A DNA stretch of 47,449 nucleotides from Clostridia bacterium (GTDB lineage Bacteria; Bacillota; Clostridia; DSM-8532; SZUA-474): NCBI GenBank assembly GCA_003251775.1, contig QKEK01000037.1, positions 1 through 47,449 of the forward strand. The letters run 5' to 3'. Under the pieces are notes generated by a model. It saw only the letters and a list, made by a program, of their open reading frames with translations, was not told the origin of the DNA and ran no database searches. The position numbers and the translations under genes are program-made. Numbering within the stretch: the first letter of the stretch is position 1; each line of letters opens with the position of its first letter. Positions 1-47,449 of the stretch are shown piece after piece.

Positions 1-594
1 CCTTCTGGGCGTGCAGGTGGATATACAGCACATAAGCCTGATGAGGATCGCTCATACAAGACATATAATCATTTGATAGAAGAGCTTCTGATAGCACTTG
101 GCGGAAGAGCCGCTGAAGAGTTGGTTTTAGGAGAAATTAGTACTGGTGCATATGGAGACCTAAAGCATGTAAACAGAGTAGCAAGAAGTATGATTACTAA
201 ATTTGGAATGAGTAAGAAGCTAGGTAACATGATCTTTGGTGGAGACAATGATGAGGTGTTCTTAGGCAAAACCTACGCTCAAACCAAGGATTATAGTGAA
301 GAGGTATCAGCTATTATTGACAATGAGGTTAAGGAAATCATTGACAATGCATACGGTAAAATTAAATCTATATTAACAGAGAACTTAGATAGGCTTCACA
401 ACATTGCAAATGCACTATTGGAAAGGGAGCGTCTGGAGGGTACAGAATTCGAAGACATATTTAATAACGGCTTCACACCTAAGGCAATTGAAGCAAAAGA
501 GGATAATAAACAATTAGATGACAAGACTAATGTATCTATTAGTCCAGAAGGTGTTGCACCTGAAGCAGACAAGGATAGTGAGAACAAAGGCTAA
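1..594 (+). CDS. ftsH: ATP-dependent zinc metalloprotease FtsH, C-terminal part (5' truncated by window start)
   Basis: Open from base 1 in frame: PSGRAGGYTAHKPDEDRSYKTYNHLIEELLIALGGRAAEELVLGEISTGAYGDLKHVNRVARSMITKFGMS...; typical FtsH peptidase-domain sequence. Confidence 0.95.
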   Translation, partial: PSGRAGGYTAHKPDEDRSYKTYNHLIEELLIALGGRAAEELVLGEISTGAYGDLKHVNRVARSMITKFGMSKKLGNMIFGGDNDEVFLGKTYAQTKDYSEEVSAIIDNEVKEIIDNAYGKIKSILTENLDRLHNIANALLERERLEGTEFEDIFNNGFTPKAIEAKEDNKQLDDKTNVSISPEGVAPEADKDSENKG

Positions 595-631
595 CTGTCT
601 GTACATGAAGTTGAGACTAATTGTAAATTGT

Positions 632-678
632 AGAGGCCGACATAAAGGTATTAACCCTATATGTTAGGTCTCTTTTTG
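632..678 (+). terminator. Rho-independent terminator after ftsH
   Basis: agaggccgacata ... tatgttaggtctct followed by ttttt. Confidence 0.65.
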
Positions 679-817
679 TTGTAAGAACAGCAAGGTATTA
701 TTATATTAGCAACAAGGTTCTTAAGCTGTCGGCTATCTCTTATAGCACTAATGGCATAGATAGCCTAGATTAAATTAACAATAAACATATATCAGATAAG
801 TGATAAGGAAGGTAAAA

Positions 818-933
818 GGTTGAAAGAAAATGACCAATTAAAACGAGTTAAATAGACAAGGTATAAATATATGATTTTCTTTCAACCCAGATTTGTGCCT
901 GAAGAAAGGGATGGACATAAGTATGAAGTGTAA
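818..933 (+). promoter_or_regulatory. Leader element copy 1: 14-bp inverted repeat (818-831 / 874-887) plus leader micro-ORF 871-933 (MIFFQPRFVPEERDGHKYEV)
   Basis: ggttgaaagaaaat...attttctttcaacc; closely similar element on the minus strand at 29452-29563 upstream of another gene. Confidence 0.7.
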
Positions 934-2068
934 TACTTTAATCAATTTACTAAGTGAATACAATGCACAAAACATAATAGCAATTAAGCAATTAAACCCT
1001 GAAAGGGTAATCTTTCTTTCTGGAAGAAGTGAGCTTGAAAATGATATTTATGGTAACCTTAAAGCTATAATCAAAGAAAGAGGCTATCAAGGTAAAATTA
1101 TACGTGAGGTGTATACCGCGGGCAAGCTAGAAAGCATAAGTAGCATTATTAACAGGTACAAAACAAATGAAACAGTAATTAATCTGTCAGGTGGAGGGAG
1201 ACTGTCAAAGCTGTTAGCAAGACAGGCTGGTATCAAATATGACATTCAATGTGTATATATTGATTTATCAGAACAGAGTATGCTTTTACTTAAAAACAAC
1301 GGAGAGCTTGAGGTGATAGCATCTGATTTACCGGACATAACAGTTAGCGATATTATTGATATAGCTGGAGGAGAGGTTATAACACAAGCCTCTGATATCT
1401 ATGGAAAATCAATATATTTGGAATATATTGATTTTTTGGTCAATAACTATGATATGTGGAGCGAGGTAAGAGTTATTTTAAAAGATAAAAAACGTATACG
1501 TCATAACTACAATTATCCGTATAATATTATGATAAGTTTAAATAGGATTAAAAGAGAAACAATGATTTTGCTCTTTAATTTTGCAAAGAGTCTAAAGCAA
1601 TACAGGTTAGCAACGAATTATTTTTCTGTTGAAAATCAGCTTGAGATCAGATTTTCTAATAGGGAGGCAAAAAACTTTATATGTATTGTAGGAAATTGGC
1701 TTGAGGTTCTCACATATAAGGTTGTAAAGGAGATACGTGGGATAGATGATGTGAAGAGTGGTGTAAGATTTTTATGGGATGAAGATACGCCCTTGGTAGA
1801 AAATGAATTGGATGTTATCGCATCATCGCAGTCTATTCTTGCTTGCATTTCTTGTAAGGATACCTATCAATATGACACAGCAGAGCTAAACGAATTAGAA
1901 ATATACTCTCGGAAAATAGGTGGAGATCTTGTTAAAAAGGTACTTGTTGCCACATTGGAACCAGAGAATAGAATTGTTATGGATAGAGCTTATGAGATGG
2001 GAATCAATATTATTATTTTTGATGGAAATATAGAACAATTTAAAAAAAGACTAGGTGAGGTAATTTAG
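911..2068 (+). CDS. CARF domain plus PD-(D/E)XK nuclease, Card1/Can2-like (DUF1887-type) protein
   Basis: N-terminal Rossmann-like CARF pattern (VINLSGGGRLSKLLARQAG); C-terminal GNWLEVLTYKVVKEIRGIDDVKSGVRFLWDEDTPLVENELDVIASSQSILACISCKDT matches restriction-like ENELDV...ISCK motifs. ORF track opens at 893 (TTG); ATG at 911 or 923 is more likely. Confidence 0.75.
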   Translation: MDISMKCNTLINLLSEYNAQNIIAIKQLNPERVIFLSGRSELENDIYGNLKAIIKERGYQGKIIREVYTAGKLESISSIINRYKTNETVINLSGGGRLSKLLARQAGIKYDIQCVYIDLSEQSMLLLKNNGELEVIASDLPDITVSDIIDIAGGEVITQASDIYGKSIYLEYIDFLVNNYDMWSEVRVILKDKKRIRHNYNYPYNIMISLNRIKRETMILLFNFAKSLKQYRLATNYFSVENQLEIRFSNREAKNFICIVGNWLEVLTYKVVKEIRGIDDVKSGVRFLWDEDTPLVENELDVIASSQSILACISCKDTYQYDTAELNELEIYSRKIGGDLVKKVLVATLEPENRIVMDRAYEMGINIIIFDGNIEQFKKRLGEVI

Positions 2069-2207
2069 TTTATAAATAGATTTCACTGAAACGTGTGCAG
2101 AGAAGCTACTTGAGAAAATATAAGAAAAACAAGCTTGATAAGACAAGGTTACTATCAGTACTAGTTTTCATATACTATAGCAGATCTTTTATTAGGAGAC
2201 ATATTGT

Positions 2208-2534
2208 ATGATAATAAAAATTCTTATCAATCTGTTTGCTATATATGGTATAATAGCTTTAGTCAGAAGTGTTATATACTGGCTAGCTTATCGAAAGGAA
2301 AAGAGACTTTTTGTAAATAAGCTAATACTCTCTATTGAAGACCCCGACTGCAACATTGAGGGAATTGTAAGAACAATAGACAAAAAGTATTTACAAGCTA
2401 TGCTATTGACAGACGGGGAGCTTTATGTGCTTAATAATACCAAAAATGAAAGTATAAGTATTATTCTAGAGAGGCTGTATGCGGACTCAGGGAGTTCATT
2501 AGCAGGGTATAAAATTGTAAGCAAAAATAAGTAA
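2208..2534 (+). CDS. Small hypothetical membrane-anchored protein
   Basis: 108 aa ORF with N-terminal hydrophobic segment (IKILINLFAIYGIIALVRSVIYWLAY). Confidence 0.6.
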   Translation: MIIKILINLFAIYGIIALVRSVIYWLAYRKEKRLFVNKLILSIEDPDCNIEGIVRTIDKKYLQAMLLTDGELYVLNNTKNESISIILERLYADSGSSLAGYKIVSKNK

Positions 2535-2553
2535 GCATATAAGTAGGGTTAGG

Positions 2554-4776
2554 ATGGAAACAGTTGAGGGATTGATTGAAAGTATAATATACGCAAATGA
2601 GCAGAATGGCTATACTGTTTGCGAGCTTCGTTCGGGCAGGAAGCTTATTACTGTAGTTGGGTATATGCCAGAAATAAATGAGGGAGAGACACTAAAGGTT
2701 AACGGCGTATGGGTTAATCATCAGGATTATGGCCAGCAGCTCAAGGCTGAATATTTTGAAAGGGTACTTCCAACAGAGATATCTGCAATAGAGAGGTATC
2801 TAGCTTCAGGTGTTATTAAAGGAATAGGAGCAAAAACAGCCAAGAGGATTGTAGAGCTATTTGGAAAAGAAACCTTCAGCATTTTGGAGTTTGAGCCTGA
2901 GCGGCTTGAAACAATTAAAGGTATGACTCATAAAAAAGCTATGGCTGTAAGTGAAATATTTAAGGCACAGCAAGGTATGAGAACGGTCACAATGTTCTTT
3001 CAAAAGTATGGGATATCTGCACTATATGCTTCCAAAATATATAAGCTTTATGGTGCAAATTCAATTGATGAAATTAAGGGAAATCCATATAAGCTAACAG
3101 ATGAAAAGATAGGAATTGGATTTAAAACGGCTGATAAGATGGCAGTAGCTGTGGGAATAGATAGAGTATCAAAATTCAGGATTCAAAGTGGAGTTAAGTA
3201 TGTCCTTTCAAGAGCCGCTATGGATGGAAATACATATCTTCCTCAGACGTTGTTGCTTAACTTATCTTCAGAATTATTAGGAGTGAGATTAGAGGAGATT
3301 GAAGATGTACTTGTTCTTCTCGCTCTTGAGGATTCTATTTACGTAGAAAAAAACACAGATAATGAAGCTAGGATTTACCTAAGTGCCTTTCAGCAAGCAG
3401 AGCTTGGAATATGCAACCGACTGAAGATGATGTCATTATGTACATTAGAGCTAGAGGATATAAAGCTTAATGCTAAAATTAAGACAATAGAGGAGACAGA
3501 GGGTATCCAGCTTGCCAAAAAACAGAAGGAGGCTATTATAAAAGCACTAAAAAGTAGGGTAATGGTAATAACGGGAGGACCAGGTACAGGTAAGACTACT
3601 ATTATAAAATGTATTCTTTCTTTATTACAGGAGGAAGGCTTGAAAACGCTACTTGCTGCACCTACAGGAAGAGCAGCGAAAAGAATGAGTGAAGCAACCG
3701 GATTTGAAGCTAAAACGTTACATAGACTTTTAGAAATGGCGTATTCCCCAGATTCGGACAAGCCTGTATTTAACAGAGGAGAGGATAACCCCATAGATGC
3801 AGATATTATCATTGTAGATGAGATGTCAATGGTAGACACGCTTTTGATGTATTACTTATTAAAGGCAATTGAAACTGGGACAAGACTAATTCTTGTAGGC
3901 GACATGGATCAATTACCCTCAGTAGGTGCCGGAAGGGTTCTTGCAGATATAATAGAAAGTCAGCAAATAGATACTGTGAAATTAGATGAAATATTCAGGC
4001 AAGCACAGGAGAGTATGATAGTTGTAAACGCTCATAGAATTAATGCAGGGGAGTACCCGAAAATAAATATTAAAGGCAAAGACTTTTTCTTTATGAAGAA
4101 GAATAGTGGTGAGGATATAGTTAGTGCTATTGTAGACCTTTGTGACAGAAGACTTCCCCAAAGCTATGGGTATAACTCTATTAAGGATATTCAGGTGCTA
4201 ACTCCAACTAAAAAGGGTAGTATTGGTGTGATTAACCTGAATAATGCGTTGCAGCAGGTGCTTAATCCATCTCAAAAGGGAAAAGCAGAGAAGACCGTTA
4301 GGGATTTTGTGCTTAGAGAAGGGGATAGGGTGATGCAGATAAAGAATAATTATAGCCTTAAATGGATAGATATAAACAACTCCAATATAAAGGGAGAAGG
4401 AGTATTTAATGGTGACATGGGTATAATTAGCAAGATAGATGAGGATATGAAGGTGGTTACAGTTGAGTTTGACGACGATAGGGTAGCCGATTATGATTAT
4501 GATTTATTGGATGAGCTACAGCTATCATACGCTATAACCATACATAAAAGTCAGGGAAGCGAATTCCCTGTTGTAATAATTCCTATGTATAGTATGCCAC
4601 CTATGCTAATGAATAGAAATCTACTGTATACAGCGGTAACGAGAGCCAAAACACTGGTTATATTAGTGGGATGGGACAGTATAATGTGTAAAATGGTTGA
4701 TAACAAAAAGGAAAATGAACGCTATTCTGCATTGAAGGATAAGCTAAGCTTTAATGGGAAAGATGTAGTAATTTGA
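2554..4776 (+). CDS. recD2: RecD2-type SF1B DNA helicase
   Basis: 740 aa; GGPGTGKTTIIKCIL Walker A, IIVDEMSMVD, GDMDQLPSVGAG, AITIHKSQGSEFPVVIIP, LLYTAVTRAK; N-terminal HhH region. Confidence 0.95.
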   Translation: METVEGLIESIIYANEQNGYTVCELRSGRKLITVVGYMPEINEGETLKVNGVWVNHQDYGQQLKAEYFERVLPTEISAIERYLASGVIKGIGAKTAKRIVELFGKETFSILEFEPERLETIKGMTHKKAMAVSEIFKAQQGMRTVTMFFQKYGISALYASKIYKLYGANSIDEIKGNPYKLTDEKIGIGFKTADKMAVAVGIDRVSKFRIQSGVKYVLSRAAMDGNTYLPQTLLLNLSSELLGVRLEEIEDVLVLLALEDSIYVEKNTDNEARIYLSAFQQAELGICNRLKMMSLCTLELEDIKLNAKIKTIEETEGIQLAKKQKEAIIKALKSRVMVITGGPGTGKTTIIKCILSLLQEEGLKTLLAAPTGRAAKRMSEATGFEAKTLHRLLEMAYSPDSDKPVFNRGEDNPIDADIIIVDEMSMVDTLLMYYLLKAIETGTRLILVGDMDQLPSVGAGRVLADIIESQQIDTVKLDEIFRQAQESMIVVNAHRINAGEYPKINIKGKDFFFMKKNSGEDIVSAIVDLCDRRLPQSYGYNSIKDIQVLTPTKKGSIGVINLNNALQQVLNPSQKGKAEKTVRDFVLREGDRVMQIKNNYSLKWIDINNSNIKGEGVFNGDMGIISKIDEDMKVVTVEFDDDRVADYDYDLLDELQLSYAITIHKSQGSEFPVVIIPMYSMPPMLMNRNLLYTAVTRAKTLVILVGWDSIMCKMVDNKKENERYSALKDKLSFNGKDVVI

Positions 4777-4830
4777 TATTAGTAAATTAACAATATCAAT
4801 AAAAAAGTAGAATTATTAAATTGAGAAAGC

Positions 4831-4910
4831 TATAAGTAAAGTTAATTAATAATGAGAGTAAAGTTAAATTAATAAAAGAGAGTAAAGTTAAATTAATAAT
4901 TGTGAGCAAA
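4831..4910 (+). repeat. Short tandem repeat (~23-24 bp unit, about 3 copies) in 5' UTR of ABC transporter operon
   Basis: tataagtaaagttaattaataat / gagagtaaagttaaattaataaaa / gagagtaaagttaaattaataatt. Confidence 0.75.
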
Positions 4911-4920
4911 GGGGAATATT

Positions 4921-5619
4921 ATGCTAAAGGTAAATGAAGTAACAAAAAAATATGGAAAGGTAGTAGCTGTTGACAAGCTGAGCTTAAGCGTTGAAGCAGG
5001 TGAAATTGGAGTATTGCTGGGACCGAACGGTGCGGGAAAAAGTACAATAATAAAATGTATCGGTAGATTACTCAGGTATGAGGGTGAAATAACAGTCTGT
5101 GGACTAGACAATAAAAGGATAGAGGCAAAAAAGCTATTCGCCTATGTACCAGAAACACCAGCGTTATATGATGCTTTAACAGTTCGAGAGCATATTGAGT
5201 TTATCGCAAGGGCGTATGACCTAAAGGATTATAAGGAATATGCAGAACAACTACTAGCAAGATTTGACTTAAGTGATAAAGCCGATAAGCTTGGAAAGGC
5301 ACTCTCAAAGGGGATGCAGCAAAAGGTCAGCATTTGCTGTGCGGCAGTAATTAAGCCGAAGGTAATGATGTTTGATGAGCCGATGATAGGGCTTGACCCA
5401 AAGGCGATTAAGGAGCTTAAAAAGCTTTTTATTGAGCTAAAGGAGCAGGGATGTACTCTCCTTATAAGTACACATATTATAGATAGCATAAAAGAAATAT
5501 GGGATAAGGTACTAATAATGAACAAAGGAAAAATCGTTGAAAACATGCTTCGTGAGGAAATTGGTAATGATAACGAGATTGAGGAGCTGTTTTTTAGGGT
5601 AACGGAGGGGAAGGAATGA
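4921..5619 (+). CDS. ABC transporter ATP-binding protein
   Basis: LLGPNGAGKSTIIKCIGRL Walker A, LSKGMQQKVSICCA signature, VMMFDEPMIGLDP Walker B. Confidence 0.93.
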   Translation: MLKVNEVTKKYGKVVAVDKLSLSVEAGEIGVLLGPNGAGKSTIIKCIGRLLRYEGEITVCGLDNKRIEAKKLFAYVPETPALYDALTVREHIEFIARAYDLKDYKEYAEQLLARFDLSDKADKLGKALSKGMQQKVSICCAAVIKPKVMMFDEPMIGLDPKAIKELKKLFIELKEQGCTLLISTHIIDSIKEIWDKVLIMNKGKIVENMLREEIGNDNEIEELFFRVTEGKE

Positions 5620-7181
5620 GTTCATTATTATATATATTAAAACGTACTTTAGTAAATATGCTAAAGGGGCTAATAAAAAAACCTGTAGCCTTGATTGCCT
5701 ATATTCTAATTGCAGGCTTCTTTATTACAATTTCAATTTTGTCTGGCTTAGACGGTGAAGCTACGAAAAAAAGTGTAGATATGGATATAGTAAAGGCTAT
5801 TTTAGTAGGCTATACTAGCTTTTTACTGCTAATGACATTAATCACAAGTCTATCAAATGGGGTATCTTTTTTTAGAATGGCAGATGTCAATTTCTTGTTT
5901 ACCTCTCCAATAAAAGCAGGAAGTATACTTATTTACGGTTTTATTAAGCAATTAGGTGTAAACCTTTTAGTTACGCTTTTTATTGGGTTTCAATACCCTA
6001 ACTGGAAACGAATGTTTGGCTTTAGGGATGGGGCAGGAATAGTGCTTTTTATAGTTTATATTTTAATGGTAATAGTAACCTCTGTCTTAGGTATGATCTT
6101 ATACTCATATATAGCCAGAAAGCCTAAAAGGAGAAAAATTATTACTAATCTTATCTACGTGCTAATCGTTAGTTTCTCGCTTCCTGTAGTAATTCAAAGT
6201 ATAAAAACTGGAGACATATTAAGAAGTGCAATAGATTACTTTTCTAATGATACTATAAAATATATACCCATAATCGGTTGGTTTAGAGAGCTTCTTTTGG
6301 GTGCTTTTATAGGAATTACGTCTGGATTTATTATTAATGCTGGGATAGTGCTGGCAGTTTCAGTTATTATATTTATATATCTGTATAGAATGGATACTGA
6401 CTTTTTTGAGGATGTGCTTTCTAACACTGAGATGAAAGAGACTGCTTTGAATACAATAAGAACTGGTAAGGCAGGAATTGTTTATTCCAGTAATCGAAAA
6501 TACAAAAAAATTAAATTTTCCTTCACCATGTCAGGTAGTAAAGCTATTTTCCAAAAACAATTACTTGAGAATCGTAAACGTGGTGTATGGATAATAAGTT
6601 GGAAAACCATAATTTTACTAGCAGCAGCTATTATAGGAGCGTTCTCTATAAAGATTGAGAGTGAGAAATTGATATCCATATATTTAGGTGCATCTGTTTA
6701 CGTTATGCTAGTATTCACAATGGCGGTTGCTTGGGGTGGAGAGCTATCAAAGCATTATATTTACCTAATCCCTGCATCTAGCTTTAGTAAGATGCTATAC
6801 TCAACAGTAACAGAGATAATTAAGACACTTATAGAAGGGATACTTGTAATAGGTGTTCCCGGCTTAATTGTGGGCTGTCCAATAGTAACCTTGATAATTT
6901 CCATTATGCTTTATGTTAGCATGGGGATGATATTTATTTATTCAGACCTGTTCTTAAGAAGGGTATTTGGCAAAATACATGGTAATATGCTACGGATTTT
7001 CTTCAGAGGATTCTTAGTTATGTTTGTTCTTATGCCTGTGGTTATCAGTGTTATTGTGGTGGTAACTATTACAAAAAGCTTTCCACTAGCTTTTTCTGTA
7101 GGCACAGGAGTAAATCTTTTATTAGTTGCTATATTTATGCTGGTTGGAGTAGGGTTGTTTGACAATCCTGAGTTTGACTAA
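5616..7181 (+). CDS. ABC exporter permease (multi-TM, 521 aa)
   Basis: ATGA overlap with preceding ATPase; multiple hydrophobic segments. Confidence 0.8.
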   Translation: MSSLLYILKRTLVNMLKGLIKKPVALIAYILIAGFFITISILSGLDGEATKKSVDMDIVKAILVGYTSFLLLMTLITSLSNGVSFFRMADVNFLFTSPIKAGSILIYGFIKQLGVNLLVTLFIGFQYPNWKRMFGFRDGAGIVLFIVYILMVIVTSVLGMILYSYIARKPKRRKIITNLIYVLIVSFSLPVVIQSIKTGDILRSAIDYFSNDTIKYIPIIGWFRELLLGAFIGITSGFIINAGIVLAVSVIIFIYLYRMDTDFFEDVLSNTEMKETALNTIRTGKAGIVYSSNRKYKKIKFSFTMSGSKAIFQKQLLENRKRGVWIISWKTIILLAAAIIGAFSIKIESEKLISIYLGASVYVMLVFTMAVAWGGELSKHYIYLIPASSFSKMLYSTVTEIIKTLIEGILVIGVPGLIVGCPIVTLIISIMLYVSMGMIFIYSDLFLRRVFGKIHGNMLRIFFRGFLVMFVLMPVVISVIVVVTITKSFPLAFSVGTGVNLLLVAIFMLVGVGLFDNPEFD

Positions 7182-7186
7182 ATCCT

Positions 7187-7223
7187 AATTGATATTGACA
7201 ACCAATATCAATTATGCTATAAT
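7187..7223 (+). promoter_or_regulatory. feo promoter (TTGACA-N17-TATAAT) overlapped by an 11-bp inverted-repeat operator
   Basis: TTGACA 7195-7200, TATAAT 7218-7223; IR aattgatattg (7187-7197) acaac caatatcaatt (7203-7213). Confidence 0.7.
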
Positions 7224-7301
7224 TTAAGTATATTGTTGTTATATATTTATACGCTATAACAACGCAAAAAGCTTAATTTAAGTAGCTTAATTATAGGGGG
7301 G

Positions 7302-7523
7302 TTGGATATGCCGTTAACTATGCTATCTGTTGGAAAAGAAGCAAAAATAGATTACTGTAGAGCAAATGATAAGACCAAAAAGTATCTCGAGGACCTTGGG
7401 TTGATACCTGGTGCGATAGTGTCAATTGTTTCTGAGCTTGGTGGAAACCTTATACTATCAGTTAAGGACTCAAGGATTGCACTTAGTAAAGGAGTGGCAA
7501 GTCAATTAATTGTAGAAAGCTAA
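7302..7523 (+). CDS. feoA: FeoA domain protein (first)
   Basis: 73 aa; KYLEDLGLIPGAIVSIVSELGGNLILSVKDSRIALSKGVASQLIV. Confidence 0.85.
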   Translation: MDMPLTMLSVGKEAKIDYCRANDKTKKYLEDLGLIPGAIVSIVSELGGNLILSVKDSRIALSKGVASQLIVES

Positions 7524-7567
7524 TAAATCAAATAAGCTAATAAAGCTGATAAAGGGGGTGTTTTTAT

Positions 7568-7789
7568 ATGAAAACACTGAAGGAATTAAAGCCTGGTGAA
7601 ATAGCTGTAATAAAAAGCGTAACAGGTGAAGGTATAGTAAAAAGAAGGCTTATGGATATGGGAGTAACTAGAGGTACTGAAGTTTTGGTTAGAAAGGTTG
7701 CACCACTTGGAGACCCTATTGAGGTTAACATACGTGGGTACGAGCTGACCTTTAGAAAATCAGAAGCAGAAAACATAATAATTGAGTAA
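7568..7789 (+). CDS. feoA: FeoA domain protein (second)
   Basis: 73 aa; LKELKPGEIAVIKSVTGEGIVKRRLMDMGVTRGTEVLVRKVAPLGDPIEVNIRGYELTFRKSEAENI. Confidence 0.93.
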   Translation: MKTLKELKPGEIAVIKSVTGEGIVKRRLMDMGVTRGTEVLVRKVAPLGDPIEVNIRGYELTFRKSEAENIIIE

Positions 7790-7965
7790 CAAATGCTACC
7801 TAATAAACAGAGGTAGCAAAAATTTTCTCTTATAATGATAACGATAATCAATATAAATTAACGGAAATACAATGAGGTTATTAAGTTAATCGCTATCCTT
7901 GTTAGTGTCAATTGCTTGGAGTTTTATTAAAAAATATGGTTTTTAATGATGAAAGGGGTATAGAA

Positions 7966-10011
7966 ATGTCGTATACGTTTGCTTTAGTTGGAAACCCAAA
8001 TTCAGGGAAGACAACTATGTTTAATGAAATCACGGGAAATACTCAATATGTAGGGAACTGGCCTGGGGTTACAGTGGAAAAAAAAGAGGGAAAAGCCAGA
8101 AGATTTAAAGATGATATAAGCATTATAGATTTACCTGGCATATACTCTCTGTCACCGTACACCATGGAAGAAATTATAGCTAGGGATTACATAGTAGATG
8201 AAAAGCCTGATGTTATAATTAATATTGTTGATGCTTCAAACATAGAAAGAAATTTATATCTTACAACACAGCTTATCGAGTTAGGAATTCCTGTGGTTGT
8301 TGCATTAAATATGATAGATGTTGTTAACTTAAGACATGATAAAATAGATATAGAAAAGCTTGAAGAGGGATTTGGAGTTTCTGTATTGGTTGCTTCCGCA
8401 AGTAAAGGATTAGGAGTTACAGAGGTTGTAGAAAAGGCATTGGAGCTAGCTAAAAGTGCTACAGTAAAAAAGTCAGAGCTATCACATAGAATATTTGATA
8501 ATGAGGTTGAGGATAGCCTAAAGAAAGTAAAAGAATTAGTTAATATGCTAGCAAATAAAAGTGGATATAGTGCAAGGTGGCTAGCACTGAAGCTTCTTGA
8601 AGAGGATATTAAACTGAAGGAAAAGCTTGACGTAAGTGAAGTGATGATGTCAGATATTAAAAAGCTTGGTCAGGAATTAGAGAACAAATATGATAATGAT
8701 ATTGAGACTATAATAGCGGATAACAGATACAGGTTTATATCGGGTGTTATAGCGAAAGCTGTTAGTAGAAAAAGCAAAGGTAATACGCTTACAATGTCTG
8801 ATAAGATTGATAAGGTGGTAACGAACAGGATATTAGCCATTCCAATTTTTTTATTGGTCATGCTTTCTATCTTTCAGGTCTCCTTTGGTTCTATAGGCTC
8901 ATATACAATTGATTGGCTTGATGTATTTATAAATAAAACAATATCAGGGTTTCTTACATCATTATTAGAGGCGGGAGGAGCTGCAGACTGGCTTAAAGCA
9001 CTAATCATTGATGGAATTTTAGCTGGTATGGGTAGCATGCTGGTATTTGTTCCACAGATTATGATTGTATTCTTTTTTCTATCCTTGCTTGAGGATAGCG
9101 GGTATATGGCAAGAGCGGCTTTTGTTATGGACAGAGTGTTAAGAAAGCTTGGACTAAGCGGAAAATCCTTCATACCGATGCTAATGGGCTTTGGATGTAG
9201 TGTTCCCGCTGTAATGGCAGCAAGGACACTCGAAAATGAAAAAGACAGGAGGCTAACTATTATTCTTACCCCGTTTATGTCATGCGGAGCCAGATTACCT
9301 GTTTATGCTCTATTTGCAGCGGCTTTCTTTGCTAAGAATCAAGGAGTAGTAATTTTCTCTATTTATATTTTAGGAATACTTATAGCAGTACTTTCTGGTA
9401 TTTTTCTTAAGAGGTTCATTTTGAAGGGTGAGGTTGCACCTTTTGTTATGGAGCTACCTCCATATAGGATACCAACACTTAAGGGGCTCTCCATTCATAT
9501 GTTAGATAGGGGAAAAGGTTTTGTAAAGAAGGCAGGTACGGTTATTTTTGCAGCTTCGGTTATCATCTGGTTTCTTCAAACATTCAGCTTTACTTTTCAA
9601 ATGGTAGAAAATCCAGCAGACAGTATAATGGGAGGCGTTGGAAGGCTAATTTCATTTGTATTTGCTCCTTTGGGTTTCAATGACTGGAGGGCTTCAGTGG
9701 CTTTATTAACTGGTGTAGTTGCTAAGGAGGTAGTGGTGTCTACTCTGGGTATTCTGTCAGGTGTAGGAGAGATATCAGAGGGATCGGCAGAGCTGGCAAT
9801 AGCATTGCAGACATATTTCACGCCGTTGAAGGCATACGCCTTTATGGCATTTACATTACTTTATATGCCTTGTGTAGCGGCATTTGGAGCTATAAAAAGA
9901 GAAATGAATTCGTGGAAGTGGACACTATTTACTGTTGGATATCAGACAGGTACTGCATGGCTGGTTGCTTTCTTAATTTATCAAGTGGGTAAAGTAATGG
10001 GGTTAGGGTAG
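7966..10011 (+). CDS. feoB: Ferrous iron transporter FeoB
   Basis: GNPNSGKTTMFNEITG, DLPGIYSLSPYT, membrane domain with MLMGFGCSVPAVMAARTL. ATG at 7966 with gaaagggg SD preferred over the upstream start at 7912. Confidence 0.96.
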   Translation: MSYTFALVGNPNSGKTTMFNEITGNTQYVGNWPGVTVEKKEGKARRFKDDISIIDLPGIYSLSPYTMEEIIARDYIVDEKPDVIINIVDASNIERNLYLTTQLIELGIPVVVALNMIDVVNLRHDKIDIEKLEEGFGVSVLVASASKGLGVTEVVEKALELAKSATVKKSELSHRIFDNEVEDSLKKVKELVNMLANKSGYSARWLALKLLEEDIKLKEKLDVSEVMMSDIKKLGQELENKYDNDIETIIADNRYRFISGVIAKAVSRKSKGNTLTMSDKIDKVVTNRILAIPIFLLVMLSIFQVSFGSIGSYTIDWLDVFINKTISGFLTSLLEAGGAADWLKALIIDGILAGMGSMLVFVPQIMIVFFFLSLLEDSGYMARAAFVMDRVLRKLGLSGKSFIPMLMGFGCSVPAVMAARTLENEKDRRLTIILTPFMSCGARLPVYALFAAAFFAKNQGVVIFSIYILGILIAVLSGIFLKRFILKGEVAPFVMELPPYRIPTLKGLSIHMLDRGKGFVKKAGTVIFAASVIIWFLQTFSFTFQMVENPADSIMGGVGRLISFVFAPLGFNDWRASVALLTGVVAKEVVVSTLGILSGVGEISEGSAELAIALQTYFTPLKAYAFMAFTLLYMPCVAAFGAIKREMNSWKWTLFTVGYQTGTAWLVAFLIYQVGKVMGLG

Positions 10012-10070
10012 CAAAAATTTAATAAGAGGTATAACTTTAAAGCTTACAATCTAGAGAAAGAAGGGATAGT

Positions 10071-10232
10071 ATGATTAACTGGGTTATAGGGGGTATAATA
10101 ATGCTTGCTACATTATTCATCATAATTAAAAAGATTAATAAAATTAAAAAAGGGGAAAATGGGTGCGAAGGCTGTAATGCTATTCATTGCGAATGCGGAA
10201 GTAAGAGGAGTGCTGTTAAAAGATCGTGCTGA
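10071..10232 (+). CDS. FeoB-associated Cys-rich membrane microprotein (53 aa)
   Basis: Translation MINWVIGGIIMLATLFIIIKKINKIKKGENGCEGCNAIHCECGSKRSAVKRSC*; one TM and CxxC...CxC pattern directly after feoB. Not in the ORF track. Confidence 0.8.
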   Translation: MINWVIGGIIMLATLFIIIKKINKIKKGENGCEGCNAIHCECGSKRSAVKRSC

Positions 10233-10375
10233 CATAGAAATATTAAGTATAATTTTTTTACGGATAATAGCATATAAGCTAGATTTTAACGAGGATGAAG
10301 AGGGTGTTTATATAGTTGAATTCAGATACTTAATGATATATACTGGTTTTAAAGATATATTGGGGAAGTGAATAT

Positions 10376-11062
10376 GTGAATATATTGATTGCTGAGGATG
10401 AAAAAGACATAAGAAACCTATTAAGGGACAATCTTGAACGTGAAGGATACTTGGTTTTTGATACAAAGGATGGAATTGATGCTCTTGACGTTATTAAAAA
10501 TGAGACTATTGATCTTGCTATATTGGATGTAATGATGCCTAGATTGGATGGATTTAACCTATTGCGTAAAATTCGTGAAATTAGCACCTTGCCAGTTATA
10601 TTTCTGACTGCTAGAGGTGAGGATATGGACAAGGTTCTTGGGCTTGGGTTGGGTGCAGATGATTATCTTGTAAAGCCATTTAGCATGTCAGAGCTTATAG
10701 CAAGGGTAGGAGCTCAGCTTAGACGATGCCAACAATACACAGTTAAAAATCAGGAAAGATTATCTCAGGTTGTATTTAAAAATCTGACTTTAGATAAGGA
10801 AAGCTGCTGTATATATAAAAATGATAATATGATTGAGCTTAACGCAAAGGAATATAAGCTGTTATTATATTTAATGGATAACTCTGGGAGAGTATTTACA
10901 AAGAAGCAATTATATAGTGCGGTCTGGGAAGAGGATTATTATTATGATGACAACACTATTATGGTACATATAAGCCATATAAGAAACAAGATAGAAGATG
11001 ACCCTAAAAATCCAGAATTTATTAAAACTATACGGGGAATAGGGTATAAGTTTGTCAAATAA
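10376..11062 (+). CDS. OmpR-family response regulator, VanR-like
   Basis: DLAILDVMMPRLDGF receiver, GLGADDYLVKPFSMSELIARVGAQLRR, C-terminal winged helix (IRNKIEDDPKNPEFIKTIRGIGYKF). Confidence 0.95.
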   Translation: MNILIAEDEKDIRNLLRDNLEREGYLVFDTKDGIDALDVIKNETIDLAILDVMMPRLDGFNLLRKIREISTLPVIFLTARGEDMDKVLGLGLGADDYLVKPFSMSELIARVGAQLRRCQQYTVKNQERLSQVVFKNLTLDKESCCIYKNDNMIELNAKEYKLLLYLMDNSGRVFTKKQLYSAVWEEDYYYDDNTIMVHISHIRNKIEDDPKNPEFIKTIRGIGYKFVK

Positions 11063-11143
11063 GAACCCTAAATTGTTGACTTTATCAGAGATAACGAACA
11101 ATTTAAGAACCTTATTGTTTATACAATAAGAAGGAGGTCGAGA

Positions 11144-12553
11144 ATGGGAAAAATTTCTAATCAGTTTCTGGCAAATTATCTTCTAATGTTTATTATATCA
11201 GTTATAATAGCCGCTTTGGGACTAGCACTAATGGATTTTGCTAATCATGTAATATCTAAAACTCTTGCAAAAAACAATTTTACTGCTGAAAGCATAATGC
11301 AAGATAATTATAATGCACTTAATACAGAATTAATAATCCAAAATGGAGGTGGAGTGCAGGTAATTAATAGTAATTACGAGATTGTTTTTACTAAGGGCAT
11401 TGACACCCTTAAAAAGGATAAGCTTACAATACAAGAGTTTACCGAATTCTTAATAAAAAGTAACAGTAAGGGGATTGAATATAGCTATAGTATCCAATAC
11501 AATACAAAAATGAATTTTTGGTTGATAGTGACATTTCCTACGTCCTTCAGAATTGATTTTATGGTTGTTCATAACAAGGAGTTTTCCTCTGCGGACAAAC
11601 AAAGAGTGCTGGGTATTGTTGTAGCAATACTTATTTTTTACCTTATACTTCTTGCTTTAAGTACTATAATATATTCTAAAATATCATCAATTAGGATTGT
11701 AACTCCATTGAAAAGGTTATCTGAGAGTGTAAGTCGCTTTAGAGATGGAGACTATTCAGTGCGGGTTGACTTAAAGCTACAAAATGAATTTAAGGAGCTA
11801 CAAGATACCTTTAATGCCATGGCACAGGAGCTAGAGAACCAGATATTAATAACAAAGAAATTAGAGGAAACGCGAAAAAAACTGATGCTTGACATTTCTC
11901 ATGATTTAAGAAATCCACTTACTTGTATTATAGGATACGCGGAGTTATACCAAGCGAAAATGAAAGAAGACAGTTTGTCTATACAAGAACAAGAGACCAT
12001 CATTAGAATTATACTTGAAAATAGTAGTAGAGCAAATGTTTTAATCTCAGGGCTTTTTGAGATGTCTAAAATGGAAAGTCCTGAGTTCTTGCTAGACAAG
12101 AAAATGACAGATATTTGTGAGTATTTGCGTGAAAAAATAGTAGACGCAATGCCTCTTCTTGATAGAGCAGGATTTGCCTATGATTTTAACATTCCAGAAA
12201 ATGAGATTTATGTCTTAGTTGACACAATACAGTTGGATAGAGTATTTCAAAATCTTTTGCTAAATACTATACAATATAATACTGAAGGAACGAGGGTAAC
12301 AATTGTCTTATTAGAGAGAGATAATATAATTGAAATTATTTTTAAGGATGATGGTGTAGGGATGTCTCCTAGTACTGCAGAAAACATTTTTAAACCATTT
12401 GTAAGAGCAGATGTTGCGAGGAACTCGCAAACGGGAGGTACTGGCTTAGGATTAGCTATCGTAGAGAAAATTATTGCCTTACATGGTGGTAGCGTTAAGC
12501 TCAAAACCGATGAAAAAAGAGGGTGCGAATTTATTATACTCCTTCCAAAGTAG
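11144..12553 (+). CDS. Sensor histidine kinase (HAMP, HisKA, HATPase)
   Basis: DISHDLRNPLTCIIGYAEL H-box, FQNLLLNTIQYN N-box, GTGLGLAIVEKIIALHGG. Confidence 0.95.
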   Translation: MGKISNQFLANYLLMFIISVIIAALGLALMDFANHVISKTLAKNNFTAESIMQDNYNALNTELIIQNGGGVQVINSNYEIVFTKGIDTLKKDKLTIQEFTEFLIKSNSKGIEYSYSIQYNTKMNFWLIVTFPTSFRIDFMVVHNKEFSSADKQRVLGIVVAILIFYLILLALSTIIYSKISSIRIVTPLKRLSESVSRFRDGDYSVRVDLKLQNEFKELQDTFNAMAQELENQILITKKLEETRKKLMLDISHDLRNPLTCIIGYAELYQAKMKEDSLSIQEQETIIRIILENSSRANVLISGLFEMSKMESPEFLLDKKMTDICEYLREKIVDAMPLLDRAGFAYDFNIPENEIYVLVDTIQLDRVFQNLLLNTIQYNTEGTRVTIVLLERDNIIEIIFKDDGVGMSPSTAENIFKPFVRADVARNSQTGGTGLGLAIVEKIIALHGGSVKLKTDEKRGCEFIILLPK

Positions 12554-12622
12554 GTAAGTAATATCTTAGTATTTAATGTCATTTCTACAGCAAACGCAAC
12601 ATACTTAAAAACAAGGATAGGA

Positions 12623-12699
12623 TTTAAGGTTAATTTAAGATTATTAGCAGCTTCGTTTAAGGGCTAGCTGATATAGTAATAATTAAGGTAATCTTAAAT
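12623..12699. promoter_or_regulatory. Candidate response-regulator operator: helically phased TTTAAG repeats and TTAAGATTA/TAATCTTAA inverted repeat
   Basis: TTTAAG at 12623, 12634 and 12656 (spacing 11 and 22 bp) between the TCS and the next gene. Confidence 0.4.
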
Positions 12700-12740
12700 A
12701 ACTATTTTGAAAAAGCAAATAAGTATGGAGGAATGAATTT

Positions 12741-13352
12741 ATGGAAACGATTGAGAGTCATTATAATAATTGGTTTGGAGTAGCATTTTTTATTTTACTG
12801 TACAGTGTAGTGTTATTATTTATACCAATTTACAGCAAGATGGATAAAAAACCAAAAAGAGCGTATGTTGCCTTTGTTATAGCATTTGCTGTAGAGATGC
12901 ACGGGATTCCATTTAGTATGTACATTATTACATGGATTATAGGAAAAAATCTTCCCGAGGGAATTCTATGGGGACATACACTATTTTCATCAGTAGGCTT
13001 CTTAGGAATGTATATTAATTATGTATGTGTTGTCATCGCATTATTATTAATTATAAATGGATGGTATAATATATACAAAAAATACTGGTCTAAAGAAAGG
13101 GGAACAGGCACACTTGTAAAGAAAGGAGTATATAAATTTATACGTCACCCACAATATACGGGGTTGTTGCTTTTATCTTTTGGTATGCTTATTGAATGGG
13201 CAACCCTACCAATGCTTTTTATGTATCCTGTTATGGTAGCTATGTATGTTAGACTAGCCAAACGAGAGGAAAGGGATATGATTGATGAGTTTGGTGAAGA
13301 ATATAAGAACTATATAAAAACAACTAAAATGTTTATTCCTTATGTTATTTAG
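12741..13352 (+). CDS. Isoprenylcysteine carboxyl methyltransferase (ICMT)/PEMT-like membrane methyltransferase
   Basis: GVYKFIRHPQYTGLLLLSFGMLIEW ... KREERDMIDEFGEEYKNYIKTTKMFIPYV. Confidence 0.8.
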   Translation: METIESHYNNWFGVAFFILLYSVVLLFIPIYSKMDKKPKRAYVAFVIAFAVEMHGIPFSMYIITWIIGKNLPEGILWGHTLFSSVGFLGMYINYVCVVIALLLIINGWYNIYKKYWSKERGTGTLVKKGVYKFIRHPQYTGLLLLSFGMLIEWATLPMLFMYPVMVAMYVRLAKREERDMIDEFGEEYKNYIKTTKMFIPYVI

Positions 13353-13602
13353 CAAAAGCAGAAACATATAGAAAACAAAACATAAACCTTGCAGTGAATA
13401 GAAGAACAAGGTTATTAATAATAGTATATAATATAATAAAATAAATTATTCATAATCATTCTGTAATATGAATGAAAATAGTTTTCAACATTACTATGCT
13501 ATAATTAGCATAATTGCATTATTTACGTATAAGAATATATAGTTTATGACTATAATGAGAATAAGGCAATTTAAGCGAATTAATTGTAGGGTGAGTATTG
13601 TT

Positions 13603-16575
13603 ATGAAAAAAACAGTTATATTATTAATCATATTAATTTACATAAATAGTATTCTTCTCAATGGCTGTCAAAGGGGAGGTATTGGTGGCACTTGGGTTAT
13701 AGATGCAGACAAGTCGAATTCAGCCATTAATGCCATATCTGGGAATACTACAGGGCAAGGCGTAATAATTGAAATTCCGCCAGAAGAACCAGAGGCAGGT
13801 GAAAGTAAACAGAATACTGACAATAATATGGAAACTGATGATGACTTAAATAATAAAAATGTCGGGCATACCAATCTAGATGATAATGCTGAAGGAGGTA
13901 GTTACATAGATGAGACTTTACTTTATGAAGCTGTAGAGGAAATGTCTAACGTCAATGCTACTAAATTATCAAAGAATCTTGAATTAAGTGGAATAACAGA
14001 GGATATGTTAAGTTTTGAGTTTTGGATAAAGCAAGAGGATGAAAACAAAAAAATCATAAGCTCATTAGAATACATACAAGCCACTAATAAACGAAATATA
14101 GAGACATTAGACTTTTTACATAATATCTTTTCATTAAAAAATAAGGATGCATCATGGATTAAAACTCAGATATTGAGCTTAAGCAAGCCATCTGCATCTA
14201 AACGGTATACTGAAGAAGGCAGGCTACTTGGTAAAATTGATTATGACATGTGGAGCAATGATTTAAATATTGAAAATATTAGCGGAAAGATACAATATGG
14301 ATTAATAACGGTCAGAACTAATATGAGGACATGGCCAACCAACGAGAAGGTTTATGATTCTCAGACAGAGCGTTTGTATGATAGATTTCAGGAAACGGCT
14401 GTTTATGTAGCTGAGCCAGTTGCAATTTTGCATGAGAGCAGGGATGGGAAATGGTATTTTGTTGCTATGTATAATTATATGGGTTGGATTTCTTCTGGTG
14501 ATGTAGCTATTGGGGATGTGCAGGAAATATATGAATATTCAAATTCGCAGGATTTTCTATTAATAACTGCTTCAAAGCTGTTTATACAAAACTCTGAAGA
14601 AAATAAAATTCAGCTTGATATGGGTGTGAAGCTCCCGCTGGTAGGTATGAAGGTAACAGAAAGGCTTCAACAAAGTTTAGAGGATACAGAGAGTGACTAT
14701 ATTGTAAAGATGCCAAGGGCAGATTCAAATGGAAATCTTGTATATTACTACGCCAAAGTTTGTAATAATTATGATGTAAAAACTGACTATATGGATTATA
14801 CTACCAGTAACATTGTAACGCAGGCGTTTAAGTTAATTACTGAAGAGTATGGATGGGGCGGAGAAAATAATGTAAGGGATTGCTCAGCCTTTATTATGGA
14901 TGTATTCAGATGCTTTGGTATCAATTTACCAAGAAATACTGGGCAGCAGGAGCAGGCAGAAGGAAATAAAGTAGCGTTAGAAAATACTTCACCCGAGGTC
15001 AAATCTAAGATATTTGAAGAAATGAGACCAGGAACAGTTCTATACATGAATAATCATACAATGTTGTATCTTGGTAAATATAACAACAAGGAATATATAA
15101 TTCATGATATACCTTCAGTATATGAAAAAAGGAATGGAAAGCTGACACCTATTGCGTTAGAACAGGTTGCCATCACCCCTCTATCAATACTAACCAAAAG
15201 GGGTACTTCGTATCGTGATTTATTGACTGATGCGATATTATACTCTGTTGAGACTGATTTAGTCAACCAGACAGAGTCGGGCAAAAGTAGCTCAATTAAT
15301 AATAATTCATTAGGCAAGATTGTAGACCGTAGCTTGGAAAGACTTTTTTCTAAGTTAGACAGTGAACAGATTATTCTATCAAAGGCTTTGAATGCAGATG
15401 GCTTTAAAGTAGCCATTTCTTTATATGAAAAAAATGGTGGGGAATGGATTTGTACAGATGCCGATATATCAGGGGTGCTAGGCAAAAATGGAATTGGGAA
15501 AAAAAGAGAGGGAGATAATAAATCGCCTACCGGGATATTCTCTATAGGAAGTGCTTTTGGTTTTGGAGAGCAACAAAATTTAGAATATCCATATTTTAAG
15601 ATAAATAATAATAGTTTTTGGGTAGATGACCCAAATTCTTCATACTATAATCAATTAGTTAATTATTTAACAGGCTATTATAAGGACTGGAATAGTGCTG
15701 AGAAAATGTCAAGTATACCTCAATATAAATATGGATTGGTTATAAATTATAATCTTAAGGCTAAACAAAATGCGGGTAGTGCAATATTTATGCATACCTA
15801 TAAAAATGAGCAAAGTCCTACTCAGGGATGCACAGCTGTAAATGAAGATAAAATGAAGCAAATAATAGATTGGCTGGATTATAACAAGCATCCATTATTT
15901 ATACAAGGCACTGAAGCTGATTTCATTAATTGGTCGGAGGGTAATACTGAACAACCTGTAAGGCTACCAGAGGGATTTGTATATGTAAGGGACTTTGTTC
16001 CTGATATAACGGAAGCTTTAGCATATGCAAGTACACATAATTTTACGGGTCGTGTAGTACCAGGGTATTTTAATAATACATCTATACTAACCCTTAAAGC
16101 CACTCAGGCACTAAAAAATGTGCAGGAAGTGCTTAATAAAAAAGGGTATTCTTTGCTAATTTATGATGCTTATAGGCCTACACAGGCGGTGGAGAGCTTT
16201 GTACAATGGACACAAAACCCGAGCGATATACAGGTAAAGGAAATTTATTACCCAGATTTAGATAAAACTCAACTTATTCCACAGGGATATATTGGTAAAG
16301 TCTCAGCACATAGCAGAGGTAGTACAGTGGATGTTAGTATAATTGACTTAAAAACTGGAAAAGAACTGGATATGGGTAGCTTTTATGACTTCTTCGGTGA
16401 GATTACGCGTTATGATTCTTTGGCAGTAAATGAGAAACAACGCCAAAACAGAAAGCTACTTAAGGATGTTATGGAAGCAAACGGATTCTCTCCATATGTA
16501 GCAGAATGGTGGCATTTTCGACTAACAAATGAGCAATTTCCAAATAAACCATTTAATTTCCCTGTAAAAAGATGA
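13603..16575 (+). CDS. Lipoprotein fusing SH3-like, NlpC/P60, YkuD-like L,D-transpeptidase and VanX-type D-Ala-D-Ala dipeptidase (M15D) modules
   Basis: Lipobox ILLNGC; NlpC/P60 RDCSAFIMDVFRCFG...NNHTMLYLG...HDIP; YkuD-like IFMHTYKNEQSPTQGCTAV; VanX SAHSRGSTVDVSII...AEWWHF. Track start is 13546; ATG at 13603 gives the signal peptide. Confidence 0.85.
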   Translation: MKKTVILLIILIYINSILLNGCQRGGIGGTWVIDADKSNSAINAISGNTTGQGVIIEIPPEEPEAGESKQNTDNNMETDDDLNNKNVGHTNLDDNAEGGSYIDETLLYEAVEEMSNVNATKLSKNLELSGITEDMLSFEFWIKQEDENKKIISSLEYIQATNKRNIETLDFLHNIFSLKNKDASWIKTQILSLSKPSASKRYTEEGRLLGKIDYDMWSNDLNIENISGKIQYGLITVRTNMRTWPTNEKVYDSQTERLYDRFQETAVYVAEPVAILHESRDGKWYFVAMYNYMGWISSGDVAIGDVQEIYEYSNSQDFLLITASKLFIQNSEENKIQLDMGVKLPLVGMKVTERLQQSLEDTESDYIVKMPRADSNGNLVYYYAKVCNNYDVKTDYMDYTTSNIVTQAFKLITEEYGWGGENNVRDCSAFIMDVFRCFGINLPRNTGQQEQAEGNKVALENTSPEVKSKIFEEMRPGTVLYMNNHTMLYLGKYNNKEYIIHDIPSVYEKRNGKLTPIALEQVAITPLSILTKRGTSYRDLLTDAILYSVETDLVNQTESGKSSSINNNSLGKIVDRSLERLFSKLDSEQIILSKALNADGFKVAISLYEKNGGEWICTDADISGVLGKNGIGKKREGDNKSPTGIFSIGSAFGFGEQQNLEYPYFKINNNSFWVDDPNSSYYNQLVNYLTGYYKDWNSAEKMSSIPQYKYGLVINYNLKAKQNAGSAIFMHTYKNEQSPTQGCTAVNEDKMKQIIDWLDYNKHPLFIQGTEADFINWSEGNTEQPVRLPEGFVYVRDFVPDITEALAYASTHNFTGRVVPGYFNNTSILTLKATQALKNVQEVLNKKGYSLLIYDAYRPTQAVESFVQWTQNPSDIQVKEIYYPDLDKTQLIPQGYIGKVSAHSRGSTVDVSIIDLKTGKELDMGSFYDFFGEITRYDSLAVNEKQRQNRKLLKDVMEANGFSPYVAEWWHFRLTNEQFPNKPFNFPVKR

Positions 16576-16697
16576 TGTACTTATTTTATAAAATTATTAT
16601 GACTCAATTCTACAAAACTCCGTAATATTTTACTTGAAAATCAGTAGTGCATTTAATACAATATATCTAGCTATATAGAGTAAAAAAGGAGACCAAA

Positions 16698-17441
16698 ATG
16701 ACACTACAAAAAAGATATAAGCTAATAGCTTGTGAGGTCATGTTCAGAGAATTAAGCTATTGTGCAGCTAAAAGCAAGAATATAATTGATGTGGTATTCT
16801 TATCAAAGGGATTGCATGATATGGGGGCAGAAAAAATGCTGTCATCATTGCAGGACGAAATTGATAGGGTTGATATAGAAAAATATGAAGCCATTCTTCT
16901 AGGGTATGCCCTATGCAATAATGGTATTGTAGGGTTGAGGTCATCGATCCCTATAATAGTGCCACGTGCACATGATTGCATTACATTATTATTGGGCTCT
17001 AAGGAAAGATATAAGGAATATCATTCTAAAAATTCTGCAACCTTTTTTAAGTCTACAGGCTGGGTAGAAAGAGATATAAATCCTAGTGATGTTAAAGAAA
17101 GTGTAACTACTCAATTAGGAATGAATAAAACCTATGATGAATATGTAAAGGAATTTGGGGAGGAAAATGCAGCATTTTTAATGGAAACGCTATGTAATTG
17201 GACTGCTAATTATAATAAGTATACATATATAGACACCAATGTTGGAGATTTTTCTGAATATAAAAAGATAGTAGAGCAGCAGGCAAAGGAAAAGGGCTGG
17301 GAATATGAAGAGCTTAATGGTGATATTCGCTTGCTAATGAATTTATTAAATGGCGAGTGGAATCCGGAGGAATTTCTTGTTGTACCTTCCCAACGGAGTA
17401 TAAAAAATTCATATGATGATGATATTATAGGTTTAGAATAG
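16698..17441 (+). CDS. DUF1638 family protein
   Basis: KLIACEVMFRELSYCAA...ILLGYALCNNGIVGLRSSIPIIVPRAHDCITLLLGSKERYKEYH. Confidence 0.75.
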   Translation: MTLQKRYKLIACEVMFRELSYCAAKSKNIIDVVFLSKGLHDMGAEKMLSSLQDEIDRVDIEKYEAILLGYALCNNGIVGLRSSIPIIVPRAHDCITLLLGSKERYKEYHSKNSATFFKSTGWVERDINPSDVKESVTTQLGMNKTYDEYVKEFGEENAAFLMETLCNWTANYNKYTYIDTNVGDFSEYKKIVEQQAKEKGWEYEELNGDIRLLMNLLNGEWNPEEFLVVPSQRSIKNSYDDDIIGLE

Positions 17442-17489
17442 TAAGAAACGTGTTGATTACACAATAATAATTGAAAATTCATGAAAGTA

Positions 17490-17551
17490 TATAATCATAG
17501 TATTGCATAATTATACATGGTGGTGTATAATTATGCAATACTATGATTATA
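17490..17551. repeat. 28-bp perfect inverted repeat, 6-nt loop
   Basis: tataatcatagtattgcataattataca tggtgg tgtataattatgcaatactatgattata. Confidence 0.95.
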
Positions 17552-17647
17552 AGAGCTAACTTCGTCGTTTTATATTTATGTAAAAACGCAAAAAGCTTTT
17601 ATAAAAACCTTGTTAGAACATTATAAAAACACTCTGGAGGGAGAGAT

Positions 17648-18634
17648 ATGAAATATAAAATTTTTGTAGATGGGCAAACAGGTACGACTGGTTTAGAGAT
17701 ATTTGAAAGACTTAAGAGGCATACTGAAGTTGAAATGCTATCTATAGAATATGAAAAGAGAAGAGATGTAGAAGAAAAAAAGCGGATTTTAAATCAGGCT
17801 GACATTGTTTTTCTATGTCTACCTGATGATGCAGCAAAGGAATCTGTAGCATTAATAGAAAATAGCACAACAAGGGTAATTGATGCAAGTACTGCACATA
17901 GAACGCATGATGATTGGGTATATGGTATCCCTGAATTAAGTAAACAAAGAGAGCTTATTAAGAAAGCAAGGAGGGTAGCAAACCCTGGTTGTCATGCCAC
18001 TGGGTTTGTTATATCAGTTGCACCTCTGGTTCAAGCTGGCATACTACCGCCTGACTATCCTTTAGCATTTCACTCTGTAACTGGATATAGTGGCGGAGGT
18101 AAAAGCTTGATATCTTTGTATGAAGAGGGTGATAGCAATCATGATATTAAAGAAAAAATTAGGAACAGTGGATATGGGGCTGATGTACTATTAACTCCAA
18201 GGCATTATGCACTTACCCTAAACCATAAGCACCTCTCGGAAATGAAAAAGCACTCTGGACTTATGTATAACCCTCTGTTTACGCCAATATTAAGTAATTT
18301 TTATAAGGGGATGGGAGTCACCATACCTTTAGTTAAGAGATGCCTATCCAAGCTTAAAACCTCAAATGAAATATGGTCATATCTAAATGAGTATTATAGT
18401 GGTGAGTATTTTGTAAAGGTAATGCCATATAACAGCTATGAATCCCTATTTGAAGGTGGCTTTAATATAACAGCATGTAATGACACAAATAATCTTGAGC
18501 TTTTTGTTTTTGAGAGCAACGAAAATATTCTTATAATGACAAGGTTTGATAACCTAGGTAAGGGAGCTTCAGGTGCTGCTATACAAAATATGAACGTAAT
18601 GCTAGGAATAGAAGAAAATTTAGGGTTAGAATAG
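17648..18634 (+). CDS. argC: N-acetyl-gamma-glutamyl-phosphate reductase (ArgC)
   Basis: VDGQTGTTGLEI, DIVFLCLPDDAAKES, VANPGCHATGFV, HSVTGYSGGGKS. Confidence 0.93.
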   Translation: MKYKIFVDGQTGTTGLEIFERLKRHTEVEMLSIEYEKRRDVEEKKRILNQADIVFLCLPDDAAKESVALIENSTTRVIDASTAHRTHDDWVYGIPELSKQRELIKKARRVANPGCHATGFVISVAPLVQAGILPPDYPLAFHSVTGYSGGGKSLISLYEEGDSNHDIKEKIRNSGYGADVLLTPRHYALTLNHKHLSEMKKHSGLMYNPLFTPILSNFYKGMGVTIPLVKRCLSKLKTSNEIWSYLNEYYSGEYFVKVMPYNSYESLFEGGFNITACNDTNNLELFVFESNENILIMTRFDNLGKGASGAAIQNMNVMLGIEENLGLE

Positions 18635-18668
18635 ACATTGCTAGTCTAAAAGCTTTTTGGTTAAAAGC

Positions 18669-18698
18669 TTGACACAACCGTGTTTTTGGTTATACTAT
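18669..18698 (+). promoter_or_regulatory. Promoter of T-box/thrS transcript
   Basis: ttgaca (18669-18674), 18-nt spacer, tactat (18693-18698). Confidence 0.55.
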
Positions 18699-18726
18699 AA
18701 TAATAAACCTGTTAGATAATAAAAAA

Positions 18727-19067
18727 AGGCAATGAAGAGGAAGAGTAGAATAAAAACAGTCTACAGAGAGAAAGGGTCAGCGGCTGTAAGCCTTTTCAGA
18801 TAAGATTATTTGAAAACCACCTTGGAGCCATTCATTGAATATTAGTTGTTGTTATTGTTGTGCAAACAACAAGATTCTTAAGTTGTCAGCAATCTATGAT
18901 AGCGTCAATAACTTAGGATTCATATTTTAAAAAATATGGCAGCAATTGTACTAGGTGATGTCGGGTCGTTACGTTATAAACGATATGAGTGATAGCATTA
19001 GTTGTGCTATAATTTGGGTGGAACCGCGAGATACTCTCGTCCCTTTTGGGATGGGAGTTTTTTATTG
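18727..19067 (+). promoter_or_regulatory. T-box riboswitch leader (threonine-type)
   Basis: Stem I closing caatgaa/ttcattg, cagagagaaagggtc distal region, ACC triplet near 18816, T-box TGGGTGGAACCGCG (19015-19028), terminator actctcgtcccttttgggatgggagttttttt. Confidence 0.92.
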
Positions 19068-19156
19068 TATAAAAAACGTAAAATTATTAATTTTACAAAA
19101 ACTAAATACATTTTATAAAGCGTATAAGAAATTTGGAAGAAAAGGAGATGATGACA

Positions 19157-19258
19157 ATGAGAAGAATACTTTTTATTGCTGCTGCATTAGCTTATGACAA
19201 TAATGCAATCTGTTTTTCTGATTGTGAAGGGACTATAACCTGTAAGTATTCTTTGTAG
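19157..19258 (+). CDS. Possible 33-aa small ORF between T-box terminator and thrS
   Basis: aaaggagatgatgacaATG; MRRILFIAAALAYDNNAICFSDCEGTITCKYSL*. Confidence 0.4.
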   Translation: MRRILFIAAALAYDNNAICFSDCEGTITCKYSL

Positions 19259-19338
19259 CAGTAAATTTATGGATAATAGATATTGGAAGTAAGACTTTCT
19301 AATGTCATTTATTAAGTCAGTTAAAGGAGAGAATAATT

Positions 19339-20604
19339 ATGAGTGATGGATTAATGAAAAACAGTATAAATGCAGATGAAAATAATCATATAGAGATAGG
19401 TAAGCGATTTGACATATTTGCTAAATATCCTGACGTAGGTCAGGGGCTGGCACTTTGGAAACCCAATGGCGGCATGATTAGGTATCTGCTTGAGAGATTC
19501 AGTCAGGAGGCACATATACTAAACGGATATCAATGGGTGTATACTCCGCATATTGGAAGAGCAAATCTATGGAAAACTTCAGGACACCTTGATTTTTATA
19601 AAGAATCAATGTATAGCTCAATAGAAATTGATGATGAAGAGTATTATCTAAAGCCAATGAATTGTCCCTTTCATATTATGATATACAATGATGGAATTAA
19701 ATCATATAGAGAATTACCTGTAAGATATGTTGAGTACGGGACAGTATACCGCTACGAGCTTTCTGGGGCATTGCATGGACTAACAAGGGTAAGAGGCTTT
19801 ACTCAGGACGATGCACATATAATTTGCAGACCAGATCAAATCTTAGATGAGGTTGAGAATGCCTTAAGGTTTTCAATTTATATACTCAAGAAATTTGGTT
19901 TAAATAGATTTAAGGCTTATATATCTACAAAAAATGAAAATAAATATATAGGAAATACAAGTCAGTGGGAATATGCACAGAATATATTAAGAGAAGCTGT
20001 GAAAAAAAATGGTCTTGAATATGTGATAGACGAAGGTGGCGGAGCCTTTTATGGTCCCAAAATAGATCTGAAGATAGAGGATAATAAGGGGAGAGAGTGG
20101 CAATGTAGTACCATTCAGTTTGATTTTAATCTTCCAGAGCGTTTTAATATGTCCTATATAGGAGCTGATTCACTGAAGCATACACCAATGATGGTGCACA
20201 GAGCACTTTTCGGAAGTATAGAGAGATTCATAGCATTGCTACTAGAGCATTTTGGGGGGAGCTTTCCGTTTTGGCTTTCACCAGTACAGGTTAAGGTTAT
20301 ACCAGTGGCTAATTGCCATCATTCATATGCTGAAAAAATAATAATGATTATGAAAAAAATAGGCATTAGGACAGAATTGGACTTATCGGGTGATACATTA
20401 GGGGCTAGAATAAGACAGGCGGAGGTAATGAGAAACCCATTAATATTAGTTGTGGGTGATAAGGAAGTACAGCAGGAAAGTATATCTATGAGAGTGCGTG
20501 GTAGTAGAAAACAAGAAATATTGACACTAGATGAGCTAGTTGAAAGACTAAAGGGTTTACTAAAGGAGGCACAGCCAGAGTATTTAGTCCTTAAACACAT
20601 ATAA
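19339..20604 (+). CDS. thrS: Threonyl-tRNA synthetase, minimal form lacking N-terminal TGS and editing domains
   Basis: Catalytic core GLALWKPNGGMIRYLLERF, KPMNCPFHIMIY, RVRGFTQDDAHIIC, VHRALFGSIERFIALLLEHFGGSFPFWLSPVQ; 421 aa only. Confidence 0.93.
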   Translation: MSDGLMKNSINADENNHIEIGKRFDIFAKYPDVGQGLALWKPNGGMIRYLLERFSQEAHILNGYQWVYTPHIGRANLWKTSGHLDFYKESMYSSIEIDDEEYYLKPMNCPFHIMIYNDGIKSYRELPVRYVEYGTVYRYELSGALHGLTRVRGFTQDDAHIICRPDQILDEVENALRFSIYILKKFGLNRFKAYISTKNENKYIGNTSQWEYAQNILREAVKKNGLEYVIDEGGGAFYGPKIDLKIEDNKGREWQCSTIQFDFNLPERFNMSYIGADSLKHTPMMVHRALFGSIERFIALLLEHFGGSFPFWLSPVQVKVIPVANCHHSYAEKIIMIMKKIGIRTELDLSGDTLGARIRQAEVMRNPLILVVGDKEVQQESISMRVRGSRKQEILTLDELVERLKGLLKEAQPEYLVLKHI

Positions 20605-20628
20605 TAAGCAGGTTCTCATTGTTAAGTG

Positions 20629-20670
20629 ACAAGGGGTTGAACACTAGTCAATAAATGTTTAACCCCTTGT
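20629..20670. terminator. Hairpin between convergent thrS and bioY
   Basis: acaaggggtt ... aaccccttgt; no strong T-tract. Confidence 0.45.
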
Positions 20671-20703
20671 TATCTCAGAAAAATTATATAGTTTAGTATT
20701 TTA

Positions 20704-21378
20704 TTATAATTCGTTAATATTTGGTAACAAATTAGCTCTCTTTAGAATGTTAATTATTTCAACGCCTGAAAGTGCTATAATAACAGCTTTTACTATATCA
20801 CCAGTAACAAGTGGAATTAAAATTTTGTCTATTAAGCTCTGAACAGTAAGCTCAGATGATAAATAAAAATTCTTAATAATATACAAATATGGGACACCAA
20901 TTGAGTAAACAATTAGGATTCCAATAAATGATGATATTAGAATAGAGGCATATTTTGTTACTTGCTTATCACTCTTATTAGACAAAAAGCTATGTAGCTT
21001 TCCTACAAAAAATGTGCTAATAATAAAGCCTATTAAAAATCCAAACGAAGGTTGAAATACGTATGATGGGCCTCCACCGTTAGAAAAAACCGGAATACCG
21101 ACTAAGCCAATAAGAATGTATATAATCTGTGATAGCATTCCTAGTTTAGCCCCAAGAAGAATACCTGAATAGAACACAAAAAATGTTTGAAGAGTAAAGG
21201 GGATATATGGGAGAGGGATTTTAATAAAAGCACCCACTGCAGTCAATGCTGCAAAAAGTGCAACTAAAGTCATTGATTTTGGTGTTAGTTTTACATTTCT
21301 CACAACATAAACAATAAGACTTAATAAGGCAAGTATAATAACTATGCCTACAGCAATCTCTATAGGTTTGTTTGGCAT
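20704..21378 (-). CDS. bioY: Biotin transporter BioY
   Basis: LFAALTAVGAFIKIPLPYIPFTLQTFFVFYSGILLGAKLGMLSQIIYILIGLVGIPVFSNGGG. Confidence 0.93.
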   Translation of the reverse strand: MPNKPIEIAVGIVIILALLSLIVYVVRNVKLTPKSMTLVALFAALTAVGAFIKIPLPYIPFTLQTFFVFYSGILLGAKLGMLSQIIYILIGLVGIPVFSNGGGPSYVFQPSFGFLIGFIISTFFVGKLHSFLSNKSDKQVTKYASILISSFIGILIVYSIGVPYLYIIKNFYLSSELTVQSLIDKILIPLVTGDIVKAVIIALSGVEIINILKRANLLPNINEL

Positions 21379-21438
21379 AATAAATTTCCTCTTTTCTTTA
21401 CAAATATTATGAGTACATTATACGAAATTTATCACTTA

Positions 21439-21470
21439 TTGTCAACTTATAATATAAATATAGTTTACAA
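21439..21470 (-). promoter_or_regulatory. Candidate BirA operator upstream of bioY
   Basis: TTGTCAAC-N16-GTTTACAA, resembling the Firmicutes BirA box, about 60-90 bp upstream of bioY. Confidence 0.7.
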
Positions 21471-21630
21471 TAAGCAAGAATAGTCTTAATACGTATTTAA
21501 AAAAATGCAAAACTTAGAAAAGCCTAAAAATTCCTTATAATAAGGGATTTGGAGCTTTGACAAGACCAGCATATTGATGTAAAATGAACGTTAGAGATTA
21601 GCATTAAACAAGAAAATTAGTGAGGTACGA

Positions 21631-22092
21631 ATGAATAATAAAATAAAAATGCAAAAACAAAAGCATATAGCGTTAATAGCTCATGATAACAGAAAGGAAG
21701 ACCTTTTAAATTGGGTAGAAAGAAACCGTGAGCTTCTTTCCAGACATTTTCTTTGCGGAACAGGGACAACAGCCGCTTTAATAGCAGAGAAAACAGGGCT
21801 TCCTGTGAAAGGTTACAAGAGTGGACCTTTGGGAGGTGACCAGCAAATTGGTGCATTAATTGCTGAAGGTCAGGTAGATTTTACGATATTCTTCTGGGAT
21901 CCACTAACCTCTCAGCCACACGATCCAGACGTAAAGGCACTATTAAGGATATCAGTTTTGTATGATATTCCTGTAGCAATGAATCAGTCAACAGCAGATT
22001 TTCTTCTGACCTCTGAGCTTATGGATAAGGAATATGAAAGAAATATTATAGATTACTATAGTAGGCTCAGAAAAAATATAAGTGCACAATAA
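21631..22092 (+). CDS. mgsA: Methylglyoxal synthase
   Basis: IALIAHDNRKEDLLNW, CGTGTTAALI, SGPLGGDQQIGALIAEG, FFWDPLTSQPHDPDVKALLRI. Confidence 0.97.
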   Translation: MNNKIKMQKQKHIALIAHDNRKEDLLNWVERNRELLSRHFLCGTGTTAALIAEKTGLPVKGYKSGPLGGDQQIGALIAEGQVDFTIFFWDPLTSQPHDPDVKALLRISVLYDIPVAMNQSTADFLLTSELMDKEYERNIIDYYSRLRKNISAQ

Positions 22093-22169
22093 AAAGCCAA
22101 TTTAAGATTTTTATACAACAACGCAATTTGCTCAATTTATTTTTTAGATTAGCCAAGGGGGATAAATAA

Positions 22170-23492
22170 ATGAGTAACAAAAGGAATGTAGTCTTATTTA
22201 AGCTACTAAGATATTCTATACTAGCTGGTGTATTGATTTTTGTAAGCTGGCAGGTGTTTTCACACGCTCTGGGAAATAAGATTTTCCCTGCAATACACGG
22301 CTTGTGTCCTTTTGGGGGAGTAGAATCACTATATTTATATTTGTCACAGGATGGCTTAACTCTAGCAAAAATCTTTTCTGGAACAATGGCAATATTTTTT
22401 ATGACTGTTGTCATAACTATTGTGTTTGGCAGAACCTTTTGTGGGAATATTTGTCCGCTGGGCACATTGCAAGAAGGAGCAGGTAATGCGGGAAGACTTA
22501 TACTCAAGGATAAATTTATAATACCAAGGGTAATAGACAGACCATTACGATACTTAAAGTATGTAATTCTCATAATATCTGTATTTATGGCATGGGCAAC
22601 GGCAACCTTATGGTTTCAGGTTATTGACCCTTGGGCGGCGTATGGTCATATACTTAAGCCTCAAGAATTATTCTCTGGGTATTTAATTGGGTTAATTATA
22701 CTAATAATTTCATTAGTTATGTCATTTTTCTTTGAAAGATTCTTCTGTAAGTATATGTGTCCCATGGGTGCATTTAATGCTTTGGTAGGTATCTTAAGCC
22801 GTTCAAGGGTAGTTAGAGATACTGAGTTATGTATTAGCTGTGGACTGTGTAGTAAAGCGTGTCCTGTTCAAATTGAGGTAGATAAGCAAGATGTTGTTAA
22901 AAGTAAAGAGTGCATTAATTGCTCTAAATGTGTTATAGAATGTCCTGAGCATGGAGCACTAAAAACTAGTTTTTGGGGTTTGAAGCTTAAGCCAATAGCT
23001 TTCTTACTTTTGACAGTAGGCGTGTTTTTCGGAGGTATTTTCACCTTACAGATGTTAGGATTTGATAGATATAGTGGTAAAGCAGAGGCTACCTTAAGGG
23101 AGGTTGCAAAACAACAAGGGTTCACAGTAGAGGATTTTATTAATAAATATGATTTACCTGAAAGCGTAAACGCTAGAACTAAGATGAGTAAGGTACAGGA
23201 GCTAATACCGTTTTACAAAATGGCAGAGATAAACAATACATCAACGGAGTCACTCAAGGAGCTTTTGGGTTTGCCAGATGAACTTGATAATAACACACCT
23301 TGGGGAAAAGCATACGATGAGGTTAAGCTTAGCAAAATTGCAGAGCTACAGGGGGCAACAATAGAGGAATATATTTCATACTACGAGCTTGGTGATGAGG
23401 TTAATGCTGAGACAAGGTGGAAAGAAGTAAAGGGTTTAGTTGAAGAGTATAATAAACTGAATTCAGGTAGCGAAAGCTGCGGTGGTCACTAA
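22170..23492 (+). CDS. Membrane 4Fe-4S binding protein (NapH/MauN-like) with C-terminal repeat region
   Basis: Multi-TM; CGNICPLGTLQE, CKYMCPMGAFNAL, CISCGLCSKACP, CINCSKCVIECP; C-terminal repeated ~50-60 aa units. Confidence 0.88.
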   Translation: MSNKRNVVLFKLLRYSILAGVLIFVSWQVFSHALGNKIFPAIHGLCPFGGVESLYLYLSQDGLTLAKIFSGTMAIFFMTVVITIVFGRTFCGNICPLGTLQEGAGNAGRLILKDKFIIPRVIDRPLRYLKYVILIISVFMAWATATLWFQVIDPWAAYGHILKPQELFSGYLIGLIILIISLVMSFFFERFFCKYMCPMGAFNALVGILSRSRVVRDTELCISCGLCSKACPVQIEVDKQDVVKSKECINCSKCVIECPEHGALKTSFWGLKLKPIAFLLLTVGVFFGGIFTLQMLGFDRYSGKAEATLREVAKQQGFTVEDFINKYDLPESVNARTKMSKVQELIPFYKMAEINNTSTESLKELLGLPDELDNNTPWGKAYDEVKLSKIAELQGATIEEYISYYELGDEVNAETRWKEVKGLVEEYNKLNSGSESCGGH

Positions 23493-23520
23493 GCCTAAAT
23501 ATGTATAAGGAGTAGTAGAG

Positions 23521-24609
23521 GTGCAAGCTTTGAAAAGGTATTATAGTGGGGTTTTAGTAATAGTATTACTTGTATCAATGCTAAGTGCGTGTACAAAACA
23601 GAACGCTCAGAAGTATAGCCATGAGTTTTTAGGCACATTTGATACAATTATTCAATTTATAGGCTATGCTTCAAATGAGAGAGACTTTGTCGAAATGTCA
23701 GCTAAGGGACAGGCAATGTTTGAGAGGCTTAATAAATTGTATGATATTTATAATGAATACTCTGATATTAACAATATAAAGACAATTAATGATAATGCAG
23801 GTATAAAGCCTGTAAAGGTTGAAAGCGAGATTATTGATATAATTGACTTTTCAATACAGTGGTATGAAAAATCAGGTCATACAGTTAATATTGCTCTTGG
23901 ACCTGTACTATCTATATGGCATGATTATAGAGATGAAGCCTCCAGAGAGCCTGAAAAAGCAAGGTTGCCTGATATGAAGATATTAGAGGCTGCCTACCTA
24001 AAATCAGATATTAATAAAATTGAAATTAATTACCATGAGCAAACAGTATTTCTAAAGGAAAAGGGGATGCGACTGGATTTAGGAGCAGTAGCAAAAGGCT
24101 ATGCTACAGAGCTAGTTGCTAATGAGCTAATAAAACAGGGGTATGATTCATTTGCTATTACTAGTGGTGGAAATGTCAGAGCTGTGGGAGTGCCAAAGGA
24201 TGGTATAAGAAATAAATGGGGAATAGGGATACAGGATCCAGAGGGTAATGAGTATATATCTAATGAAGATATTTTGGATATAGCATTTGTAAAGGATACC
24301 TCAGTTGTGACAAGCGGAGATTATCAGAGGTATTATGTAGTTGATGGGAAGAGGATTCATCATCTTATTAACCCAAGAACTTTGATGCCGGCAGACTACT
24401 ATCGATCAGTCACTATTATAACGCAAGACTCAGGGCTTGCAGACTTTTTATCCTCAAGTGTCTTTATACTTCCATATGAAGAGAGTCGAGGTCTGGTTGA
24501 GTCACTTGACGGTGTAGAGGCTCTATGGGTAATGTCGGATGGTACTCTAGAAGCAACACAGAATATGAAAAAGGTACTAAAAAACATGGGCGGAGCGACA
24601 AATAAATAA
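23521..24609 (+). CDS. apbE: ApbE-like FAD:protein FMN transferase (lipoprotein)
   Basis: Lipobox LSACTK; GTFDTIIQF, LDLGAVAKGYATE, ITSGGNVRAVG, TSGDYQRYYVVDGKRIHHLINPRT. Confidence 0.93.
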   Translation: MQALKRYYSGVLVIVLLVSMLSACTKQNAQKYSHEFLGTFDTIIQFIGYASNERDFVEMSAKGQAMFERLNKLYDIYNEYSDINNIKTINDNAGIKPVKVESEIIDIIDFSIQWYEKSGHTVNIALGPVLSIWHDYRDEASREPEKARLPDMKILEAAYLKSDINKIEINYHEQTVFLKEKGMRLDLGAVAKGYATELVANELIKQGYDSFAITSGGNVRAVGVPKDGIRNKWGIGIQDPEGNEYISNEDILDIAFVKDTSVVTSGDYQRYYVVDGKRIHHLINPRTLMPADYYRSVTIITQDSGLADFLSSSVFILPYEESRGLVESLDGVEALWVMSDGTLEATQNMKKVLKNMGGATNK

Positions 24610-24628
24610 CAGGTGCTAGGAATTAGGT

Positions 24629-24720
24629 TTAAGCTTTTTGCGTTGTTGTATATTTATAAGCAAACATCGCACTAGTTGAGTATGATTTTTTACAAATATA
24701 TAACAATGCGAAAAGCTTAA
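24629..24720. repeat. Imperfect palindrome (27-nt arms) of the AACGCAAAAAGCTT intergenic family
   Basis: ttaagctttttgcgttgttgtatattt (24629-24655) versus aaatatataacaatgcgaaaagcttaa (24694-24720); 24/27 complementary. Confidence 0.8.
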
Positions 24721-24754
24721 TCAAGCAAAAGAGTTTTCTTGTAATACAAGCAGT

Positions 24755-25279
24755 TTAACAGGTTTCTACCTCTCCATACTCTATGCCGAATGTATCTACT
24801 GTCATTTCTTTTATTTGCTGTTTTTCCAGTGGTCTGTCACTATAATCTGTTTTTACGCTAACAATACGATCCGTTTCCTCAATACCTTCTATTACCTTAC
24901 CAAATGCAGCATACTGACCATCTAGATGAGGAGATTTTTCTACCATAATAAAAAACTGGGAGCCTGCTGAATCTGGAATCATAGTTCTAGCCATTGAAAG
25001 AACACCTCTGTCATGCTTTAGGTCATTCTTAAAACCATTGGAATTAAACTCTCCCTTTATTGAATAGCCAGGTCCTCCCATCCCAGTACCTTCAGGGTCT
25101 CCACCTTGAATCATAAAGCCGGGGATTACTCTGTGAAAGATAACTCCATTATAATATTTCTTTTGAATTAAGGAAATAAAGTTCCTTACAGTGTTAGGTG
25201 CTATATCAGGGTACAGCTCTGCTTTTATCTTATTGCCATTTTCCATTTCAATAGTTACTATTGGATTACTCATGTTCAT
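24755..25279 (-). CDS. Cyclophilin-type peptidyl-prolyl cis-trans isomerase
   Basis: FHRVIPGFMIQGGDPEGTGMGGPGYSIKGEF, GSQFFIMVEKSPHLDGQYAAFGKVIEG. Confidence 0.97.
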   Translation of the reverse strand: MNMSNPIVTIEMENGNKIKAELYPDIAPNTVRNFISLIQKKYYNGVIFHRVIPGFMIQGGDPEGTGMGGPGYSIKGEFNSNGFKNDLKHDRGVLSMARTMIPDSAGSQFFIMVEKSPHLDGQYAAFGKVIEGIEETDRIVSVKTDYSDRPLEKQQIKEMTVDTFGIEYGEVETC

Positions 25280-25593
25280 AATTCCTTTCCAATTATTATC
25301 TTTAAATACTAATCAAAAAATTTAAAAATTAACTTATCTAGCCCTAATTTTAACAAAATAGAAATGAATGTTCAAGGGGAAAAACAATTTGAGTTTCCCC
25401 ATTTTTTTATAAACCATAACTAAACATTATTTATATTAGGAAACATATAGTTAAGCATTTAGTATTTCAATAAATGCTAGAGCAATTCACTTCATTAAGA
25501 AATACTAATTAATTTAGATAAAGAAAAAATATTAACAAGGTATAAATAATACGTTATTGGATAAAATTAGCTTATAAAGGAGGAGGGTATTTA

Positions 25594-26109
25594 ATGCTTA
25601 TAATCAAATATGTTTTATTTACCCTGTTTATATTATTAGCATTATTTACATGCCTTTTAATTTTGCTTATTTTCTTTATTGGTATAGGTATAAAATATGA
25701 CTCTGGTAAGGGTGCCAAAATATATATTACAATATTTAAGATTCCATTTACAATAACCTTTAATAAAATTGAATCTTATATCTTAAAAGGTATAAAAAAA
25801 AGAGAAGCCAAGAAGCAGAAAAAAGAGAAGAAAAAAAAAGAAAGGGGTATGGGTATAAGAGTCTTAAAAAAGCTATTTCTAAGAATTAGTTTTAGAAAGT
25901 TTATTTTTAAAGTTAAGTATGGTCTTGAGGACCCAATGGTTACTGCTTTGGTTAATGGATTTCTATGGAGTTTTATTTCAATACTCTATTCTGTCTTTGT
26001 TAAAAACATTAACAGCAAAAAATTACAAATTCATATATCTCCTCTATTTACTGAAATAAAATTTGATTTGTATTTTGAGTGTATATTACGCATCAAATTA
26101 TTAGGTTAA
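25594..26109 (+). CDS. DUF2953-like membrane protein
   Basis: N-terminal TM; KYGLEDPMVTALVNGFLWSFISILYSVFV...ISPLFTEIKFDLYFECILRIKL. Confidence 0.7.
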   Translation: MLIIKYVLFTLFILLALFTCLLILLIFFIGIGIKYDSGKGAKIYITIFKIPFTITFNKIESYILKGIKKREAKKQKKEKKKKERGMGIRVLKKLFLRISFRKFIFKVKYGLEDPMVTALVNGFLWSFISILYSVFVKNINSKKLQIHISPLFTEIKFDLYFECILRIKLLG

Positions 26110-26286
26110 TAACCCCTAATTTATAAATATAATCAAAGATAGCAGAAGATTTTAATAATGCTTTCACATTTATTTAAAACAACGCAATTTGATTAATAAA
26201 AAGCTACTTTGACTATTAAATAAAAATGTGATATCGTATGAAAAGAGTTATCTATCTATAGGGTTTAACTAAAAGGAGAATTATTT

Positions 26287-28191
26287 GTGAACATTTTATC
26301 AGTTGAAGGCGTTTCCAAGAGCTATAGCGAGAGGATACTATTTAAAAACATATCACTAGGTATAAATGAAGGAGATAAGATAGGTCTTATCGGGATAAAC
26401 GGCACAGGAAAATCTACTTTTATGAAAATTATTGCTGGAGTAGAGGGAGCTGATGAGGGTGGTATTATAAGAGTTAATGGCTTAAGAATAGCATACCTAT
26501 CACAAAACCCAGTTTTTAAGAGTGGTGTTACTGTACTTCAATATGTTACAGAGGTAAAACAAGAAAAGGATAATATAGATGTGTGGACCATAGAGCATGA
26601 AGCAAAAAACGTATTAACAAGGCTAGGTATAACAGATTTTAATGCCGATGTGAGTATACTTTCTGGTGGACAGCAAAAAAGGGTTGCTATCGCAGAGGCA
26701 CTTATACATCCTGCTGATTTGTTAATACTTGATGAACCAACAAATCATATAGATAACGATACAATTGACTATCTGGAAAAATACTTACAGCATAGAAATG
26801 GTGCTTTATTAATGGTTACACACGACAGATATTTTTTAGATAGGGTTACTAATAGGATTGTTGAGCTGGATAATGGTAATTTGTACTGTTATCAGGGGAA
26901 TTATAGTTATTTTTTAGAGAAAAAAATGGAGCGGGAGGCGTCAGAAGCTTCAACTGAACAAAAACGACAGACCTTATATAAAAAAGAGCTTGAGTGGATA
27001 AAAAGAGGGGCAAAAGCACGTACTACAAAACAAAAAGCAAGAATAGATAGATTTGAAAAGCTGAAGGAGGAGCAAGGTCCAAAAGCTAATGAAAGCATTG
27101 AAATAAAGTCAGGAATAAGTCGCCTCGGTAAGAAAATTATTGAAATTGAAAACGTAAATAAAGTATATAATAAGGCAGATGGAGAGCTAAGGGTCATTAA
27201 CGATTTCAGCTATATTGTTTTGAGAGATGATAGGATAGGAATCATCGGAATCAACGGTGTAGGTAAATCTACTCTTCTGAAAATAATTGCCGGTATATTA
27301 AAACCAGATTCAGGCAATTTGATTATTGGAGAGACGGTTAAGCTTGGTTATTTCTCTCAGGATTGCGAAGAAATGAATGGTGAGTTAAGGGTTATTGAGT
27401 ATATTAAGGAGGAGGCTGAATACTTGAAAACATCAGAGGGATTAATAAGTGCTTCACAAATGCTTGAACGCTTCTTGTTTCCGCCAGATACTCAATGGAC
27501 ACCTATTTCAAAGCTTTCGGGAGGAGAAAAAAGAAGACTTTACTTATTAAGAGTGTTAATGGGAGCACCTAATGTTCTGTTATTGGATGAACCTACTAAC
27601 GATTTAGACATACAGACCCTGACTATACTTGAAAGCTATTTAGACGATTTTTCGGGAGCGGTTATAGCTGTATCACATGACAGGTATTTTCTTGATAGGA
27701 TAGCAAACAAGATTTTCGCATTTGATGAAGCAGGTAGAATTGACAAGTCTGTTGGAAATTACTCAGACTTTTATCAAAGAAAAAAGGAAAATGAAAAGCT
27801 TCAAAAGAGTATAGAATTATCAAGGAATAGCATTGATTTCCCCAACTCACAAGCTAATAAAAAGAATCAAGGAGGAGTATTAGAAAATGATACTTCTGCT
27901 AAGATGCCTAGCACTAATTTGAAAGGTAATGGTGATTTAAAGCCACTTAAGTTTTCATACAAGGAGCAAAGGGAATACGAGCAGATAGATGATTGTATTT
28001 CTGCATTAGAGAAAAAAATAGATGATATTAATATACAGGTAAATGATGCTGCAAGTGATTTTACACAGCTACAGGAGCTTTTAGTACTAAAAGACAAGAC
28101 AGAAAAAGAGCTGGAAATCCTAATGGAACGATGGGTTTATTTGAACGAGCTGGCAGAGGAAATAGAGAAGAATAGAAAAAATAGGACATGA
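26287..28191 (+). CDS. ABC-F family ATPase
   Basis: Two ABC domains: GINGTGKSTFMK...LSGGQQKRVAIAEAL and GINGVGKSTLLK...LSGGEKRRLYLLRVL; C-terminal coiled-coil. Confidence 0.94.
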   Translation: MNILSVEGVSKSYSERILFKNISLGINEGDKIGLIGINGTGKSTFMKIIAGVEGADEGGIIRVNGLRIAYLSQNPVFKSGVTVLQYVTEVKQEKDNIDVWTIEHEAKNVLTRLGITDFNADVSILSGGQQKRVAIAEALIHPADLLILDEPTNHIDNDTIDYLEKYLQHRNGALLMVTHDRYFLDRVTNRIVELDNGNLYCYQGNYSYFLEKKMEREASEASTEQKRQTLYKKELEWIKRGAKARTTKQKARIDRFEKLKEEQGPKANESIEIKSGISRLGKKIIEIENVNKVYNKADGELRVINDFSYIVLRDDRIGIIGINGVGKSTLLKIIAGILKPDSGNLIIGETVKLGYFSQDCEEMNGELRVIEYIKEEAEYLKTSEGLISASQMLERFLFPPDTQWTPISKLSGGEKRRLYLLRVLMGAPNVLLLDEPTNDLDIQTLTILESYLDDFSGAVIAVSHDRYFLDRIANKIFAFDEAGRIDKSVGNYSDFYQRKKENEKLQKSIELSRNSIDFPNSQANKKNQGGVLENDTSAKMPSTNLKGNGDLKPLKFSYKEQREYEQIDDCISALEKKIDDINIQVNDAASDFTQLQELLVLKDKTEKELEILMERWVYLNELAEEIEKNRKNRT

Positions 28192-28219
28192 GAGTAGGTG
28201 GCAATATTAAGTATTTTTT

Positions 28220-29464
28220 CTAGGACTTGTTAATGAACTCAACCTCAAAGTCTTGAAAGCGTTCTCTCCACTTTTCAATAGACATTGGAACCTTTTGAAT
28301 ATATTTTGCATTAGTATAGACCTTTACTGTATTATTAAGAGGTTGTATTACTGCTGCACATATTTTATCATCAGGCAAAAACATTATAATTGACTCATTA
28401 GTTCCAGCTAGTCCTCTAACCCAATGCACTTCAACAATAGCCTCAAAGTCATCTAGATTCTCTGTTGTACAACACTTTTGTGAAGTGTCTAAAAATAGAG
28501 CTATATCCTCTCCAACTAATAGCTGTAACTCTCTTTCTTGTTCTTTGGTCTTGACTATTCCTGTACTTAGAGGGGTAAATTCTTCATTCAAATCTCCTTT
28601 TTTAAAGTCTCCACTAAAGCCAACACCAGCTCCTGCATAGAACTGTGCTTCATTATTTTGCTCTAATACTATAACTCCATTATTAAGAGTAAACAATAGT
28701 TCAGCACCAGTATCTATGTCATAGAATCTAGCTTCTAAACTGCTAATGCTAGCTGTTCCGCCGATAAACCCTTGATATCCTCCACTAAAAGCATCTATCT
28801 GAAAATCAAAATTCTTATCAGTCTCATTAAAGATAACTAAAGTTGCTGGATCAAACCTTCCTGAATTTATTCTTCTCCATTCTCCGCTCCATGTGCTTTT
28901 TTCACTTATTCCATTTATTATATTAAGCTCAAAAGGTAGGATTTCTTTAGTATTCTCATTTATCCAGCTGCCTTCAATTCTGATGCCAGGAGTATACCAT
29001 CCATCAAATGTACCAGCTATAGAACCATCTGCACCATATTCTGTAATTCTTATCATTCTGTTAATTTCAATAGTACCTTTAAGCTGGATATTAGTTTTAT
29101 ATTTATTATAAAAGTAAGTACCCTCAACCTCTCCTTCATATATTTTAATACTCATATGTATTTCTAAATCACCTATAGTACCTTTTAAATCTATATAGTC
29201 TTCTGTTACTGTATCAGATAAATTAATACTTTCTGATTCTGCTTGTGCCGAGAGGTTATTATCTGTAGGTTTTTCAGTCGTAGTGCTTTCAATGCTATCT
29301 TGAACATACTCAGATATATTAATATCTTGTTTTACGCTTTCTTTGATTGTGCTATTTCCTTCTTTGTTGTTACTACTACTTAAATTGCTACTACATGAAA
29401 CTAGGCATAGTCCAACAATACTAAATATTAACACAATAATTATTTTTTTCATTATTATGTTCAT
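28220..29464 (-). CDS. Putative lipoprotein of unknown function
   Basis: MKKIIIVLIFSIVGLCLVSCSSNLSSSNN lipobox. ORF track start 29482; ATG at 29464 or 29452 more likely. Confidence 0.75.
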   Translation of the reverse strand: MNIIMKKIIIVLIFSIVGLCLVSCSSNLSSSNNKEGNSTIKESVKQDINISEYVQDSIESTTTEKPTDNNLSAQAESESINLSDTVTEDYIDLKGTIGDLEIHMSIKIYEGEVEGTYFYNKYKTNIQLKGTIEINRMIRITEYGADGSIAGTFDGWYTPGIRIEGSWINENTKEILPFELNIINGISEKSTWSGEWRRINSGRFDPATLVIFNETDKNFDFQIDAFSGGYQGFIGGTASISSLEARFYDIDTGAELLFTLNNGVIVLEQNNEAQFYAGAGVGFSGDFKKGDLNEEFTPLSTGIVKTKEQERELQLLVGEDIALFLDTSQKCCTTENLDDFEAIVEVHWVRGLAGTNESIIMFLPDDKICAAVIQPLNNTVKVYTNAKYIQKVPMSIEKWRERFQDFEVEFINKS

Positions 29465-29563
29465 TCCTCTCTTCAGGCACAAACCTAGGTTGAAAGAAAA
29501 TCATATATATACCTTCTCTATTCAAATCATTTCAATTGGTTATTTTCTTTTAATCTTTCAACC
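29421..29563 (-). promoter_or_regulatory. Leader element copy 2: inverted repeat 29488-29501 / 29542-29563 plus micro-ORF 29504..29421 (MIFFQPRFVPEERNEHNNEKNNYCVNI)
   Basis: Reverse complement aligns closely with 818-925; agaagg SD 7 nt before the micro-ORF ATG. Confidence 0.7.
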
Positions 29564-29848
29564 TCGGTAATAAGCCCTAAAAATAAATTTACTTAACTTA
29601 ACATAAACCATTATATCACAAGATAATGTAAAAAAGTGTATTGAAGTTATCAAAAAGGAGAGGTATGATTTGTTGCAACACAAAATAAGCATATTAACAT
29701 GGTTTAAGGTAGTAAATATTATTGCATTAACAAATTAGATATAATAAAATGAAATAGAGATTATTGAATTTTAAGAAAGTGTAAACAAAGACCTTGTTGA
29801 ATAGGTCTGTGCTTTTGCTAACGCTCTGGTGGGAGGATATTTATTGGA

Positions 29849-30001
29849 GTGAGTGATAATGGAGAAATTTTCGGAACGGATACAAGTAATGTAGCAAGGT
29901 CACGGATTCAGGATACACTAAGAAAAATTCAACGAATTTTGGAAATTAGGTATACTTTGAGAAAGAGAGTATACATATGCTTTTTGGAGGTGGTGGATTA
30001 A
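29849..30001 (+). CDS. Possible 50-aa small ORF with stop/start (TAATG) overlap to the next gene
   Basis: GTG start; VSDNGEIFGTDTSNVARSRIQDTLRKIQRILEIRYTLRKRVYICFLEVVD*; TAA 29999-30001 overlaps ATG 30001. Confidence 0.35.
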   Translation: MSDNGEIFGTDTSNVARSRIQDTLRKIQRILEIRYTLRKRVYICFLEVVD

Positions 30002-30309
30002 TGTTAACAGTAGTTATTTTACCTCTAATCTTTATATATAGTGCGTTAATGATAGGTTTTTATGGACATAAAGCAGTTGGGGAAGTAAAGACATATAGTT
30101 TTCGTGATAAATATTTTCTTCTATACAATTTCATAAATATAGTTTATGAGGATGCAGTTTTATTTAAAGCTTTAGCTAGTACTCTGACTTTACTACTTAG
30201 CTTTTGTATAGCTACATCAAATCACATTGTAATCTCAATGCTAATTCTTTTTATTTTCAGCGGTCTATTGATTATTTTTCTTAATAGAGTAAAGGTAACT
30301 GCTCTGTAA
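30001..30309 (+). CDS. Small hypothetical membrane protein
   Basis: MLTVVILPLIFIYSALMIGFYGHK...; ggagg SD before ATG 30001; track start 29977. Confidence 0.6.
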   Translation: MLTVVILPLIFIYSALMIGFYGHKAVGEVKTYSFRDKYFLLYNFINIVYEDAVLFKALASTLTLLLSFCIATSNHIVISMLILFIFSGLLIIFLNRVKVTAL

Positions 30310-30441
30310 ATAGTGTTTAATTCAATAAAATCAATAATAATCTAAATTACTATCAAAGGGGAGCACATCTCATATAGCGAATTAAATACTATTTTGCGTT
30401 GTTTCTAAAAGGAACAACATAGAAAGAACAGGGAGGTTTTT

Positions 30442-32832
30442 ATGTTTAAGAAACTATTTAAAATTAAAGATGTCATTACCAGAATTAATGACATTGTTGA
30501 GTATAATACTGAGAAATATAAACCTATTGTGAAGGAAATTAATAACATTGATCTTAGTGATGTTGCTGAAGAAAAGCTTAAAGCGATGTCAACTAATATA
30601 AAAAGTAAGGCTATTCAAGGGACATCGCTAGATGAGCTGCTAATACAAGCCTTTGCTTTAGTCAGAGAGGTATCTAAGAGAAAAATTGGTCTTTACCCTT
30701 ATGATGTGCAGATTATAGCAGGAATAGCAATGCATGAGGGTAAATTAGTTGAAATGAAAACGGGAGAGGGAAAAACTCTTGCTGCTGTGCTTCCAGTGTA
30801 TTTGAATGCGTTGACTGGAAAGGGGGTTCATGTACTAACTTTCAATGACTATCTTGCATATAGGGATGCAGAATGGATGAGGCCCATTTATGAATTTTTG
30901 GGGCTCACAGTAGGGCATGTTATTGAGGACATGAATAAAACTAAAAGGCAAGAAGCATATAATTCAGACATAACCTATGTTACGGCAAAAGAGGCTGGCT
31001 TTGATTATTTAAGAGACTTTTTGTGCATAAAGGAACAGGACTTGGTGCATAGACATAGTAGGGGAAATTCTAATAACAATGGCGGGTGCTTTAATTTTGC
31101 TGTTATAGATGAGGCGGATTCTCTTATGATAGATGAGGCAAGAATACCACTAGTTATTGCGGGTAAAATTAATAGCCACAGATCTAATAGGTATGAGATA
31201 GCTAATCTAACAAAGAATTTGCAGGCAGGTGAGGATTATGAATTTGAGCAGTATGGCAACAATGTTTATTTAACTGATAAAGGGCTTGAGAGGGTTGAAC
31301 AAATACTAGCTTGTGGAAACCTATATGATGCACATAATTTGGAGACTCTTACCAGTGTTAACTGTGCATTATATGCCAAGGAATTGCTTGTACGCGATAA
31401 AGACTATGTTGTAAAAAATTCAGGAATTGAAATTGTTGATGAGTATACGGGGCGAATAGCAGATAAACGTAAATGGCCTGATGGCATTCATGAAGCAGTG
31501 GAGGCTAAGGAAAATGTTTGTATTCAAGAAAAGGGAGAAATTATGGGCTCTATAGCACTGCAATATTTTCTTGAGCTATATCCTAAGCTGTCTGGTATGA
31601 CAGGAACAGCAGTTACAGTAGCAAATGAGCTAAAAGAGATTTATGGAATAGATGTACTGGTAATCCCTTCAAATAAGCCGTGCATAAGAAAAGACCATAC
31701 TGATGCCTTGTTTGTAGATAGGTATAATAAAGAAAGAGCAATAGTAAATGAGATTTACAGAGTTCATACAAAAGGACAGCCAATATTAGTAGGGACGAGC
31801 AGTGTAGAAGAATCAGAAAGATTGGCGGTAAGACTTAATAATACGGGGATAAGCTGTAATGTACTAAATGCAAAGAATGATGAAATGGAGGCACAGATTA
31901 TTGCACAAGCAGGTAGCCTTGGTGCTGTAACAGTTTCCACTAATATGGCGGGTAGAGGTGTTGACATTAAACTTGGTGGCAGTGATGAAAGAGATAAAGA
32001 AAGGGTCATGTTACTTGGAGGTCTTTATGTACTTGGCACAAATCTATTTGAGAGCATACGGGTAGAAAAACAACTAAGAGGCAGAGCTGGACGACAGGGA
32101 GAGCCTGGAGAGAGCAGGTTTTTTATAAGTCTGGAGGATGAATTAATAAGAAAATATGAGCTTGTCAGGTATATGCCTTCGCTTAAAAATATAGATTCAG
32201 TAAATAAGGAAGCAATACAAAATATTAGCATTATAAGTGAGTTGCATAGAGGTCGTAAAATAATAGAAGGGTACAACTCTGATATCCGTCGCCAATTATG
32301 GAAATATACTTATGTCATTGAGGAACAGCGTCGTATTATATATAAGAAAAGGCTGGGTATTCTTACAGGTATAACGCAACTAAACACATTATCAAAAGGA
32401 GCAACAGAAAAGTATCAATATTTTAAGCATCTGTTTGGAGAAAGAATAATTAACAAAGTTGAAAAACAAATAACCCTATATTATATAAATAAAAACTGGG
32501 CTCAATATCTTAATTATATTTCTTATATACGTGAAAGCATACATTTAGTAGTTTTGGGCAAAAAGAACCCACTCGATGAATTTAATAGTATAGCAATGGC
32601 TGCATATATGGATATAATAGCTGACATTGATAAAGATATTGTAAATAAGTTTATCGAGCTAAGTATTGAAAGTATTAATGAAAATGGAATTGATTTGAAG
32701 AGAGAAGGCATTAACATGCCATCTTCTACATGGACATATCTTATAACAGATAATCCTGATCAGTTCAGCAGGCTACCAGCTTTGATAAAGGGTATTACTG
32801 AGGCAGTAAGCGGAAGATTATCAAAAGCTTAA
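30442..32832 (+). CDS. SecA-family translocase ATPase, SecA2-like paralogue without C-terminal zinc motif
   Basis: MKTGEGKTLAAVLPVYLNALTGKGVHVLTFNDYLAYRDAEWM, FAVIDEADSLMIDEARIPL, GTSSVEESERLA, STNMAGRGVDIKLGG, RGRAGRQGEPGESRFFISLEDEL; ends without CxCxSGKKYKxCHG. Confidence 0.9.
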   Translation: MFKKLFKIKDVITRINDIVEYNTEKYKPIVKEINNIDLSDVAEEKLKAMSTNIKSKAIQGTSLDELLIQAFALVREVSKRKIGLYPYDVQIIAGIAMHEGKLVEMKTGEGKTLAAVLPVYLNALTGKGVHVLTFNDYLAYRDAEWMRPIYEFLGLTVGHVIEDMNKTKRQEAYNSDITYVTAKEAGFDYLRDFLCIKEQDLVHRHSRGNSNNNGGCFNFAVIDEADSLMIDEARIPLVIAGKINSHRSNRYEIANLTKNLQAGEDYEFEQYGNNVYLTDKGLERVEQILACGNLYDAHNLETLTSVNCALYAKELLVRDKDYVVKNSGIEIVDEYTGRIADKRKWPDGIHEAVEAKENVCIQEKGEIMGSIALQYFLELYPKLSGMTGTAVTVANELKEIYGIDVLVIPSNKPCIRKDHTDALFVDRYNKERAIVNEIYRVHTKGQPILVGTSSVEESERLAVRLNNTGISCNVLNAKNDEMEAQIIAQAGSLGAVTVSTNMAGRGVDIKLGGSDERDKERVMLLGGLYVLGTNLFESIRVEKQLRGRAGRQGEPGESRFFISLEDELIRKYELVRYMPSLKNIDSVNKEAIQNISIISELHRGRKIIEGYNSDIRRQLWKYTYVIEEQRRIIYKKRLGILTGITQLNTLSKGATEKYQYFKHLFGERIINKVEKQITLYYINKNWAQYLNYISYIRESIHLVVLGKKNPLDEFNSIAMAAYMDIIADIDKDIVNKFIELSIESINENGIDLKREGINMPSSTWTYLITDNPDQFSRLPALIKGITEAVSGRLSKA

Positions 32833-32958
32833 GTGTAAAAAGCTATTTGATTATCTACAGAAAAATTTGATATGAAAAATAATAGTTGGTATAATATTGT
32901 CTTAGAAGATAGCATGAAAATTGCATGTAGCATATTATTGTGGAATGGAGTATAGATT

Positions 32959-34410
32959 ATGATGCATATTATTTTATTCAGCTTAATATTAATATCTGGT
33001 ACTATACTTTTGATAATAGCTGTTTTTGCTTTTCGTCGTAAGAATGTTAAAAGTGTCAGGATTTTCTCATTGTTAATGCTGGCAATGGTTATTCATTCCT
33101 ACGGATACGCTTTCGAGCTATTGAGTCAAACCCTTAGTGGTATGTACTTTTGGATACGTATAGAATATATTGGCATTTCGTTCTATCCATTTCTTATAAT
33201 GCTCTTTTCCAGAGAATATGTTGATGAAAAGAAGATAGCTAGTAAACCTGTATTAGGTATATTGTTTGCTACAGGCATAATGACATTCCTATTAGTCCAA
33301 ACTAACCAATACCATAATCTATTCTATTCACGCATTGGTGTAGATTCATCGTATGGATTCAATGTTCTTGTCTTTAAAAGAGGACTCTGGTACACAGTTC
33401 AAGGTGTTACGCTCTATGTGTCACTGCTTTACAGTATTGCTGTTTATATCCACAAAATTGCAATAACAAAAGGCTCAGTACGAAAACGAGCTGTGGTTAT
33501 GCTTGTTGGAGCCATTATACCTGTAGTCACAGCATTGCTATATATACTAGAGCTACTTCCAAAGCACATAGATACCTCGCCCTTCTCATATCTGTTAATG
33601 AGTCTTGTTGCTATGAGGGGGCTTTACAGATATAGCTTACTGTTTTTGGGGGGAGTTACTCACGAAATGATATTAAATGCTATTGAGGAAGCTGTTTTTG
33701 TTGTTGATAGAGATGGATACATAATCAACATAAACAGTACATCAAAGAGATACTTTGACCCGTTGTGCAGGCTTTCATATGGTGATGAACTGTCAAAATA
33801 CCCGTTTCTTCTATCCTTGTCTACGGAAAAACACATACAGGATTTCGAGGTTGAAGCAAGGCATTATCAGCTCAAAATAATTCCCTTTGGTAAGGATTAT
33901 GGAGAAATTTTTGTTTTTTCGGATATAACCGAGACAATTCAAGCCAAAAGAAAGCTTGAGATATTGGCAACTACAGACTCGCTGACGGGCTTATTTAATA
34001 GAAGGTTTTTTATTAAAGCCTTTAGTAATATAGCTAAAGATGGGGTTTTTATGCTTCTTGACATTGACTATTTCAAAAAAATCAACGATAATCACGGTCA
34101 TGTAGAAGGGGATAGGGTTCTATCTCAGCTTGGAGAGCTACTAAAGCAACACTTTCCGGAGGGAGTTCATTGCAGGTATGGGGGAGAGGAATTTGCGTCA
34201 TTCTTTGAGGGAGTTAGTTTGGAGATAATATACCAACAAGCTGAAGAATTTAGGTATATAATTGAAACTATAAATGATAGGATTATGTATACGGTATCAA
34301 TAGGAATTGTGCCAATAATAATTAATGATTTCAGACAAACCATTATTCTTGCAGACAGATGTTTATATCAAGCAAAGGAAAGAGGAAGAAACCAGGTTTG
34401 TATTACTTAA
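32959..34410 (+). CDS. Membrane diguanylate cyclase (N-terminal 7TM sensor, GGDEF)
   Basis: LATTDSLTGLFNRRFFIKAF, LDIDYFKKINDNHGHVEGDRVL, RYGGEEFASFF. Confidence 0.92.
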   Translation: MMHIILFSLILISGTILLIIAVFAFRRKNVKSVRIFSLLMLAMVIHSYGYAFELLSQTLSGMYFWIRIEYIGISFYPFLIMLFSREYVDEKKIASKPVLGILFATGIMTFLLVQTNQYHNLFYSRIGVDSSYGFNVLVFKRGLWYTVQGVTLYVSLLYSIAVYIHKIAITKGSVRKRAVVMLVGAIIPVVTALLYILELLPKHIDTSPFSYLLMSLVAMRGLYRYSLLFLGGVTHEMILNAIEEAVFVVDRDGYIININSTSKRYFDPLCRLSYGDELSKYPFLLSLSTEKHIQDFEVEARHYQLKIIPFGKDYGEIFVFSDITETIQAKRKLEILATTDSLTGLFNRRFFIKAFSNIAKDGVFMLLDIDYFKKINDNHGHVEGDRVLSQLGELLKQHFPEGVHCRYGGEEFASFFEGVSLEIIYQQAEEFRYIIETINDRIMYTVSIGIVPIIINDFRQTIILADRCLYQAKERGRNQVCIT

Positions 34411-34431
34411 TAAGAAATATTAACCAAAGAA

Positions 34432-34473
34432 AAAGGGAGTGTAGGCTTTTTAAGAGCCTATGACACTCCCTTT
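34432..34473. terminator. Bidirectional terminator between convergent genes
   Basis: aaagggagtgtaggct ... agcctatgacactcccttt. Confidence 0.7.
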
Positions 34474-34493
34474 GCTTCATAATGCTGAACAGT

Positions 34494-35492
34494 CTAATAG
34501 ATAAATGCCGTTGCCCCACAAGAAAAGCCTGAGGCACCAACAATAGTTACTACACGGTCACCCCTCTTAAGCAGTCCCTCCTTTTCAGCAAGTGCCATAC
34601 CCAAGGGTATTGAAGCACTACCTGTGTTACCAACTGTAGGGAAGCTATAGTGTACCTTTTTATACAAATCCTCACGAAGATTACCGCAAAAGCGTTTCAA
34701 ATTTCCTGTTACCTGATGGATAAATATGATATCAACTCCGTTAAAGTATTCTTCTGCCTTATACACGAAATCAGGAATAAATTCCTTCATAATGTCTAAT
34801 GCAATTGCTGCCAGCTGTCTGCTATGTACCATAAGCTTAAGATCGTTTTTTTCCTTACCAATCCTTATTTTGCAAACATCCTTATGCTCGCTATATGTAT
34901 TCATGTCAAATAGCTTAAAATTCCTTTTGTCCCCACCTTTTGTTAGAACCATTGCAACAGCACCATCTGCTATTGTCAGAGAAGAAAAGCCAGTGTTATC
35001 ATTGCTATCACCAAACATGTCCCATGGTATTAGCTCAGAACAAACCTCAGAGCTAACAATTAGTATATTATTATATCTGTTAGTCTCCAAGTACATATAC
35101 GCTAATTCTTTAGCATTTAAAAACCCCATACAGGCATTAGATATGTCGAAGGCATTTGAATTCTTTGCACCAATAGCATCTCTGATATGAATACTCATAG
35201 CGGGCTCTACATAAGCACGATACATAGATACATATAGGATTAGGTCTATATCTAACACGTTGATACTCCCATTTTCCAAACAGCGTTTTACAGCCTCTTC
35301 AGCCATTATAATGCCGTTTTCATCCTTGCTAATAAAGTGACGTTGCTTTGCTACATTTAGCGTAAGCTTTTTTTTCATATCGGCTATATTTGTGGTCTCA
35401 CCAGAGTAGCTTGCTACTTTTTGGAGTAAATCGTCGTTTGTTACAATCTTTTTTGGCAAATAATGACCGATACTTGCAATACACATAGACAT
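34494..35492 (-). CDS. 3-oxoacyl-ACP synthase III family protein (FabH-like)
   Basis: DISNACMGFLNAKELA (catalytic Cys), IFIHQVTGNLKRF, VGNTGSASIPLGMALAEKEGLLKRGDRVV. Confidence 0.85.
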   Translation of the reverse strand: MSMCIASIGHYLPKKIVTNDDLLQKVASYSGETTNIADMKKKLTLNVAKQRHFISKDENGIIMAEEAVKRCLENGSINVLDIDLILYVSMYRAYVEPAMSIHIRDAIGAKNSNAFDISNACMGFLNAKELAYMYLETNRYNNILIVSSEVCSELIPWDMFGDSNDNTGFSSLTIADGAVAMVLTKGGDKRNFKLFDMNTYSEHKDVCKIRIGKEKNDLKLMVHSRQLAAIALDIMKEFIPDFVYKAEEYFNGVDIIFIHQVTGNLKRFCGNLREDLYKKVHYSFPTVGNTGSASIPLGMALAEKEGLLKRGDRVVTIVGASGFSCGATAFIY

Positions 35493-35720
35493 AATATTCC
35501 CTCCTGTTGAATTATTTATTTTTTTATCTATTAATACTAATTATACACGAATTACAAAGGAAATCAATACAATATAAATTAATATATAACATCGTATGAA
35601 TATAAATCCACCAATGTATGTTTTCTCAAAAAGCAAGTGGTATTCCTAAATCATAAGAAAAGCAAATAATGTAAAAAAGTTACAAAATCCTTGTTGTTGT
35701 TTAAACAACAAAGCTTAGAG

Positions 35721-36000
35721 GTAACTATTCAGACTATAATTTATATATATTTTTACTGTTACTTTTAAGCACTTAAGTGAAGACTTGAGGCATATAAAAT
35801 AAGTCGTACAGATTCTAGTTGTTAATTGCCCAAAAAGGCTTAGTGTGGTTCGTATGTCTGACCATTAGGGAGTTTACGAACACCACTTGCCTTTTAGGGC
35901 AATTTGCAATTTAGAAGCTGTAGACTTATTGGTTTATGTAGCAAGGCTTCACATAAGTGCTTAAAAGCTTTTTTAGAAAATTTGAAGTCTGAATAGTTAC
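35721..36000. mobile_element. 280-bp MITE-like element with 15-bp perfect TIRs, flanked by 8-bp direct repeat (35713-35720 / 36001-36008)
   Basis: TIR gtaactattcagact...agtctgaatagttac; TSD gcttagag on both sides; internal nested inverted repeats. Confidence 0.9.
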
Positions 36001-36114
36001 GCTTAGAGTTCTTTTTTTATAGTAATATTGGTGAATTATATTGAATATACCAATAACCTGTATTATAATATAGTGTATACATTAGGGGAATGTAGCTATA
36101 TTATTGGAGGTATT

Positions 36115-37686
36115 ATGGAGAAAAAGGAGATTAACAAACTATACAAACAAAACTTATTAGACTATCAAATTAGTATTAATACGTTTACTTATTTGGTATG
36201 TTTAGTTAGTGCCGTAGGATCAATTCTATTACTGATACTGTTTATGACAACAAAGGTATGGGATAAGCTATCGTGGGACAACATATTAGGGCTAGGACAA
36301 TTCATGCTTGCAACAATAATTATCTCTAGTGTTATGTATGTAATATATAAAAAATCAGATAAGCATAGTAAAGAAGCAGTTAAGGTTTTTAAATACATAT
36401 TAATAGCCTCATCTTATATAAATTATTATGGTATTGTTAAAAACATGCCATATACTGAGGTGTGGGGTATTGGGTTCTTTTCTATTTTCTTGAGTGCACT
36501 TTACTTGGAAATTTCTACGTATGCATATTCGGTCACAATATGCGTTATTATTAATACTGTTTGCTACTTTACAGTACCAACATATGTGCCTCAGGGTAAT
36601 CTAAAGGGTGAGTTTACATTAAGGGTTATATCACTCGTATTTGGAATAGTAGGAACATACCTGACCTTACACTACTCCAAAAAGCTTTTATTACGTTCGT
36701 CAAAAAGTGAGTATGAGGTTAAGCAATCATTCAACAATCTGAAATTGGTATTTGATAACGTCAATCAGATTTCACAGCAGGTATCCTTATCAAGTGAGCA
36801 GGTAGCTACATTATCTACACAGCAAAACAAATCCAGTGAGGTTATAGCAAATTTATCAGGTGAGGTATCAGTAGGTGCTACCGAGACGGTTAATAGTATT
36901 AAAGAAACATCAGGTTTAATTAACCAGCTGATGGAAGGTATAAATAATGTCTTATACAAGACAAATAATTCAGTTGAGGTATCTGAAAGATTGCGTGAGT
37001 TTGCTAATGAGGGAAAAACATCAATAACCAGTGCATCAAATAAGATAATGAGTATAAAGGATAGTGTATCAATTACATCAAAAAGCACAAAGGAATTAGA
37101 GGCTAAAACAAAGGAAATAGACTTAGTTGTTTCCTTTATTAAGCAGATATCCGATCAAACAAATTTATTGGCACTTAATGCTTCGATTGAAGCTGCAAGA
37201 GCTGGTGAGCACGGCAAGGGGTTTGGTGTTGTTGCAGACGAAATCAGAAATTTAGCTGAGCAAAGTCATAACTCGTTAAAAACAATAACAAAAACCCTAG
37301 GAGAGATATCTGAATACGGTAAAAGAGTTGATGAATTAATGAACAGAAGCGTTTCTATGGTTGAGGAAGGTGCTACTATTATTAATAAGTCAAGTGAATA
37401 TTATCAAAGCATAATAGAAAACATAGCCATAACCAAGTCTTCATTGCATGAAGTTAACTCCTTGTCAGAAGAACAGCTAAAGCAAACAAAAAGAGTAACT
37501 CAATATATAGAAGCAATGAGCAAAATTGCTAAGGAGTCGGCAGAAAGCGTTGAACACGTAGCAAGTACTACACAGGAAAGCTTTGCGGCTAGCGAAGAAT
37601 TACTGGATACAGCACATAAGCTAGACAATATTTCAAAACAGCTACTTAAAGCAATTTCAACAGATGACGCTAGGGCTAAAAATTAG
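36115..37686 (+). CDS. Methyl-accepting chemotaxis protein
   Basis: Multi-TM N-terminus; signalling hairpin [40 protein letters not shown]. Track start 36028; ATG 36115 has SD ggaggt. Confidence 0.93.
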
Positions 37687-37716
37687 TATATAGCATAGGC
37701 ATAAGGGGATTTTGTA

Positions 37717-38667
37717 ATGGTCAGTAATGATATTATAAAAAATAATGAGATTAGTAGCGATAAGAATAATTTAGATAATAAAATGATTAAAACAATATCA
37801 ATTAAAGAAGCGGTAAATACCGCTTCTTTAATTCTTAAGCAAAATGGAGTAGAAGAGCATATATTTGAGGCTAGGCTAATACTATGTAATATTTTAAAAT
37901 GTGACAGAACAGCTCTATATCTAAAAGAGGATTTGCTTTTAAAAAAAGAGGATGTAAAATATTTTCTGGAACAAACCCATTTACGAGGCTCCGGATTTCC
38001 GCTACAATATATAATTGGAGAGCAGGAATTTATGTCATTACGCTTCAAGGTTACTCCCTCTGTTTTAATACCTAGAGCTGATACAGAGGTATTAGTTGAA
38101 GAAGTCATAGGCTATGCTTCAAAACAGGCTAGCCATAGCGATAAAAGGCTTGAACATGGATTTAAGATACTTGATATTGGAACAGGCTCTGGATGTATAT
38201 CTATAGCACTAGCATATTACGTACAGGATGCTTTGATTACTGCAGTTGATATTTCAGCAGAGGCTCTGAAGCTTGCACAAGAAAATGCTCAAACAATAGG
38301 TATTGGAAAAAGAATTACATTTTTACAGAGTGATTTATTCTCTGCAATTGAGAAGACAGAGCGATTTGATGTGATTGTTTCTAATCCTCCATATATTACA
38401 GAGCAAGAGATGAAAGAGCTACAAAGAGAGGTTGTTGAGCATGAGCCTATAGGGGCATTATATGGTGGTATAGATGGATTAGACTATTACAGAAAAATAA
38501 TAAATGAGGCTTTTCTTTACTTAAATAAGCCTGGTGCACTAATGTTTGAGGTGGGGTATAAACAGGCGGCTGAGGTTGCGGCAATGTTAGAAGAGCATAG
38601 CTTTAAAGCTAGAATTGTTAGGGATTTATCAGGGATAAAGCGTGTTGTTATTGGAATTTTACAGTAA
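37717..38667 (+). CDS. prmC: Peptide chain release factor N5-glutamine methyltransferase
   Basis: VLIPRADTEVLVEEV, ILDIGTGSGCISIALAY, FDVIVSNPPYITEQEM. Confidence 0.95.
   Translation: MVSNDIIKNNEISSDKNNLDNKMIKTISIKEAVNTASLILKQNGVEEHIFEARLILCNILKCDRTALYLKEDLLLKKEDVKYFLEQTHLRGSGFPLQYIIGEQEFMSLRFKVTPSVLIPRADTEVLVEEVIGYASKQASHSDKRLEHGFKILDIGTGSGCISIALAYYVQDALITAVDISAEALKLAQENAQTIGIGKRITFLQSDLFSAIEKTERFDVIVSNPPYITEQEMKELQREVVEHEPIGALYGGIDGLDYYRKIINEAFLYLNKPGALMFEVGYKQAAEVAAMLEEHSFKARIVRDLSGIKRVVIGILQ
37801..37832. repeat. Perfect 15-bp inverted repeat inside the 5' end of prmC
   Basis: attaaagaagcggta aa taccgcttctttaat. Confidence 0.95.
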
Positions 38668-38690
38668 ATGTCAGAGAGGAAAATGTAGTG

Positions 38691-39377
38691 ATGAGAACAA
38701 GGTTGATAATTGTCAGGCATGCAGAAGCGATGGGGAATATTAGCAGAGAATTTCATGGCTGGACAGATGAGGGGCTTACTGATAAGGGGCATAAACAGGC
38801 GAAGCTAATGGCAGAAAAGCTGAAGGATACAGACATAGATGTTTTATATGCAAGCAGTATGGTAAGAACCATGCAAACAGCACTATTCATTGCAGAAGCA
38901 AAGGGCTTGAAAATTATTAAAACAGATAAGCTAAAAGAGATTAACGGTGGAGATTGGGAGCGTAGGAAATGGGTTGATTTAGAAAAGGAATATCCAGTTG
39001 AATACAAAATGTGGGACTTTGAGCCTCATAACCACCAGATGCCAGGTGGAGAGCATATGAGAGGATTTCATGAACGGCTGATAAATGAATTCTATAGAAT
39101 AATATCAGAAAATACGGGTAAAAGCATATGTATAGTAACTCATGGGACGGCATTAAGAGCTTTGATGTGTACCTTTAGAGGGCTTGAGCTCGACAAAATG
39201 CTAGATATAATGTGGCATGATAACACAGCTATCAGTATAGTAGATTTCGAAGAAGACAAATTCAAAGTAGTCATTGAAGGTGACAATACTCATCTTGGAG
39301 CAGAATTAAGTACCATACAAAATCAGGATTGGTATCAAGATTATATCAAGAGGTTTGAAAAAACCAATAGCTGTTAA
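38691..39377 (+). CDS. Histidine phosphatase family (phosphoglycerate mutase-like) protein
   Basis: RLIIVRHAEAMGN ... SSMVRTMQTALFIAEAKGL ... SICIVTHGTALRAL. Confidence 0.92.
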   Translation: MRTRLIIVRHAEAMGNISREFHGWTDEGLTDKGHKQAKLMAEKLKDTDIDVLYASSMVRTMQTALFIAEAKGLKIIKTDKLKEINGGDWERRKWVDLEKEYPVEYKMWDFEPHNHQMPGGEHMRGFHERLINEFYRIISENTGKSICIVTHGTALRALMCTFRGLELDKMLDIMWHDNTAISIVDFEEDKFKVVIEGDNTHLGAELSTIQNQDWYQDYIKRFEKTNSC

Positions 39378-39396
39378 AGTAGAAGGGGGTTTTCAC

Positions 39397-41259
39397 TTGA
39401 ATAGCATAAGAGAAAAGATAATTAGGTATACTGTTATAGCAGTATTGATTGCATTAACAGTAAAATTTGGTGTAATCCCTAGGATTATAGGAGATGAAGG
39501 AGATGCAAATCGCAGAGCAGAACTGGATTCAATAAACAAAAAGTTAGATGAAGAGTATTCTGTGATAGTTGTTGGTGAACAGCCTGAAGGAATCACTGCC
39601 GCCGTAGCGGCTGCCAGACTTGGTTTAAAAACCCTGCTTATTTGTGAGGAAGCAAATTTAAGTTCAGATATAAAAGAAAGTCTTAAGGTGGTTTTTAATC
39701 CTGGCTTTGACAATAAAGGTTTTCTTTTGAGTAGGGGTATCTATGAAGATATGTATAACGCTATAGGTGCTAATATTTCTAATGAAGCTTATAATGAATA
39801 TGTGAGTAAGCTTGTCCAAAATCAAAAAAATTTAGAGGTATATTACTCTCTTGATATTGATTCAGTAACACTAAAAAAGGGACAGATTAGTGCAGTTAAT
39901 GCAATTTCTAACGCTAAAGAATTAACCTTTAAGGCAGATATATTTATAGATGCAACAAAGGATGGTAAGCTTCTTGAACTAAGTGGAGTCCCTTTCTTTT
40001 ATGGCTCTGAGGATCTAAATCTGATAAGAAGCTATGCTCCTTTGGAGCTTAATTTCAGAATATCTGGAGTTGATTTTGATGAATTGAACAAGATGACTCG
40101 ATATGAGGATGAAATAAAATTTGTTATACAGGATTTGATAACGGGGTATGAGCCTATAAACCCTAATCTAGTTTTAACGCAGCTACAGTTTATAAAGCAG
40201 GAGGACAACTCAATAATAGTACATGGGTTAAGATTTGCAGAAATAGATATAGCAAATGAAAAGGAAATCAAGGATGCTTATGTGCAGGCTGTAGCAGAGA
40301 GTAAGGCTTTCTTTGCTTACCTAAAGGCTACTCTCAATGTATTTGAAAAGGGTAGGTTTGAGGAGCCAGCAGAAAGCTTTTATATTCCAGAATACAGACA
40401 CTTTACTGGAATGTATGTGCTTACAGCAAATGACGTTATAGAAAATGCTGATTTTGACCTGAAAATAGCTGTAGACAATCACTTTATAAATGCAGATAAG
40501 TTTAATTTGGGGAATATGAATTATGACTTTATACTAGGAGCACCTGAAATGTATTCCATTCCAATTGATTGTATATTACCAATTAATCTTGATAACGTTT
40601 TTATGGTAGGAAGAAATGCTTCGTATTCGTCTTTGGCTTCCTTAGCAGCAAACAACATAGCAACCAATATGACGACTGGAGAGGTAGCTGGATATGCTTC
40701 TTACTATTGCTTATTTAACAAAATACTTCCAAAGCAGATAACTGAGCTTGAAGAAACAAAAAGGAAAGAGTTCACAGAATTTTTACAAAAGGCAGGGGTA
40801 TATTTACCTACTTGTACGAACACTACAGAGAATTTTCAGTATCCAGCTTATAAATGGGCTAGGGTCTTAAATAATATAGCAGTTATTTCTGGTGGTATTG
40901 AGAATGATGAATTCAGGTTTAAGGTTCCAACCACAGAGGGAGAAATGTCAACAATTTTAGTTAATGCAACATTCAAGCTGGACAAAGATAAATATAGTAT
41001 AGCAATGGATGAGAGAATGAAGCAATACTATGATTCTAGCACAAAGGTTACGCTAGAAAAAGGGGCAGAAATATTATTAGCCTTCCACGGTATTAGCAAG
41101 GAGGGAAATCCAGTAAACGACTGTGTCTCAAAAGGGTATATTTCCAAGGAATTTTACGATAGAATTAAGGATAAGGACTATTTGTTGACTGAAGACATTT
41201 ACGAGCTATGTATCAAAAATACTGAGATTATGGTAGATAAAAAGCTAGTAGAGGATTAA
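39397..41259 (+). CDS. Membrane-anchored FAD-dependent oxidoreductase-like protein
   Basis: TTG start after gaaggggg SD; N-terminal TM; YSVIVVGEQPEGITAAVAAARLGLKTLLICEE Rossmann-like; IFIDATKDGKLLELSGVPFFYG; CILPINLDNVFMVGRNASYSSLA. Confidence 0.75.
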   Translation: MNSIREKIIRYTVIAVLIALTVKFGVIPRIIGDEGDANRRAELDSINKKLDEEYSVIVVGEQPEGITAAVAAARLGLKTLLICEEANLSSDIKESLKVVFNPGFDNKGFLLSRGIYEDMYNAIGANISNEAYNEYVSKLVQNQKNLEVYYSLDIDSVTLKKGQISAVNAISNAKELTFKADIFIDATKDGKLLELSGVPFFYGSEDLNLIRSYAPLELNFRISGVDFDELNKMTRYEDEIKFVIQDLITGYEPINPNLVLTQLQFIKQEDNSIIVHGLRFAEIDIANEKEIKDAYVQAVAESKAFFAYLKATLNVFEKGRFEEPAESFYIPEYRHFTGMYVLTANDVIENADFDLKIAVDNHFINADKFNLGNMNYDFILGAPEMYSIPIDCILPINLDNVFMVGRNASYSSLASLAANNIATNMTTGEVAGYASYYCLFNKILPKQITELEETKRKEFTEFLQKAGVYLPTCTNTTENFQYPAYKWARVLNNIAVISGGIENDEFRFKVPTTEGEMSTILVNATFKLDKDKYSIAMDERMKQYYDSSTKVTLEKGAEILLAFHGISKEGNPVNDCVSKGYISKEFYDRIKDKDYLLTEDIYELCIKNTEIMVDKKLVED

Positions 41260-41344
41260 TCAACGCAAAATAGCCTATAAATATATAACAAAGCAGTATA
41301 TTGTAAATAATTAAGTTGAACGGATGATTATAGAGTGAGGGGTT

Positions 41345-44300
41345 ATGGGGCTTAGAATAATTTATGGTAGAGCTGGAAGTGGCAAGAGTAGCTATTGCTA
41401 TAAAAAAATCGTTGAAGGACTTGAAGCTACACCTAATAAAAGGCAAGTGCTTATAGTTCCAGAGCAGCATTCTTTTGTAGCTGAAAAGCAGCTTGTAAGT
41501 CTTATAAAGAAAAATACTGGCTTAAATACAGAGGTACTAAGCTTTAACCGTTTAGCATATAGAATATTTAATGAGGTTGGTGGAGTAACACAGGAATTTG
41601 TTAATGCAGCGGGAAAGAGTATTCTGGTATATAAGGTTATGAATCAGATTAAGGGGGAGCTTGAGGTATTTTCAAAGGCTATCCATCAAAAGGGCTTTGT
41701 AAACTTAATTTCGGACACAATATCAGAATTTAAAAGGTATCACTGGAGTGAAGAGGTCTTTAATAGAATACAGAGCCAAGCTGACAGCGAATACCTTAAA
41801 AAAAAGCTATCCGAAATAAGACTTATTATGGAAAAATACGAAGAGACTCTAAGCCTAAACTATAAGGACATGGATGACACATTAAATATTCTTGCAGATC
41901 TCATATCGGAATCTGATTATTTAGAAAATGCAGAGATATGGGTAGATCAATTCACAGATTTTTCTCCGCAGCAAAGAAGAGTAATTGAGGAAATGCTATA
42001 CAAATGCTTCAGGGTTAATATCGCATTATGCACTGACTGTATTCAGGATGATAACATGCTAGAGACCGATATATTTAATTCAGTAAAAAGAGAAGCATCT
42101 CTGCTCATGAAAATAGCTGGTAACTGTAACGTCAAAATAGAATCGCCCATTTGCGTTATAAAAAATAATTTCAAAAATGATTTTAAAGGGCAGGATGAGA
42201 ATATAGAGCTACGGCATTTAGAACAACAGTTTTTCAGATACCCATATAAGAGATATGACAAAGCAACAGAGGCAATTCAATTGTTTTGTTCTACAAATAT
42301 ACATAATGAGATTGACTATACAGCAAGGCAAATAATTGCTCTTTGCAGAGATAAGGGCTATAGATATAGAGAAATAGCAATTGCTATAGGAAATTTAGAG
42401 GATTATGAAAAATTACTGGTAGCAGTGTTTGAACAGTACAAGATCCCGTATTTCATTGATAACAAGAAGGATGTGCTTGGGAATCCAGTAGCATTATTGG
42501 TATTATCCATGCTAGAAATATTCAACTCAAACTGGTCATATGAAGCAGTTTTTAAGTATCTAAAGACAGGGCTGGTTAATATAGATTGTGACCAAATTGA
42601 TAGGCTGGAGAATTATATAATAGCAACCGGAATAAAGGGTAAGGATAAGTGGACTGGTAAACATAGATGGTCGTATATTCCAGGCAACTGGAATGGGGCA
42701 ACTGCTACAGAAGAGCAAGAAAAACAGCTTGAAGAAATTGATATGATTCGAAAGGTTGTTATAGAACCGATTTTAAGCTTCCGAGAGAAAACGCTTGGTG
42801 GATGTAAGGGTAAAGAAATGTGTACAGCTCTATTTAGCTTTTTATGCGATATAGCTGTTCCAGATAAAATAGAAGAAATAACTGAACAATATAAGGCATC
42901 TGGTGAGTTTGAGGCAGCAAGTCAGTATAGTCAGGTATGGAATATCCTCATGCAATTACTTGACCAGATAGTACAGGTTATGGGAGAGGAGAAAGTAGGG
43001 GTAAGAAAATTTGCTGAGATACTCACTATAGGGCTGTCAGAATTTAAAATTGGTATTATTCCGTCGACAGTTGAACAGGTAATGGTAGGAAATGTACAGC
43101 GAAGTAAAGTAGGAAATGTTAAAGTGCTTTTTGTTATGGGTGCTAATGATGGAGTGTTACCTTCAGCAGGAATACAGGAGGGCATAATATCAGATGCAGA
43201 AAGACAAAAGCTTGAGGAGCTTGGAGCTGGTCTTGCTAAAACAACACGCCAGCAGACCTTTGAACAACAATTCCTTATATATAAGCTATTATCCTTGCCA
43301 TCTGAATACTTACATATAAGCTGGCCAATAGCCGACCATGAGGGAAGGACAATGCGGCCTTCATATATTATCTCAAGGATAAAAAAGGTTTTTCCAAAGC
43401 TATCCTCGAAAAATGACCTGATAGAGACAGAGGAGGAAATGGCACAACTTGAATACATAGCTGCACCGCTCCCAGTCTTTAATAAAATGATATTAAAAAT
43501 AAGGGAGGAAGCGGATGGTAAGAAAATGAGTGAGCCTTGGAAGACCGTCTATGCTTGGTTTGTAAATTCAGACAAATGGTCAGTGCAGGTTAAAAAAGCA
43601 CTAAGTGGCTTAGTTTATGGCTCAAAAACAGAATGGCTTTCTCGGGATAACATTTTAAAGCTTTATCCCAAAAGCATTTATACTAGTGTTACTCGATTTG
43701 AAAAGTACCAAGCCTGCCCCTTCTCATATTTTTTAAAGTATGGTTTGTCAATTAAGGAGCGAAGCACTTGCAAAATAACCTCAATGGATACTGGTAGCTT
43801 TATGCATAGTATTATAGAAAGGGTCTCAAACCAGCTAGAAGATGGTAATATAAGCTGGGAAGAGATAGACGATATATGGATAAAAGAAGCTGTAGGAAAG
43901 GCAGTGAGACTTCAACTAAAGGCTATGGGAAATGCAGGGTTTAACAGCTCTGCACGATATCAATATATGGCAAAAAGGCTTGAAAATCAGATAATTAAGG
44001 CTATTAAGCTTATAGCAGAGCAAATAAAAAGAGGAAAATTCACGCCGATAAAATATGAGGTTGCTTTTGGAAGGGGAAATAAAGCAGATTTTGATGCTGT
44101 AAGAATTGAGATAGGAGACGATGCAAGCATTGAATTATCAGGGAAAATTGACAGATTGGATATATATGAGAGTGAAGAGGATACCTTTGTAAGAATAGTT
44201 GACTATAAAACTGGAAATCGTTCACTAAGGCTTCAGGACGTTTATTATGGGTTACAGCTACAGCTACTAACATACCTTGCAGCAGTATGTCCTATGCAAA

Positions 44301-44782
44301 ATGAAGAGGGGTGGAAGCCAGGAGGCATTTTTTATCTAAAGCTACACAGCCCCATTATTAGAGCAGAAAGGACAGTATCGAAGGAGCAAGCAGAGAGAGA
44401 GATAATGAAGCAATTGAAGCTTAAGGGGTTAATACTGGCAAAACCAGAGATTGTAGATGCTATGGATACAGGCATTTCTGGAGCATCTGATATTATTCCA
44501 GTATACATAAAAAAGGACGGCAGTCTTGGAAGAGCCTCCGCTGCAACTATGGAGCAATTTAAAGTTTTACAGCAGCATATTAAGAAAACCATCAAGCAAA
44601 TCGGCCAAGAAATAATTAATGGTAATATTGCTATAAGTCCATATAAGAGTAAAAAGCAAAAAGCGTGTGATTTCTGTGAGTATAGTGCAGTTTGTGTATT
44701 TGACCCTATAACAGGAAATGGAAATTATAGATTAATGCCTGATGTTGATGAATCAGAGATTTGGAAATCTATGCATAAGTGA
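41345..44782 (+). CDS. addB: ATP-dependent helicase/deoxyribonuclease subunit B
   Basis: IYGRAGSGKSSYCYKKI, VPEQHSFVAEKQLV; C-terminal FVRIVDYKTGNRSL nuclease and Fe-S CDFCEYSAVC. Confidence 0.96.
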   Translation: MGLRIIYGRAGSGKSSYCYKKIVEGLEATPNKRQVLIVPEQHSFVAEKQLVSLIKKNTGLNTEVLSFNRLAYRIFNEVGGVTQEFVNAAGKSILVYKVMNQIKGELEVFSKAIHQKGFVNLISDTISEFKRYHWSEEVFNRIQSQADSEYLKKKLSEIRLIMEKYEETLSLNYKDMDDTLNILADLISESDYLENAEIWVDQFTDFSPQQRRVIEEMLYKCFRVNIALCTDCIQDDNMLETDIFNSVKREASLLMKIAGNCNVKIESPICVIKNNFKNDFKGQDENIELRHLEQQFFRYPYKRYDKATEAIQLFCSTNIHNEIDYTARQIIALCRDKGYRYREIAIAIGNLEDYEKLLVAVFEQYKIPYFIDNKKDVLGNPVALLVLSMLEIFNSNWSYEAVFKYLKTGLVNIDCDQIDRLENYIIATGIKGKDKWTGKHRWSYIPGNWNGATATEEQEKQLEEIDMIRKVVIEPILSFREKTLGGCKGKEMCTALFSFLCDIAVPDKIEEITEQYKASGEFEAASQYSQVWNILMQLLDQIVQVMGEEKVGVRKFAEILTIGLSEFKIGIIPSTVEQVMVGNVQRSKVGNVKVLFVMGANDGVLPSAGIQEGIISDAERQKLEELGAGLAKTTRQQTFEQQFLIYKLLSLPSEYLHISWPIADHEGRTMRPSYIISRIKKVFPKLSSKNDLIETEEEMAQLEYIAAPLPVFNKMILKIREEADGKKMSEPWKTVYAWFVNSDKWSVQVKKALSGLVYGSKTEWLSRDNILKLYPKSIYTSVTRFEKYQACPFSYFLKYGLSIKERSTCKITSMDTGSFMHSIIERVSNQLEDGNISWEEIDDIWIKEAVGKAVRLQLKAMGNAGFNSSARYQYMAKRLENQIIKAIKLIAEQIKRGKFTPIKYEVAFGRGNKADFDAVRIEIGDDASIELSGKIDRLDIYESEEDTFVRIVDYKTGNRSLRLQDVYYGLQLQLLTYLAAVCPMQNEEGWKPGGIFYLKLHSPIIRAERTVSKEQAEREIMKQLKLKGLILAKPEIVDAMDTGISGASDIIPVYIKKDGSLGRASAATMEQFKVLQQHIKKTIKQIGQEIINGNIAISPYKSKKQKACDFCEYSAVCVFDPITGNGNYRLMPDVDESEIWKSMHK

Positions 44783-44886
44783 TTATTCAAAAAATATGAA
44801 CTTTATTGTTTGCATAACAACACATAAGATTACAACAAAACTATTGTAGTATACTTAATAGGTAAAGTGACGGTGATAAATAAAGG

Positions 44887-47127
44887 ATGAGTAAGACGAC
44901 AAAATGGACTCCTGAGCAGAGCGATGCAATAACTGAAAAAAACTCTAATCTATTAGTTGCAGCTGCTGCGGGTTCAGGTAAGACAGCGGTATTGGTAGAA
45001 AGAATAATAAGAAGGGTAACTGATGAAGTATCACCTATAGATATAGATAGGCTTTTAGTAGTAACCTTTACAAATGCGGCAGCTACCGAAATGAGGGAAA
45101 GGGTGGCTGATGCTTTAGCAGAGGAGATTGAAAGAAGACCAGAATGTGCAGGGCTTCAAAGACAGATGCTACTGTTAAACAGAGCAAGCATAACCACTAT
45201 TCATTCCTTTTGTATGGAGGTCATAAGAAACAATTTTCATTTACTTGACCTAGACCCTGGCTTTAGAATAGCAGACCAAACAGAAACAGTACTACTCAAA
45301 ACAGAGGCACTTGAAGAGCTATTTGAAACCCTTTACACCGAGGATATGGCAACTGATAAAGCATTTTCTGAGCTTATAGAAGGCTATAGTAGCACTAGTG
45401 AGGATACTGAGGTACAGAATCTTGTTTTAGATATACACAGCTTTGTACAAAGCTCCCCTTGGCCAGAGGAATGGCTAAACACAAGCGTAGCCTCATTAAA
45501 CATTGAAAGCAAAAGGGATTTTGGACAAACTCAATGGGGCAAGCTTTTAATAAATGATAGCAGGATGAAGCTTCAGGAGAGTAAGGACATACTAAAAAAG
45601 GCATTAAGATTAATTAATAACTCTGAGGGGACAGAGCCTTATTCACCAGCAATAGAAGCTGACCTTAAACAAGTAGATGAGATTTTATCGCTTTTTGGCA
45701 GTGACGTAGAAGCCATATGGAATGCAGTTAGTAGTAAGGTGAGCACCTTTGTATTTGAGAGACTGGGGCGTTGTCAGAAGCATGCAGATAAGGCTGCACA
45801 GGAAAGAGTTAAGGCATATCGAGAAAGTGCTAAATCAAACCTATCAGATATCAAGGAAAATATATTTAATGCCAGCTCAGAGGTCTTAATAAGCGAGCTA
45901 AGGGATATTTATCCTAGAATAAGGTGCTTGACACAGCTAGTAATAGCTTTTGATAAGCTATATGGTGAGAAGAAAAAGGAAAAAGGGCTTATTGATTTTA
46001 ATGATTTAGAGCATATGGCTCTGAATATCTTGGTAAACAAATCAGAGGACGGTAGCATGAACCCTACAGATATAGCCCTGCATTACAAGCAAAAATTTGA
46101 AGAGATTCTAATAGATGAGTATCAGGACAGCAATCTGGTACAGGAGCTTTTGTTGGGGAGTATATCAAGAAAGGATACAGATAACCCTAATTTATTCATG
46201 GTAGGAGATGTAAAGCAAAGCATATACCGCTTCAGACAGGCAAATCCAAAGCTATTTTTGGAAAAGTATAATTCATACTCTGCAAAAAAGGGAGAGAGAT
46301 GCAGAAAAATCTTGCTATACAAAAACTTCAGAAGCAGAAAGGAAATTTTAGATGGTGTAAACTACATATTTAGACAAATCATGTCTACAGATGTAGGGGA
46401 GCTTAACTATACATCTGAAGAAGCACTATTTCTTGGTGCAAGCTATCCTATGTTAAACCAAAGTGACAAAAAAGCAGATAGCCAGATAAGTGATGAAGAA
46501 GGTTATCAAAATAGTGCTACAAGTAATAAGGATACTCAAAACTTAGTACAGCAAGGGTTTAAGACCTTTGAAGGTGCAAGCATAGAGCTTCACATAATAG
46601 AAACAGGAGGAGATAAGGAAGCTTCGGATTTAGATGAGTCTACAAACGAAATAGATGGAGCTAGTACTAGAAATAATAGCAATTCAGAAATATCATCTAA
46701 TGAAGAATATGAAGCTAATTCATTTGAAGAAGAGGATAATCCAGATAATATACAATGCGAAGCACGAATAATTGCCTCTGAGATAAATAGGCTTGTTAAC
46801 CATTCAGAATACATGATATTTGATAAAGGTATTAAAGGCTACAGAAGCGTGCATTACAGAGATATTGTAATCCTATTAAGGGCAGTTAGTGGCTGGATGG
46901 AGACCTTCTCACAAGAATTTGAGGCTCAATCAGTGCCTATATATGCAGATGCAGGAACAGGGTATTTTGACACTGTAGAAATAAGTATTATGATGTCCTT
47001 ACTTAAAATAATAGATAATCCTTCTCAGGATATACCTTTTATAGCAGTGTTAAGATCAACGATAGGTGGCTTTAGTGCAGATGAGCTAGTTAATATAAGA
47101 ATAATACAAAGAGGCTTCGATGTATGA
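44887..47127 (+). CDS. addA: ATP-dependent helicase/nuclease subunit A, reading frame interrupted near 47102-47127; continues in another frame to window end
   Basis: KWTPEQSDAITEKNSNLLVAAAAGSGKTAVLVERI, VTFTNAAATEMRERV, EILIDEYQDSNLVQ, GDVKQSIYRFRQANPKLF. Homology resumes in the frame starting at 47111 (EASMYEAFCKYC...[43 protein letters not shown]). Confidence 0.93.
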   Translation: MSKTTKWTPEQSDAITEKNSNLLVAAAAGSGKTAVLVERIIRRVTDEVSPIDIDRLLVVTFTNAAATEMRERVADALAEEIERRPECAGLQRQMLLLNRASITTIHSFCMEVIRNNFHLLDLDPGFRIADQTETVLLKTEALEELFETLYTEDMATDKAFSELIEGYSSTSEDTEVQNLVLDIHSFVQSSPWPEEWLNTSVASLNIESKRDFGQTQWGKLLINDSRMKLQESKDILKKALRLINNSEGTEPYSPAIEADLKQVDEILSLFGSDVEAIWNAVSSKVSTFVFERLGRCQKHADKAAQERVKAYRESAKSNLSDIKENIFNASSEVLISELRDIYPRIRCLTQLVIAFDKLYGEKKKEKGLIDFNDLEHMALNILVNKSEDGSMNPTDIALHYKQKFEEILIDEYQDSNLVQELLLGSISRKDTDNPNLFMVGDVKQSIYRFRQANPKLFLEKYNSYSAKKGERCRKILLYKNFRSRKEILDGVNYIFRQIMSTDVGELNYTSEEALFLGASYPMLNQSDKKADSQISDEEGYQNSATSNKDTQNLVQQGFKTFEGASIELHIIETGGDKEASDLDESTNEIDGASTRNNSNSEISSNEEYEANSFEEEDNPDNIQCEARIIASEINRLVNHSEYMIFDKGIKGYRSVHYRDIVILLRAVSGWMETFSQEFEAQSVPIYADAGTGYFDTVEISIMMSLLKIIDNPSQDIPFIAVLRSTIGGFSADELVNIRIIQRGFDV

Positions 47128-47449
47128 GGCATTCTGTAAATACTGTGGTGATGTTAAAGCTACTGATGAGACAGAAGGCACAGCTTCAATTAATAATGAA
47201 ATTACAGTCGATAGTATAGAAAAGAAGAGTGAAAAATTAGTTGCAAAAGCAAAAGCATTTCTATGTCAACTAGATAAATGGAGAAGCAAAGCAAGATTTA
47301 CACCGACCGATAGACTTATTTGGTACTTGTTTTCTGAAACCGGCTACTTTAGCTTTGTAGGGGCGATGCCTGCCGGTAAGCAAAAGCAGGCAAACCTGAT
47401 GCTGTTATTTCAAAGAGCACAGCAATACGAAAAAACAAGCTACAGAGGG

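What the first reader, a model, noticed from the sequence alone, without database searches (positions are those of the whole stretch)
818..933. Shared hairpin leader with conserved micro-ORF upstream of a CARF-nuclease gene and a distant lipoprotein gene
Directly visible: 818-925 (+) and 29452-29563 (-) align closely, including ggttgaaag...attttctttcaacc arms, accaattRaaaYga, aaggtat(a)atatatgattttctttcaacc and the gene-start region. Each copy encodes a micro-ORF, MIFFQPRFVPEERDGHKYEV (871-933) and MIFFQPRFVPEERNEHNNEKNNYCVNI (29504-29421). Across the first 13 codons the only differences are synonymous third positions (CCC/CCT, AGA/AGG, GAA/GAG). The micro-ORF has an SD-like aagg/agaagg and overlaps the main gene start out of frame, suggesting translational coupling or a leader-peptide switch gated by the hairpin. 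This would place an orphan CARF nuclease and a secreted lipoprotein under one undescribed leader.
Basis: partly seen in the sequence, partly recalled or inferred. Interest (0 to 1): 0.75.

Follow-up and report, generated by a model that had tools for sequence, protein, structure and literature searches.

The report
Repeat inserted just before start codons
A 103-base hairpin sequence has been copied to about a hundred places in this bacterium's genome, nearly always into the few bases between a gene's ribosome-binding site and its start codon, where it appears to supply a replacement ribosome-binding site; I found no described mobile element with this target.

Summary
The two leaders are real. 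They are two of about 100 copies of one dispersed ~103-nt repeat in this 3.4 Mb genome. It is absent from 32 same-order genomes and from 291 sampled genomes of the class. It is not a leader specific to a CARF nuclease and a lipoprotein. Nearly every copy lies in sense orientation directly before a start codon: of 109 hits with a 3' end, 69 stop exactly 2 nt before it (67 ATG, 2 TTG), and most others are followed by a further unit. Upstream of full copies sits a native Shine-Dalgarno sequence. Removing positions 1-103 in silico restores textbook ribosome-binding sites (G at -9 in 74%), with A at -4 in 89% against 38% in genes without the element. The implied target is SD...AA^NNATG. The element carries its own SD (AGAAAGG). 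Tail-only relics keep that SD and the 2-nt spacing while hairpin and micro-ORF have decayed. Tandem units come from different subfamilies, suggesting repeated insertion into a regenerated target. The 14-bp stem is strongly conserved. The micro-ORF is broken in many copies, without a reliable coding signature. Best reading: a small, probably non-autonomous mobile element that inserts into the SD-AUG spacer and replaces the ribosome-binding site. Its mobilising machinery is unidentified.

The parts
805..812 (+). native Shine-Dalgarno (AAGGAAGG) of the Card1-like gene, now separated from its start codon by the element
   Evidence: sequence; virtual excision gives AAGGAAGGTAAAAGTATG
818..920 (+). 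element copy 1 (positions 1-103)
818..831 (+). 5' arm of the 14-bp stem
874..887 (+). 3' arm of the 14-bp stem
871..933 (+). micro-ORF MIFFQPRFVPEERDGHKYEV, overlapping the main gene out of frame; selection on it not shown
903..909 (+). element-borne SD (AGAAAGG), 13 nt before the ATG
   Evidence: sequence; retained in relic copies
923..2068 (+). downstream gene, Card1-like nuclease (CARF region N-terminal by inference from the family)
   Evidence: Pfam PF09002 E=5.6e-14
29562..29565 (-). probable native SD (GAGG) of the lipoprotein gene
   Evidence: sequence; excision join
29455..29555 (-). element copy 2 (5' tip diverged: GATTAAAAG)
29466..29472 (-). element-borne SD (AGAGAGG) of copy 2
   Evidence: sequence
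29421..29504 (-). micro-ORF of copy 2
28220..29452 (-). downstream gene, predicted lipoprotein (MKKIIIVLIFSIVGLCLVSCSS...), no Pfam match

Best explanation
The feature is one copy of a small, probably non-autonomous mobile element (~103 nt). A 14-bp hairpin sits at its 5' tip and an extended Shine-Dalgarno at its 3' end. It inserts in sense orientation into translation initiation regions, between a gene's own SD and its start codon, after AA and 2 nt before ATG. Insertion moves the native SD ~100 nt away, but the element's SD (AGAAAGG) lands at a workable distance, so the gene probably stays translated. Because the element's end (GAAAGG..ATAA NN ATG) resembles a new target, further copies insert behind it and make tandem units. 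Over time the 5' part decays and the gene keeps the 3' end as its ribosome-binding site. Shown by sequence: dispersal, position, orientation, native SD remnant, target preference, stem conservation, relics. Inferred: mobility as the cause, and use of the element's SD. Not known: the enzyme, and whether the target is read on DNA or on mRNA.
For: Copies: 83 core matches against 0 for the reversed control pattern; 109 hits with a 3' end. Position: 69 end exactly 2 nt before a start codon, where chance for ATG is ~2% per site. Native SD: strong SD upstream of 36/62 full copies against 7.7% in control windows (p~1e-24). Excision restores canonical RBSs and shows A at -4 in 31/35 against 28/73 (p=5e-7). 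Motif alone is not enough: AANNATG occurs 251 times in non-start intergenic DNA against 89 at starts in the fetched DNA, yet only ~4 of 109 copies lie away from a start. Tandem partners: in most of 8 pairs at least one unit is closer to a copy elsewhere (up to 0.98) than to its partner. Overlapping operon junctions are split, e.g. C14, C326, C76, C242. Stem: 1.1-1.7 changes per column against ~5 elsewhere. Relics: 129 tail matches against 12 for the control; most of those read keep the 2-nt spacing. Recent copies are up to 98% identical.
Against: No autonomous parent or transposase-borne copy found. No empty-site allele was seen directly, because no genome of the same family is held; empty sites are virtual. 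No expression data show that the element's SD is used. The stem has no covariation, so its role as a DNA or RNA structure rests on conservation alone. Native start codons used as controls were called by a crude SD rule.
Confidence: 0.8

Rival explanations
1. A shared cis-regulatory leader (hairpin plus leader peptide) controlling a regulon, spread for regulatory reasons.
For: Always 5' of genes in sense; stem strongly conserved; micro-ORF has an SD-like AGAGAAGG 9 nt before ATG; mild synonymous excess in columns 71-92 (39 observed, ~24 expected after scaling the ratios).
Against: Much of the synonymous excess comes from two columns (71 and 89); start lost or frame stopped in many copies; no regulatory theme among genes; no covariation; relics keep only the RBS; a native SD lies directly upstream.
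Confidence: 0.08
2. As a mechanism within the best explanation: DNA-level transposition of a REP/PATE-like element by a resident HUH (Y1) transposase whose target motif happens to be the SD-spacer-ATG sequence; copies elsewhere are rarer by selection.
For: Hairpin at the tip, no target duplication, and left flank AA resembling the element's 3' end AA, as cleavage sites do in the IS200/IS605 family (family knowledge); one intact REP-associated tyrosine transposase-like gene in the genome.
Against: That transposase scores just below the NCBIfam cut-off (73.6 against 80) and its homologues occur in 15 same-order genomes without the element; one of them (G012) holds a different repeat, GGGGACGGAGRCTTTGACTCAT, not tied to start codons; no second subterminal hairpin; AANNATG alone does not explain the position.
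Confidence: 0.35
3. As a mechanism within the best explanation: RNA-level insertion. The element's RNA is joined to mRNA at the ribosome-bound initiation region and copied back into the genome by a reverse transcriptase.
For: Position fixed to the AUG to the nucleotide while the SD distance varies; ATG starts over-represented (67:2 against a rough 73:31); sense orientation; near absence from non-start intergenic sites; a group II intron RT gene is present.
Against: No ribozyme or Rfam similarity; 5'-truncated copies mostly lack an adjacent native SD, which fits later decay better than incomplete reverse transcription.
Confidence: 0.25
4. Spread by homologous or microhomology recombination between ribosome-binding regions, without a dedicated mobility system.
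For: Mini-units GGTTGAAAGAAAGGAATGG.. look like deletions between AAGAAA repeats at positions 7-12 and 85-90, so such recombination occurs.
Against: Native SD and spacer are left intact upstream of the element, and only ATG is shared with the target on the right; too little homology to explain ~100 precise insertions.
Confidence: 0.1

Closest known systems
REP/REPIN sequences with RAYT transposases
   Same: ~100-nt hairpin repeat, tens to hundreds of extragenic copies, no coding capacity of its own for mobility; a RAYT-like gene is in the genome
   Different: No GTAG-type foot recognised, no link to the RAYT gene; fixed position before start codons; carries an RBS
Small interspersed repeats BOX, RUP, ERIC, NEMIS (MITE-like)
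   Same: Short dispersed hairpin elements that can lie in 5' untranslated regions
   Different: Those families, as I know them, sit at many intergenic positions; here no terminal inverted repeat, no target duplication, and an almost exclusive SD-AUG target
IS200/IS605-derived elements (PATEs)
   Same: No target duplication; left flank resembles the right end; hairpin near an end
   Different: Hairpin at the extreme left tip, no second hairpin, no matching insertion sequence identified
Rickettsia palindromic elements
   Same: Mobile hairpin repeats tolerated at genes
   Different: Those insert in frame inside coding sequence; this one inserts before the start codon
Group IIC introns
   Same: Mobile RNA-linked elements with a functional-site target (terminators)
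   Different: Here ~103 nt, no intron domains, target is the ribosome-binding region

Membership tests
MITE | terminal inverted repeats at both ends | tested here: not met
   Inverted arms are at 1-14 and 57-70; the 3' end GGACATAA is not complementary to the 5' end
MITE | target-site duplication | tested here: not met
   Left flank dinucleotide does not follow positions 102-103 of the same copy (e.g. C306, C14, C293, C15); inspection
REP/REPIN | partner RAYT gene linked to the repeats | tested here: inconclusive
   RAYT-like gene at C302, no copy detected within the 7 kb fetched around it
IS200/IS605 PATE | subterminal hairpins at both ends matching a resident insertion sequence | tested here: inconclusive
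   Only one hairpin; no copy near the Y1 transposase genes fetched, ends of those insertion sequences not mapped
Leader-peptide attenuator | conserved translated peptide with alternative terminator/antiterminator | tested here: not met
   Start lost or frame broken in many copies; no terminator found within the element; the only one predicted nearby lies inside the gene at 996-1008
Riboswitch, T-box or other Rfam family | match to a described covariance model | tested here: not met
   No match at gathering threshold at either element copy; only chance-level hits
Group II intron | ribozyme domains and ~400+ nt length | tested here: not met
   Unit is ~103 nt; no Rfam match

The most novel reading that the evidence does not exclude
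A mobile genetic element whose target is the translation initiation region itself, recognised as a functional site (SD plus AUG, possibly on ribosome-bound mRNA), and which survives by handing the host gene a new ribosome-binding site.
Probability: 0.35. Interest if true: 0.92.

Novelty: new variant of a known kind. Interest (0 to 1): 0.8.

Why it matters
Mobile elements that use safe sites are known (tRNA genes, terminators, attTn7), but I know of none, and found none in the literature searches that ran, that enters between Shine-Dalgarno and start codon. If right, it shows a lineage in which around a hundred genes, many encoding core metabolism, have had their ribosome-binding site replaced by the same element. 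That is a natural experiment in rewiring translation initiation, and it raises a testable question: does the insertion machinery read the start codon on DNA or on the ribosome?

Tried and rejected
A leader specific to CARF and lipoprotein genes: rejected by copy number and gene diversity. Peptide selection on the micro-ORF: weak signal driven largely by two columns, frame often broken. RNA covariation: none beyond shuffles. In-frame N-terminal extension from TTG at position 76: no synonymous bias in that frame. Promoter in the element: none by consensus scan. Target duplication: absent. Known RNA family: none. Presence elsewhere: no full copies in 60 relatives (four short weak hits), 32 order genomes, 291 class genomes, GTDB scan (two short chance-like hits), plasmids and phages; IMG/VR hits are two contigs carrying the same loci as this genome and two with a short unrelated match. 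Analogous start-codon repeats in two same-order genomes sampled at ~350-400 kb: none. Linkage to reverse transcriptase or Y1 transposase genes: no copy detected near them.

Full report
Observation. The two copies at 818-925 (+) and 29452-29563 (-) are as described, with 14-nt complementary arms and the MIFFQPRFVPEER micro-ORFs. The hairpin folds better than shuffles. The gene after copy 1 is a Card1-like nuclease by Pfam; the gene after copy 2 reads as a lipoprotein without a Pfam match.

Copy number and distribution. A blastn search of the window's own genome (3.42 Mb, 326 contigs) returned ~50 near-full copies. A core pattern with up to 3 mismatches gave 80-83 places and none for the reversed control. 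A covariance model built from 62 full copies extended this to decayed copies. After fetching those regions, a profile search gave 109 hits that include the 3' end. Mean pairwise identity of full copies is 85%, with pairs up to 98%, so some are recent. No full copy was found in 60 relatives, 32 same-order genomes, 291 genomes of the class, plasmids or phages. The GTDB scan gave two short chance-like matches. IMG/VR contigs with full copies carry the same loci as C168 and C232 of this genome. No genome of the same family is held, so the true range below that level is unknown.

Position. Of the 109 hits, 69 end exactly 2 nt before a start codon that opens a long frame (67 ATG, 2 TTG) and 5 more within 0-4 nt of that position. 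Of the other 34, about 25 are followed at that position by another unit, a short unit GGTTGAAAGAAAGGAATGGACATAA, or a degenerate one; about five more have an ATG within a few nucleotides; about four are not at a start (read by eye). Domain profiles begin near residue 1 of many of these proteins (for example HemC, PyrD, GatB, PanB, LysC), which supports the assigned starts. All of these are in sense orientation.

Native ribosome-binding sites split by the element. A strong SD motif lies just upstream of 36 of 62 full copies against 7.7% of control windows. Removing positions 1-103 in silico from 35 full copies that abut an ATG gives joins such as TATAGGAGGAAGTATG, GCATGGGAGGAAAATATG and TAAGGAGCATAAAATATG, with G at -9 in 74%, close to genes without the element. 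Joins lying behind a recognised unit were left out; one (C245) escaped that filter. At the join, A is at -4 in 31/35 against 28/73 (p=5e-7) and at -3 in 27/35 against 35/73 (p=0.006). The target is therefore SD...AA^NNATG. At overlapping operon junctions the upstream gene's frame now runs into the element: C283, C14, C242, C326, C76 and C134. In C326 the excised join GAGGTAAGGGTATGA restores an ATGA overlap (my reading); in C14 removal of one base more gives TAATG. AANNATG is about three times commoner in non-start intergenic DNA than at starts in the fetched sequence (251 against 89), so this motif alone does not account for the position.

Tandem units. In most of eight tandem pairs at least one unit is closer to a copy elsewhere than to its neighbour (for example C232 unit 1 to C288 unit 2 at 0.97 against 0.84 to its partner). 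C198 is the pair that could be a local duplication. This fits separate insertions into a target regenerated by the element's own end better than local duplication in general.

What is conserved. Parsimony changes per column are 1.7 and 1.1 in the two stem arms, 4.6 in the loop and 5.4 in the tail. The stem is 96.8% paired, but compensatory changes do not clearly exceed shuffles. The micro-ORF region outside the stem shows 39 synonymous, 58 nonsynonymous and 3 stop changes; columns 71 and 89 supply much of the synonymous count. In one search the start was not found in 24 of 91 copies (a simple string test, so a few of these may be misread), and where the frame is intact its stop is set by the downstream gene. 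Peptide function is not excluded in single copies, but a general leader-peptide mechanism is not supported.

Relics. The tail GAARAAAGGAATGGAYATAA has 129 genome matches against 12 for the reversed pattern. In the places read, most have lost hairpin and micro-ORF but keep the SD-like AAAGG and the two-nucleotide spacing to ATG. The simplest reading is that the host genes depend on the element's SD. Its spacing (13 nt after AGAAAGG, equal to ~10 nt from a GGAGG register by pairing to the 16S 3' end) is workable by established knowledge. This step is inferred, not measured.

Mechanism. Mobility by insertion is the best explanation of the pattern; the machinery is open. The genome holds one intact REP-associated-tyrosine-transposase-like gene and a group II intron reverse transcriptase, with no copy of the element detected near either. 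The transposase has homologues in 15 same-order genomes that lack this element, and one of those carries a different repeat not tied to start codons. I give DNA-level transposition 0.35 and RNA-level insertion 0.25 as mechanisms; these are sub-hypotheses of the best explanation, not alternatives to the pattern.

Novelty. As a class it is a small dispersed hairpin repeat, which is a known kind. Its target and its replacement of the ribosome-binding site I have not met before, and the full-text searches that ran returned nothing describing them; those searches cover only open-licence papers and specific wording.

Noticed in passing
window 18723-19047 (+): T-box leader above Rfam gathering score (116.7 bits), unrelated to the element.
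   Followed up: no
L115:2804-3580 (genome C302:13303-14079): Single full-length REP-associated tyrosine transposase-like gene; homologues in 15 same-order genomes.
   Followed up: partly
L231, L233, L217, L224 (genome G012): A different palindromic repeat, GGGGACGGAGRCTTTGACTCAT, REP-like, in a transposase-bearing relative; not tied to start codons.
   Followed up: partly
L174, L179, L186, L068: Short units GGTTGAAAGAAAGGAATGGACATAANNATG, apparently deletions between AAGAAA repeats of the full element; mostly the unit nearest the ATG, sometimes alone.
   Followed up: partly
L176 and L184 (genome C20, C3): Another two-copy repeat (GGGAGAACCAGTTGCTTTGCTTAGATAAAAGCCC...) whose end resembles the element's tail.
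   Followed up: no
L010 (genome C49:2138-3544): Three units within 1.4 kb: one before pyrD (Pfam) and a tandem pair before a gene whose protein looks like a phosphoribosyltransferase (no Pfam hit at 1e-10).
   Followed up: partly
L102, L148 (genome C242, C76): Upstream genes whose stop was displaced by insertion gain a short element-encoded tail such as VERKLPIK.
   Followed up: partly
L009 and L169/L171 (genome C168, C232; IMG/VR 3300028422): Copies lie in prophage-like DNA, including before an XkdN-like tail chaperone gene, so phages could carry the element between cells.
   Followed up: partly
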